Origin: Burkholderia sp. Nafp2/4-1b
GTDB lineage: Bacteria; Pseudomonadota; Gammaproteobacteria; Burkholderiales; Burkholderiaceae
DNA length: 64,000 nucleotides
NCBI RefSeq assembly: GCF_003635165.1
Contig: NZ_ML058608.1
Coordinates: forward strand, 124,001-188,000
Reading direction: 5' to 3'
The notes beneath the pieces were generated by a model. That model was not told the DNA's origin and made no database searches. It saw only the letters and a program-made list of their open reading frames with translations. Both the position numbers and the translations under genes were made by a program. Positions 1 to 64,000 of the stretch are shown piece by piece. Each line of letters starts with the position of its first letter. Within the stretch, counting starts at the first letter, position 1.

Positions 1-130
1 GGCGCACGTTGACGACTTCGTCATAGCCGCGCGCCTTCAGCTGCTGCAGCATGCCGTACGGATGCATCGGCGATTCGGTGAGCGTCGCGAGAACCGCGAG
101 TGCGAGCGGAGACGGCCGGCTCGTAGTCAT
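1..130 (-). CDS. PadR family transcriptional regulator (partial, N-terminus only)
   Basis: Only the first 43 codons are inside the window; the gene runs off the left edge. The visible protein starts MTTSRPSPLALAVLATL and contains HPYGMLQQLKARG, the helix-turn-helix entry typical of PadR regulators (HPYGY/M followed by a helix). PadR proteins are dimeric repressors that usually control their own gene and an adjacent efflux or metabolic gene. A palindromic CTAG-rich element just upstream is a plausible autoregulatory operator. The regulated target cannot be determined here. Confidence 0.8.
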   Translation of the reverse strand, partial: MTTSRPSPLALAVLATLTESPMHPYGMLQQLKARGYDEVVNVR

Positions 131-145
131 GAATAGTTCGTTGAT

Positions 146-178
146 GTCTAGTAAAAGTATAACTAGTATTAACTAGAC
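146..178. promoter_or_regulatory. Palindromic operator candidate upstream of padR-like gene
   Basis: The arms GTCTAGT (146-152) and ACTAGAC (172-178) are perfect inverted repeats, and ACTAGT (162-167), itself a palindrome, lies between them. The stretch is A/T-rich in an otherwise GC-rich region and sits 16 bases upstream of the PadR start codon. This fits an operator for a dimeric repressor. Binding by this PadR protein is inferred. Confidence 0.55.
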
Positions 179-198
179 CATCACATTCCACAAGGGTT

Positions 199-630
199 TC
201 AGCCGAGGTGCGAGCGCTTCGCGGCCGGCGCGACGGTTTCCATCGTGGCGAGGCCATGCACGATGCCGCAGTCCTCGACCGAATGTTCGCCGACGCACTG
301 GCGGCGCAATTCGGTGAGCTGGTCGCGCAGATGCATCAGTTCGGCGAGGCGAGCATCGACGTGGCCGATGTGTTCGTCGAGCAGCGTGTTGATCGAATCG
401 CACGGGTCGGCCGGCGTGTCGGTGAGCCGCAGCAGCGCGCGGATCTCGTCGTGCGCCATGTCGAGCGCGCGGCAGTTGCGGATGAAGCGCAGCCGTTCGA
501 CGTGCACGTCGGTGTAGTTGCGGTAGTTCGAATCCGTGCGCTCCGCATCCGGCATCAACCCTTCCTTCTCGTAGAAGCGGATCGTTTCGGGCGTGCAGCG
601 GGCCGCCTTGGCCAGTTCGCCGGTCTTCAT
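199..630 (-). CDS. cadR: MerR-family Cd(II)/Pb(II)-responsive regulator, CadR/PbrR type
   Basis: The 143-residue protein has an N-terminal MerR winged helix (KTGELAKAARCTPETIRFYE), a central dimerisation helix and the metal-site cysteines expected of the CadR/PbrR group: C77 (ADPCDSI), C112 (RRQCVG) and C121 (EDCGIVHG). Members bind Cd(II), Pb(II) or Zn(II) and activate a promoter with an over-long spacer by DNA distortion. The gene is divergent from the P-type ATPase at 718, whose promoter holds a matching dyad. An AAAGGAG ribosome-binding site precedes the ATG. The family assignment is firm; the preferred metal is inferred. Confidence 0.9.
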   Translation of the reverse strand: MKTGELAKAARCTPETIRFYEKEGLMPDAERTDSNYRNYTDVHVERLRFIRNCRALDMAHDEIRALLRLTDTPADPCDSINTLLDEHIGHVDARLAELMHLRDQLTELRRQCVGEHSVEDCGIVHGLATMETVAPAAKRSHLG

Positions 631-655
631 GGCTTGCTCCTTTGTAAGGTAAGGC

Positions 656-686
656 TTGACCTTGTAGTGGCTTCAGGGTGTTAACT
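656..686 (+). promoter_or_regulatory. MerR-type promoter and operator of the metal ATPase gene
   Basis: A -35 TTGACC (656-661) and a weak -10 TTAACT (681-686) are separated by 19 bases, the long spacer characteristic of MerR-activated promoters. Between them, 659-679 forms an imperfect dyad, ACCTTGTAG / CTTCAGGGT, closely resembling known CadR/ZntR/PbrR operators. Divergent placement between cadR and the ATPase supports activation of the ATPase and autoregulation of cadR. Confidence 0.8.
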
Positions 687-717
687 CTACACCGTCAAGC
701 CATACAAGGAGGTTGTG

Positions 718-3339
<2,622 letters not shown>

Positions 3340-3349
3340 GGGGCGGGCG

Positions 3350-3727
3350 ATGAGCTTTCTGAAACGGATCCTGGGTGGGCACGGTGGTGAGCATGGAGGC
3401 GGCCACGGCGGCGGACATGGAAGCGCGCATGGAAGCGGCGGCCATCATGGCGGGCAGCGTCGCGACGATCACGGCGGCCACGATGCGCGCGGCCGCGACC
3501 GGCACGGCTGGGGTTGGCAGCCGTCAGCCGACGCGCCGGGCGGTGGCGAAAGCAATGTGCCGCTGCGCCAGCTCGCGTGTGCCGGGTGCGGCGCCCTCAA
3601 CGCGGCGGATGCGCGGTTCTGCGCGCAGTGCGGCGTCCCGCAGCGCGGCAAGGCGTGCAGCCGGTGCCACGCCGCGCTGGCCGCCGACGCGCGCTTCTGT
3701 CCGGGCTGCGGCACGCAGGCCGGTTAG
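3350..3727 (+). CDS. Gly/His-rich double zinc-ribbon protein
   Basis: The 125-residue protein has an N-terminal half dominated by Gly and His (repeats of HGGGHGG type) and a C-terminal half with four CxxC knuckles (CAGC, CAQC, CSRC, CPGC) forming two zinc ribbons. It begins 10 bases after the ATPase stop codon, so it is probably co-transcribed and induced by the same metal. No catalytic motif is visible. A metal-buffering or metal-chaperone role is suggested by composition and context only. Confidence 0.75.
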   Translation: MSFLKRILGGHGGEHGGGHGGGHGSAHGSGGHHGGQRRDDHGGHDARGRDRHGWGWQPSADAPGGGESNVPLRQLACAGCGALNAADARFCAQCGVPQRGKACSRCHAALAADARFCPGCGTQAG

Positions 3728-3759
3728 GGGGCGATCGCCCACGGCCCGAGGCTCCCCGC

Positions 3760-4638
3760 TCAACGCAGCGGCAAATGAATCTCGGTGCGCAGGTCGGCCG
3801 GTGCCGCGTCCATCGGCGTATTCAGATACAACTCGAATGGCGGCGCGTCGGCGGCTTCTCGCCCCGAGTGACGCAGCCAGTCGCCGTACAGCCATTGGTA
3901 AGCGGTTTTCAGGTCCGCATACGGCCCCGTATGCAGCAACACCGCATGCTCGCCGCCCGCGATCGTGATGCGCTCGACCGGCGGCGCCGGCTCGACGTCC
4001 GGCGCGCCGGCGGCAGGCACGAAGCACGCCTTCGCGCGCAGTTGCGCTTCGGGCGTCGTGTCCGGATCGTCGTAGTAGATCCCGATCATCTTCGCGCCGG
4101 GGCCGATCAGCCCGTGCCGCCCGACCCACGCGCCGATCTGCCCGAACGCGTCGCCGATCTTCAGGTACGCACCCGTATGCGCCACCGCATACCCGCGCAG
4201 TTCCGGCTGCTGCCGGATCTCGACTTCATGCTTGAACATGTCTTCCTTTCCTCGCTGTAACGGATAGATCGGCCGGTGAACGCCGGCGCGCCGGTGTTGA
4301 ATGGGCGGCACGCCATAAGCATCGCGAAATGCACGCGCGAACGCAGGCGTCGAACCGTAGCCCGCGCGCTGCGCGATCGCGTCGAGCGGCAGCGCCGTGC
4401 ACACGAGATCCTCGGACGCGCGCACGATCCGCATCCGCCGCACCGTCAGCACGATCGACTCGCCGTACAGCGCGCGATAGACGCGCTGCCAGTGATACGG
4501 CGACAGGCACGCGATCTCGGCGAGCCGGTTCAGGTCGAGCGTGTCGTCGAGGTGCGTGCGGATGTAGTCGTGAACGCGCGCGACACGTGTCGCGTAACGG
4601 ACCCACGCCGGCGTTTCGGCTTTCGTGTCGACGGTCAT
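3760..4638 (-). CDS. AraC-family regulator with C-terminal GyrI-like effector domain
   Basis: The 292-residue protein has two AraC helix-turn-helix units at about residues 22-118 (LNRLAEIACLSPYHWQRVYR and AIAQRAGYGSTPAFARAFR) followed by a GyrI-like/SOUL-type small-molecule-binding domain at about 130-292. This arrangement is known from Rob/BmrR-like regulators that sense lipophilic ligands or drugs. The gene is convergent with the zinc-ribbon gene and divergent from the MscS-like channel. Ligand and targets are unknown. Confidence 0.85.
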   Translation of the reverse strand: MTVDTKAETPAWVRYATRVARVHDYIRTHLDDTLDLNRLAEIACLSPYHWQRVYRALYGESIVLTVRRMRIVRASEDLVCTALPLDAIAQRAGYGSTPAFARAFRDAYGVPPIQHRRAGVHRPIYPLQRGKEDMFKHEVEIRQQPELRGYAVAHTGAYLKIGDAFGQIGAWVGRHGLIGPGAKMIGIYYDDPDTTPEAQLRAKACFVPAAGAPDVEPAPPVERITIAGGEHAVLLHTGPYADLKTAYQWLYGDWLRHSGREAADAPPFELYLNTPMDAAPADLRTEIHLPLR

Positions 4639-4930
4639 GGGCGATCCCCAGCAGCAATGGAGGCCACGGTAGCACGCCGCCGATTGATAAATCTTGCGGA
4701 GATAAGTAGCGCCCAGGTAGCGCCACAGCCGGCCGCTACATCAGTCCCTGTTTATTTCGCCGAAATTGGGTCTCGTCCCCGTCGATTCATGTCTAAAGTT
4801 AAAGACGGTGAAATCGGGTGATCGCGTCATTTTTGTCGGGTAAGTTGCTCTACGGCACGCACGGTTTTCGAAGTACGCAGGTAGTTCGTCGATGTTCAAT
4901 CGCAACGCCACGTTTTCGGGAGAAGAAGAA
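4639..4930. other. Intergenic region between divergent araC-like and msc genes
   Basis: The 292 bases have no convincing coding potential and must hold both divergent promoters. The middle part (about 4735-4880) is noticeably A/T-richer than its surroundings. I see no clear consensus promoter or strong hairpin. Confidence 0.5.
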
Positions 4931-6394
4931 ATGGATGCTTCCAGCTTCATCACGTCGCTGCAGACCACGCTAGGCGGGTACCTGCCCAAGATCGCCGGGG
5001 CGATCGGCATCCTGGTGATCGGCTGGCTGATCGCCGTGGTGGTGCGGGCCGGCGCGCTCCGGCTGCTCAACGCGCTGAAGGTCGATCAGCGGATCAGCGA
5101 AAGCACCGGGCAGGCCGCGTACGTCGAACGCATCATCGCGGGCGGGCTGTTCTGGCTCGTGCTGCTCGTCACCGCGGTGGGCATCTTCAACGTGCTCAAC
5201 CTGTACGCGGTCTCCAATCCGTTCTCGCTGCTCGTCACGCACATCGTCAACTACCTGCCGAACCTGATCGGCGGCGCGGCGCTGACGCTGATCGCGTGGC
5301 TCATCGCGTCGCTGCTGCGCAGCCTCGCGAATCGCGCGCTGCGGGCGAGCAAGGTCGACACCGCGCTGTCCGAATGCGCGGGCATGCAGCCGATGAGCGG
5401 CTATCTCGGCGACGTGCTGTTCTGGCTCGTGATCCTGATGTTCCTGCCGGCGATTCTCGGCTCGTTCGCGCTGTCCGGCCTGCTGTCGCCGGTGCAGGGC
5501 ATGGTCGACAAGCTGCTCGCGATCGTGCCGAACATCTTCGCGGCCGCGGTGATCGGCTTCGTCGGCTGGATCGTCGCCCGCGTGCTGCGCGGCCTCGTGA
5601 CGAATCTGCTGGTCGCGGCTGGCGCGGACCGCCTCACCGCGCGCCTGGACAGCCCGACGCCGGTGCGTTTGTCGAGCCTGATCGGCACGATCGTCTACGT
5701 GTTCGTGTTCGTGCCGACGCTGATCTCCGCACTCGATGCGCTGAAGATCGACGCGATCTCGATTCCGGCGACCAACATGCTGAACCAGTTCCTCGGCGCG
5801 GTGCCGGACATCGTCGCGGCGATCGTGATCGTGCTCGTCACGTTCTATTTCGCGCGCTTCGTCGCGTCGCTCGCGCAGCGGCTGCTGGAAGCCGCCGGCG
5901 TCGACGGGCTGCCGGCCGTGCTCGGCGTCGAGCGCGTGTTCTCGGGGATCCTGCAGCCTTCGGTGCTGGTCGCGCGGCTGATCGTGTTCTTCGCGATGCT
6001 GTTCGCGTCGGTCGAGGCCGCGAACCGGCTCGGCTTCACGCAGGTGCGCGACGTCGTCACGCTGTTCATCGAGTTCGGCGGCCACGTGCTGATGGGCGGC
6101 GTGATCCTCGTGATTGGCGTGTGGCTCGCGGGCCTCGCGCGCCGCGTGATCGAGCAGGCCGACCGCGAACACAGCGTGCTGTTCGCGAGGATCGCGCAGT
6201 TTGCGATCCTGGGCCTCGTGTTCGCGATGGGGCTGCGTGCGATGGGCATCGCCAACGAGATCGTGCAGCTCGCGTTCGGCCTCGTGCTCGGTGCGATCGC
6301 GGTGGCAGTCGCGCTGTCGTTCGGCCTCGGCGGCCGGGAAGCAGCCGGCAAGCTGCTCGACCGCTGGTTCAACCAGCGCAGCGGCGATCTGTAA
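4931..6394 (+). CDS. MscS-like mechanosensitive channel family membrane protein (TM-helix repeats)
   Basis: The 487-residue integral membrane protein contains repeated segments of about 80-90 residues, each with hydrophobic helices of the type LPKIAGAIGILVIGWLIAVVVR and a following RxLxxxLRxxxVD element, as in bacterial conserved-TM-helix channels related to MscS. Ten or more membrane segments are apparent. Such proteins relieve osmotic stress. I chose ATG 4931 because a GAGAAGAAG-type ribosome-binding site precedes it; an in-frame ATG at 4892 is possible. Confidence 0.8.
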   Translation: MDASSFITSLQTTLGGYLPKIAGAIGILVIGWLIAVVVRAGALRLLNALKVDQRISESTGQAAYVERIIAGGLFWLVLLVTAVGIFNVLNLYAVSNPFSLLVTHIVNYLPNLIGGAALTLIAWLIASLLRSLANRALRASKVDTALSECAGMQPMSGYLGDVLFWLVILMFLPAILGSFALSGLLSPVQGMVDKLLAIVPNIFAAAVIGFVGWIVARVLRGLVTNLLVAAGADRLTARLDSPTPVRLSSLIGTIVYVFVFVPTLISALDALKIDAISIPATNMLNQFLGAVPDIVAAIVIVLVTFYFARFVASLAQRLLEAAGVDGLPAVLGVERVFSGILQPSVLVARLIVFFAMLFASVEAANRLGFTQVRDVVTLFIEFGGHVLMGGVILVIGVWLAGLARRVIEQADREHSVLFARIAQFAILGLVFAMGLRAMGIANEIVQLAFGLVLGAIAVAVALSFGLGGREAAGKLLDRWFNQRSGDL

Positions 6395-6537
6395 GGGGCA
6401 GTTGCGCGTTGGCCTACCGGCCGCCTCGTGCGGCCGGGCAGCACATGACGGTTGGGGGCGGAGCGCAGGCTGCAGACCAGGCCGTACGGCCGCAGGCGGC
6501 TGACGAAGACGGCACACGGCACACGGCCGACCGCCGA

Positions 6538-6627
6538 CCGCAACCGCAACCGCAACCGCAACCGCAACCGCAACCGCAACCGCGAGCGCAACCGCAACCG
6601 CAACCGCAACCGCAACCGCGAGCGCAC
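6538..6627. repeat. CCGCAA hexanucleotide tandem array
   Basis: Seven perfect CCGCAA units (6538-6579) are followed by a CCGCGAGCGCAA variant (6580-6591), four more perfect units (6592-6615) and another CCGCGA variant. The array is intergenic. Such arrays in Burkholderia can change copy number by slippage. Confidence 0.95.
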
Positions 6628-6629
6628 CC

Positions 6630-6699
6630 GCAGACCGCAGACCGCAGACCGCAGACCGCAGACCGCAGACCGCAGACCGCAGACCGCAGACCGCAGACC
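6630..6699. repeat. GCAGACC heptanucleotide tandem array, ten units
   Basis: Ten perfect head-to-tail copies of GCAGACC occupy 6630-6699, directly after the hexanucleotide array. Seven is not a multiple of three, so slippage would shift any frame crossing it, but no gene does. It lies about 130 bases before the ethanolamine permease start, so copy number could alter promoter spacing or an upstream element. Confidence 0.95.
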
Positions 6700-6832
6700 G
6701 CACCCGCCATTACCCTCAGCGAAACGTCGGCCGTCATCTTTGCCGAATTTCGATAACACGTCGTTTAATGACTCTCTAGCATCGATTCTCAGTCGTGCGG
6801 GCCGACAGGCCGGCGCCTTTCAGGAGAATCCG

Positions 6833-8245
6833 ATGAAAGCAGAGTCGAATGGCCGGCCCGCAGCCGGCGCCAAGTCGTCCGGCCAGCCCGCGTTGCAGCA
6901 GACGCTCGGGACCTGGCAACTGTGGGGTATCGCGGTCGGCCTCGTGATTTCCGGCGAATACTTCGGCTGGAGCTACGGCTGGGCCAGCGCCGGCACGTTG
7001 GGTTTCGTCATCACCGCGCTGTTCGTCGCGGCGATGTACACCACCTTCATCTTCAGCTTCACCGAACTCACGACGTCGATCCCGCACGCGGGCGGCCCGT
7101 TCGCGTACGCGCGCCGTGCCTTCGGCCCGGCGGGCGGCTATCTGGCCGGCGCGGCGACGCTGGTCGAGTTCGTGTTCGCGCCGCCCGCGATCGCGCTCGC
7201 GATCGGTGCGTACCTGCACGTGCAGTTTCCGGGGCTCGAACCGAAACACGCGGCGATGGGCGCGTATCTCGTATTCATGGCGCTGAACATCGTCGGCGTG
7301 CAGATCGCCGCGACGTTCGAGCTGGTCGTCACGCTGTTCGCGATCTTCGAGCTACTGGTGTTCATGGGCGTCGTATCGCCGGGCTTCGCGTGGAGCAACT
7401 TCACGAAGGGCGGCTGGTCGGGCGCCGATCATTTCAGCGTCGGCGCATTCCACGGGATGTTCGCGGCGATCCCGTTCGCGATCTGGTTCTTCCTCGCGAT
7501 CGAAGGCGTCGCGATGGCCGCCGAGGAAGCGAAGAACCCGAAACGCTCGATTCCGATCGCGTACGTGGCCGGCATCCTGACCCTCGTCATACTCGCGATC
7601 GGCGTGATGGTGTTCGCCGGCGGCGCGGGCGACTGGACCAAGCTCGCGAACATCAACGACCCGCTGCCTCAGGCGATGAAGTACATCGTCGGCGCGAACA
7701 GCGGCTGGATGCACATGCTGGTGTGGCTGGGGCTGTTCGGGCTGGTCGCGTCGTTCCACGGGATCATCCTCGGCTATTCGCGCCAGATCTTCGCGCTGGC
7801 TCGCGAAGGCTACCTGCCCGAATGGCTCGGCAAGGTGCATCCGCGCTTCAAGACGCCGCATCGCGCGATTCTCGCGGGCGGCGTGGTCGGGATCGCGGCG
7901 ATCTACAGCGACGAGCTGATCCAGTTCGGCGGCCAGACGCTCACCGCAAACATCGTGACGATGTCGGTGTTCGGCGCGATCGTGATGTATATCGTAAGCA
8001 TGGCGGCGCTGTTCAAGCTGCGCCGCTCGCAGCGGAACATGGCGCGGCCGTTCCGCGCGCCGCTGTACCCGTTCTTCCCGGCATTCGCGATCGTTGCGGC
8101 CCTGATTTGCCTCGGGACGATGGTGTACTTCAACGGGCTGGTGGCGATGGTGTTCGTCGCGTTCCTCGCGCTCGGCTACGCGTACTTCCTCGCGACCCGT
8201 TCGCAGCGTGCGAGCGCGCCGGGCGACGCGCTGCTCGAGGAGTGA
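6833..8245 (+). CDS. eat: Ethanolamine permease (APC superfamily)
   Basis: The 470-residue amino-acid/polyamine/organocation transporter has about twelve membrane helices, starting with GTWQLWGIAVGLVISGEYFGW, typical of ethanolamine permeases, and IEGVAMAAEEAKNPKRSIP in the middle. It would import ethanolamine across the inner membrane. ATG 6833 is preceded by CAGGAGA. The gene lies directly upstream of eutB and eutC in the same orientation, which supports the substrate call. A hairpin lies between it and eutB. Confidence 0.88.
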   Translation: MKAESNGRPAAGAKSSGQPALQQTLGTWQLWGIAVGLVISGEYFGWSYGWASAGTLGFVITALFVAAMYTTFIFSFTELTTSIPHAGGPFAYARRAFGPAGGYLAGAATLVEFVFAPPAIALAIGAYLHVQFPGLEPKHAAMGAYLVFMALNIVGVQIAATFELVVTLFAIFELLVFMGVVSPGFAWSNFTKGGWSGADHFSVGAFHGMFAAIPFAIWFFLAIEGVAMAAEEAKNPKRSIPIAYVAGILTLVILAIGVMVFAGGAGDWTKLANINDPLPQAMKYIVGANSGWMHMLVWLGLFGLVASFHGIILGYSRQIFALAREGYLPEWLGKVHPRFKTPHRAILAGGVVGIAAIYSDELIQFGGQTLTANIVTMSVFGAIVMYIVSMAALFKLRRSQRNMARPFRAPLYPFFPAFAIVAALICLGTMVYFNGLVAMVFVAFLALGYAYFLATRSQRASAPGDALLEE

Positions 8246-8282
8246 TGATGGCGAGCCCGCACGGCGGGTCTTGACGGCAACC

Positions 8283-8308
8283 GGCGCGCCCCGTCGAACG
8301 GGCGCGCC
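8283..8308 (+). other. Strong intergenic hairpin between permease and eutB
   Basis: GGCGCGCCC (8283-8291) and GGGCGCGCC (8300-8308) form a perfect nine-pair stem with an eight-base loop. No U-tract follows, so it looks more like an mRNA-processing or stabilising hairpin than a terminator. It could set unequal expression of permease and ammonia-lyase. Confidence 0.6.
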
Positions 8309-8356
8309 GTCGCCGTCTCGCAAGGATGGGCAAGGACTGGCAAGGAGATTCGAACG

Positions 8357-9754
8357 ATGTCCTACACGGAGACGATCGGCCCGCGCACGTACCGATTCGC
8401 GGACCTGAAAACGCTGCTCGCGAAGGCGAGCCCGCTGCGCTCCGGCGACCAGCTCGCCGGCGTCGCGGCGGCGAGCGAGGAGGAGCGCGTCGCCGCGAAG
8501 ATCGCGCTCGCGGGCGTGCCGCTGAAGGCGTTCCTTAACGAAGCGCTGATTCCTTACGAACACGACGAGGTCACGCGCCTGATCCTCGACGATCACGACG
8601 CGGCCGCGTTCGCGGAGATCTCGCACCTCACCGTCGGCGACTTCCGCAACTGGCTGCTGTCGCCCGCCGCCGACGGCGCCGCGCTCGAGCGGATCGCACC
8701 GGGCCTCACGCCCGAGATGGTCGCGGCCGTGTCGAAGCTGATGCGCAACCAGGACCTGATCGCGGCGGCGCGCAAACGTCGCGTCGTCACGCGCTTTCGC
8801 AACACGGTCGGGCTGGCCGGCCGGATGTCGGTGCGGCTGCAGCCGAACCATCCGACCGACGACGTGAAGGGTATTGCCGCGTCGATGCTCGACGGGCTGA
8901 TGTACGGCTGCGGCGACGCGATGATCGGCATCAACCCGGCGACCGACAGCCTCGCGGCGATCGTGAAGCTGCTCGCGATGATCGACGGGTTCCGCGAACG
9001 CTACGGCGTGCCGACGCAGTCGTGCGTGCTCACGCACGTGACCAACACGATCGCGGCGATCGAGAAGGGCGCGCCGGTCGATCTCGTGTTCCAGTCGATC
9101 GCGGGCACCGAGAAGGCGAACGCGAGCTTTGGAATCTCGCTCGCGCTCCTCGGCGAAGCGCACGAAGCTGCGTTGTCGCTGAAGCGCGGCACCGTCGGCA
9201 ACAACCTGATGTACTTCGAGACGGGCCAGGGCAGCGCGCTGTCGGCGAACGCGCATTTCGGCGTCGACCAGCAGACCTGCGAGGTGCGCGCGTATGCGGT
9301 CGCACGCAAGTTCGACCCGTTCCTCGTGAACACGGTGGTCGGCTTCATCGGGCCGGAATACCTGTACGACGGCAAGCAGATCATCCGCGCGGGCCTCGAG
9401 GATCACTTCTGCGGCAAGCTGCTCGGCGTGCCGATGGGCTGCGACATCTGCTACACGAATCACGCGGAAGCCGACCAGGACGACATGGACACGCTGCTGA
9501 CGCTGCTCGGTGCGGCCGGCATCAACTTCATCATGGGGATTCCGGGCGCGGACGACGTGATGCTGAACTACCAGAGCACGTCGTTTCACGACCAGCTGTA
9601 CGTGCGCGAGGTGCTCGGCCTGCGCCGCGCGCCCGAGTTCGAGGAATGGCTGGAGACGATGGAGATCGCCGATGCGCACGGCGCGCTGCGCGCCGCGAGC
9701 ACGCGCGTGCCGCTGCTCGCGGGGGCGAACGACTGGATGGGGATTTCCGCATGA
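8357..9754 (+). CDS. eutB: Ethanolamine ammonia-lyase large (catalytic) subunit
   Basis: The 465-residue EutB subunit has the family's usual length and character (RFRNTVGLAGRMSVRLQPNHP, NNLMYFETGQGSALSANAHFG, MGCDICYTNHAEADQDDMD). With EutC it carries out the adenosylcobalamin-dependent conversion of ethanolamine to acetaldehyde and ammonia. AAGGAG precedes the ATG. The stop codon overlaps the eutC start (ATGA), indicating translational coupling. No carboxysome-like shell genes are nearby, so this is the short form of the pathway. Confidence 0.96.
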   Translation: MSYTETIGPRTYRFADLKTLLAKASPLRSGDQLAGVAAASEEERVAAKIALAGVPLKAFLNEALIPYEHDEVTRLILDDHDAAAFAEISHLTVGDFRNWLLSPAADGAALERIAPGLTPEMVAAVSKLMRNQDLIAAARKRRVVTRFRNTVGLAGRMSVRLQPNHPTDDVKGIAASMLDGLMYGCGDAMIGINPATDSLAAIVKLLAMIDGFRERYGVPTQSCVLTHVTNTIAAIEKGAPVDLVFQSIAGTEKANASFGISLALLGEAHEAALSLKRGTVGNNLMYFETGQGSALSANAHFGVDQQTCEVRAYAVARKFDPFLVNTVVGFIGPEYLYDGKQIIRAGLEDHFCGKLLGVPMGCDICYTNHAEADQDDMDTLLTLLGAAGINFIMGIPGADDVMLNYQSTSFHDQLYVREVLGLRRAPEFEEWLETMEIADAHGALRAASTRVPLLAGANDWMGISA

Positions 9755-10545
9755 GCGACGCCGTCGAGAAGAATCCGTGGGCGCAGCTGAAGTCGTTCAC
9801 GAACGCGCGGATCGCGCTCGGCCGCGCCGGCAACAGCCTGCCGACCGCGCCGCTGCTCGCATTCAACCTGTCGCACGCGCAGGCGCGCGACGCGGTGCAC
9901 CAGCCGCTCGATGTGGACGCGCTGCGGCGCGAGATCGAGGCGGCCGGCCTGCTGCCGACGCTCGGCGTGCAGAGCGCCGCGCCCGACCGCGACCACTACC
10001 TGCGCCGGCCCGATCTCGGGCGCAAGCTGTCGGACGACAGCCGCGGGCTGCTGGCCGGCTACGGCGCGGCGCTCGACGATGCGCCGGATGTCGTGTTCGT
10101 GGTTGGCGACGGGCTGTCGGCGTTCGCGGCCGCGAAGCAGGCGCTGCCGCTGCTGCAGGCCGTGTGCCCGCGGCTCGACGCGGACGGCTGGCGGATCGGG
10201 CCGGTGGTGGTCGCGACGCAGGCGCGCGTCGCGCTCGGCGACGAAATCGGCGAGCTGCTGCGCGCGCAGGTCGTCGCGATGCTGATCGGCGAACGGCCGG
10301 GGCTCAGTTCGCCGGACAGCCTCGGCGTGTATCTCACGTGGGCGCCGAAAGTCGGCTGCCACGACGCGCTGCGCAACTGCATCTCGAACGTGCGCCCCGA
10401 AGGGCTGCCGCATGCCGCCGCCGCGCACAAGCTGCATTACCTGATGACGCATGCGCGCCGGCTCGGGCTGACCGGTGTCGGGCTGAAGGACGACAGCGAT
10501 GCGCTGCTGCCGCACGCGGAAGCCGAGCGGATCGGCGCGGCGTGA
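9751..10545 (+). CDS. eutC: Ethanolamine ammonia-lyase small subunit
   Basis: The 264-residue protein carries the EutC hallmarks: TNARIALGRAGNSLPTAP near the N-terminus, VFVVGDGLSAFAA, and a C-terminal NCISNVRPEGL segment involved in cobalamin binding. Its ATG (9751) overlaps the eutB stop by four bases. EutC forms the heteromeric B12 enzyme with EutB in the cytoplasm. Confidence 0.95.
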   Translation: MSDAVEKNPWAQLKSFTNARIALGRAGNSLPTAPLLAFNLSHAQARDAVHQPLDVDALRREIEAAGLLPTLGVQSAAPDRDHYLRRPDLGRKLSDDSRGLLAGYGAALDDAPDVVFVVGDGLSAFAAAKQALPLLQAVCPRLDADGWRIGPVVVATQARVALGDEIGELLRAQVVAMLIGERPGLSSPDSLGVYLTWAPKVGCHDALRNCISNVRPEGLPHAAAAHKLHYLMTHARRLGLTGVGLKDDSDALLPHAEAERIGAA

Positions 10546-10584
10546 AGGCTTGTAGGCGTGAAGGTGTGGCCGCTTGCACGGCGG

Positions 10585-11469
10585 CTACTTGAACAACCGC
10601 TCGCACAGAAAATCGACGAACACGCGCAGCTTCGGCGACAACTGCCGGCTCGACGGCCACACGATCGAGAATTGCCCCGGTGCGATCCGGTAGTCGTCGA
10701 GCACCGTGACGAGCGCGCCGCTCTCCAGCGCATCGCGCGCGAGGAAGTCCGGCATGTAGCCGATGCCGAGCCCGGCCATGACCGCGCCGCGCAGCGCTTC
10801 CATGTTGTTGCAGGTCATCGCGGTGCGCAGCTTCAGCGGCGTGCCGTCGTCGGCGGCGAGCGCCCAGTCCTGCAGCTTGCCGGTGGTCGGGAAGCAGTAG
10901 CGCACGCAATCGTGCGCTTCGAGATCGTGCGGCGCCCGTGGCGTGCCGGCCCGCGCGAGATACGCGGGCGTCGCGCACAGCACGAAACCGAACGGGCCGA
11001 GCCGCCGCGACATCAGGCTCGAATCCGACAGCGGGCCGCTGCGGATCACCGCGTCGAAGCCGCCTTCGACCACATCGACCATCCGGTCGTTGAAATCCAG
11101 ATCGAGTTCGACGTCCGGATAGCGCTGCCTGAATTCGGGCAGCACCGGCAGCAGGAACCGGTAGCCGATCACCGGCAGGCTCACGCGCAGCTTGCCGCGC
11201 GGGCGTTGCGCCGACGCCGTCACGGTCGCTTCCGCATCGCGAAAATCCTCGAGGATCCGCTGGCAGCGTTCGTAGAAATGGCGCCCTTCGTCGGTCAGCG
11301 TCACGCGCCGCGTGGTGCGGTTGAACAGGCGCACGCCGAGCGACTGCTCGAGCCGCGCGATCGTCTTGCCGACGGCGGAGGCCGAGATGCCGAGCGCGCG
11401 GCCGGCCGCGACGAAGCTGAGCGCTTCGGCGGTGCGGACGAACGCGGCGATGCCGTTCAGGTTTTCCAT
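10585..11469 (-). CDS. LysR-family transcriptional regulator
   Basis: The 294-residue protein has an N-terminal LysR winged helix (LGISASAVGKTIARLEQSLG) and a periplasmic-binding-protein-like effector domain from about residue 90. It is divergent from the MFS transporter at 11618 with 148 bases between, so it most likely regulates that gene. It is convergent with eutC; a link to ethanolamine use is not supported. The effector is unknown. Confidence 0.88.
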   Translation of the reverse strand: MENLNGIAAFVRTAEALSFVAAGRALGISASAVGKTIARLEQSLGVRLFNRTTRRVTLTDEGRHFYERCQRILEDFRDAEATVTASAQRPRGKLRVSLPVIGYRFLLPVLPEFRQRYPDVELDLDFNDRMVDVVEGGFDAVIRSGPLSDSSLMSRRLGPFGFVLCATPAYLARAGTPRAPHDLEAHDCVRYCFPTTGKLQDWALAADDGTPLKLRTAMTCNNMEALRGAVMAGLGIGYMPDFLARDALESGALVTVLDDYRIAPGQFSIVWPSSRQLSPKLRVFVDFLCERLFK

Positions 11470-11617
11470 CGACGTAGGAGAGCGAGCGGGGCGCGAAGGC
11501 CCCGATTGAGGAATTTTAGTCCGTTATATCCGGAGTCTTGTGTTGTTTTTCCCAGATTGAATCGGATTTATCTTCGATCGTTCTGAAGGCGCATCCGCGC
11601 CGGCTTTTCGAGGAGCG

Positions 11618-13237
11618 ATGATGGATCACCCGTTTTCAGCCGATTCAGCGATGGCGGCGCGCCGGCGCGCGTGGGTGCTGGCCGCCGTCTGCATGGCCGC
11701 CGTCGCGTTGCCGCTGTCGTTTTCGGGCGGCGCGGTCGCGACGCCGGCGATCGGCCGCGACCTGCACGGTGGACCGGTCGCGATGAACTGGATCACCAAC
11801 GCGTTCATGCTCGCGTTCGGCAGTTTCCTGATGGCGGCCGGTGCGCTGGCCGACCAGTTCGGCCGCAAGCGCCTGTTCGCGATCGGCGTCGCCGGCTTCA
11901 CGCTGATGTCGATCGCGCTCGCGTTCGCGCCGTCGATGGTCGCGGTCGACTGGCTGCGCGCCGCACAGGGCCTCGCCGCGGCCGCGGCGCTCGCCGGCGG
12001 CACGGCCGCGCTCGCGCAGGAGTTCGACGGCGCGGCGCGTACGCGCGCGTTCAGCTTGCTCGGCACGACGTTCGGGATCGGCCTCGCGTTCGGCCCCGTG
12101 CTCGCCGGCTGGCTGATCGAGCACTACGGCTGGCGCGCGATCTTCGTCACGGGCGCGGCGGCCGGCGCGTTGTCGCTCGCGTTCGGGCTGCCGCGCATGC
12201 ACGAGTCGCGCGATCCGCACGCCACGGGGCTCGACTGGCCCGGCACCGCCGCATTCACCGCCGCGCTCACGCTGTTCACGTTCGGCGTGATCGAGGCGCC
12301 CGCGCGGGGCTGGGCGCATCCGCTCGTCGTCGCGCTGCTGGCCGGCGCGGCGCTCGGCGCGGGCGCATTCGTCGCGATCGAGACGCGGGTCGCGCGGCCG
12401 ATGCTCGACCTGTCGCTGTTTCGGATTCCGCGCTTCGTCGGCGTGCAGGTGCTGCCGGTGTCGACCTGCTGCTGCTACATCGTGCTGCTCGTGGTGCTGC
12501 CGCTGCGCTTCATCGGCATCGATGGCTTCAGCGAAATCGACACGGGCTGGCTGATGCTCGCGATTTCCGCGCCGATGCTGGTCGTGCCGCTCGTCGCGGC
12601 GACGCTCACCCGCTGGCTGTCGGCCGGCGTGATCTCGGGGCTCGGGCTGCTGCTCGCGGCCGCGGGCCTCGTGTGGCTGGGCGTCGCGCTGCGCGGTGGC
12701 GCGGGGCAGGCGGCGATCGCGCCGATGCTCGCGATCGGCATCGGCGCCGGCATGCCGTGGGGGCTGATGGACGGGCTGTCGGTCAGCGTCGTGCCGAAGG
12801 AGCGCGCGGGGATGGCGACCGGCATTTTCAGCACGACGCGCGTGGCGGGCGAGGGCATCGCGCTCGCGATCGTCGGCGCGGTGCTGGCGACGCTCGCGCA
12901 CGCCGATTTGCGGCAGGTGACGGCGACGGCCATCGGTACGTCGGACGCAACGCTGCGGGCCGCCGCGCGGCTCGCGACCGGCGATCTCGCGGGCGCGGCG
13001 GCCGTGTTGCCAGGTGTCAGTCGTGCGGCGCTGCTTGCGAGTTATACGCACGCATTCGATCGGCTGCTGATCGGGTTGGCGGCCGTGACGGTGTTGTGTG
13101 CGGCGGTGGTGTTTGCGTTTCTCGGGGCGCGGCCGGCGCCGGCGGAAGGGCGCGGCAATGAAGGTGCGCAGCCGCGTGACGGAGCGCCGGCGCGGCGCCG
13201 CGCGGAACCGGCGTGTGCGGACGCAAATGGGCGGTAA
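11618..13237 (+). CDS. MFS efflux transporter, DHA2 (14-helix) type
   Basis: The 539-residue membrane protein has the MFS motif A variant ADQFGRKRLF, a motif C-like stretch (LLGTTFGIGLAFGPVLAGWLIE) and about 14 hydrophobic helices, matching drug:H+ antiporter family 2. A GAGGAG site precedes tandem ATG codons at 11618 and 11621. The divergent LysR gene probably controls it. Substrate unknown; the last ~35 residues are polar and low in complexity. Confidence 0.87.
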   Translation: MMDHPFSADSAMAARRRAWVLAAVCMAAVALPLSFSGGAVATPAIGRDLHGGPVAMNWITNAFMLAFGSFLMAAGALADQFGRKRLFAIGVAGFTLMSIALAFAPSMVAVDWLRAAQGLAAAAALAGGTAALAQEFDGAARTRAFSLLGTTFGIGLAFGPVLAGWLIEHYGWRAIFVTGAAAGALSLAFGLPRMHESRDPHATGLDWPGTAAFTAALTLFTFGVIEAPARGWAHPLVVALLAGAALGAGAFVAIETRVARPMLDLSLFRIPRFVGVQVLPVSTCCCYIVLLVVLPLRFIGIDGFSEIDTGWLMLAISAPMLVVPLVAATLTRWLSAGVISGLGLLLAAAGLVWLGVALRGGAGQAAIAPMLAIGIGAGMPWGLMDGLSVSVVPKERAGMATGIFSTTRVAGEGIALAIVGAVLATLAHADLRQVTATAIGTSDATLRAAARLATGDLAGAAAVLPGVSRAALLASYTHAFDRLLIGLAAVTVLCAAVVFAFLGARPAPAEGRGNEGAQPRDGAPARRRAEPACADANGR

Positions 13238-13243
13238 GCGCGG

Positions 13244-13257
13244 TGCCGTCGACGGCA
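13244..13257. repeat. Perfect 14-base palindrome downstream of the MFS gene
   Basis: TGCCGTCGACGGCA is fully self-complementary and begins seven bases after the MFS stop codon. It could be a weak rho-dependent termination or mRNA end structure. The rest of the gap 13238-13499 shows nothing recognisable. Confidence 0.4.
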
Positions 13258-13499
13258 GGTCTGCGCGTGCGGGTAACGCGTCCGGACGTTTCTGGATTCA
13301 CGCCTATTCGCGCCCCGCACTGACGATCGGCCGCGCGCGCGAATGATCGTCGAGCGTGGCATCGCAGGGCACGCGTTCAATCGACCGCGGCACCGCCGTG
13401 CGTCTGTACGGATGGCTTATCAGGCTTGCGCCGGCGGTCGCAGTGCGTCACCGGCCCATCCGTGTCCGTGTGAGCGCGACGCTGGCATGGCGCGGCGCA

Positions 13500-13928
13500 T
13501 CACCCGAGCACGAGCGGCGGCAGCGCCGCATCCGCCCGCGCATGCGCGCTTTCCACTTCGACGACGACATAACGCCGCGCATCGGGCCACAGGTGCGCGT
13601 GGCTTCCCGCCTCTTCATCGATCGTCGCGCGTCCTTGCAGTAGCCATGTCGTCTGCGCGACGAAATCGACGAACAGCAGCGCGATCGCCGGATTCACGAG
13701 CAGGTTGCCGATCGTATTGAACAGGTTGTTGCCCGCGAAGTCGGGCAGCACGAGGGTGCGGCGATCGGGCAGGTCGACCAGCGGGTCGAACGAACCGTCC
13801 GCGCGCGGCTGCCGGCCGCGATACGAGCAGTCGCTGTCGCCGGCCGCATTCGCGGTCGCGACGATCACGAATGCCTGTTCGCGGATGAATGCGACGGCGT
13901 CGTCGTTCAAGGGGGCCGGTTCGTTCAT
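13500..13928 (-). CDS. Pyridoxamine 5'-phosphate oxidase-like flavin split-barrel protein
   Basis: The 142-residue protein fits the small PPOx-like/FMN-binding split-barrel family: AFVIVATANAAGDSDCSYRG followed by GNNLFNTIGNLLVNPAIALLFVDF. These proteins bind FMN or F420 and often reduce small substrates or detoxify. It is divergent from exaC, and a second protein of the same fold follows exaC. Exact activity unknown. Confidence 0.78.
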   Translation of the reverse strand: MNEPAPLNDDAVAFIREQAFVIVATANAAGDSDCSYRGRQPRADGSFDPLVDLPDRRTLVLPDFAGNNLFNTIGNLLVNPAIALLFVDFVAQTTWLLQGRATIDEEAGSHAHLWPDARRYVVVEVESAHARADAALPPLVLG

Positions 13929-14042
13929 GGTGTCGGTCGGCGCGTGGCCGATGCGTGCGGGTCAGCATTGCGCACGCAAGCGACATGCCAAGCGCGACGC
14001 GGGCCGCCCAGCGACGCATGTCGAGTGCGCTGTGAAAAATCC

Positions 14043-14079
14043 GAACACCCGCCGCGCCGCTGTGCCGCCGCCGGTGTTC
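14043..14079. promoter_or_regulatory. Inverted repeat, candidate activator site for the exaC promoter
   Basis: GAACACC (14043-14049) and GGTGTTC (14073-14079) are a perfect seven-base inverted repeat, about 90 bases upstream of the -24 element. The position suits an enhancer site for a sigma-54 activator such as an AcoR-like protein. This is inference from position and symmetry only. Confidence 0.35.
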
Positions 14080-14164
14080 AAAATCGCCACACTTGTTTTC
14101 GACGCGCCGACACCGCCCCCGGCGGGCGGCCGGACGCACCGCTCCTGTTCCGTTTTCGTGCGGT

Positions 14165-14181
14165 TTGGCACGCATGTTGCG
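14165..14181 (+). promoter_or_regulatory. Sigma-54 promoter (-24/-12) of the aldehyde dehydrogenase gene
   Basis: The element reads TTGGCACGCATGTTGCG. The -24 GG (14167-14168) and -12 GC (14179-14180) are separated by exactly ten bases and the flanks match the TGGCAC-N5-TTGC consensus completely. It lies about 65 bases upstream of the start codon. Sigma-54 control is known for acetaldehyde/acetoin dehydrogenases of this family. Confidence 0.8.
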
Positions 14182-14245
14182 TAAATCGTGCAGCGCGATC
14201 CAACCGGCGCTGCATTCACACAAGCACGATGAACAGGAGACATGT

Positions 14246-15772
<1,527 letters not shown>

Positions 15773-15837
15773 TCGCCGAAGCGGGAGGCGAAGTGCCGGG
15801 CCGGGCGGCAGGGGAGCGCTGCCCGGCGCGCGGTTGT

Positions 15838-15905
15838 CGGTTGCGGACGGCCGGTTGCGGACGGCCGGTTGCGGAGGGCCGGTTGCGGACGGCCGGTCGC
15901 GGCGA
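15838..15905. repeat. 14-base tandem repeat CGGTTGCGGACGGC
   Basis: Units at 15838-15851, 15852-15865, 15866-15879 (one mismatch) and 15880-15893 are followed by a degenerate fifth copy. They occupy the short gap after exaC. The unit is GC-rich and partly self-complementary (GCCGG at each junction). Confidence 0.9.
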
Positions 15906-16037
15906 TCGGCCGTCGTCCGGCACTTCGCCGTTTTTGCCTTGCGGCATGCAATACGCGGTGCCCGCGACGACGCCGACCGTCGCTCGTGAGCTTGCGGCCG
16001 CATGGCGCCCCTGATGGTCCCGACAGAATTCAGCAGC

Positions 16038-16580
16038 ATGGCCGAACCGCCCCGATCCTTCCCGCGTCACCCGGTGTTTCACCCAGGCGAACTCGATGCG
16101 CATCACCGCTTCGGCGTCGCCGACGAAGCCGAGCGGATGAGCGACGTCGTCACCGCGCGGCTGAGCATCGGCGTGCGCCAGTTCGTCGAGTCGCAGCCGT
16201 TCATGTTCATCGGTACGACGAGCGGCGGACCGGCGCGCGTGACCTGCGACATCGTGCAGGGCATGCGCGATGCGAACGGCGATCTGTGGCCGGTCGTGCG
16301 CGTGATCGACACGAAGACGCTGCGTTTCGCGCTGCCGATCCATGATGGCGGTGACCGGCTCGACGCGCACGCATGCGACGGAAGCGGCGTCGGGTTGCTG
16401 TTCATCGATTTCGTGCGCGGCATCCGCTACCGGATCAACGGCCGCGCGACGCTGCGCACGGATCTGCCGGAAGCCGACGCGGCGCCTTGGGTCGCCGGTA
16501 GCCCGATCGTCGAACTGGCGGTCGCGCAGGCGTACGGCAATTGCGGCACGCGGGTCGTGCGGTTGCGGCCGGGCGCGTAG
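16038..16580 (+). CDS. Pyridoxamine 5'-phosphate oxidase-like protein
   Basis: The ~180-residue protein has the split-barrel pattern QPFMFIGTTSGGPARVTCDIVQG, then VGLLFIDFVRGIRYRINGRATLR, which matches the FMN-binding PPOx-like superfamily. No clear Shine-Dalgarno sequence marks the start; in-frame ATG codons also exist at 16002 and 16014. It sits between exaC and the EutR-like regulator on the same strand. Function unknown. Confidence 0.72.
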   Translation: MAEPPRSFPRHPVFHPGELDAHHRFGVADEAERMSDVVTARLSIGVRQFVESQPFMFIGTTSGGPARVTCDIVQGMRDANGDLWPVVRVIDTKTLRFALPIHDGGDRLDAHACDGSGVGLLFIDFVRGIRYRINGRATLRTDLPEADAAPWVAGSPIVELAVAQAYGNCGTRVVRLRPGA

Positions 16581-16742
16581 TGCGTCGCGTTCGGCCGACC
16601 GACCAAGCGACCAGGGGGCCGGATCGCCGGCAATGCGCGTCCCGCACCCGCGCGGTGCGCGCCACGCCGCCTCCGGGTGCGCCCCCATGGCGCATATCGG
16701 CCGTACAGCGTGGAATGACGGGCTTGTCGCCGGGCCGCGCGG

Positions 16743-16760
16743 TTCGGCACGGGACTTGCG
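16743..16760 (+). promoter_or_regulatory. Sigma-54-like promoter of the EutR-like regulator gene
   Basis: The element reads TTCGGCACGGGACTTGCG, with -24 GG (16746-16747) and -12 GC (16758-16759) ten bases apart, as required for sigma-54. It lies about 38 bases upstream of the start at 16797. The only departure from consensus is C for T before GG. Confidence 0.65.
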
Positions 16761-16796
16761 TGATGGACGGGGCCCCGGGCAGGTGAGGAGAACACG

Positions 16797-17831
16797 ATGG
16801 AGCAACGAGTGGAGTGCATGGACGAGCCGACGGCCGAGGACACGCGGTGCAGCGCGCAGGGTGACGACGCGCTGGCCGGCCAGGCCGTGGTCAGCGTCGC
16901 ACACGACGCCGACGAGCAGGCACGCAACCTGATCGGCTGGCGGCAGACCTACGACCAGCTCGCGGCCGGCCGCTTCGTCGGCACGTTGACCGAGCTGCCG
17001 CTCGACACGATGAAGCTGTTCCGAGAATCGACCAGCCACCTGCTGCGGCAGGCGTGCGAGGTGCGCGGCGACGCGTACTGGTTCGGCATCCCGCTTGCGA
17101 GCGACGGCACCGCGCGCGTCGACGCGTGCCGCATCGGGCCCGGCGCGCTCGCGTTCCGGCCCGGCAACGTCGAATTCGAATTGCTGACGCCCGCGCAGTT
17201 CTCGATCTACGGTGTGGTCGTGCGCGGCGACGTGCTGCGCCGCTACGCGGAGGACGTCGAACACCGCTCGCTCGACGAGCGGCTCTTCACGCAGCGCGCG
17301 ATCCAGATCGGCGATACGCGGCTCGCGCGGCTGTGCGCGCTGCTCGGCGGCCGGCTCGACGGTGCCGCGGCGGTGGGCGGGCCGTTGCCCGACGCGCAGC
17401 GCGACGAGTTGCAGGCCGAGGTGCTGGCCGCGCTGTTCGATGCGTGCGCGCAACCGACGGACGACGGCGCCGGCGGCGCGCCGTCGACCCGGCGCTGGCT
17501 CGTCGAGCAGGCGCGCGAGTACGTGCTCGCGCATCGCACGCGCCCGGTCGGCGTGCCGGAGCTGTGCGAGCAGCTACACGTGAGCCGGCGCACGCTGCAG
17601 TACTGCTTCCAGGACGTGCTGGGCATGGCACCGGCGACCTATCTGCGCACGCTGCGGCTGAACGGCGCGCGGCGCGACCTGTGCGGGCGGGCGGCCGGGT
17701 CCGTGCAGGACGTCGCGGAAGCGTGGGGTTTCTGGCACCTGAGCCAGTTCGCGACCGACTACCGGCGGCTGTTCGGCAAGCGGCCGTCGGAGACGCTGCG
17801 TGAGCGGGCGGCGATGGTCGCCGCTGGCTGA
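16797..17831 (+). CDS. AraC-family regulator, EutR-like
   Basis: The 344-residue protein has a C-terminal AraC HTH pair (VPELCEQLHVSRRTLQYCFQ and QDVAEAWGFWHLSQFATDYR, about residues 250-330) and an N-terminal sensing domain. The RTLQYCFQDVLGMAPATYLR segment resembles EutR, the B12/ethanolamine-responsive activator of eut operons. Its location near exaC and in the same region as eutBC supports control of ethanolamine or acetaldehyde metabolism. Exact targets and ligand are inferred. Confidence 0.78.
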   Translation: MEQRVECMDEPTAEDTRCSAQGDDALAGQAVVSVAHDADEQARNLIGWRQTYDQLAAGRFVGTLTELPLDTMKLFRESTSHLLRQACEVRGDAYWFGIPLASDGTARVDACRIGPGALAFRPGNVEFELLTPAQFSIYGVVVRGDVLRRYAEDVEHRSLDERLFTQRAIQIGDTRLARLCALLGGRLDGAAAVGGPLPDAQRDELQAEVLAALFDACAQPTDDGAGGAPSTRRWLVEQAREYVLAHRTRPVGVPELCEQLHVSRRTLQYCFQDVLGMAPATYLRTLRLNGARRDLCGRAAGSVQDVAEAWGFWHLSQFATDYRRLFGKRPSETLRERAAMVAAG

Positions 17832-17836
17832 GCAGG

Positions 17837-17986
17837 GCGCCGGCGGCGCGTGGATGCTGCCGCGCGCTCCGGTCTTTCGGGCGACTTGCCGTCTTTCTAT
17901 CCCGCTGTACAGAGCGCTGCCGGCGCGTGGATGCTGACGCGCGCTCCATCTTTCCGGCGACTCGCCCGTTTTTCTATCCCGCTGTA
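17837..17986. repeat. Imperfect ~73-base tandem direct repeat, two copies
   Basis: Copies at about 17837-17909 and 17914-17986 share GCGTGGATGCTG, GCGCGCTCC, a variable middle and TTTCTATCCCGCTGTA. The second copy runs into the stop codon region of the minus-strand glycosyltransferase gene. The gap between the convergent genes consists almost entirely of this repeat. Each unit carries short GC-rich inverted segments. Confidence 0.85.
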
Positions 17987-19068
17987 GCCGCCGCGTCGCG
18001 CGGCGTCGGCCACGGCATCGCATCCCAATCGATCGCCCGGTACGCGGCTTCGACCGCGGCGAGATCCTCCGGCCGCTCGCTACGATGCAGCCCCTGCAGT
18101 TCGGCCGGCATGTCGAGCGTGACCGGCACGCAGTGCGGATAGTCGCGCACGCGCAGCGCCGGCCCGATCGTCGTGAAACAGCCGAGCGTCGGCACGTCGA
18201 AACCGTCGGCGACATGCAGCGCCGCCGTGTCCGGCGCGAACAGCACGCTGGCACCCTTCACCCAGGCGATGAAGCGCGCGGTGTCGGCCGCGTCGCCGCT
18301 CACGTCGACGTACGCGGGATGCGCGACCGGGCCGAACCCGACCACCGGCAGCCCGTAGCGCTGCGCGAGCCGGTCGACGAAGGCCGCGCGCAGCGCCGGC
18401 GGCACACTGCGCACCGCGGTGCTCGCCGTCGGGCAGAACAGCACGTACGGCCGCTGCCAGTCGGTCGGCAACGCGGGCACGCGCAGCCGCGCGAGCCAGC
18501 GGTTGCGCTTCGCGGCGGCCGGCACCGTGGCCGGGTCCGCGCCGAGCGCGTCGAGGAAGAAGTCGATCATCGGCTGGCGCGCGAACGCAGGCCAGTACAG
18601 GTGATTGCCGACATCGATGCACGGCGCGTGCGCGGGCAGCGCATCGGCCGCGCTCGGCAGCGCCCGCGACGGCGCGACGACGTCGGCCGCGAGCGCATAC
18701 AGCGCGTCGACGTAGCGCGGCGCACGAGCCGGCCGGTACAACGTGAAGCGCAGGCCAGGATGCAGCGCGCGCAGCGCGGCGAGCGCGGTCAGCCCGATCA
18801 CCGAGTCACCGAGTGCGACACCCATCCCGTTGATCACGTGCACGTGCGGCACGCGCGCATAGTCGAGCCGGAACGGCGCGTGCGCGGCGTGCAGCAGGCC
18901 GAGCGCCGGAGCAGCGGGCACGTGATCGTCCGCAGGTCCGCTGCCGTGCTCCAGGTCGTACGGCGCGACGAGCGCGCCGTCGGGTGCGAGCAGCGTGCCG
19001 GGGTGGGCGAGCGCGCCGTCGCGCGACAGCACGAGATCGGCCGATGCGGCGCGCGGCGCCATCGTCAT
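17974..19068 (-). CDS. Glycosyltransferase family 9-like protein
   Basis: The 364-residue protein resembles GT-B heptosyltransferase-like proteins: an N-terminal half with VINGMGVALGDSVIGLTALAALR, and a C-terminal nucleotide-sugar-binding half with VLFAPDTAALHVADGFDVPTLGCF, the usual P/DTx3-HxA..G.P element. It starts four bases inside the upstream ThDP enzyme gene (ATGA overlap), so the two are co-translated. No membrane segment is evident. Acceptor and sugar are unknown. Confidence 0.75.
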   Translation of the reverse strand: MTMAPRAASADLVLSRDGALAHPGTLLAPDGALVAPYDLEHGSGPADDHVPAAPALGLLHAAHAPFRLDYARVPHVHVINGMGVALGDSVIGLTALAALRALHPGLRFTLYRPARAPRYVDALYALAADVVAPSRALPSAADALPAHAPCIDVGNHLYWPAFARQPMIDFFLDALGADPATVPAAAKRNRWLARLRVPALPTDWQRPYVLFCPTASTAVRSVPPALRAAFVDRLAQRYGLPVVGFGPVAHPAYVDVSGDAADTARFIAWVKGASVLFAPDTAALHVADGFDVPTLGCFTTIGPALRVRDYPHCVPVTLDMPAELQGLHRSERPEDLAAVEAAYRAIDWDAMPWPTPRDAAATAG

Positions 19069-20768
19069 TCGCCGCGCGCGCGGCGGCCCTGCTCGCGGAT
19101 CTGCTCGAGCGTGGCGGCCGGCGTGCTGGCGTCCTGCGGGATGCGGATCTCGATCAGCGCCGGCCGCCCGCAGGTCAGCGCGCGCTCCAGGGCCGACGCG
19201 AAATCGGCCGTGCGCTCGACCGTCTCGCCATGCGCGCCGAACGCGCGTGCATACGCGGCGAAATCGGGGTTCGTGAGCCCCGTGCCATGTACGCGCCCCG
19301 GATAGTTACGCTCCTGATGCATGCGGATCGTGCCGAAATGACCGTTGTTGACGACGATCGCGACGATGTTCAGCCCGTACTGCATCGCGGTCGCCAGTTC
19401 GTTGCCGGCCATCATGAAGCAGCCGTCGCCGGCGAGCGCGACGACGGGGCGCGCCGGATACAGCGACTTCGCGGCGAGGGCGGCCGGCAGCCCGTAACCC
19501 ATCGCGCCGCTGGTCGGCGCGAGCTGCGAGCGGAAGTGCCGGTACGCGAAATGGCGATGCAGCCAGATCGCATAGTTGCCGGCGCCGTTGGTCAGGATCG
19601 CGTCGTGCGGCAGGCGTTCGCGCAACTGCACCATCACGTCGCCGAGCTGGACGTCGCCGGGCATCGGCAGCGGCGCGTGCCATTCGCGGTACGCGCGGTG
19701 CGCGTCGGCTGCCGAGCCGGCCCACGCCGGCTGCGCCGGCGCATCGAGCGCGGCCAGCGGCGCCGCGATTTCCGGCATTCCCGACACGATCGGCAGGTCG
19801 GCCGCATAGACGCGGCCGAGTTCGTCCGCGCCCTGGTGCACGTGGATCAGCGTCTGGCGTGTTTTCGGGATGTCGAGCAGCGTGTAGCCGCCCGTCGTCG
19901 CTTCGCCGAGGCGCGGGCCGAGCACCAGCAGCAGGTCGGCGTCGCGAATGCGCTTGCCGAGCGCGGGATTGATCCCGAGGCCGACGTCGCCCGCGTAGTT
20001 CGGGTGTGCGTTGTCGAAGGTGTCCTGGAAGCGGAACGCGCACGCGACCGGCAGTTGCCAGCGCTCGACGAAGGTGCGCAGGTTCGCGCACGCGTCGGGT
20101 GTCCAGCCGCTGCCGCCGACGATCGCGAACGGTCGCTCGGCACGCGCGAGCCGTTCGCGCAACTCGTCGAGCTGCGCGGCCGACGGCGATGCCGCGACGC
20201 GCTTCGCGGCCGGCACGACGGGCTGCGCGGCGCAAGCGTCGGACAGCACGTCCTCCGGCAGCGCGAGCACGACCGGGCCCGGACGGCCGGACGTCGCGAC
20301 GTGGAACGCATGGCTCAGGTATTCGGGAATGCGGCGCGGATCGTCGATCTGCGCGACCCATTTCGCCATCTGGCCGAACATCCGGCGGTAGTCGATTTCC
20401 TGGAAGGCTTCGCGATCGAGGTGCTCGCGTGCGCACTGGCCGACGAACAGGATCATCGGCGTCGAGTCCTGGAATGCGGTGTGCACGCCGATCGACGCAT
20501 GGGTCGCGCCGGGCCCGCGCGTGACGAACGCGATGCCGGGGCGGCCGGTGAGCTTGCCGACCGCCTCCGCCATGTTCGCGGCCGCCGCCTCGTGGCGGCA
20601 GACGACCGTCTGGATGCGCGCGGTGTCGTCCGCCAGCGCATCGAGTACCGCGAGAAAGCTCTCGCCCGGCACGCAGAACGCGCGTTCGACGTGATTGGCG
20701 AGCAACGCATCGACGAGCAGTCGCGCGCCGGTGGTGGCGCGCGGCTCGAGATCCTTGGAATGCGACAT
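19065..20768 (-). CDS. Thiamine diphosphate-dependent enzyme, acetolactate synthase large-subunit-like
   Basis: The 567-residue protein has the three ThDP-enzyme domains: the N-terminal Pyr domain with catalytic glutamate in CVPGESFLAVLDAL, a central Rossmann-like domain, and the PP domain with the GDGCFMMAGNELATAMQYG...NN motif binding Mg-ThDP. It belongs to the IlvB/benzoylformate decarboxylase group. Lack of an ilvH-like partner and coupling to a glycosyltransferase argue against a role in branched-chain amino acids. I chose ATG 20768 because longer forms have no homologous sequence. Confidence 0.85.
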   Translation of the reverse strand: MSHSKDLEPRATTGARLLVDALLANHVERAFCVPGESFLAVLDALADDTARIQTVVCRHEAAAANMAEAVGKLTGRPGIAFVTRGPGATHASIGVHTAFQDSTPMILFVGQCAREHLDREAFQEIDYRRMFGQMAKWVAQIDDPRRIPEYLSHAFHVATSGRPGPVVLALPEDVLSDACAAQPVVPAAKRVAASPSAAQLDELRERLARAERPFAIVGGSGWTPDACANLRTFVERWQLPVACAFRFQDTFDNAHPNYAGDVGLGINPALGKRIRDADLLLVLGPRLGEATTGGYTLLDIPKTRQTLIHVHQGADELGRVYAADLPIVSGMPEIAAPLAALDAPAQPAWAGSAADAHRAYREWHAPLPMPGDVQLGDVMVQLRERLPHDAILTNGAGNYAIWLHRHFAYRHFRSQLAPTSGAMGYGLPAALAAKSLYPARPVVALAGDGCFMMAGNELATAMQYGLNIVAIVVNNGHFGTIRMHQERNYPGRVHGTGLTNPDFAAYARAFGAHGETVERTADFASALERALTCGRPALIEIRIPQDASTPAATLEQIREQGRRARGE

Positions 20769-21062
20769 GGGCTGCCGTCTCCCTGGGTAGCGGGACGTAC
20801 AGCTTACGCCGGTATGCCGGCCGCCGGCACGCCGGCCGGTGAAAAGTGTCGGAACGCGGGGGATTCGGGGCACGGGTACGGCGTCGATTGGCCGAATGGC
20901 CAGCTTGTGCGCGCCTGCGCGGCAGGGGAAAGTGAGCGCTATGGATGTCGGACCGGATGGCTGTCGTCCCCGGGAAGCGAGCTACCCAAATAACAATAAA
21001 GTGGGGTGCCGTTCAATAGTAAAATTTTGGCAATAGGACGAATAACGGAATCGGAAATCGCC
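20769..21062. other. Intergenic region upstream of the first toxin-antitoxin module
   Basis: The 294 bases show no credible gene. The right part (about 20985-21050) is clearly A/T-rich and includes a -10-like TAAAAT at 21020-21025, a likely promoter for the antitoxin gene. No perfect -35 partner is seen. Confidence 0.45.
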
Positions 21063-21524
21063 ATGACCACCGAAACGATCGATCAAAAGACGCTGACGAA
21101 GCTGGTCGAAGCCGGCGCCGTACGCGCGGCCCGCGTGGTCGGTTGCGGCAACGGCTGGGCGCTGTCGGCCCGTTGCGGCACGCACGAACGCTTTCTGTCG
21201 GCCAAGCGTGGCGACGTGCGGGTGTTTCGACGTTTTGAAACGCTGGTCGGCTTTTTACGCGACATCGGCATCAGCCGGTTCGATGTGGATGCGTCGGCGT
21301 ACGACCCGGATGCGGCCGGCCGGGCAACACGGCCTGATCGCGCGGTTGCGTTGAAGGCGGCCCACGAGGCAGCGGCGCACGATCGCTGGTTCCGGGAGCA
21401 GGTGCAGCAGGCACTGGACGATCCGCGTGCGGCGATTCCCGACGCCGAAGTCAGCGCCGACTTCGCATCGCGCCGTGCCGCGCTGCGTGAGCGACTCGCG
21501 GGCAGGCGCGGGGACGCTTCTTGA
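21063..21524 (+). CDS. Antitoxin of a ParE-type module, with N-terminal ParC-like extension
   Basis: The 153-residue protein is much longer than a usual ParD/RelB antitoxin. The first ~75 residues (LVEAGAVRAARVVGCGNGWAL, FRRFETLVGFLRDIGISRFDVD) resemble partition-associated ParC-like proteins. The C-terminal part with QQALDDPRAAIPDAEV resembles antitoxin toxin-wrapping tails. The stop overlaps the toxin start (TTGA), as usual for TA pairs. It should neutralise the downstream toxin and may autoregulate. Family naming is moderately certain. Confidence 0.7.
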   Translation: MTTETIDQKTLTKLVEAGAVRAARVVGCGNGWALSARCGTHERFLSAKRGDVRVFRRFETLVGFLRDIGISRFDVDASAYDPDAAGRATRPDRAVALKAAHEAAAHDRWFREQVQQALDDPRAAIPDAEVSADFASRRAALRERLAGRRGDAS

Positions 21525-21805
21525 CGCTCGCGCTGCATTGGAACCCGAAGGCGTACGAAGATCGCGCCGCGATCATGGACTACATCGGTGAGGACGACCC
21601 GCTGGCTGCGCTCGAACTCGACGAACTGCTGGAAGAAAGGGCCGCTGCGTTGCCGACGCACGCCGAGTTGTACCGCCACGGGCGGGTGGCCGGTACCCGC
21701 GAGCTGGTGGTCGCGCCGAACTATGTGCTCGTGTATCGCGTCCGTCCGGCGGACGGCATCGTGGAGATTCTCCGCGTGCTGCATGCGCGGCGGCAGTGGC
21801 CGTGA
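21521..21805 (+). CDS. RelE/ParE-family toxin
   Basis: The 94-residue basic protein has the ParE/RelE fold signature: HWNPKAYEDRAAIMDYI at the start, HGRVAGTRELVVAPNYVLVYRV in the core, and IVEILRVLHARRQWP at the end. Family members poison DNA gyrase or cleave mRNA on the ribosome. Translation apparently begins at TTG 21521, overlapping the antitoxin stop by four bases, so it depends on antitoxin translation. Confidence 0.86.
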   Translation: MTLALHWNPKAYEDRAAIMDYIGEDDPLAALELDELLEERAAALPTHAELYRHGRVAGTRELVVAPNYVLVYRVRPADGIVEILRVLHARRQWP

Positions 21806-21918
21806 CGCGCGAGATACGTCGGCGGCTCCGTGGCCGGGAGAGGCGACGCGAATGGGCCGGTATCGTCAGGGCAACCCGATCCTGGCGGATGGATCGGAAC
21901 GCCAACGGAGCATGCGTT

Positions 21919-21979
21919 ATGTACACACATGGATTTACATTGCACACCGCGTCGTATAATGTACATCCTATGTACATCC
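21919..21979. promoter_or_regulatory. vapB promoter with ATGTACA operator repeats
   Basis: A perfect -10 TATAAT lies at 21955-21960 with TTTACA (21934-21939) as a possible -35. Identical ten-base repeats ATGTACATCC occur at 21959-21968 and 21970-21979, and a third, ATGTACACAC, at 21919-21928. Each contains the palindrome TGTACA. Overlap with the -10 suggests repression by the VapBC complex. Confidence 0.7.
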
Positions 21980-21993
21980 GACGCGAGGTCGAC

Positions 21994-22230
21994 ATGCATA
22001 CCACGAGGGTATTTCGGAACGGCAACTCGCAGGCCGTGCGAATTCCTGCGGATCTGGCCTATGAGCGCAGCGATATGGAACTGGAAATCGAACGCGTTGG
22101 TGATGAAATCCGTATCCGGCCGATACGGCGCCCGCTGAGCCGCGTGCTCGAAAAATTCGCAAAATTCGGGCCGGACTTCATGGCCGAAGGGCGTGGCGAC
22201 CAGGAGCAGGCCGAACGCGAGGGTTTGTGA
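21994..22230 (+). CDS. vapB: VapB-type antitoxin (AbrB/SpoVT fold)
   Basis: The 78-residue protein begins MHTTRVFRNGNSQAVRIPADL, the SpoVT/AbrB DNA-binding domain of VapB antitoxins, and has a C-terminal tail that would wrap the toxin (LEKFAKFGPDFMAEG). ATG 21994 is favoured by GAGG at 21985-21988; an in-frame ATG at 21970 lies inside the operator. It overlaps vapC by TGATG. Confidence 0.9.
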   Translation: MHTTRVFRNGNSQAVRIPADLAYERSDMELEIERVGDEIRIRPIRRPLSRVLEKFAKFGPDFMAEGRGDQEQAEREGL

Positions 22231-22631
22231 TGCCGCGCTTCATGCTCGACACCAACATGTGCATCTATCTGATGAAGAATCAGCCGGAGCAGGTCGCGAG
22301 ACGATTTGCGCAGTGTTACACGGGGGACGTCGTCATGTCGGCGATCACCTATGCGGAGCTCGAGTACGGCGTGACCGCATCTGCGAACCGCGCCCGCGAG
22401 CGCCGTAATCTCGCTGCATTGATCGAGGATATTCCCGTCGCGCCTTTCGACGCCGCGGCCGCGCAAGCGTACGGTCCGGTCCGCGAGGCAACCCGCGAGC
22501 GGAAGAAGGATCACCTCGACAAATTGATCGCCGCTCATGCGGTGTCGCTCGATGTCGTTCTCGTCACCAACAACGAGCGGGATTTCGTCGGCTATCCGGG
22601 GTTGCGCCTGGAGAACTGGCTGAACGATTAG
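22230..22631 (+). CDS. vapC: VapC-type PIN-domain ribonuclease toxin
   Basis: The 133-residue protein starts [17 protein letters not shown], with the first PIN acidic residue in LDTN, and has the conserved acidic residues in [22 protein letters not shown] and VTNNERDF. VapC toxins are Mg2+-dependent RNases that typically cleave initiator tRNA or rRNA. It is translationally coupled to vapB through TGATG. All catalytic residues appear intact. Confidence 0.92.
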
Positions 22632-22710
22632 CTGAACGACCAGCGCTGGGCGCTGTGGCCGACGGCAACGCGGGCTGTCTGTCCGCCCCGCGCTACCGCC
22701 GGAGCCGGCA

Positions 22711-24099
<1,389 letters not shown>

Positions 24100-24129
24100 T
24101 TTGATTTCTGCCTTGCTTGAAGAGTAGTG

Positions 24130-25266
24130 CTAGCGCGCCTGCAGTGGCAGGCACGCGGCCAGCCATGCGGGCGGCATGGGGGATAGCTGCCGCGCGACGC
24201 GGGCATAGCGCCCGTCGAGCCGCGCGGCCAGATGAAAGAGTTCGGTGGCGTTTTTCGGGTCCCACTGCCCCGTGTAACCCGGCAAGCCGGCTTCACGGCG
24301 CTTCGCGTCGAACGGCACCGGCGAATTCACGAATTCCTCGTGCGTCTTCTCGCCGAGCGCGTACGGCACGAGCCAGTCGAGCGCGGCCGCGAGCGTCGCG
24401 CCGTTCGCACCGCGCTCGCGCAGCCAGTTGCGGTTGAAGCGGCGCGCGGCCAGCGCGGCCGTCACCAGCGGCTGCAGGTCGTACACCGCGTAATGCAGCG
24501 CGTCGCGTTCGTCGAAATCCCAGGTCTTGCCGTCCGGGCCGATGTTGTCGGCGAGATGCTCGACGAACAGCCGCTGCGCGGCGTTCATCATCTTGCGGTC
24601 GCCGAGCGTGAACGCGGACAGCGCGACCAGCTTGATCCGGTGACTCTGCCAGTTGTTGCGCCACGTGCCGGTGAGCGGGCGCTTCTGCGCGTCGATCTGC
24701 GCGACATAGCCGGCACCGAGCTTGCCGATGAACGCCGCCGTCGCGTTGCGGGTCTTCACCGGCAGCGCGCTCGCGGTCATGTCGTACGCGACGATCAGGC
24801 TGTCGAAGCGCGTCTCGTCGATCGGGTTGAAGCTCGGCTGATAGGTCGACACCCACGCGGACAGGAAGCGGTCGACGAGCTGCAGGTAGCGCGGCGCGTT
24901 CGTCACGCGCCATGCGAGCGCGGCGTCGCGCATCAGCTCCATGTCCTTCAGCGCGTCGGCGCTCTGGTCGTAGATGCCTTCGTGCGGCAGCGTGCCTTCC
25001 GTGTGCACGCGCGGCATCGCCTTCGGCTGCTCGCCGATGCGCGCGTCGACGCTGCGGATCAGCGCCTGCACGCCCGGCTCGGCCTGGGTCGACTCGCTCG
25101 CCTGCAACGCCGGCGCCGCGCAGAAATTCATTGCCGCGTGCGCGCTGCCGGCCGAGCCGAGGCCGACGGCGGCAAACGACAGCGACGCGACGAGCAGCGG
25201 CACCAGGCGGCGCGTGGGCGGCCGCTCCTGCGTTGCACCCTGGCCCGGAAACATCGGACGCACCAT
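24130..25266 (-). CDS. Secreted alginate-lyase-family protein
   Basis: The 378-residue protein begins with a basic stretch and a hydrophobic signal peptide (VPLLVASLSFAAVGLG, cleavage near SAHAA), so it is exported to the periplasm or beyond. NNWQSHRIKLVALSAF is the conserved active-site region of the alginate lyase/AlgL-like (alpha/alpha-barrel) family. ATG 25266 is preceded by AAGGAG. It lies between gcvP and sdaA with only 30 bases to sdaA. The true polymer substrate is unknown. Confidence 0.82.
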   Translation of the reverse strand: MVRPMFPGQGATQERPPTRRLVPLLVASLSFAAVGLGSAGSAHAAMNFCAAPALQASESTQAEPGVQALIRSVDARIGEQPKAMPRVHTEGTLPHEGIYDQSADALKDMELMRDAALAWRVTNAPRYLQLVDRFLSAWVSTYQPSFNPIDETRFDSLIVAYDMTASALPVKTRNATAAFIGKLGAGYVAQIDAQKRPLTGTWRNNWQSHRIKLVALSAFTLGDRKMMNAAQRLFVEHLADNIGPDGKTWDFDERDALHYAVYDLQPLVTAALAARRFNRNWLRERGANGATLAAALDWLVPYALGEKTHEEFVNSPVPFDAKRREAGLPGYTGQWDPKNATELFHLAARLDGRYARVARQLSPMPPAWLAACLPLQAR

Positions 25267-25319
25267 GCGGAACTCCTTGATTGGCTGGATCGCGTGTGAT
25301 GTTAGCCGGATTGGCGGAC

Positions 25320-25395
25320 GAACGTGAACCGGTCGGCCGGCGGCGAACGCAAACACCGCACGCAACCGGCGGCTGCGTGCGGTGAGTTCACGTTC
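25320..25395. terminator. Nested inverted repeats downstream of gcvP
   Basis: An outer pair GAACGTGAAC (25320-25329) / GTTCACGTTC (25386-25395) encloses an inner eleven-pair stem CACCGCACGCA (25354-25364) / TGCGTGCGGTG (25374-25384). On the minus strand the inner hairpin is followed by TTTGCG, a weak U-run. It may terminate or attenuate transcription after gcvP, leaving the lyase and sdaA partly uncoupled from the riboswitch. Confidence 0.6.
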
Positions 25396-25420
25396 GGGGC
25401 GCTCCAGTGCGGGGCGAGCG

Positions 25421-28348
<2,928 letters not shown>

Positions 28349-28409
28349 GGCGTGATTCTGGTCCCGCGCGGGCCGGCTGCCCGGCCGCGCGCGGTTCGGG
28401 TAAGGAAAA

Positions 28410-28790
28410 TTAGTCGATCAGCTTGCTGTACGCGTCGGCGTCGATCAGCTTGTCGGTCGATGCGCCGTCGGCGAGCTTGATCTTGAACAGCCACACGCCG
28501 TACGCGTCGCTGTTCACTTCTTCCGGCGAGTTGGCGGCATCTTCGTTGATGGCGACGATCTCGCCGGACACCGGCGAGTAGATGTCGGATGCGGCCTTCA
28601 CCGATTCGACGACGCCGACGGCGTCGCCCGCCGTCACCGACTTGCCGACTTGCGGCAGTTCGAGGAAGACGATGTCGCCGAGCGTGCTCTGCGCGTGATC
28701 GGTGATGCCGACCGTCAGCGTGCCGTCCGCCTCGGTGCGGATCCACTCGTGTTCGTCGGTGTATTTCAGATCGGCCGGGACGTTGCTCAT
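28410..28790 (-). CDS. gcvH: Glycine cleavage system H protein (lipoyl carrier)
   Basis: The 126-residue protein shuttles the aminomethyl group between P, T and L proteins. The lipoylated lysine is K65 in [15 protein letters not shown] 28790 ([16 protein letters not shown]) matches the family start and follows AGGAG. It lies between gcvT and gcvP in one operon. Confidence 0.97.
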
Positions 28791-28916
28791 CGGATGCTCC
28801 TGGATAAAAGGTGTGTTCGTTATGCTGGCGCGCCGCCGGGGCGCGCCGGATGTGGTTGCGCCGGGCGCCATTTCCCGGCTTTGCCGGGACGCGGCCTGCC
28901 GGTCGCTTCCCGGTCG

Positions 28917-30035
28917 TTACGCAGCGAGGACCTTGCCGTTGCGCACGAACGGCAGTTTTACCACGCGCGCGGGAAGTTGCTTGTCTCGAATCTGCACCTG
29001 AACGGTGTCGCCGACCTGGACGGCCGCCGGCACGCGCGCGAATGCGATCGACTCCTGCATCGACGGCGAGAACGTGCCGCTCGTGATCTCGCCTTCGCCG
29101 TGCGGCGTGACGACTTTCTGGTGTGCGCGCAGCACGCCGCCCGCCTTGCCGTTTTCCTTCTGCAGGATCAGGCCGACGAATGCGGCGCGCGTGCCGCTGG
29201 CTTCCAGTGCGGCGCGGCCGACGAAGTCGCGCGGCGCGGTGAGGTCGACCGTCCATGCGAGGCCCGCGTCGAGCGGGGACACGGTCTCGTCCATGTCCTG
29301 GCCGTACAGGTTCATGCCGGCCTCGAGGCGCAGCGTGTCGCGCGCGCCGAGCCCGCACGGGCGCACGCCGTTTTGCTGCAGCGCGTTCCACAGCGCTTCG
29401 ACGTGCACGGCCGGGACGATCACTTCGAAGCCGTCTTCGCCGGTGTAGCCGGTGCGCGCGATGGTGAGATCGCCGAACGGCGTGCCGGCGACCTGCGCGG
29501 CGTTGAACGGCTTCAGCTCGCTCGTCGCGGCGCGTGCGGCCGGCACCGTCGCCCAGGTTTTTTCGCGTGCGTTCGGGCCCTGAACGGCGACGATCGCGAA
29601 ATCGCGGCGCTGCGCGATGGTCAGGCCGTAGCCGCCTTGCTGGTTGAGCTGGGCGAACCACGCGATGTCCTTCTCGGCCGTGCCGGCGTTGACGACGACG
29701 CGGAAGAAGTCTTCGGTGAAGTAATAGACGATCAGGTCGTCGATGACGCCGCCTTCCGGATTGAGCAGGCACGAGTACAGCGCCTTGCCGGGGGTCTTGA
29801 GCTTGCCGACGTTGTTCGCGATCGCGTGCTCGAAGAACGCGCGCACGCGGCTGCCGGTGAAATCGACGACGCACATGTGCGACACGTCGAACATGCCGGC
29901 GTCGGTGCGCACGGCTTCGTGTTCTTCGATCTGCGAGCCGTAGTTGACGGGCATGTCCCAGCCGCCGAAGTCGACCATGCGGGCATTGAGCGCGCGGTGC
30001 GCGGCGTTGAGCGGGGTTTGATTCAGTGCAGTCAT
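28917..30035 (-). CDS. gcvT: Glycine cleavage system aminomethyltransferase, T protein
   Basis: The 372-residue T protein releases ammonia from aminomethyl-lipoyl GcvH and forms 5,10-methylene-tetrahydrofolate. Visible features are [24 protein letters not shown] at the start, the folate-binding central region with [12 protein letters not shown], and a C-terminal barrel. ATG 30035 (MTALNQTPL) is the likely start. It is the first gene after the glycine riboswitch. Confidence 0.96.
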
Positions 30036-30125
30036 CGAGGCCTCAGGCAAGGCGCTTGCGCGCGGGTCAGAACGGCCATGTGCGGAGCGTCGCGGCCTTG
30101 GCGGCCTGCGAAACGATCCGGTACA

Positions 30126-30380
30126 TGCCCCTCTGTCCTCGATACCTGAGAGATTGCGCCGCCATGCCGGCGAGCGCGCGCCCCTTCGGTGGGCAGCTTG
30201 CCCTGCGCAGCATGTGCGCAGCGGGCTACTGCCGCTCTCCAGAGTGCGGGGAATGCGGCCCGCGCAGTGCGCGGACGGGATTCCCCGACGCGGTCGGTCC
30301 TTTTGCCTGAGAGTTTGCGGGTGTGCCCCTTCGGCGGCGCGACCGGCGTTGCTTAGCTACGCGGTCACACGCTCTCCCGA
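30126..30380 (-). promoter_or_regulatory. Tandem glycine riboswitch upstream of gcvTHP
   Basis: Two glycine aptamers are visible on the minus strand. Aptamer 1 (about 30380-30296) has GGGAGAGC, CGCCGAAGGGGC and ACTCTCAGGCAAAAGGAC. Aptamer 2 (about 30245-30126) has CTCTGGAGAGC, CACCGAAGGGGC and CTCTCAGGTATCGAGGAC. Glycine binding normally switches gcv expression on. The linker between them is long and contains a GC-rich hairpin (30248-30286). The second aptamer ends ~90 bases before gcvT. Confidence 0.92.
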
Positions 30381-30521
30381 CGCGTGCGGGCGACTGTACG
30401 CGAGCGGGTGGGCGTTGTCAATTTGAGCAAAAGAATGTCGCTTCGCGACAAGCGGCGCGCGTGGGGTGCCGCCGCTTTCGCGAGCGCGGGCCGGCGCGGT
30501 GCGGGCGCAGGCACGCCCGGA

Positions 30522-30890
30522 TTATTCGCCGATCGCGCGCGCGGCCGTGTCGAGCTCCTGGTTCAGCACGCGCTGCTCGTCGCCGGACAGGCCGCCGTTG
30601 TGCTGCCCGGACATGTCGTTCGCTTCCTGGCGGATCACGTCGAGGCGGTGGTGCAGCTGCGCGCCGTACGGCGGCGGGTAGTAGCCGCCGTTCACGCGCG
30701 TGTCGATCCGGCGGTGCAGGTTGTCGATCCGGCCCTGGACCTCCTGCATGCGGTCATTCGCGATGACCTGCGGATTCGGTCGCGGCGGAGGCGGCGGGGC
30801 CTGCCGGGCCGGCCGCTGCGGCTGCACGACACAGGCCGCGAGCGAGGAAACCAGGACGCAGCATGCCGCTGCGCGAATCAACCGTTGCAT
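30522..30890 (-). CDS. Small outer-membrane-type lipoprotein
   Basis: The 122-residue protein has a lipoprotein signal (LIRAAACCVLVSSLAAC) with lipobox cysteine about residue 20. A Pro-rich linker follows, then a helical region (MQEVQGRIDNLHRRIDTRV) and a tail ending EQRVLNQELDTAARAIGE. ATG 30890 is preceded by GGAGAA. It would be anchored in the outer membrane facing the periplasm. No enzyme motif is present; function unknown. Confidence 0.78.
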   Translation of the reverse strand: MQRLIRAAACCVLVSSLAACVVQPQRPARQAPPPPPRPNPQVIANDRMQEVQGRIDNLHRRIDTRVNGGYYPPPYGAQLHHRLDVIRQEANDMSGQHNGGLSGDEQRVLNQELDTAARAIGE

Positions 30891-31095
30891 CACATTCTCC
30901 TGACGGTTTGGTGTCGGATCGACTTTTTGAGAAACGCGTCAGACCGGCCGACCGCTGACTTTCGTTCCCGCACCATTTGTAACGGAATGTTGGGGATCGG
31001 CCCGGCGCGGCGGCTGACGCATGGCCGCGGCCGGCGCGCGGCGCGGCTCGGGACGGCCGCTGCGGCCGCGCCGGCACCGACCCGGCCGGCACCCG

Positions 31096-32148
31096 TCAGA
31101 CGGTGCGGCGCACGAACGGTACCCGGCGGCCTTCGTGTTCGCTCTGCGCGGCGAGCTCGATGATCGTCATCACGTCGACGGCGTCCTGCGGCGTGACAGG
31201 GAACGGCGCGCCGTCGTGAACCGACGCGGCGAGCGCGCGATAGAACTCCGCGTACTGGCCGTCGAGCGTGGGCACCGGCCGTTCGACTTCGAGCTCGCCG
31301 TCGAGCACGCGCAGCACGCCGGGCGGGTTGCCGCCGCCGAACTCGACGTGGTCCGGCGTGAGCCCGGCCTTCAGCTGGTCCTCCTGCGTGTCGAGCCCGA
31401 ACTTCTGGTAGCTGCCGCGCGTGCCGTGCAGCGTGAAGCGCGCGGGCTCGATCGCCGACAGCGCGCTCGCGTGCAGCGCGACGTCCTTGTCCGGATAGCC
31501 GAGCAGCACATGCACGAAATCGGGCGCCGTACCGTTGTCGCGGCGCGTCTTGACCGTCGCGCTGACCGTTTGCGGCAGCCCGAACAGCGCGAGCGCCTGG
31601 TCGATCAGGTGCGGGCCGAGGTCGAGCAGCAGGCCGCCGCCGCGCGCGGGCTCCTCGCGCCAGCGGGTGCGGGGGGTCGGGCGGAAGCGGTCGAAGTGCG
31701 ACGCGAAATAGGTCACCCGGCCGAGCTCGCCGGATTCGACGACGCGCCGTAGGGTGAGGAAGTCGCCGTCCCAGCGGCGGTTGTGGAACGGCGCGAACAG
31801 GCGGCTGCGCGCGTTCGCGAGCCGCGCGAGCGCGAGCGCCTCGTCGGCGGTGAGCGTGACCGGCTTGTCGACGACCACGTGGCGGCCGGCTTCGAGTACC
31901 TGGCGCGCGAGCGTGAAGTGCGTGTCGTTCGGCGTGGCGATCACCACGCAGTCGATGTCGTCGAGGCCGAGCAGCGTGTCGAGATCGGGAACGATGCGCG
32001 CGCCCGGATACGCGGCGCGTGCGCGATCCGCCTGGCCGGTCGCGATCGCGGCGACCTCGGTGCGGCCGCTCGTGGCGATCACGGGCGCGTGGAACGTCGC
32101 GCCGGCGAAACCGAAACCCATCAAACCAATCCTGAGCAATGACGACAT
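31096..32148 (-). CDS. Gfo/Idh/MocA-family NAD(P)-dependent oxidoreductase
   Basis: The 350-residue protein has an N-terminal Rossmann fold (LMGFGFAGATFHAPVI), the DCVVIATPNDTHF strand, and VVDKPVTLTADEA, the family's EKP-like motif with catalytic lysine. A C-terminal alpha/beta domain follows. Members act on sugars and inositols. It is a single gene between the lipoprotein and rep; its substrate cannot be inferred from neighbours. Confidence 0.88.
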   Translation of the reverse strand: MSSLLRIGLMGFGFAGATFHAPVIATSGRTEVAAIATGQADRARAAYPGARIVPDLDTLLGLDDIDCVVIATPNDTHFTLARQVLEAGRHVVVDKPVTLTADEALALARLANARSRLFAPFHNRRWDGDFLTLRRVVESGELGRVTYFASHFDRFRPTPRTRWREEPARGGGLLLDLGPHLIDQALALFGLPQTVSATVKTRRDNGTAPDFVHVLLGYPDKDVALHASALSAIEPARFTLHGTRGSYQKFGLDTQEDQLKAGLTPDHVEFGGGNPPGVLRVLDGELEVERPVPTLDGQYAEFYRALAASVHDGAPFPVTPQDAVDVMTIIELAAQSEHEGRRVPFVRRTV

Positions 32149-32737
32149 GGCAATCCCTGGCTGCGTACGAAACGAAAGAAGGGCGCGCCGTGAAGGCGCG
32201 AGGACGACCGGCTATTTTGGCATGGCGCGGCGGCATGCACCGTCGTCATCGGCAAAGTGCGCGGCGGGAGGCGGCATTTGCGCGGGTGCAGCGGGCGCGT
32301 GGCGCAAACCGGCGAGCGCAGGTCGCGGCCGGCCGGGTGGCAGATCGTGCAATCGGCGCGCTGCTGCGCGCCTTGACTAGCGCGGCCAACTTGCCCGTCG
32401 TGCCCGTAGCGCTTGCTGGTGCGACGGTCGTCCATTGTGGCCCAACTGGCCCTGAATGGGGCCCGATTGGCCGTCCGGACAAGGACTGAACGAGCATCGC
32501 CGGAAGCCAGAACAAGGACCGGAGAAGGGGGACAAAAAACGGGGGGCAAAACAGGAGCAAACCGGGGACAACACGGCAAGCCGCCTGTGCGGCCCCATCC
32601 GGCGGGGGCTCGCCAAAAGCGCGCCGCCGACGTGTTAACATGCGCGTCCTGCTTCGCGTGTCCGCCTGCATTCCAGGCCTGCCGCGCGCGGCATCCTCTC
32701 CCGGCGTTCGCCGTCAACCGCAACATCATCCGCCATC
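32149..32737. other. 589-base non-coding region upstream of rep
   Basis: No frame here has a convincing start or family resemblance on either strand. A GGCC-rich patch (about 32434-32475) is followed by a purine-rich plus-strand stretch (about 32505-32580) with repeated GGGGAC/GGGGGC blocks. A promoter for rep is presumably near 32630. I see no tRNA-like or riboswitch-like fold. Confidence 0.5.
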
Positions 32738-34825
32738 ATGTCCGCAGGCCTCAACCCCGCTCAGAATGAAGCGGTGCGCTACCTCGACGGTCCCTGCCTC
32801 GTGCTCGCCGGCGCGGGCAGCGGCAAGACCCGCGTGATCACGCAGAAGATCGCGCACCTGATCGAAGCGAAAGGCTTCGAGCCGCGCCACATCGCGGCCG
32901 TCACGTTCACGAACAAGGCTGCCGCCGAAATGCGCGAGCGCGTGTCGAAGCTGCTGGAAGGCAAGACGCTCACCACGCCCGGCAAGGAAGGCCGCAAGGT
33001 GCCGGTCAACCAGCTCACCGTGTGTACGTTCCACTCGCTCGGCGTGCAGATCCTGCGCCAGGAAGCCGAGCACGTCGGCCTGAAGCCGCAGTTCTCGATC
33101 ATGGATTCGGACGACTGCTTCGGGATGATCCAGGAACAGCTCGGCACCACCGACAAGGGTCTGATCCGCAAGATCCAGAGCATCATCTCGCTGTGGAAGA
33201 ACGGCCTGATCATGCCCGACGAGGCGATGGCGATCGCGGCCAACGAGGACGAGCACCAGGCCGCGATCGTTTACCGTAACTACGTCGCGACGCTGCATGC
33301 TTACCAGGCGGTCGACTTCGACGACCTGATCCGCCTGCCGGCCGAGCTGTTCGCGAAGAACGAGCAGGTGCGCGACCGCTGGCAGAACAAGCTGCGCTAC
33401 CTGCTGATCGACGAGTACCAGGACACCAACGCGTGCCAGTACGAGCTCGTGAAGCTGCTCGCAGGCAAGCGCGCCGCGTTCACCGCGGTGGGCGACGATG
33501 ACCAGGCGATCTACGGCTGGCGCGGCGCGACGCTCGAGAACCTCGCGCAGCTCGGCAAGGATTTCCCGAACCTGCACTTGATCAAGCTCGAGCAGAACTA
33601 CCGGTCGACCGTGCGGATCCTGACCGCCGCGAACAACGTGATCGCGAACAACCCGAAGCTGTTCGAGAAGAAGCTGTGGTCCGAGCACGGGATGGGCGAC
33701 TCGATCACCGTCACGCCGTGCAACGACGAGGAGCACGAGGCCGAATCGGTCGTGTTCCGGCTGTCCGCGCACAAGTTCGAGCGGCGCGCGCAGTTCCGCG
33801 ACTACGCGATCCTGTATCGCGGCAACTTCCAGGCGCGGATCTTCGAGCAGGTGCTGCGGCGCGAGCGGATCCCGTACGTGCTGTCGGGCGGGCAGTCGTT
33901 CTTCGACAAGGCCGAGATCAAGGACCTGTGCGCGTACCTGCGCCTGATCGCGAACGCCGACGACGATCCCGCGTTCATCCGCGCCGTCACGACGCCGCGC
34001 CGCGGGATCGGCAACACGACGCTCGAGGCGCTCGGCTCGTTCGCGGGGCAGGCCAAGGTGTCGCTGTTCGAGGCCGTGTACATGGGCGGGATCGAGGCGC
34101 GGCTGTCCGCGCGGCAGGTCGAGCCGCTCCGGATGTTCTGCGACTTCATCCAGCGCCTGACCGATCGCGCGGACAAGGAGCCCGCGACCGTCGTGCTCGA
34201 CGACATGATGGAGGCCATCCACTACGAGGCCTACCTGTACGACGCGTTCGACGAGCGGCAGGCGCAGTCGAAGTGGCAGAACGTGCTCGAGTTCCTCGAA
34301 TGGCTGAAGCGCAAGGGCACCAAGCCCGAGACGGAAGCCGTCGACGGCGAGGCGGAAGGGTTCCACAACGCGGACGGGCTCGCGGACACCGGCAAGAACC
34401 TGCTCGGCCTGATCCAGACCGTCGCGCTGATGTCGATGCTCGAGGGCAAGGAGGAGGATCCGGACGCGGTGCGACTGTCGACCGTCCATGCGTCGAAGGG
34501 GCTCGAGTATCCGCACGTGTTCCTGGTCGGCGTCGAGGAGGGCATCATGCCGCACCGCGGCGGCAGCGAGGACGACGGCCCCATCGACAGCGAGCGGATC
34601 GAGGAGGAGCGCCGGCTGATGTACGTCGCGATCACGCGCGCGCAGCGCAGCCTGCATCTGAACTGGTGCAAGAAGCGCAAGCGGGCACGCGAGACGGTCG
34701 TGTGCGAACCGTCGCGCTTCATCCCCGAGATGGGGCTCGACGAAGCGCCGCCGCCGACGCCGGAGGAGGCGCCGATGACGCCGAAGGATCGGCTCGCGAG
34801 CCTGAAGGCACTGCTGCAGAAGTGA
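32738..34825 (+). CDS. rep: ATP-dependent DNA helicase Rep (UvrD/Rep superfamily 1)
   Basis: The 695-residue 3'-5' helicase helps replication forks pass protein barriers. Motifs in order: Q-motif LNPAQNEAV, Walker A AGAGSGKT (K30), motif Ia FTNKAAAEM, Walker B LIDEYQDTN, motif III GDDDQAIYGWRGA, motif IV EQNYRS, motif V STVHASKGLEYPHV and motif VI YVAITRAQ. Length and motif spacing are standard. It is followed by a strong bidirectional terminator. Confidence 0.95.
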   Translation: MSAGLNPAQNEAVRYLDGPCLVLAGAGSGKTRVITQKIAHLIEAKGFEPRHIAAVTFTNKAAAEMRERVSKLLEGKTLTTPGKEGRKVPVNQLTVCTFHSLGVQILRQEAEHVGLKPQFSIMDSDDCFGMIQEQLGTTDKGLIRKIQSIISLWKNGLIMPDEAMAIAANEDEHQAAIVYRNYVATLHAYQAVDFDDLIRLPAELFAKNEQVRDRWQNKLRYLLIDEYQDTNACQYELVKLLAGKRAAFTAVGDDDQAIYGWRGATLENLAQLGKDFPNLHLIKLEQNYRSTVRILTAANNVIANNPKLFEKKLWSEHGMGDSITVTPCNDEEHEAESVVFRLSAHKFERRAQFRDYAILYRGNFQARIFEQVLRRERIPYVLSGGQSFFDKAEIKDLCAYLRLIANADDDPAFIRAVTTPRRGIGNTTLEALGSFAGQAKVSLFEAVYMGGIEARLSARQVEPLRMFCDFIQRLTDRADKEPATVVLDDMMEAIHYEAYLYDAFDERQAQSKWQNVLEFLEWLKRKGTKPETEAVDGEAEGFHNADGLADTGKNLLGLIQTVALMSMLEGKEEDPDAVRLSTVHASKGLEYPHVFLVGVEEGIMPHRGGSEDDGPIDSERIEEERRLMYVAITRAQRSLHLNWCKKRKRARETVVCEPSRFIPEMGLDEAPPPTPEEAPMTPKDRLASLKALLQK

Positions 34826-34853
34826 CGGGCGCCGCCGCTTCGGCACGGTAAAA

Positions 34854-34895
34854 GAAAACCCCTGCGATGCGTGAGCACCGCAGGGGTTTTTTCTT
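34854..34895. terminator. Bidirectional rho-independent terminator between rep and cytochrome c gene
   Basis: AAAACCCCTGCG and CGCAGGGGTTTTTT form a strong stem with flanking A and T runs, allowing termination in both directions. It lies between the convergent rep and cytochrome genes. Confidence 0.93.
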
Positions 34896-34906
34896 ACCGG
34901 GCGGCG

Positions 34907-35806
34907 TTACTTCGCCGCGTTGACCATGTAGTCGACGGCTGCCTTCACGTCGGCGTCGGACGCATTCGACCCGCCCTTCGGCGGCATCGCGCCCTTGCCG
35001 TGCAGCGCGTAGTTGTAGACGGTATCCATCGACTCCCTCAGGCGCGGCGCCCAGTCTTCCTTGCTGCCGAACTTCGGCGCGCCCAGCACGCCGGCCGCGT
35101 GACACGCCTGGCACACCTGCGTGTACAGCGCCTTGCCGGCCGATGCGGCGTCGGCGCTGGTCGGCGCGGCCGCGGGCTTTTCGCCGGCCTTCGGAATCGC
35201 GGCGATCGCGGCCATTGCCGCGGCGGCCTGTGCATTCGATGCGTCGGCGCCCGATGCGCTTGCGGTACCGGCCGCGCCGCTCGCGGCCTGCGCCGCGTTG
35301 GCGGCCGGTGCGGCCGGCTCGGGGAAATTCGCGCCGTCGTTGTTCGCCATGTAGACGATCGCCCGCGCGATTTCATAGTCGCTGACGTCGTCGGGACTCG
35401 TGCCGCCGCGCGGCGGCATCGCGCCCTTGCCCGACAGCGCCGTCTTCAGCAGCGTGTCGAAGCCCTGCGAGATGCGCGGCGCCCAGTCGTCCTTGTTGCC
35501 GACCTTCGGCGCGCCGGCGGCGCCGGTGCCGTGACAGGTCACGCACACGGCCTTGTAGACTTCCTCGCCGGTCTTGTATGTGCGCGGCGCATTGGCGTCC
35601 TTCACCTCGACCTGGGCGATCGGCGCGATCCGCGCGGCGACCTGCTGGTCGGATAGTGCATCGGTGCCCGCGCCCGAACGGAACGCATGGTTGGCATAGG
35701 TGGCAAACAGGACGATCACCACGATCGGAATCGCGAACGACGCGATGATGACGGCAATCAGCTGACCGGGAGTTTTGACGGGAGATTCGTGGGGTGCTTC
35801 GCTCAT
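34907..35806 (-). CDS. Membrane-anchored di-haem cytochrome c (c5-like)
   Basis: The 299-residue protein has a single N-terminal membrane segment (LIAVIIASFAIPIVVIVLFATY) and two cytochrome c domains, with CVTCH near residue 94 and CQACH near 233, joined by an Ala-rich linker. Each domain has a distal methionine candidate in KGAMPPRGG and KGAMPPKGG. It would carry electrons at the periplasmic face, probably to a terminal oxidase. Confidence 0.9.
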   Translation of the reverse strand: MSEAPHESPVKTPGQLIAVIIASFAIPIVVIVLFATYANHAFRSGAGTDALSDQQVAARIAPIAQVEVKDANAPRTYKTGEEVYKAVCVTCHGTGAAGAPKVGNKDDWAPRISQGFDTLLKTALSGKGAMPPRGGTSPDDVSDYEIARAIVYMANNDGANFPEPAAPAANAAQAASGAAGTASASGADASNAQAAAAMAAIAAIPKAGEKPAAAPTSADAASAGKALYTQVCQACHAAGVLGAPKFGSKEDWAPRLRESMDTVYNYALHGKGAMPPKGGSNASDADVKAAVDYMVNAAK

Positions 35807-36010
35807 GCTTGCCTCGTCTCCGTGAATAGGAATTGTGAGCGCGGTGCAACGGCAAAAGGGCAGTCCAATGAAGCTCGGACGATTATAGACGGAACGTTTA
35901 CATCACGGCGAGCGGTCCGGAGGCGCGTGTTTACCCGCAGGAATGGGGGCCTGACGACGATTCGGCGCGCAAGGTGGACGCGTCATGGGAAACCGGGTAT
36001 CCTTGCCGTC

Positions 36011-36039
36011 TTGCCAATGGTGGGCGGCCGGTTTATCGG
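36011..36039 (+). promoter_or_regulatory. Possible tRNA-Arg promoter
   Basis: TTGCCA (36011-36016) and TATCGG (36034-36039), or TTTATC shifted by two bases, have roughly sigma-70 spacing and lie about 30 bases upstream of the tRNA. The match is moderate. Confidence 0.35.
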
Positions 36040-36066
36040 GGTCGTTTCACTGTCGCACTGTCATAT

Positions 36067-36142
36067 GCGCCCGTAGCTCAATGGATAGAGTACTGCCCTC
36101 CGAAGGCAGGGGTTGCTGGTTCGATCCCAGCCGGGCGCGCCA
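36067..36142 (+). tRNA. tRNA-Arg (anticodon CCG)
   Basis: The acceptor stem pairs GCGCCCG (36067-36073) with CGGGCGC (36132-36138). The anticodon arm is CTGCC-CTCCGAA-GGCAG, giving anticodon CCG for codon CGG. The T-arm is GCTGG-TTCGATC-CCAGC. The discriminator G and encoded CCA end at 36142. It is the integration target of the adjacent prophage; the tRNA is intact at this junction. Confidence 0.97.
36120..36142. other. Predicted prophage attachment site core (one end)
   Basis: The integrase gene ends 54 bases beyond the tRNA 3' end, the usual layout for tyrosine integrases using the tRNA T-arm and acceptor stem as att core. The matching copy should be at the other prophage end, outside the window, so the exact core length cannot be fixed. 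Confidence 0.5.
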
Positions 36143-36195
36143 AGCCTGATAAGGCTTTCAGCAGTTCTTCCCTCCGTCGGACAGTCTCATTGCAG

Positions 36196-37272
36196 CTAAA
36201 TTGCAGCTAGCGTTGGCGCCGGCTCGATCATTAGCGGTGCGGCCCACTGCGCCAAGTGGTCTGCCGACAGGTGCGCGTACCGCTGGACCATTTCCAACGT
36301 TTCCCATCCACCGAGCTCCTTAAGTACCTGGAGCGGCGTGCCGCGTTGCACATGCCAACTCGCCCACGTGTGGCGTAGATCGTGCCAGCGGAAATCACGG
36401 ATCCCGGCACGTTTCAAGGCCTTGCGCCAAGCAGCCGTCACGGTCTGATACACCGGTCGGCCCTGGTACACGAACACGCTATCGACGAACTCGGGTGCGC
36501 GTTTTTTCGCACGCTGACGCAGCAGCACTGCGATCGCCGTATCGGACAGGGGCACCGTGATCGCCTTCTTTGCCTTCGCCTGATCTGGATGGATCCATGC
36601 GACGCGCCGCACGATGTCGACCTGTGACCACTGCAACCCGGTCACGTTTGAGCGCCGCAAGCCCGTCTCGAGGGAGAAGCGGGCCATTTCGGCCAAGTGA
36701 TCCGGCAGTTCCGCAAGCAGCCGCTCGGCCTGCGGTTGCGTCAACCAGCGGATCCGCTTCTGCACGACCTTTGCGTTCTTCGTGACCGGCACGCGGTCCA
36801 ACCATTCCCACTCGACGGCCGCGTTCAGTACGGCTTTCAACACGCCAATTACGCGCGTCACGGTGCCAGCGCTTACATGCTGGTCGGTCGTTACGACCCC
36901 GCGCTTCGTGCGGATGACCTTTGGTTCCCTCCTTTTCGCTTGGGCGATCGCGTCGATTCGGTCGCGGTCGATGTCGATCAACGCGACACCAGACAGATGT
37001 TGATCGAGCCATCGCAGATGAGTCTTCGACGTTTCCAGGCTCGGTAGACCTTCGCGGTCGCTAACGTAGCGGACGACCGCGTCGTTCCAGGTGTATCTCG
37101 GCTTCATGCCGAGTCGAGCTTGGTTCCACAAATCCACCTTCAGCCGGTCGTGGAATTCCTGCGCTTGCTCTTTGTTACTTGTGCCAGTGCTTCCCTGTAG
37201 CGGCGTTCCGCCGCCAGGGGGGTACAGCTTGTATTGCCAGTTTGGACTGGTCTTTCGTTTATAGAGCGACAT
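36196..37272 (-). CDS. int: Prophage tyrosine-recombinase integrase
   Basis: The 358-residue integrase has an N-terminal core-binding SAM-like domain and a C-terminal catalytic domain. Visible active-site residues are R206 (LETGLRRSN), H297 and R300 (HDLRHTWASWH), W323 in place of the second histidine (GGWETLEM) and nucleophile Y332 (VQRYAHLS). ATG 37272 (MSLYKRKTSPNWQYK) matches the usual start of this P2/P4-type group. The gene ends beside the tRNA. Confidence 0.93.
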   Translation of the reverse strand: MSLYKRKTSPNWQYKLYPPGGGTPLQGSTGTSNKEQAQEFHDRLKVDLWNQARLGMKPRYTWNDAVVRYVSDREGLPSLETSKTHLRWLDQHLSGVALIDIDRDRIDAIAQAKRREPKVIRTKRGVVTTDQHVSAGTVTRVIGVLKAVLNAAVEWEWLDRVPVTKNAKVVQKRIRWLTQPQAERLLAELPDHLAEMARFSLETGLRRSNVTGLQWSQVDIVRRVAWIHPDQAKAKKAITVPLSDTAIAVLLRQRAKKRAPEFVDSVFVYQGRPVYQTVTAAWRKALKRAGIRDFRWHDLRHTWASWHVQRGTPLQVLKELGGWETLEMVQRYAHLSADHLAQWAAPLMIEPAPTLAAI

Positions 37273-37583
37273 TTTTTGACTTCCTCCTGCTGATCGCCCT
37301 GCACAACTCGCGGGACCCATTCTCCGGCGAGGTAGCGCTGCAGAGCAACTATCGAGAACTTCCAGCGCTTGCCAACCTTGCAACCCGGCAGCATGCCGGC
37401 CTTGGCTTTCATGCGCACCGTCTCGGGATGTGCGCCGAGTAGTGCAGCCGCTTGCGCAAGATCAACGGTGCTCAAAGGACCATCTTCCGGTCGTGACGCA
37501 AGAGAGGGACACGCAGAACAACCCGTGGATCCGTGGCATGTGCTGTTTTTCATGGGTAAGTTATTGATTGGTAAGGATTTCAT
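37140..37583 (-). CDS. Helix-turn-helix protein, candidate excisionase
   Basis: Up to 147 residues, with an excisionase/MerR-type HTH at about residues 37-90 (LSTVDLAQAAALLGAHPETV, then GCKVGKRWKFSIVALQRYL). It precedes int on the same strand, and its C-terminal 44 codons overlap the integrase start region in another frame. The start is uncertain (ATG 37583 or 37553; no clear ribosome-binding site). Position and fold suggest directionality control. Confidence 0.65.
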   Translation of the reverse strand: MKSLPINNLPMKNSTCHGSTGCSACPSLASRPEDGPLSTVDLAQAAALLGAHPETVRMKAKAGMLPGCKVGKRWKFSIVALQRYLAGEWVPRVVQGDQQEEVKKCRSINERPVQTGNTSCTPLAAERRYREALAQVTKSKRRNSTTG

Positions 37584-37845
37584 GTGCCACGGATTGCCAC
37601 GAAAAACCCGTGGTGAGGCCTGCTAACCCGTGGCTCAAAAAATAGGCAGGTGTCCAAACCCGTGGCAAAACGGCCATAACCTGTGGCGTCGCGTCTGGGT
37701 CGAGTTTTTGCACTTCTCCGCCTTCTTTCTTCTTCTTTTTCAATGATTTAAAGAGAAGAGAGAAAGGGGCTGCGGCGATCGGCGAGGAAACCGGACACGT
37801 GGCAAAATCACCCCAACCCGTGGCAAATTCGGGGTGACCTGTGGC
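37520..37845. repeat. Iteron-like decamers (AACCCGTGGC) with A/T-rich tract: candidate replication origin
   Basis: Copies or near copies of AACCCGTGGC occur at 37520, 37528 (GATCCGTGGC), 37605, 37625, 37657, 37678 (AACCTGTGGC), 37794 (GACACGTGGC), 37815 and 37836 (GACCTGTGGC), with an inverted copy at 37586. Most point the same way. An A/T-rich polypyrimidine-then-polypurine tract (37721-37767) lies between the two groups. This is the usual look of iterons beside an unwinding element, next to a phage primase-helicase gene. Confidence 0.75.
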
Positions 37846-38069
37846 GGGTGTCCTCTCAACAATCAAGGACTTACGAGAGCAGACCCCCGAATTCCACGGT
37901 TTTTTTGCGCTGCGTGTGCTTTCCCGATGGCGAAATATGCCCGTGCAGCGTCGCGACGCCATCGTTGCCGGCGTTTGGCGGCGGACGAGCGGTGCCGGAG
38001 CCCGGACAGCGGCGCGCAGACGGTCGGTTGACCACGAGGGCGTTTTCGCGCGGCGAATGGGCTGCACGG
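37584..38069. other. Non-coding region between primase gene and excisionase-like gene
   Basis: The 486 bases contain most of the iteron-like repeats and the A/T-rich tract. A 170-codon minus-strand frame exists but has repeat-derived, low-complexity sequence and no start signal, so I do not call it. The part 37860-38069 shows no further repeat. Confidence 0.6.
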
Positions 38070-40862
38070 TCATGCGCGGGTTCCCTGCACGGCGTCGGTG
38101 GCCAGATCGTCACGGACCGCCACATACAATCCGAACGTGGCGAGCCGCTCGAGCGAGATCGGCATCAGGTGCGCGACGCGACGGGTGTAGATGCGCCGCT
38201 CGACTTCCTTCTCACCCACCACGACGCCAGCGTGCTTGAGCTGCGCCTTGAACACGCGGTCGGATTTCACCGGCAGGCCGTTCCATTTGTCGCGCAGTGC
38301 GCTCGTGTGCGCGAGGTGGTCCATTACGTGACCCGTGCGCAGCAGGAGGCAAAATTCGCCGTCGACGGTGTCGAACGTGAACGGGTGCTTGTAATTGCCG
38401 CTGTCGATCTCCGACAGGATGGTTTCCATGATCCAGACCCACGGTTCGCGATCGGCGCTGGTCTCGGCGATATGGCCGTTCATCTCGGCGAGCAGATCGC
38501 GCGGGAAGTCGCCTGCGGCCGGATCCACACCCGCGAACTCGGTCAGGTAGCGCCAGGCGAGCGCCACGGCCGCATAGTTGCCGGCCATGCGCCGGGCACC
38601 GTCGTCCTCGCCGCTCGCCCGACAGTTGGCGAGCGCCTCATCGAGCAGCGTCCCGTACTGTTCACGTACCGCCCGCTTGTCCAGGCTCGCGAGAAACTCG
38701 AGCCAGGGCCGCACCGGGAAGCGCGGCAGATCGTCCGGCATAAGCGGCCCGCGCTTGCTGGTCAGGGTGGTGCGCACCAGCTTGCCGAGCAGGCTCCTGA
38801 CCGGCACGTCCTCGCCGGCGAGCATCACCGGCGCGCACAGCAGATATTCGGTCATGTCGCTGCCGCGGCGGGTGACGGTGTACTGGTAGTTCTCCTGCAG
38901 CAGGCCCACGGCCTTGTCGATCACGTCCTGCCGGCGCGCGGACAGCTCTTCCCAGCCGACCGGGTGACTGGTGTGGCTGATGCTGGTGAGCAGCCGAAAT
39001 TCGGTCTGCAGGCTCTGGCCGGAGAACATCGTGAAGGCGATCGACCGCTCGAGCCGCTTGATCAGTGTGGACTTGCCGGCACCCTTGTTAGCCTGAATCG
39101 TCAGATGCGGCCAGAAGCCCAGCAGGGCCTTCAGATGGCCGCCCAGCGCCCACACGAGCGGGATCGTTGCGGCGTTCTGCTTGAAGGTCGTCTGGTACGC
39201 GCTGATGATGCGGCGTGCATCGCTGACGGGACCACTCGGAAACGTCAGGTTGTGATACGGACACTGCTTGTCCGCTTCGGTGAAATAGCAGTCGGGCCCT
39301 TCGTTGACGATCAGGCGCCCGTCGCGCCACGCCAGGCCGACGAAGTTCGCGGCCTGGCGGGCGCCCAGGTCGGCGCCGCGCTCCAGGATGTTGACCATGC
39401 GCTTGAACGGTGCAGGCGCAAAGATCCAGCCGAGTTTGGCCCACTGGTCGATGTTGTTGAACTGCTCGTCGGTCATGACGCGCCGGATGAGCGTCGGCCC
39501 GTGGCGCGCCGATTGGGCGCTCACGGCAAAGTACACGGTGGGGGCCTGGTCGGCGTCACCGGTCATCGTGGAGGTGGCACTGGCCACAGATACGCGGCTC
39601 ATGCCGGCAATCCGGAAGCCGCATAGATCGGTCATAACGGGCGTCTCGACGCCTGATTCCTCGTTACGGTCCATTTTGGTGATGTAGCTCGTGAAGTCGG
39701 GCCGTACACGAAAGCGCCAGTACTGCGCGAAGTCGTGCGACGGCAGGAACAGACGCGGCCGGCCGCGGCGGGTGGCGTCGCCGGCTAGACCCGCGATCAG
39801 CCAAGGCTCGAACTGCTCGAGCGCGCGGGCGAGCTCAGCAGGCCCGCGCAGCTGCAGGTAGTCGTTCACGTCGTTGATGGGTTTGGGTGTTTTCTCACCA
39901 TCCGCGAGATCGGCCAACCACCCGGCCTGATCGACCAGCACGGCGCTGATGTTCAGGCTCGTGAGCCGCTCGTAGAGCGCCCACGCAGCTTCCGGCCCGG
40001 GCCGGTGCCCGGCACGCGGATGGCCGTCGGGGAAGGGCGCGTCGTTGTCCAGGCAGATCACGACCTGCTTGCCGCGCAGGAACGCGAAATCAATTGCCTC
40101 GACGTTGGCCAGGCCGCGCAGCGCGAGTGCGGCCACACCTGGCAGTGCACATGTATCGACCGACAGCGCATTGATCGCGCTCTCGAGGAGATAGACGCGC
40201 CGGGCCCGCTCGAGCCGGCGCGTGTCGGCACTCCAAAAATAGCCGGTCTTCTCGCCCTGAGTCTGTGTCTTGACGCCACCGTTAAGCACCGGATCGACAT
40301 AGCGCAGGTCGACCGCGACGATGCGCGCGTCACCAGGCGCACGCACGATGAACGCCGCGGCGGGCCCACCGTGGCCGACGTCACCTGCGGCGACCTTCGC
40401 GCTGGTCCAGGTGTTGAAGCCAAGCGTGCGGGCCCGGATGGCGGCATCGATCGCGGCGCCCGAAATGCTGCGGCCGACGAGATAGTCGCGCACCGATTCA
40501 CGCTCGGCGAGACACCGATCGGCGATGTATTCGACGGTAGACTTGTCGCGCCGCTCGGCCGGTGCCGGCCGGTCAAGTGGCAAGCCATATGCGTCGTGCA
40601 GGAAACGCACCGCGTCGGCAACTGAGCCCCCGCGGCTATACATCACCAGATCAATGCACGAGCCACCGGCGCCGGCGCTGTGATCCCGCCAACCGGTACC
40701 GTGCTTCGGGTGGTCCACATAGATCGACAGCGACGGGTTTTTATCGTCGTGCTGCGGCGAGTGGTAGAGCGCGCGCTCGCCGCCGCGGCCGCGTTTCAGG
40801 CCGAGGCGCTCGGCCAGATCGTGCAGGTCGATGCGCTGCTTGAGTTCGTCGATGGTGGCCAT
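38070..40862 (-). CDS. Phage primase-helicase (degenerate CHC2 / Toprim / ATPase)
   Basis: The 930-residue protein has an N-terminal CHC2-like region (about 30-85) where the usual zinc cysteines are mostly replaced (H34, H38, H61, C69). A Toprim domain follows with E227 (LLESAINALS) and D272/D274 (CLDNDA), then a C-terminal DUF927-like ATPase with Walker A NKGAGKST near 592-599. Such proteins combine priming and helicase functions in P4-alpha-like replication. ATG 40862 overlaps no upstream gene. Next to the iteron region it is the likely replication initiator. Confidence 0.85.
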   Translation of the reverse strand: MATIDELKQRIDLHDLAERLGLKRGRGGERALYHSPQHDDKNPSLSIYVDHPKHGTGWRDHSAGAGGSCIDLVMYSRGGSVADAVRFLHDAYGLPLDRPAPAERRDKSTVEYIADRCLAERESVRDYLVGRSISGAAIDAAIRARTLGFNTWTSAKVAAGDVGHGGPAAAFIVRAPGDARIVAVDLRYVDPVLNGGVKTQTQGEKTGYFWSADTRRLERARRVYLLESAINALSVDTCALPGVAALALRGLANVEAIDFAFLRGKQVVICLDNDAPFPDGHPRAGHRPGPEAAWALYERLTSLNISAVLVDQAGWLADLADGEKTPKPINDVNDYLQLRGPAELARALEQFEPWLIAGLAGDATRRGRPRLFLPSHDFAQYWRFRVRPDFTSYITKMDRNEESGVETPVMTDLCGFRIAGMSRVSVASATSTMTGDADQAPTVYFAVSAQSARHGPTLIRRVMTDEQFNNIDQWAKLGWIFAPAPFKRMVNILERGADLGARQAANFVGLAWRDGRLIVNEGPDCYFTEADKQCPYHNLTFPSGPVSDARRIISAYQTTFKQNAATIPLVWALGGHLKALLGFWPHLTIQANKGAGKSTLIKRLERSIAFTMFSGQSLQTEFRLLTSISHTSHPVGWEELSARRQDVIDKAVGLLQENYQYTVTRRGSDMTEYLLCAPVMLAGEDVPVRSLLGKLVRTTLTSKRGPLMPDDLPRFPVRPWLEFLASLDKRAVREQYGTLLDEALANCRASGEDDGARRMAGNYAAVALAWRYLTEFAGVDPAAGDFPRDLLAEMNGHIAETSADREPWVWIMETILSEIDSGNYKHPFTFDTVDGEFCLLLRTGHVMDHLAHTSALRDKWNGLPVKSDRVFKAQLKHAGVVVGEKEVERRIYTRRVAHLMPISLERLATFGLYVAVRDDLATDAVQGTRA

Positions 40863-40864
40863 CG

Positions 40865-41236
40865 TCAGCGGACCTGCTCGCCAGAGGGCGGGAATACCGC
40901 GAGCTGATTGGCGGCGAGCTGGCACATCGCGACCTGCAGTTCTGTGCGCGCGGTGATCGCATCGTCGAGCATGGCGCGCAGTCGCCACCGATGCTGATCG
41001 AGATTGCGGTTCGCGTGCGCGATCGCGAGGATACGCGACGCGCCGGTGCCGGCCGGCACTCCGGAGGCCAGATGCGTGACGATCCATTTGTCGGGATGAC
41101 CGTCCGGTAACGCCGATTCGGCGTGCAGACCGAACACCGCCCCGACCTCGTTCGGTACGCTCACCGGCTCGCCGACGACCGTATGGAGCCCCGTATCGGT
41201 CAGCAGCTCGTAGCGGATCGTGAATGTGTTGGACAT
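40865..41236 (-). CDS. Small prophage protein of unknown function
   Basis: The 123-residue protein (MSNTFTIRYELLTDTG...) ends two bases before the primase start, so it is co-transcribed. The central IVTHLASGVPAGTGASRILAIAHANRNLDQHRWRLRAMLDD segment suggests a helical C-terminus. GAGG lies nine bases before ATG 41236; ATG 41242 is an alternative. No known domain recognised. Confidence 0.65.
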   Translation of the reverse strand: MSNTFTIRYELLTDTGLHTVVGEPVSVPNEVGAVFGLHAESALPDGHPDKWIVTHLASGVPAGTGASRILAIAHANRNLDQHRWRLRAMLDDAITARTELQVAMCQLAANQLAVFPPSGEQVR

Positions 41237-41241
41237 GGTCA

Positions 41242-41436
41242 TCACCCTCGCGGCGGCACGGACCAGGCGAGCGCGCTCACCAGGACAACAAGACCGGTGA
41301 GGTCGAAGGCGAACGCAATCCCGTGTGGCTGACGCACACTGAGCCGGCACAGGGCCGCTGCAACCAGCGCGTGGATACCGGCGCAACAAAACACGAGCAT
41401 CAGCAGCGAGCCGATGCCGAAAACGTAGGGCTTCAT
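41242..41436 (-). CDS. Small membrane protein of prophage early operon
   Basis: The 64-residue protein has two hydrophobic segments (VFGIGSLLMLVFCCAGIHAL and IAFAFDLTGLVVLVSALAW). AAGGAA precedes the ATG. It is packed between other early genes. It could act in superinfection exclusion, but that is a guess from size and location. Confidence 0.6.
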   Translation of the reverse strand: MKPYVFGIGSLLMLVFCCAGIHALVAAALCRLSVRQPHGIAFAFDLTGLVVLVSALAWSVPPRG

Positions 41437-41479
41437 GGTGGAGTTCCTTGTAAGCGCCGGCCGGCCAGCCGGCGCGGCG

Positions 41480-41683
41480 TTATTCGTCGAGGTCGTTGGC
41501 GGCCGAGCGCTTGACGTCGAATGCGCGTCGCGAGCGGACCTGTTCGCGCTCCTGCATCGCGCGGGCGGCGGATTCGACGACCAGGCGGACCGCGCGGTGG
41601 CGCATCGACGCCTCGAAATCGCCGACCATGCGCAGGCGGTGCCAGGCCGCGCGCAGGTCGAGTTCGGTGAGCGGGGCGCGCAT
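41480..41683 (-). CDS. Small helical prophage protein
   Basis: The 67-residue charged protein (MRAPLTELDLRAAWHRLRMV...) is predicted mostly helical and rich in Arg. It lies four bases after the next upstream gene in the early operon. No family recognised. Confidence 0.55.
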   Translation of the reverse strand: MRAPLTELDLRAAWHRLRMVGDFEASMRHRAVRLVVESAARAMQEREQVRSRRAFDVKRSAANDLDE

Positions 41684-41687
41684 CGGC

Positions 41688-41900
41688 TCAGTGCAGCAGG
41701 ATCGACGTGAGGACGGGCATGCCGGCGTCGAAGTCCCAGCGACACTCGAGCGCATCGCCCAGGCGCCGTGCGATGTCGACGAACACGAACGGGTCGACGT
41801 TGGCGCGCCAGAGCGTGCACAGGTAATCGTGGCGCTGGTCGAGCGACAGGGTGTCCAGATCGAACGCAAGCGTGACCGGATCGGCAGCAGAGCGGGCCAT
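41688..41900 (-). CDS. Small prophage protein of unknown function
   Basis: The 70-residue acidic protein (MARSAADPVTLAFDLDTLSL...) contains LDQRHDYLCTLWRANVDPFV and ends ILLH. GAGGAGA lies ahead of the start. The gene sits in the tight early operon. No known domain recognised. Confidence 0.6.
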   Translation of the reverse strand: MARSAADPVTLAFDLDTLSLDQRHDYLCTLWRANVDPFVFVDIARRLGDALECRWDFDAGMPVLTSILLH

Positions 41901-41913
41901 GGCGGATGTCTCC

Positions 41914-42462
41914 TCAGGCGACCAGTGATTGCTGTTTGAGGGCCGGCGCAACGGTTTCGAGCGCGCAGACCGGCATACCGAGCAGGCGGGAGACGTGCTG
42001 CAGGTTCGCGTAGAGCTCGAGCGCAAGGCCGCGCTCGGTCACGCGGGACAAGTCGCGGGCCAGCGAGCCGCGATAGCGCAGGGCAGCCAGCCGTTGGGAG
42101 ACGGTGAGGCGGCCGGTCTGCTGCGGCACGAGCCGGCCCTCGAGCACATCGAGCACCCACGCCCGAAAAGCCTTGGCGCGATCCGTGCGGGCGAGCATGC
42201 CGAGCAGGTAGCAGCCGCGGGGGCTGAAGATACGTACCGGCTGGCGACCGCCGGCAGTGTCGAGCTCGACGACTTGGGTCATCGCGTCGGTGAACTCGTC
42301 GGCGTTGCGGTCGTACAGCTTCGAGATTGCAACAGGTGCATCCGAGTAGCCTAAGGCGTCAGCAATTTGCTTACCCCTTAGCCACGGGACGTTGCGGATA
42401 TCGACGACGTCGAACTCGACGGATTCGAACACGAGGACGGCAGAAGAAGCGGGGTGCCGCAT
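41914..42462 (-). CDS. Bro-N family (antirepressor-like) phage protein
   Basis: The 182-residue protein has an N-terminal Bro-N domain (residues about 10-110: VLVFESVEFDVVDIRNVPWL, GKQIADALGYSD, VRIFSPRGCYLLGMLARTD) and a C-terminal helical part. Bro-N proteins are DNA-binding regulators common in prophages, some of them antirepressors. AAAGGAG is spaced eight bases from the ATG. A leader resembling that of the gene at 42549 lies directly upstream. Confidence 0.82.
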   Translation of the reverse strand: MRHPASSAVLVFESVEFDVVDIRNVPWLRGKQIADALGYSDAPVAISKLYDRNADEFTDAMTQVVELDTAGGRQPVRIFSPRGCYLLGMLARTDRAKAFRAWVLDVLEGRLVPQQTGRLTVSQRLAALRYRGSLARDLSRVTERGLALELYANLQHVSRLLGMPVCALETVAPALKQQSLVA

Positions 42463-42479
42463 GGGGATCACTCCTTTTA

Positions 42480-42520
42480 CGGGTAAAGAAAGCCCCTCGC
42501 GCCGAATAGGCACGATGCAG
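42480..42520 (-). promoter_or_regulatory. Repeated leader element, copy 1 (before Bro-N gene)
   Basis: On the minus strand ATCGTGCC-N5-GGCGCGAGGG-N-CTT is followed by a pyrimidine-rich stretch and ACCC, then the ribosome-binding site. A close copy lies at 42779-42818 ahead of another gene. Conserved sequence outside coding frames suggests an RNA-level regulatory element. Confidence 0.5.
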
Positions 42521-42548
42521 GGGGAGCAACACAAAGGTGGTTAGGGCG

Positions 42549-42761
42549 TTAGCCGAGGGGCGCGCGAGTTCGGCAACGGGTTGTCGACGTGCGCCGGCGG
42601 GAGATCATCGATTTGGGAGCGCGCATCGTGAGGGAGGCGTTCGAGCACTCGAAGGCCTTACCAGTCTGGTAACCCCTCTGCCACCTCACGTGATACGCGG
42701 TGATGACGTTGAGCTCGAAAGTTGCGGACCTGAGGGCGGTAGATTCAACGCGGTACGGCAC
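42549..42761 (-). CDS. Small basic prophage protein with GTG start
   Basis: The 70-residue protein (PYRVESTALRSATFELNV...) is very rich in Arg, Ser and Thr, with a strongly basic C-terminus. GTG 42761 is chosen because AAAGGAG lies six bases upstream; no ATG fits. A conserved leader precedes it. Function unknown; a nucleic-acid-binding or host-takeover role would be guesswork. Confidence 0.55.
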   Translation of the reverse strand: MPYRVESTALRSATFELNVITAYHVRWQRGYQTGKAFECSNASLTMRAPKSMISRRRTSTTRCRTRAPLG

Positions 42762-42778
42762 GAATGTCTCCTTTCTTC

Positions 42779-42818
42779 GGGCAAAACAAGGCCCTCGCGC
42801 CGTTCGGGCACGATGGTG
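42779..42818 (-). promoter_or_regulatory. Repeated leader element, copy 2
   Basis: Minus strand ATCGTGCC-N5-GGCGCGAGGG-N-CTT with GGGC...GCCC pairing potential, matching the element at 42480-42520 at most positions. It immediately precedes the ribosome-binding site of the GTG-started gene. Confidence 0.5.
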
Positions 42819-42844
42819 GGACAACAGCTAAAACAGTTACGGGG

Positions 42845-43093
42845 CTAGACGGGTAACTCGAGCTGCTGCTCGAGGCGCTCGCGCACGTGGGGTGAAAGAG
42901 GGAGCTTCAGCGCGAGATTGGGCGTCGCGGAGGGCGACAGGGTGCGGGCGAATTCCATGTTGACGATGTATGTGTGGCCGCAGTCGACGTTCGTGCACTG
43001 GTACGTGACTTCCCGCAGCGTCAGCGACAACTCGCGACTGCTGCGTGCGTTCGCGCGGGTGCGGCAGTGCGGGCAACGGTTCAGGATTCGCAT
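42845..43093 (-). CDS. ogr: Ogr/Delta-family zinc-finger late-gene activator
   Basis: The 82-residue protein has the Ogr/Delta C2-C2 zinc site: C7 and C10 (CPHC), then C33 and C38 (CTNVDC). TNVDCGHTYIV matches the family's key region. These proteins activate P2 late promoters through the RNA polymerase alpha subunit. The start overlaps the end of the CII-like gene by 13 bases. In P2 ogr lies after D; here it sits inside the early operon. Confidence 0.92.
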   Translation of the reverse strand: MRILNRCPHCRTRANARSSRELSLTLREVTYQCTNVDCGHTYIVNMEFARTLSPSATPNLALKLPLSPHVRERLEQQLELPV

Positions 43094-43380
43094 GAATATC
43101 TCCGGTCGGGGCGACATTCGCCGTAGCCGCGGCGGGCGCACTCACAGTGCACGCCGACTTCGCCGAGCGTTGCGACGGCATCGAGGTATTTGCGGGTGAC
43201 GAGGACAAAGCCGATGGCGGCAACCAGCTTGTCGATCTTGTCGATGACGACGCCCTGCGTTCCGCTCAGGAAACGGCTGATCTGGGAATCGTCCCAGCCG
43301 AGCGCGATTTGCACGTCGTGACGCCTGGGGCCATGCAGCGCCTGGCGCAGTGCCGGCTCGATGAGCGCAGGGGTTCGCAT
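43081..43380 (-). CDS. CII-like phage regulatory protein
   Basis: The 99-residue protein has a lambda-CII-like HTH (LGWDDSQISRFLSGTQGVVI) and a short helix after it. CII-type proteins activate lysogeny promoters. The C-terminal tail has four Cys (CECARRGYGEC, C near end), some of which lie in the overlap with ogr. Likely role: early regulatory control. Confidence 0.78.
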   Translation of the reverse strand: MRTPALIEPALRQALHGPRRHDVQIALGWDDSQISRFLSGTQGVVIDKIDKLVAAIGFVLVTRKYLDAVATLGEVGVHCECARRGYGECRPDRRYSCES

Positions 43381-43383
43381 TGA

Positions 43384-43617
43384 TCAACGGTCCTCAACGG
43401 GAGTTGCGGGCGCTTGAGCGGCGCTTCCCATAACCTTGTCGTGGTAGGGGCCCAGGCCCTGTCGGAACACGGCACTGGCGGTACGCGACAGGGTGCAATT
43501 CGTGCGGGCCGCGAGTATTTCGAGCATCTGACGCTCCTCGGGCATCAGGCGAAACAGTACCGGTTGAGGAGATAAAACCCCGCGCGGCTGGCGGCGACGG
43601 CCTTGGTAGTCGGTCAT
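43384..43617 (-). CDS. Repressor-divergent small phage protein (first early gene)
   Basis: The 77-residue protein (MTDYQGRRRQPRGVLSPQPV...) has a helical middle EERQMLEILAARTNCTLSRT, possibly a ribbon-helix-helix or Cox-like regulator. It is the first gene of the minus-strand early operon and is divergent from repressor 1. A decayed copy of its 3' part lies at about 44288-44370. Confidence 0.68.
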   Translation of the reverse strand: MTDYQGRRRQPRGVLSPQPVLFRLMPEERQMLEILAARTNCTLSRTASAVFRQGLGPYHDKVMGSAAQAPATPVEDR

Positions 43618-43667
43618 GGCGGCTATACTTTCATCCAGTAGTAATACGTTACGGTAAGGCAAGTGTA
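43618..43667. promoter_or_regulatory. Immunity operator region between divergent repressor and early genes
   Basis: The 50 bases hold TATACT (43624-43629) and a palindrome GTAATACGTTAC-like sequence (about 43644-43656), consistent with divergent promoters and a repressor site. The region is A/T-rich. Exact promoter assignment is uncertain. Confidence 0.5.
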
Positions 43668-44228
43668 ATGGGCTCGAAAGCGCCCGTCAATACGTTTTGG
43701 GATCAGATGAGCACAATAGGCTCCCGATTGCGGGAAGAGCGCTTACGGATTGGGCTAAGCCAAGAGGAATTCGCAGCAGTGGGCGGCGTGCTGAGGCGTG
43801 CGCAATCGAACTACGAGTCGGACGAACGATCGCCAGACGCTAGGTACCTCACTGCCGTAGCGGAACTAGGCGTCGACGTGCTGTACGTTTTGCGCGGCAT
43901 AAAGGCCGGGCATGGTGGAGAGGCTCCTACTGCAACCTCGTTCGACGCGGACGAGAGAGAACTCATAGAAGACTATCGGCAACTCAACCCCGCCGGCAAA
44001 GCCTCGCTCCAGGCCTTTCTCACCAGTTGCTTTAACTCGGGAGTGATGCTTCAGACGGATGACTCGCCTCGGCGGGCAAAGCGCCTTGCCGAGAACCGGA
44101 TGGCAGGTCTAGACGAGCGTTCGGCCGATATATTGCGTCGCGCGAAAGCCATGATTGACGAGCATCGGGCCACGCAAGGAGGACGTAAGGCGAGGCAACC
44201 GAAAGGAAACAGCAGCGATCCCGACTAA
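43668..44228 (+). CDS. Phage CI-type repressor 1 (XRE HTH)
   Basis: The 186-residue protein has an N-terminal XRE helix-turn-helix (RLREERLRIGLSQEEFAAVG, then RSPDARYLTAVAELGVDVLY) and a C-terminal helical part containing AKRLAENRMAGLDERSADIL. It is the probable lysogeny repressor, divergent from the early operon. ATG 43668 follows TAAGG; 43707 is an alternative. A paralogue follows at 44373. Confidence 0.85.
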   Translation: MGSKAPVNTFWDQMSTIGSRLREERLRIGLSQEEFAAVGGVLRRAQSNYESDERSPDARYLTAVAELGVDVLYVLRGIKAGHGGEAPTATSFDADERELIEDYRQLNPAGKASLQAFLTSCFNSGVMLQTDDSPRRAKRLAENRMAGLDERSADILRRAKAMIDEHRATQGGRKARQPKGNSSDPD

Positions 44229-44284
44229 CGCACCGTCAGTTCGCGAGCGGCATACGATCGGTAACGTAGCAAAGGGGGAAAGCG

Positions 44285-44370
44285 CTCACGCGGCGTTTTC
44301 CATAATCTTTCGCGGTAGGAGCCGGGACGCTGAAGGAACATGGCACCGGCGGTACGCGACAGCGTGACTC
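44285..44370 (-). pseudogene. Decayed copy of the 43384-43617 gene
   Basis: Translated on the minus strand this gives TLSRTAGAMFLQ, then about 16 further residues aligned with TLSRTASAVFRQ in the intact gene. DNA identity is also clear (GGTACGCGACAG shared; CATAA near the other end). There is no start codon or 5' half. It sits between the two repressors, as expected if the segment was duplicated. Confidence 0.75.
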
Positions 44371-44372
44371 AA

Positions 44373-44912
44373 ATGGTTATGCCAATTTCAGGTAATGACG
44401 TCTTGAATGGTGTTGGGAGAAGACTTCGGGAGGAGCGCATGCGAATCGGGCTCAGCCAAGCCGAATTTGCTGCGCTCGGTGGCCTGCAACCGCGCGCGCA
44501 ACTCAATTACGAATCCGGCGCGCGGTCGCCCGATGCGAACTATCTCGGCGCGTTAAAAGACATTGGGGTCGATGTTCTGTATGTCTTGACGGGCGAGCGC
44601 ACTGCGGCGGTCCTGTCGGACGATGAGAACGAAGTGGTTGGTGGCTACCGTCAACTGGGCCAAACTGGGCGGACGGCAGTCCAGCATCTGATCCGCACGT
44701 TTTTGGCGAACAGTCCCGCGAACGCCGCGAATGAGTCCGGCGTTCCGGCCGAACGCCGAGTGAAGCGGCTCGCCGAAAACCGGATGGTCGGACTGGACGA
44801 TCATGCGGCTGACGTGGTGCGTCGAGCAAAAGTGGTGGTCGAGCAATTCAAGGCCGAGCGGGCTGGGTGCAAGGCGAAGGGACCGACGGGGCAAGGCGGT
44901 GATTCCGAGTGA
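44373..44912 (+). CDS. Phage CI-type repressor 2, paralogue of repressor 1
   Basis: The ~179-residue protein shares RLREERMRIGLSQAEFAALG, RSPDANYLGALKDIGVDVLY and VKRLAENRMVGLDDHAADVV with repressor 1. The start is uncertain: 44373 or 44379 are better than 44340, whose extra codons come from the pseudogene strand. Both HTH helices are intact. It could be an active second repressor or a superimmunity factor. Confidence 0.83.
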   Translation: MVMPISGNDVLNGVGRRLREERMRIGLSQAEFAALGGLQPRAQLNYESGARSPDANYLGALKDIGVDVLYVLTGERTAAVLSDDENEVVGGYRQLGQTGRTAVQHLIRTFLANSPANAANESGVPAERRVKRLAENRMVGLDDHAADVVRRAKVVVEQFKAERAGCKAKGPTGQGGDSE

Positions 44913-44991
44913 TCTGTACCAGCGGATCATGGCATATGGTCCGCCCCGTATACATCAACACTGCAGAGTTCGTGCACATAGGAGGACGCAT

Positions 44992-45282
44992 ATGGTCAAT
45001 GCACCTGTGACGCAACCAGAGGACATCAAGCGGTCCGTAAAAGCAGATGCCTCGTCCAAGGCGACGCGCAAATCCACGAACGTATCGCTTCCAGCAGATT
45101 TGCTCGAGCGCGCCAGGGAACTGAACGTCAATCTATCGCGGGCCAGCGAACGTGGTTTGCGTGAAGAGATCATGGCGGCCGAGGCGCGCGTCTGGGCCGA
45201 CAAGAACGCTGACTTCATTGCCGAAATGAATGCACGCATCGAGCGTGACGGCTTGCCTTTGGAAGACGGCCGGATGTTTTGA
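44992..45282 (+). CDS. ccdA: CcdA-family antitoxin
   Basis: The 96-residue protein has a ribbon-helix-helix region (STNVSLPADLLERARELNVNLS) and a C-terminal toxin-binding tail (ADKNADFIAEMNARIERDGLP) typical of CcdA. AGGAGGA precedes ATG 44992. Its stop overlaps the ccdB start (TGATG). It would neutralise CcdB and repress the operon. Confidence 0.92.
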   Translation: MVNAPVTQPEDIKRSVKADASSKATRKSTNVSLPADLLERARELNVNLSRASERGLREEIMAAEARVWADKNADFIAEMNARIERDGLPLEDGRMF

Positions 45283-45605
45283 TGGCGCGTTTCGACCTTT
45301 ACAAGAACCCGTCGACACGATCCAGGATCACGTCCCCGTTTCTGCTCGATGTGCAAAGCGATCACCTGGGCGACCTCATCTCGCGCGTCGTCATTCCATT
45401 GACGCGTGTGGTCGGCAATTACACTCCGAGCAAGGTCGCGCAGGATCTCTCGCCGATCATTTATATCGCGGGGGAGCCATTCGTGCTGGAGACGCCGTTG
45501 CTTGGCGCGTTCAGGACAAGCGAGCTGGGCCGGGCGATTGGCACGCTCAAAGATGAGCGCGACAGGATCAGTGCTGCACTCGAACGCCTATTTGGCGCTT
45601 ACTGA
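45282..45605 (+). CDS. ccdB: CcdB-family gyrase-poisoning toxin
   Basis: The 107-residue protein matches CcdB (MARFDLYKNPSTRSRITSPF, LLDVQSDHLGDLISRVVIPL, then RISAALERLFGAY). CcdB traps gyrase-DNA complexes. The C-terminus ends differently from the F-plasmid protein's gyrase-contact residues (WGI), so activity is likely but not certain. Within the prophage it acts as a stabilisation module. Confidence 0.9.
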   Translation: MARFDLYKNPSTRSRITSPFLLDVQSDHLGDLISRVVIPLTRVVGNYTPSKVAQDLSPIIYIAGEPFVLETPLLGAFRTSELGRAIGTLKDERDRISAALERLFGAY

Positions 45606-45615
45606 TCCCTCTCCG

Positions 45616-46125
45616 TTACGTTGACGAGCCGCCAGCATCTTGCTGGCGGCGCAATTCCCGCAGTGCGTCGCCGAGGTCCTTCAATGCGGCTTCGGCCAGT
45701 TCGAGCGCTGTTGCGCCGTCGTCTGCCGCGGACTGGGGCAGTGTCCGAATGACCGCGAGACTGCGGTCGAACTCCCAAATGACATGTCGCAACGCGATGC
45801 CGCGGCGGGTGAGTCGCAGGCCGTTGCGCCCCGGCGAGCGTTGCACGAGCCGGAAACCGAGTAATCGCTCTAGCTGAGCGATCTTGCGACTGATGGCTGC
45901 CCGTCCGATGCCCGTTGCGTTTGCGGCGGCCGCAAAGGTTTCGTGGCTGACGATTTCGCGGAAATCCCGCAGCAAATTCCAGTTAAATTTTTCACGACGT
46001 TTTTGGATCGCCATGTCGCGAGAACCCTTACGCGGCGGGCGTTTGGGCGTGTTGGTTTCGACCCATTGAGCATAGAAAGGTGACTTTACAGTCACGTTAT
46101 GTTGACTTTTACGATCCGTTTTCAA
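45616..46125 (-). CDS. LysR-like HTH-only protein (no effector domain)
   Basis: The 169-residue protein has a LysR-type winged HTH (FAAAANATGIGRAAISRKIA and RLVQRSPGRNGLRLTRRG, about residues 60-115) but only a short helical tail (LALELAEAALKDLG-like) instead of the ~200-residue effector domain. It sits between ccdB and an unknown gene in prophage cargo. It may be a truncated LysR regulator or a standalone DNA-binding protein. Confidence 0.78.
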   Translation of the reverse strand: MKTDRKSQHNVTVKSPFYAQWVETNTPKRPPRKGSRDMAIQKRREKFNWNLLRDFREIVSHETFAAAANATGIGRAAISRKIAQLERLLGFRLVQRSPGRNGLRLTRRGIALRHVIWEFDRSLAVIRTLPQSAADDGATALELAEAALKDLGDALRELRRQQDAGGSST

Positions 46126-46240
46126 CTGTTAAGAATTCTGTCTTAATGGCGGGTAACCGTTTTCCGTGAGACCGGTGTTTCACGGCGAGTGGTTTCCAGG
46201 TGTTTTTGTCAGGCAAGACAAGGTTGGTAGGAGACATTGA

Positions 46241-46570
46241 ATGAAGGAACAGCGCGAGCATGTCGGGAATGGCAAGACCATTTCATTCGAACAAGCCCAT
46301 GTCATCGAAAAGCAGGCTGCGCAGTCAGCGGCCGACAATTCTCGCGAGCATGTGGATGCGGCGAGTTCTATATTGCATGACGTCCGTGCCTCAGCGCTGG
46401 CGTGGATGGATGTCACAATGCAGATGATTCTCAAGATTGATGCGGCTCAGGCGTTACTGAACGGGAGGTCGCAAAACGCGATTAAACGGCCCATTTCAAT
46501 TGATGACGCCGCGATGGAGAAAGCAGAAAACGAACGTCCAGACGCACATTCAGTAGCGGCGAGTGATTAA
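46241..46570 (+). CDS. Unknown small prophage cargo protein
   Basis: The 109-residue protein (MKEQREHVGNGKTISFEQAHV...) is mostly helical and acidic, with QAAQSAADNSREHVDAASSI and WMDVTMQMILKIDAAQALL. AGGAGA precedes the ATG. It stands alone on the plus strand at the border between cargo and late genes, a site where P2-like prophages often carry foreign genes. No domain recognised. Confidence 0.6.
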   Translation: MKEQREHVGNGKTISFEQAHVIEKQAAQSAADNSREHVDAASSILHDVRASALAWMDVTMQMILKIDAAQALLNGRSQNAIKRPISIDDAAMEKAENERPDAHSVAASD

Positions 46571-46634
46571 TTTGAAATAGCAATTGACGGAGAGAAATCC
46601 CAGGTAATTCGCCGGTCAGGCAAAAAAATCATAT

Positions 46635-46654
46635 AAAAAACGCTTACCCCAGCG
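46635..46654 (-). terminator. Weak terminator at the end of the late operon
   Basis: On the minus strand CGCT-GGGGTA-AGCG is followed by six T, and another T run lies farther on. The stem is short (four pairs), so efficiency is doubtful, but the position about 80 bases after gene D suits a late-operon terminator. Confidence 0.45.
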
Positions 46655-46730
46655 CCTCGGATTTTTCCCGTCCCGTCCCTTCACGCCGCGACCGGCACGC
46701 AGGCCTCGCATCTAACTCCTACAAACGCCC

Positions 46731-47813
46731 TCAAGACCGGCGGAAATGGCTCCGATGCCGGGCGGTCGTCGGATCGTCCCGCATTTCCAGCTCGAGCGCG
46801 GTAGTGAAACCGCCCTCGCCGTCGATGGTATGCGTGGCCTGCTTCACGAGCCAGGCGGTTGCATCGATCTCGGGCTTGAAACCGGACACGGTCACGGGCA
46901 TTTCGGGAAAAAGCTCCGCGCGCCCGCGCGCGAGCGTATAGGCGAGCGTGGCCTGACTGCGCTGAATGCGCTGGAACTCGGCCTGGGCTGCAGCTTGCGC
47001 ATCGGCCTGCGACGCGTAGTCCTCGGGCAGCACCTTCACGTTGTGGTTGTTCTCGCCGCCTACGATCACTGATTGGCGCCGCGCCTTGCCGTGCGCGTGG
47101 TAGTGCGCGCGCACGGCCGCGTAGTGCTCGCGCTCGGACACGTGATAGCGGTGCTGGTCGCCATCGGCGCGCGTCAGATTCAAGACCTCCAAGGGCTGGC
47201 CGCTAGCGGTGCGGCCGGTGCCGATCGGCATAAAGAGCAGGCGCAGGTCCTTCACGTTCATGACGGCGTCGTAGCGGCGGGCGAGCCGCGTGAGGAACGA
47301 CAAATCGCTCTCGTGGGTCTGGTCGATATGCGCGATTAGCACGTCGGCGAGCGTATTGCCCACGGCGGGCGTGAGTGCGTAACGCGTGGCGATCGTACGC
47401 ACGATCGTGCCGAGCGTCTGGCCATGCCAGCTGCACTCGCGACGCGCCTGCATGCCGCGGGTCATCGATGCCGACCGGGCACGCACGACGAGCGTATCGG
47501 GCGTGCCGTGATGCTCGAACTCGGTCACGATAAAGCGGCCCTTGTCGACGAGTGCGCTGCCTACCCAGCCGATCGCCACACGGATCGCGTCGCCACGCTT
47601 CGGTAGCGCCAGCTCGCCGCGCGTATCGTCGAGCACCAGGTCGACGGTATCGGCCTCGTCGGTGCGCGACTCGGTCAGCGTCAGCGACACGAGTCGAGGG
47701 CGCAGTCGTGGCGAGAGGTCCCGATCACCGAGCGTGATCCGATAGTCGGCCATCGGCACCACCCGCGGTACTCCTCGCACCTGCTCCGCACGATCCATTG
47801 CCCGAGTCGTCAT
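46731..47813 (-). CDS. D: Tail protein D (late control / baseplate hub-like)
   Basis: The 360-residue GpD-family protein has the family start region (VPMADYRITLGDRDLSPRLR) and the late-control domain (QTHESDLSFLTRLARRYDAV). In P2-like phages D forms the hub of the tail baseplate. It is the last late gene, overlapping U by four bases. Confidence 0.93.
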   Translation of the reverse strand: MTTRAMDRAEQVRGVPRVVPMADYRITLGDRDLSPRLRPRLVSLTLTESRTDEADTVDLVLDDTRGELALPKRGDAIRVAIGWVGSALVDKGRFIVTEFEHHGTPDTLVVRARSASMTRGMQARRECSWHGQTLGTIVRTIATRYALTPAVGNTLADVLIAHIDQTHESDLSFLTRLARRYDAVMNVKDLRLLFMPIGTGRTASGQPLEVLNLTRADGDQHRYHVSEREHYAAVRAHYHAHGKARRQSVIVGGENNHNVKVLPEDYASQADAQAAAQAEFQRIQRSQATLAYTLARGRAELFPEMPVTVSGFKPEIDATAWLVKQATHTIDGEGGFTTALELEMRDDPTTARHRSHFRRS

Positions 47814-48220
47814 GCCTTGGTGCCCTGAGCCGCACGTAGCACGTCGTCGTCGACCCGCTCGAGCGTGAGCGTGAAGGCGATCTTGCGCGGGATGCCGTCG
47901 GCGGTGTGATGGGTCTGCGTCTCGTCCAGACCAGTGATCAGATACGCGCCGTACACGTTGCCCAGGCCGTCGACGAGCACATATGCGTCGCCTGTGTCGG
48001 CCATTTCGGCGAGCCGCGCGATCGACGCGATCGAGCCGATCGACTCGGGCGCGACCAGCCCGTTCAGCGTAATCGTGTCGTCCCCCTGACCCGTGTACTG
48101 GCGCGCATCGCGCACGCCCACGCGCGCATGCCGGGCATGCTTCCAGTTGCGCCGCCGCTGCAGCTCGCTGAACGGCGCGGTGGTGAGGCTAAACACAAAT
48201 TGATCGAGCGACATCAGCAT
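47810..48220 (-). CDS. U: Tail protein U
   Basis: The 136-residue GpU-family protein (FVFSLTTAPFSELQRRRNWK, then IGSIASIARLAEMADTGDAYV) is a baseplate/tail component. It lies between T and D as in P2. Two in-frame start codons (48220, 48214) are possible. Confidence 0.92.
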   Translation of the reverse strand: MLMSLDQFVFSLTTAPFSELQRRRNWKHARHARVGVRDARQYTGQGDDTITLNGLVAPESIGSIASIARLAEMADTGDAYVLVDGLGNVYGAYLITGLDETQTHHTADGIPRKIAFTLTLERVDDDVLRAAQGTKA

Positions 48221-48235
48221 CAGTCGGCCCCGTAG

Positions 48236-51013
48236 TCAGTCAGAAAGCCGAGCGCTGGCTCGGGCGCGCTGCGCACGCTCGCGGCGATCGAGCTCGGCGG
48301 TGACCGCGCGCGCGATCGCCTGCGGATCGTCGCCCGGCCGCGGGTGGATGTGAACAGTGATCGTCGTGGGCGCGGTGGAGGAAACGACTCCTGCCCCCGA
48401 CGCGGCCGAAGCAGCCGACGGCGCCATGATCGGCGGGCGCTGATCAATCGGCACGGTGGCCTGTACGATCGGCGCGGGCTTCGCGAACGACGGCAGCCCA
48501 AAACCGGCCACCGCGGCCGTGGCCAATCCGAGCGCGGCACGCCGGATCGGGCGCACCTGGCCGGCCATGCCGAGCGCCGCGCCTTGCCCGACATACTGGC
48601 CGAGCGCCACAAACACGCGGCTTGGACTGCGGATCTGGAGCTTGTCGCGAAACCAGCCCACGGCCGAGTCGGCGACAGTGCGAATCGCCTCCTTCACGGC
48701 CGACAGACGGCTGCGGATCCCGTCAACGAAGCCGTCAACGAGGCGCACGCCCATCTGAGCGAACTGCGCGCCGAGACTGCCGAAACTATCGAGCACGGAC
48801 CGCAATCTACCGAGCAACCTGGCAAGCAGGGCGTTCCACCTGGCGCGAACCGCATCGAGTGCCGCCTCGCAGGCCGCGCCAATCGTTTGCCACAGCGCGG
48901 CGAACTTCGGCCCGAGCGTATCCCAGTGCTGCCATACATAGACGGCCGCCATCGCGAGCAGCGTCACGAGCGCCAGCAACGGATGCGCAAGGGCGAGCCG
49001 CCCCAGCACCAGCAACGCGCGCCCCACCATCGCGAGCCCGCGCAGCAGATTGCGCCCAAGCCACGCGGCCAGCATCCCGAACCCGCGCGCGAGCCACGCG
49101 ATGCCCTGAGCCGATCGCGCCAGCGCCCGACCCAGGCTCCCGCGCAACAGCGACGCCAGCGCGCCGAACACGCCGCGCACGATACCGCCCTTAACGCCGA
49201 GCACTGTGAGACTGAAGCGCACGATCGCCAGCGGCCCCAAGAGGCCGGCCAGCGCAATCGCGACGCTGCCCAGCACGACGAGCAGCGCCGCGAGCACGGC
49301 CAGCACCGTCACGATCGCGCGCGCGGCGCGCGGGTGCGCCTGGATCGCGCCGATCAGGCGCTCGGTCAGCGCGCGCGTCTGATCAAGCGCAGCGTTGTAC
49401 AGAGGCGCGACCCGCTCGCCGATCTCGCGCTTGAGGTCCCGCACCTTCGCGAGCGCATCGGCCTCCTTGCCCTGGGTCTGGGTACTGGCGAGCTGCGCGG
49501 CGTCGTCGATGCCGTACGCGCCGGCGTTCAGGCGCGCATTCTTGTGGATCTGCTCGCGCTGCATCACCATCGTCGTCATCAGGTTCGCCGCGGTGCGATT
49601 GGTAAAGACAGTAGCGATGGTGTCCTTGATCCGGTCCTCGTCGGTGATGCCGCGCTTGGCCAACTGCGGCAGGAATACCTGTTCCAGCCATTCGAGAGGC
49701 GAGGCTTTGAGCAGCGCGCTGCCCTTGAGCGCGCCGGTCTTGAAGTGGTTTACGAGCCCCATTTTGTTGTACTCGATCCCGTCGGCGTTGATGAGCCCGA
49801 GCTTCACGAGCTCGCGCGCGGCTTTGACGGTGGTCTTGCCCTGATAGACGTTGTTGTACGCGGACATCAGCCCCGTGCCGACCGCGTGTCCGCCCATCTC
49901 CTGGATGAGCGGCTCCATCTGGTAGTAGAACGCGTCGGGCCGCATCTGCTTGGCGGCCACACCTCCTGTCTGAATGAAGTTGCGCCACTCGTCACCGCCT
50001 ACGCGCCCGCCCGTGGCTGAGAGCACCTGCTGGACCCGGTTAGCCTCGGCGCGGAAGGTCGCCTCATCTTTCGTGCCGCCGCGCAGTTCGATGACCTTGA
50101 GCATGTTCATGAACTTTTCTTCGGCAGCGTGCGCGTCTTCTGCCCCAAAGAGCGCCTCATTCGCAAATTTCATTTTCGCGAGCGTGGGCATCACCATCTG
50201 CGCATGATGCTCGTCCGCAAAGATCGATAGCGCATCGCGCATCAGCGTCAGATTATCGGTCGTGCTCACGCCCATCGTCTTCATCGCGCGCACGTAGCGC
50301 TCGGCGGTGGTCGACACAGTGTCGCCGAGCCCGAGCGCCGTGATGCGCGCGCGCTCGTTCGCCAGGTGCTTGGCTTCGCCCAGCGTCTGGCCGAGATTGC
50401 CCAACAGGTGCGAGCCGCTTGCGCGCGCCGCATAACCGCCCAGCGCCATGCCGCCCGCCACGCCCTGCACCGCATGCATCTTGCTGCGGGCGGCCGCGAG
50501 CCGCTTTTCCCGGGCGGACAGCGCCTCGAGCTGCTGCATCTGCGCGTGCATCGTGGCGGTGGTCGCCGCCAGGTTCGTGCGCAGCGTACGCTCGTGCGTG
50601 GCGAGCTGCTGCGTATCGATGCCGGCTTGCGCGAGCGTGCCGCGCAAACCGTCGACCGCGCTCGTCTGGCGCTTGTGCTCGGCACGCAGGCGCGAGGCGG
50701 CCGCGCGGGCCCGGGCGAGCTCGGAGACCATCTGCTGCGAGGGCGGACCGAATGTGCGCAGTGAACCCGCCAGCGCCTTGACTTTTTCCTGGGCCGCTGC
50801 GAGCTTCGTGGTGGTCGAGGCGAGGTTTGAGCGCATGTCGCGAAACGACGCGACGGCCTTCTGTTGCCGGGACAGTGCAGCCAGCTCGCCGCGGGTGTGC
50901 TTGAGCGACTGCGCAAGACCCCGGTTGCCATGGAGCACCTGTTTGAGGGGCCGCGTCCAGCGATCGATCATGTCGAACATGACGCGCAGTTTGAGGGTGT
51001 GGTCCATGCTCAT
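48236..51013 (-). CDS. T: Tail tape measure protein T
   Basis: The 925-residue protein sets tail length. The N-terminal ~190 residues are a long coiled coil (many Leu/Ala/Arg heptads). The middle has a hydrophobic cluster near residues 560-690 (VLAALLVVLGSVAIALAGLL). The C-terminal part has DGIRSRLSAVKEAIRTVADS. The start overlaps E' by ATGA. Confidence 0.94.
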   Translation of the reverse strand: MSMDHTLKLRVMFDMIDRWTRPLKQVLHGNRGLAQSLKHTRGELAALSRQQKAVASFRDMRSNLASTTTKLAAAQEKVKALAGSLRTFGPPSQQMVSELARARAAASRLRAEHKRQTSAVDGLRGTLAQAGIDTQQLATHERTLRTNLAATTATMHAQMQQLEALSAREKRLAAARSKMHAVQGVAGGMALGGYAARASGSHLLGNLGQTLGEAKHLANERARITALGLGDTVSTTAERYVRAMKTMGVSTTDNLTLMRDALSIFADEHHAQMVMPTLAKMKFANEALFGAEDAHAAEEKFMNMLKVIELRGGTKDEATFRAEANRVQQVLSATGGRVGGDEWRNFIQTGGVAAKQMRPDAFYYQMEPLIQEMGGHAVGTGLMSAYNNVYQGKTTVKAARELVKLGLINADGIEYNKMGLVNHFKTGALKGSALLKASPLEWLEQVFLPQLAKRGITDEDRIKDTIATVFTNRTAANLMTTMVMQREQIHKNARLNAGAYGIDDAAQLASTQTQGKEADALAKVRDLKREIGERVAPLYNAALDQTRALTERLIGAIQAHPRAARAIVTVLAVLAALLVVLGSVAIALAGLLGPLAIVRFSLTVLGVKGGIVRGVFGALASLLRGSLGRALARSAQGIAWLARGFGMLAAWLGRNLLRGLAMVGRALLVLGRLALAHPLLALVTLLAMAAVYVWQHWDTLGPKFAALWQTIGAACEAALDAVRARWNALLARLLGRLRSVLDSFGSLGAQFAQMGVRLVDGFVDGIRSRLSAVKEAIRTVADSAVGWFRDKLQIRSPSRVFVALGQYVGQGAALGMAGQVRPIRRAALGLATAAVAGFGLPSFAKPAPIVQATVPIDQRPPIMAPSAASAASGAGVVSSTAPTTITVHIHPRPGDDPQAIARAVTAELDRRERAQRARASARLSD

Positions 51014-51123
51014 GCGGCCCCGCCACGCAGGCGCGCGCGCTCGCGCCAGTCCATCAGCTCGGCAAGCGTAAAGCCGTCCATGTCACGCGGCGTCCAGCCA
51101 AACACGGTTGCGATATCGGCCAT
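51010..51123 (-). CDS. E': Tail protein E' (GpE'), short overlapping gene
   Basis: The 37-residue product MADIATVFGWTPRDMDGFTL... matches the GpE' family (WTPRDMDGFTLAELMDWR). It lies between E and T and its stop overlaps the T start. It is also reachable from E by a -1 frameshift at the slip site 51177-51183, giving a longer E-E' fusion. Confidence 0.92.
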   Translation of the reverse strand: MADIATVFGWTPRDMDGFTLAELMDWRERARLRGGAA

Positions 51124-51131
51124 CGCGTCCT

Positions 51132-51506
51132 CTACGCGCTCGGGCAGTCCATGCTCGCCTTGAGCGCCTTCGGCATCAAAAAACCCGCAAAGATGCCTCC
51201 GAGTGCGACAAGGTCGGCCGGATCCATCAGCGTGACATCGGCCTCGGTGAGGGTGGGGGTGCTGATGCGCGGCAGCACGCGGCGCAGCGCATCGACCTCG
51301 AGGTTCACCAGCGCCGCGAGTGACGTGCCGCGCAGAGCGCCCGCCGACGGCTTGGACAGCGTCACTTGCGTGATGGTTTGCGTACCGCGCACGAGCGGCG
51401 TGTCGAGCGTGTGCGTGTTCGGATCTGGCGTTTCGAGCTGCTGCGCGGCGATATCGATGTCCGTGTGAGCGTGTTGAGCGGTGGATGCTGGGGCGTGTTG
51501 ATTCAT
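51132..51506 (-). CDS. E: Tail protein E (GpE), tail assembly chaperone
   Basis: The 124-residue protein contains SAGALRGTSLAALVNLEVDA and ALGGIFAGFLMPKALKAS, as in P2 GpE. Together E and the frameshifted E-E' chaperone the tape measure. Near its end GGT TTT TTG forms the slip site; after the shift the frame stays open into E'. The fusion would be about 165 residues. Confidence 0.92.
   Translation of the reverse strand: MNQHAPASTAQHAHTDIDIAAQQLETPDPNTHTLDTPLVRGTQTITQVTLSKPSAGALRGTSLAALVNLEVDALRRVLPRISTPTLTEADVTLMDPADLVALGGIFAGFLMPKALKASMDCPSA
51177..51183 (-). promoter_or_regulatory. Programmed -1 ribosomal frameshift site T TTT TTG
   Basis: On the minus strand the heptamer T TTT TTG lies in E frame as GGT TTT TTG. 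A shift to -1 gives an open frame through to E' (GAT GCC GAA ... GCG ATG GCC). P2 uses the same heptamer in E. This controls the E to E-E' product ratio. Confidence 0.9.
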
Positions 51507-51558
51507 AGTGAATTCCTGATATGGGGGTTACGGCAATGCCGCGATGGGACGCTGGAAC

Positions 51559-52068
51559 TTACAGTCCGATCGCCTTGCGCAGGCCGGCGAGTAGATCATG
51601 ACCGTTGATGCGCTCGACCATGTTGATGAAGTCCATCTCGATGATGTCCTCGCCGTTGATCGAGAGCTTGTAGTAGCTGGCGACGGTGGTGACCTTGAAG
51701 TCGGTGTCCTCGCGCGGCTTGGCCGTGCCCAGGTCGATCTCCTTGTGGCGGCCGCGCACGACGATCTCGAGGCTGTCGTAGGCGGGTGAGTCCTCGCGCT
51801 GATAGCCGCCTGCAAAACGCAGCTGGACGCCGTCGTGGGTCGTGATGCCGTACACCCGTAGCACTTCTTCCATTAAGCCGCCACAGGTCCATTCGAGCTG
51901 AATCGCTTCCTGGCCGTAGTCGATCGAGATCGGCCCGCTCATGCCGCCGCCTTGCCACTCTTCCATCTTGCGCGAGAGCTTGGGGAGCTGGATTTCCTTG
52001 GTCTGGCCGAGGAAGTGGGTGCCGTTGTGGAACAGGTTGTAGCCCTTCAGTTTGCGGGGCATGCCCAT
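51559..52068 (-). CDS. FII: Tail tube protein FII
   Basis: The 169-residue major tail tube protein (PRKLKGYNLFHNGTHFLGQT, then DFKVTTVASYYKLSINGEDI) is standard for contractile P2-type tails. AGGAG is seven bases before ATG 52068. It lies downstream of the sheath gene. Confidence 0.94.
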   Translation of the reverse strand: MGMPRKLKGYNLFHNGTHFLGQTKEIQLPKLSRKMEEWQGGGMSGPISIDYGQEAIQLEWTCGGLMEEVLRVYGITTHDGVQLRFAGGYQREDSPAYDSLEIVVRGRHKEIDLGTAKPREDTDFKVTTVASYYKLSINGEDIIEMDFINMVERINGHDLLAGLRKAIGL

Positions 52069-52101
52069 GCGTGTTCTCCTGGTTGAATGGCGCAGGTTGC
52101 G

Positions 52102-53274
52102 TTAGGCCGACACGCGCGCCGCAAAGTCGGCGAGATAGCGCTCGGTGATGCGCTGGCGCAACTGAAGATTTTCCAGCGGCGGCACCGGCGTGTAGTCGTA
52201 GTCGATCGCGAGGGTGCCCGCGGCCAGCGCGTCGGTCGTGTTCGGCTCCGGGTCGTACCAGGCGCTGCCGCCGATCAGATAGCCGTTGGCCACCTGGCGC
52301 CGAAACCAAGCATTGATCGTCTCGATGATGTCGCGCGCGAGGGAGGGATTCAGCGGCCCATCAACGACGCCCATCTGCGCTTCGGCGATCGTGTCGGCGA
52401 TCACCTGCGCGGTGCGCGTGCTGCTCTCGAACACGAATCTGGAGTCGGCATCAGCGGTGCGCGAGCCCCAGAAACGGAAGCCGTTGCGGTTCACGAGCGT
52501 CGTGACCTCATGCTCGTTCAGATAACCCGCGTCGGTGGCCGGATCCTGCAGATCCCACGACACGTCCGCACTGATGCCGGTCACGCCGTTGACCACCACG
52601 TTCGAGAGGGTCTTGTGCCAGCCGACGAGGTTGTCGATCCTGGCGCGCAGGCCCACGGCGATCGCGGGCGCCGGAATCGTGACGGTGCTGTTGGTCACGT
52701 CATCCCACCCGAGCCAGTCCGGCCAGATCACCATGATCTCGCGCTGGCCGAACTGCTTGCGGTAGGCGAGGGCTTCCTCCTTGGTCTTGCAGCCGTGCGC
52801 GGCGACGTACGCAAACCCGCGCAGCGCCTGCGCAATGGGCACCAGGGCGCTGGCAACGGCCACCGTATCGAGCCCGGGCGCGGCCAGGATGCGCGGTTTG
52901 ACGCCCAGCTTGGCCTGCGCAGCCAACAGCGCCTTCATGCCGGTGTAGCGGCCCTCGGGGGTGACGGTGCCGATGACGTTGGTGGTCGTCGCCTCGGCAT
53001 CCTTGCCGTCGGCCACGCGTACGACGACGGTAAGCGGCTTCGTCTGCTTGCCGATTGCCTCGAGCGTGCGCGAGAGCGTGCCCTGTGTGCCGGCGCGGGC
53101 CCGTGCGGCGATCACATTGGTGAGCAGTACGGGCGTGTCGAGCGGAAACGCGGCCGCATCGGCGTCGGCCGCGGTGCATACGATGCCGAGCACAGCGGTG
53201 GAGACGGTGCGAATCGGTCGACCGCCGTTGTTCAGTTCGATGACGCGAACGCCATGATGGTAATCCTGCGGCAT
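52102..53274 (-). CDS. FI: Contractile tail sheath protein FI
   Basis: The 390-residue sheath protein starts MPQDYHHGVRVIELNNGGRP and has the sheath core SVTGISADVSWDLQDPATDA-like region, with MGVVDGPLNPSLARDIIETI near the C-terminus. It forms the contractile sheath driving DNA injection. AAGGA precedes ATG 53274; the upstream in-frame extension is not conserved-looking. Confidence 0.94.
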   Translation of the reverse strand: MPQDYHHGVRVIELNNGGRPIRTVSTAVLGIVCTAADADAAAFPLDTPVLLTNVIAARARAGTQGTLSRTLEAIGKQTKPLTVVVRVADGKDAEATTTNVIGTVTPEGRYTGMKALLAAQAKLGVKPRILAAPGLDTVAVASALVPIAQALRGFAYVAAHGCKTKEEALAYRKQFGQREIMVIWPDWLGWDDVTNSTVTIPAPAIAVGLRARIDNLVGWHKTLSNVVVNGVTGISADVSWDLQDPATDAGYLNEHEVTTLVNRNGFRFWGSRTADADSRFVFESSTRTAQVIADTIAEAQMGVVDGPLNPSLARDIIETINAWFRRQVANGYLIGGSAWYDPEPNTTDALAAGTLAIDYDYTPVPPLENLQLRQRITERYLADFAARVSA

Positions 53275-53328
53275 GGGGTACCAGTCCTTGTGAAGGTGAG
53301 GAAAAACGGGAGCGCGGGCGCGCGCCAA

Positions 53329-53958
53329 TCAGGGATGCGCGTCGGGGGCTGGGTCTGCGGGCGGACTTTCCGCCGGCACATCCGGCGGTACATACGGCCC
53401 GGGTTCGTCGGGCCATACCACCGCATCCGGAAACGTATCGGCCTCGATCGCGGCGACGAGCGCCATCTGGTACGCGGACCAGGCTTTAAACAAGTACGTC
53501 CCTTCGTCATCGAGCAGGCCCGCCGCATACGCATCGGCCTTGCCGGCGTTGGCCCGACGCGCACGCGCCATCCGCTGTTCGAACTCGACCATCGCCGCGT
53601 CCCGCCGCTCGCGCGCGAGGACGGCAGGCGGGATGCGCCAGGCACCGTCGAGCCACGCGTGACGCGGTGACGGCGGAGCTTCGACGGTGAGCCCCAGTTC
53701 TTCAGGCGTGAGGCCGGCGGTGGCGATCTCGACCGCCTCGCCGGTATCGGTGCGGTAGCACAGCAGTCCGCGGTAATCCGGCAGCAGGCACCACACACCG
53801 TCCCGATAGAACGGCCAGGTGGTCGGCGTGCGCGCCGGCGGCGCATCGAGTGTCGCGCCCGCCGGAATCAGCCAGCGCTCGGCGTTGCGTGGATCAACGT
53901 CGGGCTGACTGCTGCTCAGGTAAGCGCCGGTGGTGCGGTCGTAGTGGTGGATCAGCAT
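53329..53958 (-). CDS. G: Tail fibre assembly-like protein
   Basis: The 209-residue protein (MLIHHYDRTTGAYLSSSQPD...) sits directly after the tail fibre gene, where P2 has G. The N-terminal half resembles tail-fibre assembly chaperones (WLIPAGATLDAPPARTPTTW). The C-terminal half is Pro/Ala-rich. It should fold or attach the fibre tip. Family assignment rests partly on context. Confidence 0.72.
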   Translation of the reverse strand: MLIHHYDRTTGAYLSSSQPDVDPRNAERWLIPAGATLDAPPARTPTTWPFYRDGVWCLLPDYRGLLCYRTDTGEAVEIATAGLTPEELGLTVEAPPSPRHAWLDGAWRIPPAVLARERRDAAMVEFEQRMARARRANAGKADAYAAGLLDDEGTYLFKAWSAYQMALVAAIEADTFPDAVVWPDEPGPYVPPDVPAESPPADPAPDAHP

Positions 53959-53985
53959 GGAAATTCCTTGATTCGATACGCTGGT

Positions 53986-56127
53986 TCAATACGCGCGGAT
54001 CATCGCGAGCAGCGCGACGTTGCGCGGACGCGCTTCGTTGCCGCCGTCGCCATTGACCGTGATCGTGTGCACGTGACGGCCAGCCCCGCCGATGCCGACG
54101 TTGTGGCCGTGGTTGCCGGCGTCCCCGATACCGATGTTGGTAGCCGCAGCCTCGGTGCCATGGACGTCCTGCCTGTCCCAGTTGTACGGCCCCCAACCTT
54201 GGCCGTAAGACGTCGCGACCACGCCAACGCGCCCCATTCGAACGCCGTGGCCATGACCCGGGTCATGCACCACGTGCCCGTGCTGCCCCTGCGCATCGGT
54301 CCAGGCCGGGTGCACGTGCTCGCCGGATTCGCTCGAGTACGCGTCATGCTTGTGATGTCGGTTCTGATCGCGCTGGAACGAGCCGATCATGCGCTGCGGG
54401 TCGGTGTCCGATCGGTCGTCGCTCCAGCACCGGATAAACTCGCCGCGCAGCTCGGGCAGCCTGAAGGTGGTCGCGCCATCGCCGCTCGAGAAACAGCCCC
54501 AACGCCCGTCGTGCCACACGTCGTCGGCCACCAGCGCACCGCTTGCCTGCGCGTACGCCCACAAGGCGGGGTAGTCGGCGCGCTTGAGCACCGCGCCGTT
54601 GGCTTTCAGAAAGCCGGCCCGCACGGTCGTGCGCGGCTCGAATACGATCTGGCCGATCGCGGTCGTGCCCAGCGCGGCCAGCACCCATTCGGTGGTCGCC
54701 ACGCGCGTGGAGCGGTCGCCCGCGGCCGGTGTCGGTGCGGTGACCGGCCGCTCGAACGTCGTCTGCGTGGGCGCAAACCGCACCACCGCAGCGCCGTTGC
54801 ACGACACGCCGAACTGGCCGTCAGCGGTGTGATACAAGCCCGTGTCCAATGCCCCGTCACGCTCGAACGTCAGCGACGGCGCACTGGCCGAGCCGGGCGC
54901 GAGTTTGAGGCGTTTGCCCGGCGCGAACGCGAGGTCGCCCGCGAGCGTGCCGCCCTTCTTTTGGTCCAGCGGCGTGACGTTGCCCGCATGCCAGGCAATC
55001 TTGCCGTCGATCCGGAACGTGCGGTCCGCAAACAGGTACTGGAACGAACCATACGAGGGCGAGTAGAACCCGACGCTTTTATCGTCCCCAAACAGATAGC
55101 CATCGTTGGGCCCGAGCAGCAGACGCCCAGACCGTTCGTCCGAGTAGCGATCGATCGCAATGCCGCCATTCACCTGAAGCGCGGCCTTGAGCGCGCCGAG
55201 TAGCGGTGCGCCAATCGCCAGGCGCTTGCCCGGCTCAAAACGCACATCGCCCCGCAGTACGCCACCGGCCAGCGGCAGGTACTCGGCAGGATCGAAGTTG
55301 CCCGCATCCCACGCGAGGTGACCGTCAAAACTCGGGCGCTTGACCAAGTGGACCGTACCGTGTTCGCGGGAGATCGCCATCACCCCGCCTGCCCACTCGC
55401 CGTCGTCGGTGAAGCTGATCAGCTTCAAGTCCGAGCCGCGGCCGCCGCCGCGTTCGGGTGCGTTATCGATACCGAAGAACCAGCGCATGCGACCGGCGGT
55501 CTTGCAGGCGACACCCCGAAAGCGCTCAGCGGGCCCGTCCAGGACCACGTCCGCGCCATCGAGATGCACGTCGCCGGTAAAGCGCGCGCCGGTGAGCGCC
55601 GCATAGCGTTGCGCGGCCGTTCTGGGCGTTACGGCCCGCGTGTCGTCCTCGCCCGCATCGACCTCGGCTTGCGTGGCGAGCTTGACCACGCCGGCGCGCT
55701 CGGTGGTCGCCGGCGGGTTCACGAACGTGGTGTCGCCGAACACGAGCTGGGCCGCATCAATCGTCGCGAACTGGATGTCGACCGACAGCAGCAGGATGGC
55801 CGCGGGCGACTTCTCCAAGATCGGGGTGGCCTGCCCATAGACAGCGGCCAGCACACCGTTCTCCAGGTATAAACCTAAGCCGTACAGTGGGTACTGCTCG
55901 GCGCTGTCGTCCTGCAGCGTCACGTGGATCGTGTCGGGTGCGACGTTCACCCCGCCGAAGGTCGTGATGCGCTTGTGCTCGTGCGGTAGCTCCTTGAGAT
56001 CCTTGGCAGGCGCGAACGGCGCGGTCGCGAGCCCGATGGCCGTGACCCGGTGCGCGTTCGTGCCGTCGTGGCCGGGTGTGACCAGCGCGGCACGTCCCGC
56101 GTCGGTGATCGTGATGAGCATTCCCAT
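53986..56127 (-). CDS. H: Tail fibre protein H
   Basis: The 713-residue protein has a DUF3751-like N-terminal tail-attachment region (ITITDAGRAALVTPGHDGTN), repeated shaft units (LPLAGGVLRGDVRFEPGKRL and MAGTLAGDLAFAPGKRLKL-like) and a C-terminal collar/tip with many His-x-His pairs (HHKHD, HVHPA, HGHVVHDPGHGHG) that would bind iron. This tip determines host receptor recognition. Confidence 0.9.
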   Translation of the reverse strand: MGMLITITDAGRAALVTPGHDGTNAHRVTAIGLATAPFAPAKDLKELPHEHKRITTFGGVNVAPDTIHVTLQDDSAEQYPLYGLGLYLENGVLAAVYGQATPILEKSPAAILLLSVDIQFATIDAAQLVFGDTTFVNPPATTERAGVVKLATQAEVDAGEDDTRAVTPRTAAQRYAALTGARFTGDVHLDGADVVLDGPAERFRGVACKTAGRMRWFFGIDNAPERGGGRGSDLKLISFTDDGEWAGGVMAISREHGTVHLVKRPSFDGHLAWDAGNFDPAEYLPLAGGVLRGDVRFEPGKRLAIGAPLLGALKAALQVNGGIAIDRYSDERSGRLLLGPNDGYLFGDDKSVGFYSPSYGSFQYLFADRTFRIDGKIAWHAGNVTPLDQKKGGTLAGDLAFAPGKRLKLAPGSASAPSLTFERDGALDTGLYHTADGQFGVSCNGAAVVRFAPTQTTFERPVTAPTPAAGDRSTRVATTEWVLAALGTTAIGQIVFEPRTTVRAGFLKANGAVLKRADYPALWAYAQASGALVADDVWHDGRWGCFSSGDGATTFRLPELRGEFIRCWSDDRSDTDPQRMIGSFQRDQNRHHKHDAYSSESGEHVHPAWTDAQGQHGHVVHDPGHGHGVRMGRVGVVATSYGQGWGPYNWDRQDVHGTEAAATNIGIGDAGNHGHNVGIGGAGRHVHTITVNGDGGNEARPRNVALLAMIRAY

Positions 56128-56133
56128 AAACCG

Positions 56134-56688
56134 CTACCGATCAGAAAGAGCCAGACGACCATAAACCGCCACACGCGCGACTGCCCCAACGCGTTGCGTG
56201 CCGGCGGCGCTCGCGCCCTGCGTGAAGGTGTAGTGCGCGGTGCCGCGCTTGGCACGATCGACCTCGGCCATGATCTCGGCCACCAATGCGGCCGTGGCCG
56301 GCACGCCTTCGTGGGATCCAGCGCTCAGCACAATCTCGAAGGTGCCCGGCTTGCCGCGCGGGCACATCTCGAACCACTCGCGCATCACGACGTGTGCACC
56401 GAACGACGCGCACACCTGGCGCACAGCCTCGGCCGTGCCTTTCAGGCGCGCGATGCGAATCGCCGCCTTCACACGTGCGCGCTGCACGTGTTCGGGCCAG
56501 TCGGCGTGCCAGGTGTCGACGCCGACGTGCCAGGCGAGCCACGGCAGGAACGCGAGCGGAATCGCATCGGGGTCCATCAGCGTGCCGAGTGCGACGGGCA
56601 GCGCGCTGATGGCCGAATTGACCTGCGCGAGGCGTCGCTCGAGCACGCTGGCGTTGGGCGGAAGGAGCGTCTCGGGCGCCTTATTCAT
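56134..56688 (-). CDS. I: Tail/baseplate protein I
   Basis: The 184-residue GpI-family protein (LLPPNASVLERRLAQVNSAI, IPLAFLPWLAWHVGVDTWHA) is part of the baseplate wedge. Its start overlaps the J stop. Position between J and H matches P2. Confidence 0.92.
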   Translation of the reverse strand: MNKAPETLLPPNASVLERRLAQVNSAISALPVALGTLMDPDAIPLAFLPWLAWHVGVDTWHADWPEHVQRARVKAAIRIARLKGTAEAVRQVCASFGAHVVMREWFEMCPRGKPGTFEIVLSAGSHEGVPATAALVAEIMAEVDRAKRGTAHYTFTQGASAAGTQRVGAVARVAVYGRLALSDR

Positions 56689-57586
56689 CGGCCACCCCGC
56701 CGTCGATCAGCTCGATGCCTGTGCAGTACGGCGCCTGGTCCGCGGTGACGGGCACACCGTTCGGGAGCGACTCGATCAGCACCTTCTGTACGCCGGCCAC
56801 CCGCATGGCTGCGTGCAGCCCGTCGAGCGTGACTTCGCGGCCGATGCGGTGCATCTCGATCGTGAAGGCTGCGGTGCGGCGCCGTGCTTCGGTAAGCGCC
56901 ACCGCGCGGTCCGGTCCCGAGAAGAAGCGCAGCGTCGCGCGGATCGCATACGGCACGATCGTGGCGCTTTGCACGATCACTTCGTCGGTCTGCGGGCGCA
57001 CCTTCTGCAGCGCATTGCGCACGATCGCGATCAAATCGTCGGGTGCGGTTCCGTCCCCCTCGCGTGAGAGGATCGTGACAACCATTACGCATGGCTCGGG
57101 CGAGTAAGCGGTGGCCGAGCGTACGCGCCCGTCGGCTGCGCGCGCATGGAACACATAGGCTTCGTTGGGGCCGGCGACCGAGAAGCCGCGCGGGGCGAGC
57201 TGCACGCGCTCGCGCAGGCTGTCGTTATCCTCGACGACGGGTTCGAGCCCGTGTTCGGGGTCTCCCGCGGCGATCACCAGGCGCTCGACATCGAAGAGCG
57301 CGGCCAGATGATCGAGCGTGGTGCCGCGCGCATAGGCGAGCAGCAGGCCGCGGGCGCGATCGTTGATCAGCTGGCGCAGCAGGACCTCGCGATAGGCGTT
57401 CTCCTGCAGCAGTCGCACCATCGGTTCGGATTCGAGCGCGAGGGTGGCGGCGATCTGCGCCTGCTGCGCGAGCGGATAGAGCGACACGAGGCGCGCCTTG
57501 CGCTCGGCCAGCAGTGTTTCGAAGTCGAGCGGCTCGACGATGTCGGGGGCGGGCAGACGCGACAGGTCGATCGGTGTGGTTCTCAT
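56681..57586 (-). CDS. J: Baseplate wedge protein J
   Basis: The 301-residue protein starts MRTTPIDLSRLPAPDIVEPL and matches GpJ. It contains the duplicated baseplate J core. ATG 57586 is the plausible start and overlaps W by four bases (ATGA). Confidence 0.93.
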   Translation of the reverse strand: MRTTPIDLSRLPAPDIVEPLDFETLLAERKARLVSLYPLAQQAQIAATLALESEPMVRLLQENAYREVLLRQLINDRARGLLLAYARGTTLDHLAALFDVERLVIAAGDPEHGLEPVVEDNDSLRERVQLAPRGFSVAGPNEAYVFHARAADGRVRSATAYSPEPCVMVVTILSREGDGTAPDDLIAIVRNALQKVRPQTDEVIVQSATIVPYAIRATLRFFSGPDRAVALTEARRRTAAFTIEMHRIGREVTLDGLHAAMRVAGVQKVLIESLPNGVPVTADQAPYCTGIELIDGGVADE

Positions 57587-57978
57587 GCGGCGCCTCCGTG
57601 CGAGGACGTTGCCTGCGAGACCGGCACAAGCAGCGACACCGGCTCCTGACCGGAATTCAGTCGCGCATCGGTCCAGCCGTCGACGTCGACGCACTGCGCG
57701 CCCGGCTGCGCGGCGTCAGGCACGACGAGCTGCACGCGCGTGACGGTCAGACGCGGTTCCCAGCGCATCAGGGCAGTGGCCACTGCCGCATACAGACGAA
57801 CGCGCGTTGCGCCATGTGCGGGCGCATCGATCAGCTCCGGCAACTCGGAACCGAATGCGCGGCGTTGCAGACAGGAGGCGAGCGGCGTGGTGAGGATCTT
57901 GCCGACCGATTGCGCCAGGTGATCGACGCCGGAAAGCGCCCGGCCGGTGGTGGCGTTCATGCCGATCATGCCGGTCAT
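57583..57978 (-). CDS. W: Baseplate protein W (GPW/gp25-like)
   Basis: The 131-residue protein contains the gp25-like segment HLAQSVGKILTTPLASCLQR and RVRLYAAVATALMRWEPRLT. It forms part of the baseplate wedge. Several ATG codons lie close together at the 5' end; its start overlaps the V stop. Confidence 0.92.
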   Translation of the reverse strand: MTGMIGMNATTGRALSGVDHLAQSVGKILTTPLASCLQRRAFGSELPELIDAPAHGATRVRLYAAVATALMRWEPRLTVTRVQLVVPDAAQPGAQCVDVDGWTDARLNSGQEPVSLLVPVSQATSSHGGAA

Positions 57979-58688
57979 ACATTTCCCCCAATCGGCGCGG
58001 AGGTACGCGCGAACTCGCCGTGCGCCTCGTGCGCGTGCTCGATCAGGCTAACGCCGTCGGCGACCACGTCGCCCGTCAATGCCGCACTACCGTGGATCAT
58101 CAGCACTGCATGGGAACCGCCCTCGGCGTGCTTGCCGGTCATGCCGGACTCGAAGGTGAGGGCGCCCTTCACCTGCAGTGCGCCGGTGCAGATTGTCTCG
58201 TCAGCGTCGAGCGTCACCATCTGTGCCTGGATCGTCGCGTGCTGCGTGTCGATCGTGATGGACCCCGGCGAGACGATCCGCACGGTTCCGCCCGCGGGCA
58301 ACTCGGCCGTGAGGGCGTGCGCGTCGTGATCGTAGCGAAGCCGGGCGCCGTCTGCGTAGACGCGAGTGTGCGTGGTGGCCGCCCGATCGGGCGCGGGGGC
58401 TGCATCCGAGTAGAGTCCACGCAGCACCACCGCTTGCGCGAGATCGCCCATCGGCGCGAGCAGCACGACCTGCTCACCTTCGGTAGGAGGCAGCCACTCG
58501 CGTGTGGTGCCGGCTGCGGGCACAAGCCATGGAATCCAGTCCGTTTGCAGGCCATCGTCGTCGGTGGCGCCCACCGTCACGCGGCAGCGACTTGCCGCAT
58601 GGTCGACCGCGAGAATCGCGCCTTTGCGCACCACGTTGCGCGCCTGCCGTTGCATGTCGTTCGTATCCATGCCGCCCATGGTGCCCAC
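57975..58688 (-). CDS. V: Baseplate assembly protein V (spike)
   Basis: The ~237-residue protein is the GpV central spike: an OB-fold (RKGAILAVDHAASRCRVTVG), then a beta-rich stretch and a C-terminal part with HAHEAHGEF, where His residues may bind iron. The start may be 58688, 58679 or 58670. It is the first gene of the baseplate block. Confidence 0.92.
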   Translation of the reverse strand: MGTMGGMDTNDMQRQARNVVRKGAILAVDHAASRCRVTVGATDDDGLQTDWIPWLVPAAGTTREWLPPTEGEQVVLLAPMGDLAQAVVLRGLYSDAAPAPDRAATTHTRVYADGARLRYDHDAHALTAELPAGGTVRIVSPGSITIDTQHATIQAQMVTLDADETICTGALQVKGALTFESGMTGKHAEGGSHAVLMIHGSAALTGDVVADGVSLIEHAHEAHGEFARTSAPIGGNV

Positions 58689-58744
58689 GGCCCGCGCGCG
58701 AGGCGAGCGCGCGCATATGTGGCGCCTGCGGGTACGCTTACCGA

Positions 58745-59224
58745 TCAGCGAGACAGATAATGCAGCAAGCGCTCGCGTACCCGCTCACGATCGGCGGGCG
58801 CGAGACCCAGCACGACCCGCGCCGGATACTGTACGAGCGGGCCGCCAGGCGCGACCGGCGCGAGCTGCCCCTCCTGGTGCACGCGGGCGATGCGCGAGAC
58901 GCGTGCATCGAACCCGATGGCGAGGCCCGTGTCGTCGACCTCGATTCTCAGATGACGCGCGGTGCGCAGTTTGCGGAACATCGTGGCGCGTTTGATCCGC
59001 CCGGCTTTGTCTCGTAGGTGAGGGTTCAATGAGCGCTCGCGGGCCGGGCGGGCCTTGCGCGGCACATACGCATGACCATCCGGGTTTTGCTGTGCGGCAA
59101 TGCGGGCCTGCTGCGCACGGCGCAACTCGCGCGCGAGCTCGCGCAACAATTGCCGGCGCGCGGGCGGCGACAGCTTGGCGAGCAAACCAGCGGCCCAGCG
59201 CTCGATTGCCTCGAGCTCGTTCAT
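58745..59224 (-). CDS. S: Tail completion protein S
   Basis: The 159-residue protein (MNELEAIERWAAGLLAKLSP...) matches GpS/virion morphogenesis (QQARIAAQQNPDGHAYVPRK, TARHLRIEVDDTGLAIGF, YPARVVLG). It overlaps R by four bases. It completes the tail tip/neck. Confidence 0.92.
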   Translation of the reverse strand: MNELEAIERWAAGLLAKLSPPARRQLLRELARELRRAQQARIAAQQNPDGHAYVPRKARPARERSLNPHLRDKAGRIKRATMFRKLRTARHLRIEVDDTGLAIGFDARVSRIARVHQEGQLAPVAPGGPLVQYPARVVLGLAPADRERVRERLLHYLSR

Positions 59225-59640
59225 GGCGCGATCCACCGCTCGGCTGCGTCGTCCACGTGCGTGACGGTGCGCCGCCCCTGCTCATCGGCGCCGACCACTA
59301 CGCTCTCGGTGAGCCTGAGCTTGATCGCGAGATCGACCGCCTGGTTCGACAGGATGTCGGCGACGAAGGTCATGCCATCGCGGCGCGCATTGGCGTTGGT
59401 GACGAGATCGGGCTGGTGTGCGCGCGCCCATTCGATCACGGCGATCATGACGTCGTCGGCGCTACCGATGAAGTCGCGAATCAGCAGCTCGCACTCGTAG
59501 CGATACTCGAAGGAGGGCGTGCATGTACCGGTCGCGACGATTTCGCCGTCGTTGATAAAGACCGCGAGCTGGTCGGGCGCGGCGGCCAGCGCCGGGAGGG
59601 CTGCGACGAGCGCCGCGCGCAGGTGGTTCGGTTTATTCAT
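59221..59640 (-). CDS. R: Tail completion protein R
   Basis: The 139-residue GpR protein (MNKPNHLRAALVAALPALAA...) contains FEYRYECELLIRDFIGSADD and LAIKLRLTESVVVGAD as in P2 R. Its start lies just inside lysC and its stop overlaps S. Confidence 0.92.
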   Translation of the reverse strand: MNKPNHLRAALVAALPALAAAPDQLAVFINDGEIVATGTCTPSFEYRYECELLIRDFIGSADDVMIAVIEWARAHQPDLVTNANARRDGMTFVADILSNQAVDLAIKLRLTESVVVGADEQGRRTVTHVDDAAERWIAP

Positions 59641-59941
59641 GCGTAGAGCGCAAGGGTTCGGCCTCGGGTTGCGTGTGCTGTTCAGCCCGCAGTCGAGCCT
59701 GACATGCCGCAATCATGTCGACTTGCGCGGCGCACCGCGCCCAAGCCGCGCGCGTGGCGATCAGTGCCTCGCTTAACTCACCGTTGGTCCTGGGTGCCAT
59801 TGCCGGCAGCGTGCAGCGCGTCACGCTCGGGCAAAGCGTCGGTAGCAGCACCGGCGCCGGTGAGCTCGGCGCTGTCGTGCAGGCGCACAAGGGCATCAGG
59901 CAGGCGAGTAAGCGCCCACGCGCGAACGGTATCGTTCTCAT
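59633..59941 (-). CDS. lysC: Rz1-like outer-membrane spanin lipoprotein (LysC)
   Basis: The 102-residue protein has a lipoprotein signal (GRLLACLMPLCACTTAPSSP) with two nearby cysteines at the lipobox. Its first half overlaps the 3' end of lysB in another frame, the nested Rz/Rz1 layout. It would connect to LysB to fuse inner and outer membranes at lysis. Confidence 0.85.
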   Translation of the reverse strand: MRTIPFARGRLLACLMPLCACTTAPSSPAPVLLPTLCPSVTRCTLPAMAPRTNGELSEALIATRAAWARCAAQVDMIAACQARLRAEQHTQPEAEPLRSTHE

Positions 59942-60218
59942 TGATCAGGGTATGCAATTGTGTTTGATCGGCCGCGAGCGTCGCGTCGATACGCGCGCGC
60001 GTGCGCTCGAGCTGCGCACGCTGGGCGTCGCGTTCACGCGCGTCAGTGAGCAGCCGCGCGATGATCGCATCACGGGTGTCGAGCGCCAGCCGGGCATCGC
60101 GGGCCGTAGCTTCGGCCACATTTAGCCGCACCTGCAGCGAGCGGCCATGCTGCAGGCCGGCTGCGACGGCGATCAATGCAGCGAGCGCCATGCCCGCCCG
60201 GAAGCCGGCCAGCATCAT
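59778..60218 (-). CDS. lysB: Rz-like inner-membrane spanin (LysB)
   Basis: The 146-residue protein has an N-terminal membrane anchor (GMALAALIAVAAGLQHG) and a long periplasmic coiled coil (VAEATARDARLALDTRDAII, DAQRAQLERTRARIDATLA). It partners with the overlapping lysC. Its start overlaps the endolysin stop. Confidence 0.87.
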   Translation of the reverse strand: MMLAGFRAGMALAALIAVAAGLQHGRSLQVRLNVAEATARDARLALDTRDAIIARLLTDARERDAQRAQLERTRARIDATLAADQTQLHTLINENDTVRAWALTRLPDALVRLHDSAELTGAGAATDALPERDALHAAGNGTQDQR

Positions 60219-61015
60219 GGCGTCTTCGCATAACGCGCGTAAGCTTGCGCAAGCCGGGCGTCATACAGATTGCGGGCATAGTCCGGACCGTTATAGCCCT
60301 TCGCGAACACTGCCCACTTGCGGCCCCTGAGTGCGGCGAGTAGCCCCGTGTCGGCCGCAACGAAACGCACGAACGCGTCGAGCTGCTCGCCTTCGCTGAG
60401 CTCCATGCACGCGACGAACGCGTCCACGCTTTCGTAGCCCAGACGCGCCCAGTGCAGGCCCATCACCTGGAACGCGCCCCAGCTGGCCGACGCATAGGCC
60501 GCGGCCGCGTCGATGCGCGCCGCGGTGTCGAGCCGCACGTATTCGGCCGCACCGCCCTGGTAGCCGCCCGGGCTCGGATGAACGACGTTCGGAAACTGCT
60601 GCGCGTGGCGATCGGCATCCTGCACACCGAGGACATCCACGAGCTGCCGGTACATCACGTGCCGCTCGAAGAGGATCACGGGCCGGCCGTTCTCCAGAAA
60701 GCCCGCGCCCCGCGACTCGACCTCGGCCACCGCCCGCACACACGCGATCGACACGCCCAGCGTATCGGCGGCCCGCTGCAGGTCCGCTTCGGTCAGATGC
60801 CGGCGATCGCGCTGACCTGCTGCGAGTGCCGCGAGCGTATTGGGGCCTGCGACGCCGTCGATGGCAAGGCCCATGGCCGCCTGCAGCGCCTTGACCGCTT
60901 GCTCGGTCGTCTCGTCGTAGAGGTGCGTGGGCGCGAGCGGATAACCGGCGCGCGCGAGTCGTCGCTGCAGCAGGCCGACCTCGGCGCCGCGATCGCTAAA
61001 ACGTAACAGATTCAC
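60215..61015 (-). CDS. Endolysin: N-acetylmuramidase with peptidoglycan-binding domain
   Basis: The 266-residue protein has an N-terminal PG-binding domain (GAEVGLLQRRLARAGYPLAP, AMGLAIDGVAGPNTLAAL) and a C-terminal muramidase domain (VRAVAEVESRGAGFLENGRP, GASQ-like SASWGAFQVMGLHWARLGYE) with catalytic Glu in AEVESRG. It starts at GTG 61015 with GGGAGG six bases upstream. It lacks a signal peptide, so release depends on a holin. Confidence 0.9.
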   Translation of the reverse strand: MNLLRFSDRGAEVGLLQRRLARAGYPLAPTHLYDETTEQAVKALQAAMGLAIDGVAGPNTLAALAAGQRDRRHLTEADLQRAADTLGVSIACVRAVAEVESRGAGFLENGRPVILFERHVMYRQLVDVLGVQDADRHAQQFPNVVHPSPGGYQGGAAEYVRLDTAARIDAAAAYASASWGAFQVMGLHWARLGYESVDAFVACMELSEGEQLDAFVRFVAADTGLLAALRGRKWAVFAKGYNGPDYARNLYDARLAQAYARYAKTP

Positions 61016-61284
61016 CGAGAACCTCCCAACAGGCGCGCGATATTGCCGCGCGCCGTGATCACCATGACGGCAAGCATGACGGACTGCATCGCCTGGAAGA
61101 TGCCGAGCTTGCCGCCGAGCAGCTCGATGGCCCCGCCGCACGTGAGCGCAATAAGCAGCCACGCGCTCCACGCCACACCTGCGCGGTGCCGCGCGCCGCG
61201 ACGGCGATAGGTCAGCACGCGCACAATCAGCACACCGTGCGCGGCCAGCGCAATCAGAACCGCGATTTGCGTCATGCCAGCCAT
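61012..61284 (-). CDS. Phage membrane protein, holin or antiholin candidate
   Basis: The 90-residue protein has about three hydrophobic segments (IAVLIALAAHGVLIVRVL, AWLLIALTCGGAIELLGG, SVMLAVMVITARG) and directly precedes the endolysin, overlapping it by four bases. Which of the two membrane proteins is the true holin cannot be decided from sequence. Confidence 0.75.
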   Translation of the reverse strand: MAGMTQIAVLIALAAHGVLIVRVLTYRRRGARHRAGVAWSAWLLIALTCGGAIELLGGKLGIFQAMQSVMLAVMVITARGNIARLLGGSR

Positions 61285-61285
61285 C

Positions 61286-61630
61286 TCAGCCTCGCTTCCG
61301 GAAGAACGCGCCGAGTTCGATCCCCTTGACGCGCTCGATCAGCGTGAGCGTCACGGTGATCACGAGCGCCGCTGCAAAGAACGCCGCGACGCCGCTCGAG
61401 TGGATCGGCACGAGGATCACGATTTCGGGGGCGGCAAGATAACCCATCACGAGCGAGATGACGAGGTACGCGGCGCGTTTAACGAGGCCCAGCTCGCGAG
61501 AGGTGACGACCACGAGCGCAGCGCCCGCGAACGCGCCGATCAGTGCATCGCCGTCGATGCCGGGCGCGATGCCGGCCAAGCCCACCGCCGCGGCAATCGC
61601 GGCAGCAGAGGAGGTGTTCGGTTCAGCCAT
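61286..61630 (-). CDS. Phage holin-like membrane protein
   Basis: The 114-residue protein has about three membrane segments (ALIGAFAGAALVVVTSRELG, AAYLVISLVMGYLAAPEIVI, AAFFAAALVITVTLTLI), a typical class I holin pattern. It lies in the position of P2 Y, after X. Confidence 0.78.
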   Translation of the reverse strand: MAEPNTSSAAAIAAAVGLAGIAPGIDGDALIGAFAGAALVVVTSRELGLVKRAAYLVISLVMGYLAAPEIVILVPIHSSGVAAFFAAALVITVTLTLIERVKGIELGAFFRKRG

Positions 61631-61642
61631 GTCGAGCTCCGC

Positions 61643-61864
61643 TCAGTCGAACAGTTGCAACAACGCCCGGGTTGGCGCAATCGTTTCCCGCGAGGGCAGC
61701 GCCACCACGGTTCCCATCGGCAGCACGGGCCCGAGTTCGGCCAGGCCGGGATTCGCCTCGAGCACGGCTTCGACAGTGCCGGCCGTGCTGCCGTAGTGAC
61801 GCCAGCACAGCGCGTCGAGCGTGTCCCCTTGGTGGACCCTCACGTATTCCACGGCAGGCTTCAT
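61643..61864 (-). CDS. X: Tail protein X
   Basis: The 73-residue GpX protein (MKPAVEYVRVHQGDTLDALC...) contains a LysM-like fold (HYGSTAGTVEAVLEANPGLA). It is a baseplate/tail component. Start overlaps the L stop by four bases. Confidence 0.92.
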   Translation of the reverse strand: MKPAVEYVRVHQGDTLDALCWRHYGSTAGTVEAVLEANPGLAELGPVLPMGTVVALPSRETIAPTRALLQLFD

Positions 61865-62316
61865 ATCAACGCCACCGTCGAGCGACCAATACCCAGCAAA
61901 TCGCTGATGGCCCAGCGCGCATTGCGGCGCGACGTGTCGATCGTGTCGGCGAGGTGCTCGGCCGCCTCGCCGCGCTGTGTGACATCGAAGCCGCGGTATT
62001 GCTCGGTCACGTCCGCGTGCGTGAGGCAATACACGGCGCGCCGGTAGTGCGCCACGTGCGCGGGCGACACGTCGGCGAGCGCCGCGCAACCGTTTGCCCG
62101 CTGCTGCGCGCGCCAGGCGGCCAGTTCGGCGTTCACGCTGAGCATTGCCGCACGGGCTGCGTGCATGAGTCGCTCACGCGTGACGGTACCGTCCAGGCGC
62201 ATCGCATCACGCAGCGCGGCAAGCTCGATGTCCGGGAAGAATCCATCGTTCTCGAGCGTGCCATCGATGGGCAACGCCGAAACGGCCGGCGCCGCGGTGG
62301 CCACGAAACTGTTCAT
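61861..62316 (-). CDS. L: Head completion protein L
   Basis: The 151-residue GpL protein has FFPDIELAALRDAMRLDGTV and VTEQYRGFDVTQRGEAAEHL, matching P2 L. It stabilises filled heads. ATG 62316 is chosen for similarity to the family's N-terminus. Confidence 0.92.
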   Translation of the reverse strand: MNSFVATAAPAVSALPIDGTLENDGFFPDIELAALRDAMRLDGTVTRERLMHAARAAMLSVNAELAAWRAQQRANGCAALADVSPAHVAHYRRAVYCLTHADVTEQYRGFDVTQRGEAAEHLADTIDTSRRNARWAISDLLGIGRSTVALI

Positions 62317-62422
62317 CGTCGATCCAGGGAAAAGCACAGTAAAAGGGCGGTGGACCGCAGGCCACGGCCGTTGAGCACGAGGCGTACGACCGTGCCTGCG
62401 GTGCCGCCCTGCCGGGGGCAAG

Positions 62423-63118
62423 CTAGGTGTGTGGGGTCTCGTCCGGGCGATCTTCAGGCGGGCCCGACGCCTCGAGCTGCTTGGTGAGCCGCTCGATGTC
62501 TTTCTTGACGCCAACCCGGTCGTTGAGTACCACTGCACGGCGCAAACAGGCGAGCGCGCGTGGCACGTCGTGTGCCTGCAGTGCGTATCCGAGCGCCTTG
62601 AGCAGTTTGGCGCGCACCGGGTCGGGCATGTCGGCCTCACCGGTGAGCGCATCGACCTGCTCCAGGCACGCGGCATCGAACGTGCCACCGTCCAGGAACG
62701 CGCAGAGCGCCGCTTCCGCGAACAGCTCGGCCACGAGCGTGGCGAGCGTGCGCTCAAACACGTCCGGCAGCGTCAGCCCGTGCGTGAGCGCGTAGGTGGC
62801 GATCGCCAGCGCCCCGTCGTAGTCGCCCGTGTCGATGCGCCACACCATCACGGTGACGAGCACATCGTCCTGCGCGCCACGCCCGCGCTCGAGTACACCT
62901 GCCACATAGTCCGCATACTCAGGCAGCAGCGTGCGCTTGAGCGCAGCCTTCCGTATGACCGACTGCACGCCCTTGAGCGCACGACGATCGGTGGCCAGCT
63001 TGGCGAGCATCAGCTCGTAGGGCGTGGCCCCGGCCATCGTCTGGCCCGGGTCTGCAGCCGCTGCCGCCTGGGCAGCGGCAATACGCGCAAAATGGGCGCG
63101 TGCCGGGGTGCGGATCAT
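62423..63118 (-). CDS. M: Terminase endonuclease subunit M
   Basis: The 231-residue GpM protein (small terminase/endonuclease) contains TPYELMLAKLATDRRALKGV, VLVTVMVWRIDTGDYDGALA and RVGVKKDIERLTKQLEA. It cuts DNA at cos during packaging. Overlaps N by four bases. Confidence 0.92.
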   Translation of the reverse strand: MIRTPARAHFARIAAAQAAAAADPGQTMAGATPYELMLAKLATDRRALKGVQSVIRKAALKRTLLPEYADYVAGVLERGRGAQDDVLVTVMVWRIDTGDYDGALAIATYALTHGLTLPDVFERTLATLVAELFAEAALCAFLDGGTFDAACLEQVDALTGEADMPDPVRAKLLKALGYALQAHDVPRALACLRRAVVLNDRVGVKKDIERLTKQLEASGPPEDRPDETPHT

Positions 63119-64000
63119 CGGTCGTCCTTCGTGTCAGCGGGTTCAATCAGGCTGATGTTCTCCGCCACGCACCCGCACCCAAAATCCTCGACCACGTATG
63201 CGTCGTTGGACGATTCGTAGTTCTCGATGCGGTCGCGCTCGGGCACTTCCTTGAGCGTGCGCCGGCGTGCACCTTCCTGGTAATAAATCGACAGGTTCGC
63301 GAGCTTGGTGACCATCAGCGCGTGGCGCGGGAAGAACGGCACGCGCACGGCCGGCAGGTTGCCGATGCGCTTTTGGCTGACGATCAGGTCGGCCGCGAGC
63401 CGCTCGGTGGGCGCCTGCGTGGCGTTCACGATCGGGAAATACTTGTCGTGCAGCAGCTCGCGCCCGCAGATCACGACGAGCCCCGTGTCTTCCTGGAACC
63501 ACGGGTCGAGCATCGAGGACACGAGATCCATCACGAGCGCGTCAAGGTTCGCGTAGTCACCGCCCTGGCCGATTAGCACCTTGCCCGTCTCTTTGCCACC
63601 TTCATGCAGCACGCGCTGCGTCGCGCGCGCGCGGTACTGCTGCAGCCAGCCGATATTGACGTCCTGCAGCAGCGGATGTGCGCTACGGTCGGTCGTCGGT
63701 GCGGCCCGCTCACCGTTCCAGCCGATCATGATCCGGTCCAGCGCCGCTTGCTGCACGATCACGTCGCGTATGCGCTGCTGGAAGTCGGGGAACTTGGCCC
63801 ACGCGTCGAGCTTACGGTACGGGATCGCCGTGTCGTAATCAGTCTTCTCGCAGCGGTAGCGCTGGCTGTCCATCGCACTCGGATCCACCGGCTGGCGCGC
63901 GGCCTTGGTGGTGTCGGTGCGGCTGGCGATGGGGCCGGCGATCGTGAGGCCGAGTTTTTCGCCTTCGAGCTCGGTCACCGGCAGGATATTGATGCGGTTC
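63115..64000 (-). CDS. N: Major capsid protein N (5' end outside window)
   Basis: The visible ~295 residues are the C-terminal part of GpN: NILPVTELEGEKLGLTIAGP is read through at the window edge, so the true start lies beyond 64000. The frame is open up to the edge. GpN forms the icosahedral capsid and also acts with scaffold O. The GTG at 63978 is internal, not a start. Confidence 0.93.
   Translation of the reverse strand, partial: NRINILPVTELEGEKLGLTIAGPIASRTDTTKAARQPVDPSAMDSQRYRCEKTDYDTAIPYRKLDAWAKFPDFQQRIRDVIVQQAALDRIMIGWNGERAAPTTDRSAHPLLQDVNIGWLQQYRARATQRVLHEGGKETGKVLIGQGGDYANLDALVMDLVSSMLDPWFQEDTGLVVICGRELLHDKYFPIVNATQAPTERLAADLIVSQKRIGNLPAVRVPFFPRHALMVTKLANLSIYYQEGARRRTLKEVPERDRIENYESSNDAYVVEDFGCGCVAENISLIEPADTKDDR

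Follow-up and report, generated by a model that had tools for sequence, protein, structure and literature searches.

The window (the whole 64-kb stretch of DNA that was analyzed) carries one end of a P2-like prophage. An attL region (36098-36159, + strand) corresponds to the 3' end of a tRNA-Arg(CCG), and its partner, a 65-bp copy with 94% identity, is found on the same contig at 75601-75665 in continued coordinates. Hence, the prophage measures about 39.5 kb and extends beyond the window. On the minus strand, the genes occur in the order Ogr-like activator, Bro-N antirepressor, small ORFs, rep (38070-40862), an array of short repeats, an excisionase-like HTH_17 ORF (37140-37583), and a tyrosine integrase (36196-37383). 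Tail, baseplate, and endolysin genes are located upstream of this Ogr-to-integrase block, and head-completion genes are also present in the window. The P2-type virion genes are common to the window prophage and its relatives, and full virion sets are annotated in phages KL3, AP3, Carl1, and KS5. In these phages, the primase is the sole gene annotated for replication, many genes being unnamed; the annotation of KS5 lists a reverse transcriptase besides the primase. GpA (PF05840) has no match on the prophage contig C12, the one match among the 92 contigs of the genome being on contig C28. In the same vein, no protein of KS5, KS14, or KL3 is given as resembling P2 A or B in a table of PMC3091744.

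The rep gene had been delimited correctly by an earlier sequence-only reading, which called its product a primase-helicase. Indeed, this product of 930 amino acids contains CHC2 (Zn_ribbon_DnaG) and Toprim_3 domains. In 48 family members, searched for these domains at E values up to 1, Toprim_3 is detected in every one and CHC2 in 40. The front part of Rep matches the fold of DnaG and T7 gp4 primases, residues 358-917 that of SaPIbov1 Rep, and residues 377-921 that of SCCmec Cch. The primase is therefore DnaG-like (CHC2/Toprim) and not of the AEP family. The tail of the protein, with a winged-helix-like domain at residues ~807-908, matches the tail of SaPIbov1 Rep as well as TcpK, a DNA binder that reads its site with the wing.

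The repeat array, its A/T tract, and its IHF-consensus sites

The array lies directly 3' of rep and its iterons keep a fixed register around an A/T tract. The repeat is the decamer AACCCGTGGC and copies were counted at up to two mismatches. About ten copies, mostly in one orientation, had been noticed from the sequence alone at 37520-37845; this region does contain 10 of them, nine on the + strand and one on the minus strand. Three are exact (starting at 37625, 37657, and 37815), four have one mismatch (37520, 37586 on the minus strand, 37605, and 37678), and three have two (37528, 37794, and 37836). However, the extent first given was slightly short. Once aligned with relatives, the full array is made up of 12 sites within 37520-37902, two extra sites (37596-37605 and 37893-37902) being called by position.

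Read along the + strand of the window, the array begins with two direct repeats forming an outer pair 8 bp apart (iteron 1, 37520-37529, a site aligned across 81 loci, and iteron 2, 37528-37537), followed by an IHF-consensus site (37557-37569, minus strand), two inverted repeats (iteron 3, 37586-37595, and iteron 4, 37596-37605, both on the minus strand), and four direct repeats (iterons 5 to 8 at 37605-37614, 37625-37634, 37657-37666, and 37678-37687). Then come the A/T tract, three direct repeats (iterons 9 to 11 at 37794-37803, 37815-37824, and 37836-37845), a second IHF-consensus site (37861-37873, + strand), and one inverted repeat with two mismatches (iteron 12, 37893-37902, minus strand). 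Iteron 4 is degenerate in the window, and its base 4 follows the repeat class in relatives, as does that of iteron 12. Iterons 1 and 2 overlap the first codons of the excisionase ORF as listed; its listed start is 37583 and the true start may be further in. Iteron spacings of 21, 21 and of 21, 32, 20 recur between phages.

Within 37520-37902, the numbers of copies observed at up to 0, 1, and 2 mismatches are 3, 7, and 11, vs. means of 0, 0.04, and 0.59 and maxima of 0, 1, and 4 in dinucleotide shuffles of the region (500 for each threshold). At up to one mismatch, the whole window contains 12 copies for 5.45 expected, a mild enrichment only; in contrast, clustering is the signal of the array. 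In five genomes, a single cluster of the motif is found per genome, and the next best 450-bp stretch has one or two matches in each.

The sequence-only reading had also described two groups of repeats around an A/T-rich pyrimidine/purine tract at 37721-37767, which agrees with a content of 32% G+C in the tract vs. 67% in the window. Duplex stability is low, position 37722 being the start of the fourth least stable spaced 50-bp stretch of the 39.5-kb prophage, and much of the sequence is invariant in 10 aligned sequences. The tract is our proposed melting site.

WATCAANNNNTTR, which we take to be the IHF consensus and used for site calls, has just two matches in the 64-kb window, both inside the array and mutually inverted. 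The site near rep is found at the same place in 81/81 loci and the one far from rep in 42/81, for 0.0025 chance matches per locus in mononucleotide shuffles. Sixty loci have a Rep less than 80% identical to that of the window, of which 25 carry at least six iterons in 500 bp. An IHF match is present inside the array in all 25, and at least two are present in 11; they are 302-303 bp apart and inverted in nine of these arrays and 290 bp apart in one, whereas those of L124 have the same orientation and a distance of 21 bp. Among the 35 other loci of this set, eight have any IHF match in 1800 bp. From these sequences, IHF would be used at the array. As for DnaA boxes, whose consensus we take to be TTATNCACA or TTATCCACA, the former has no match in 36143-41500 and nothing lies within one mismatch of the latter in 37450-38070. 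With no box matched in these stretches, a DnaA-dependent origin is not supported.

Conservation of the array and its covariation with Rep

A Rep match was found at 149 loci, window included. Nine named Burkholderia phages, with a Rep 86-89% identical, have the array in the same place. Two of them, AP3 and Momento, carry C at base 4 of the repeat and for this reason were missed by a scan with the window decamer until the region was aligned. The sequence-only reading had made its origin depend on the presence of the repeats in related prophages, and they are present: at least four copies lie within 900 bp downstream in 112 of the 118 loci whose Rep is at least 71.5% identical (window included and near-duplicates kept). 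Two of the six exceptions end within 220 bp, three have three copies, and in the last one the contig stops inside rep and no array is visible.

Farther away, arrays with a CCAC core are found 3' of rep in L121, L124, L135, L336, L337, L338, and L341, and weaker ones in L123, L334, L335, L343, and L344. L336, L337, L338, and L341 are viral contigs with a Rep 62% identical; their eight or nine copies, of the TCCACAAGTT/TCCACAGGTT type and with IHF matches within, begin 650-1460 bp 3' of rep and represent a further repeat class, outside the covariation test. KS14, FLC5, FLC10, Microcystis phage yong1, and many others have no array in the stretches searched. Many array-less Rep relatives are 48-68% identical, among them KS14, FLC5, and FLC10 (L015, L016, and L017; 65%), which have no array 3' of the gene. 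Near a ParA gene of FLC5 and FLC10 are A/T-rich repeats spaced by 11 bp (7534-7647 in L017), and a table of PMC3091744 gives a RepB initiator that belongs to KS14 by its coordinates. Thus, these plasmid-like prophages may use another origin. The Rep of the Microcystis phage vB_MaeS-yong1 (L018) is 55% identical and is encoded near a single-stranded DNA-binding protein. Since this phage is not classed as P2-like, the primase-helicase also occurs outside the P2-like phages.

Some loci are incomplete. L146 and L149 are the ends of one 34-kb contig of Paraburkholderia lycopersici with the rep halves at opposite ends, which would suit the circular genome of a plasmid-like phage, and no array is visible 3' of rep. 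L346 (G021:C1:184000-202000) contains at ~6644-9251 a related prophage remnant with an integrase, an excisionase-like ORF, and an iteron array, with six array copies in L183. It has kept only the C-terminal part of Rep, and its DNA continues into an ORF that by eye resembles the P2 capsid-scaffold gene. L347 is a second match of Rep by its C-terminal part only.

Covariation was followed in a Rep alignment of 139 loci, from which were dropped L050 and L110 (internal stop), L138, L146, and L148 (short), and five loci matching only after residue 5. The base-4 test used 81 distinct Rep proteins at least 80% identical and associated with at least four copies. In these 81 loci, 67 arrays are of A type and 14 of C type at base 4, and the two classes are split without exception by Rep residues 819 (I/M), 821 (G, S or A/C), 842 (R/N), and 897 (P or A/R). 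Three loci with three copies each were left unclassed (L046, L050, and L058); all their copies are of C type, and L046 and L058 carry N842. At base 7, 72 loci divide into 66 A-type and 6 G-type arrays, the window being of G type, and residues 897 (A), 898 (H), 900 (V/M), and 913 (Y) split them without exception. Nine mixed loci were excluded from this second test: L034 has the H898 set and 7 G to 5 A, and of the eight others, with Y898, seven lean toward A. The last, L109, has 4 G to 3 A in spite of A-type residues. Eight loci new to the test all fit at base 4, one of them being of C type; at base 7, seven lean as the residues predict and L169 (Y898), with 4 G to 3 A, joins L109 as an exception.

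These associations are concentrated at the tail of Rep and at the repeats. No column separates the base-4 classes among the 1319 variable coding columns of Rep 1-790, nor among the 79 variable columns at invariant residues of Rep 791-930. Eleven of 567 intergenic columns do, and ten of them are base 4 of iterons, for 12 base-4 positions in all; other spacer columns have a partial association, up to 0.71. The eleventh column, at 37573 (rep-downstream 497), sits outside the iterons and the IHF match and has T/C in the A class and A/G in the C class. For base 7, the four perfect coding columns are all within 897-913, and among intergenic columns a single one is perfect, which corresponds to base 7 of an iteron. 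Since the class is assigned from the array, as its majority, agreement of the iteron columns is partly built in; that of the Rep columns is not.

On the tree of Rep 1-790, 10 class changes are needed, three of which are forced by starred branches. When independent pairs are restricted to starred branches, residue 842 follows the class in 3/3; the best tree gives 10 such pairs, in which residue 842 must follow, the match having no exception. The strongly supported independent class changes (three for base 4, two for base 7) are too few for a significant sign test. In L048, an A-type array contains one C-type iteron, the first copy past the A/T tract on the Rep strand, which may be a relic of recombination or an intermediate. 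Altogether, the repeat-Rep covariation is strong. We conclude that selection ties the Rep tail to the repeats, and binding would be the plain reason for it.

A candidate replication origin and its alternatives

Since repeats and Rep tip change together from phage to phage, we take the array to be, with high probability, the replication origin of the phage, for which the neighboring rep would encode a dedicated initiator. In the proposed mechanism, the C-terminal winged-helix-like domain of Rep would bind the iterons and Rep would assemble as ring helicases on the two iteron groups, while IHF would bend the DNA. The A/T tract would melt, the MCM-like motor would unwind the DNA in the 3'-to-5' direction, and the fused DnaG-type primase would provide primers to be extended by a host polymerase. 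C-terminal binding, ring loading, melting, unwinding, and priming are predicted from homologues. The mode of replication would probably be theta. This Rep-array system would take the place of GpA rolling-circle initiation in these P2-family phages.

Other functions of the array have to be considered. The repeats adjoin xis and int, and the listed xis ORF overlaps the outermost iterons. They could therefore be operator or arm sites of the adjacent integrase/excisionase module, used for bending in recombination or for control of int; IHF sites are typical of such regions. However, the att core is about 1.4 kb from the array, on the opposite side of int, and Rep tracks the repeat classes without exception, whereas association reaches 0.67 in the HTH of Xis (matched in 54/81 loci) and up to 0.53 in the integrase (matched in 55/81). 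Xis columns 17 and 20 do track the class perfectly, but both are codons inside iterons, and they vary with the repeat class because the first codons of the ORF run through iterons 1 and 2; residue 15, just outside, reaches 0.89, and the association is 0.86 from residue 24 on. We consider such a role for the array quite improbable. It is also scarcely credible that the association of tail and repeats arises from physical linkage, adjacent DNA being exchanged as a block with no binding involved. The tail codons do adjoin the array, the Rep 1-790 tree implies that blocks move between lineages, and partial association extends to nearby spacer and Xis columns. Nevertheless, full association is found at none of the invariant-residue tail columns and at a single spacer column, vs. 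10 of the 12 base-4 positions, and the second base, base 7, maps to a different, overlapping set of Rep residues.

Rep might also bind the array only to control its own transcription or that of int and xis, or for incompatibility or copy control, with replication starting elsewhere. Covariation shows recognition, not initiation, and iterons also regulate in many replicons. Moreover, the circular detrended GC skew, compared in five genomes, reaches its minimum close to the array in just one of them, KL3, and leaves the array unmarked in the four others (AP3, Carl1, KS5, and the window prophage). In contrast, the array is 3' of rep, away from the rep promoter, and it contains the A/T tract and IHF-consensus sites. 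Regions at the same place acted as origins in SaPI and PICI work, according to PMC6092414 and PMC7581432. Hence, regulation without initiation appears improbable, and we favor the array as a Rep-bound origin. Points that count against this preferred reading are the GC skew, the small number of independent class changes, the base-7 exceptions L109 and L169, the C-type copy of L048, the spacer column that tracks base 4, and the many Rep relatives of 48-68% identity devoid of an array 3' of the gene.

Relationships with known replicons

The sequence-only reading had proposed an iteron origin of P4-alpha type. Its first part is strongly supported by the conservation of the array, the repeat-protein covariation, and the absence of a GpA match on the contig: a P2-like prophage devoid of GpA would have an iteron origin at which the neighboring primase-helicase acts. 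The P4-alpha label is not supported. Admittedly, P4 alpha also combines primase and helicase in one protein and acts with iterons in a phage context. However, it has an AEP-type primase domain and two separate cis regions, ori and crr, whereas a single motif cluster is found here per genome, the primase has DnaG-type CHC2/Toprim domains and a DnaG/T7 gp4 fold, and the protein from helicase to tail matches SCCmec Cch and SaPIbov1 Rep, with a Cch/MCM-like helicase. P2 itself shares its type of virion genes with the window prophage, but a P2 GpA rolling-circle replicon is not supported, PF05840 having no match on contig C12. SCCmec Cch and Cch2 have no fused DnaG-type primase, and both the element and the repeats are different. 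TcpK of plasmid pCW3 is a conjugation accessory protein with 8% identity to the Rep tail.

The closest relationships are with the rep-ori of SaPIs and other PICIs, which are small parasitic islands. As in SaPIbov1 Rep and EcCICFT073, an initiator helicase with the SaPIbov1-Rep/Cch fold is encoded, the array is directly 3' of rep, and two iteron groups flank an A/T-rich stretch; the C-terminal domain is predicted to be the reader here too. The C-terminal domain of SaPI Rep is reported to recognize an origin located just downstream of the rep gene (PMC7581432), and a PICI rep-ori fragment to maintain a plasmid in E. coli DH5alpha (PMC6092414). Thus, we very probably face a SaPI/PICI-type, Rep-bound candidate origin in GpA-less P2-family phages. 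There are also obvious differences. A helper-dependent PICI satellite without virion genes does not fit the tail, baseplate, endolysin, and head-completion genes of the window, the phages being complete and P2-like. Their IHF-consensus sites are conserved, which is another difference. A SaPI-type AEP primase does not fit CHC2 and Toprim_3 in Rep; SaPIbov1 and SaPI5 have AEP primases, whereas a DnaG-type primase is here fused to the helicase.

The system would be a variant of the SaPI/PICI replicon, set in complete P2-family phages and equipped with a DnaG-type primase. No paper describing this origin was found in literature searches; the consulted parts of the BCC phage papers (PMC3091744, PMC5247547) and of the Ralstonia phage papers do not mention it, and the term iteron is absent from the three of these papers in which it was looked for. 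A candidate origin, hitherto missing, would thus be available for the Burkholderiales P2-like phages annotated with a primase only. In the natural A/C and A/G switches, one may read a code by which SaPI-type initiators recognize their repeats. A broader scenario, which we judge about equally likely to be right or wrong, is that a branch of the P2 family gave up GpA rolling circle and adopted a self-loading replicon of SaPI-like design, whose MCM-like initiator carries a fused DnaG-type primase and reads the iterons with the beta-wing of its tail, in TcpK fashion, and not with a recognition helix. Reader and iterons would then have been adjusted and transferred as a unit, so that close relatives would differ by incompatible types of origin. 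Finally, a layout believed to be exclusive to PICI origins appears in complete phages, which is relevant to a possible exchange of replicons between satellites and phages.
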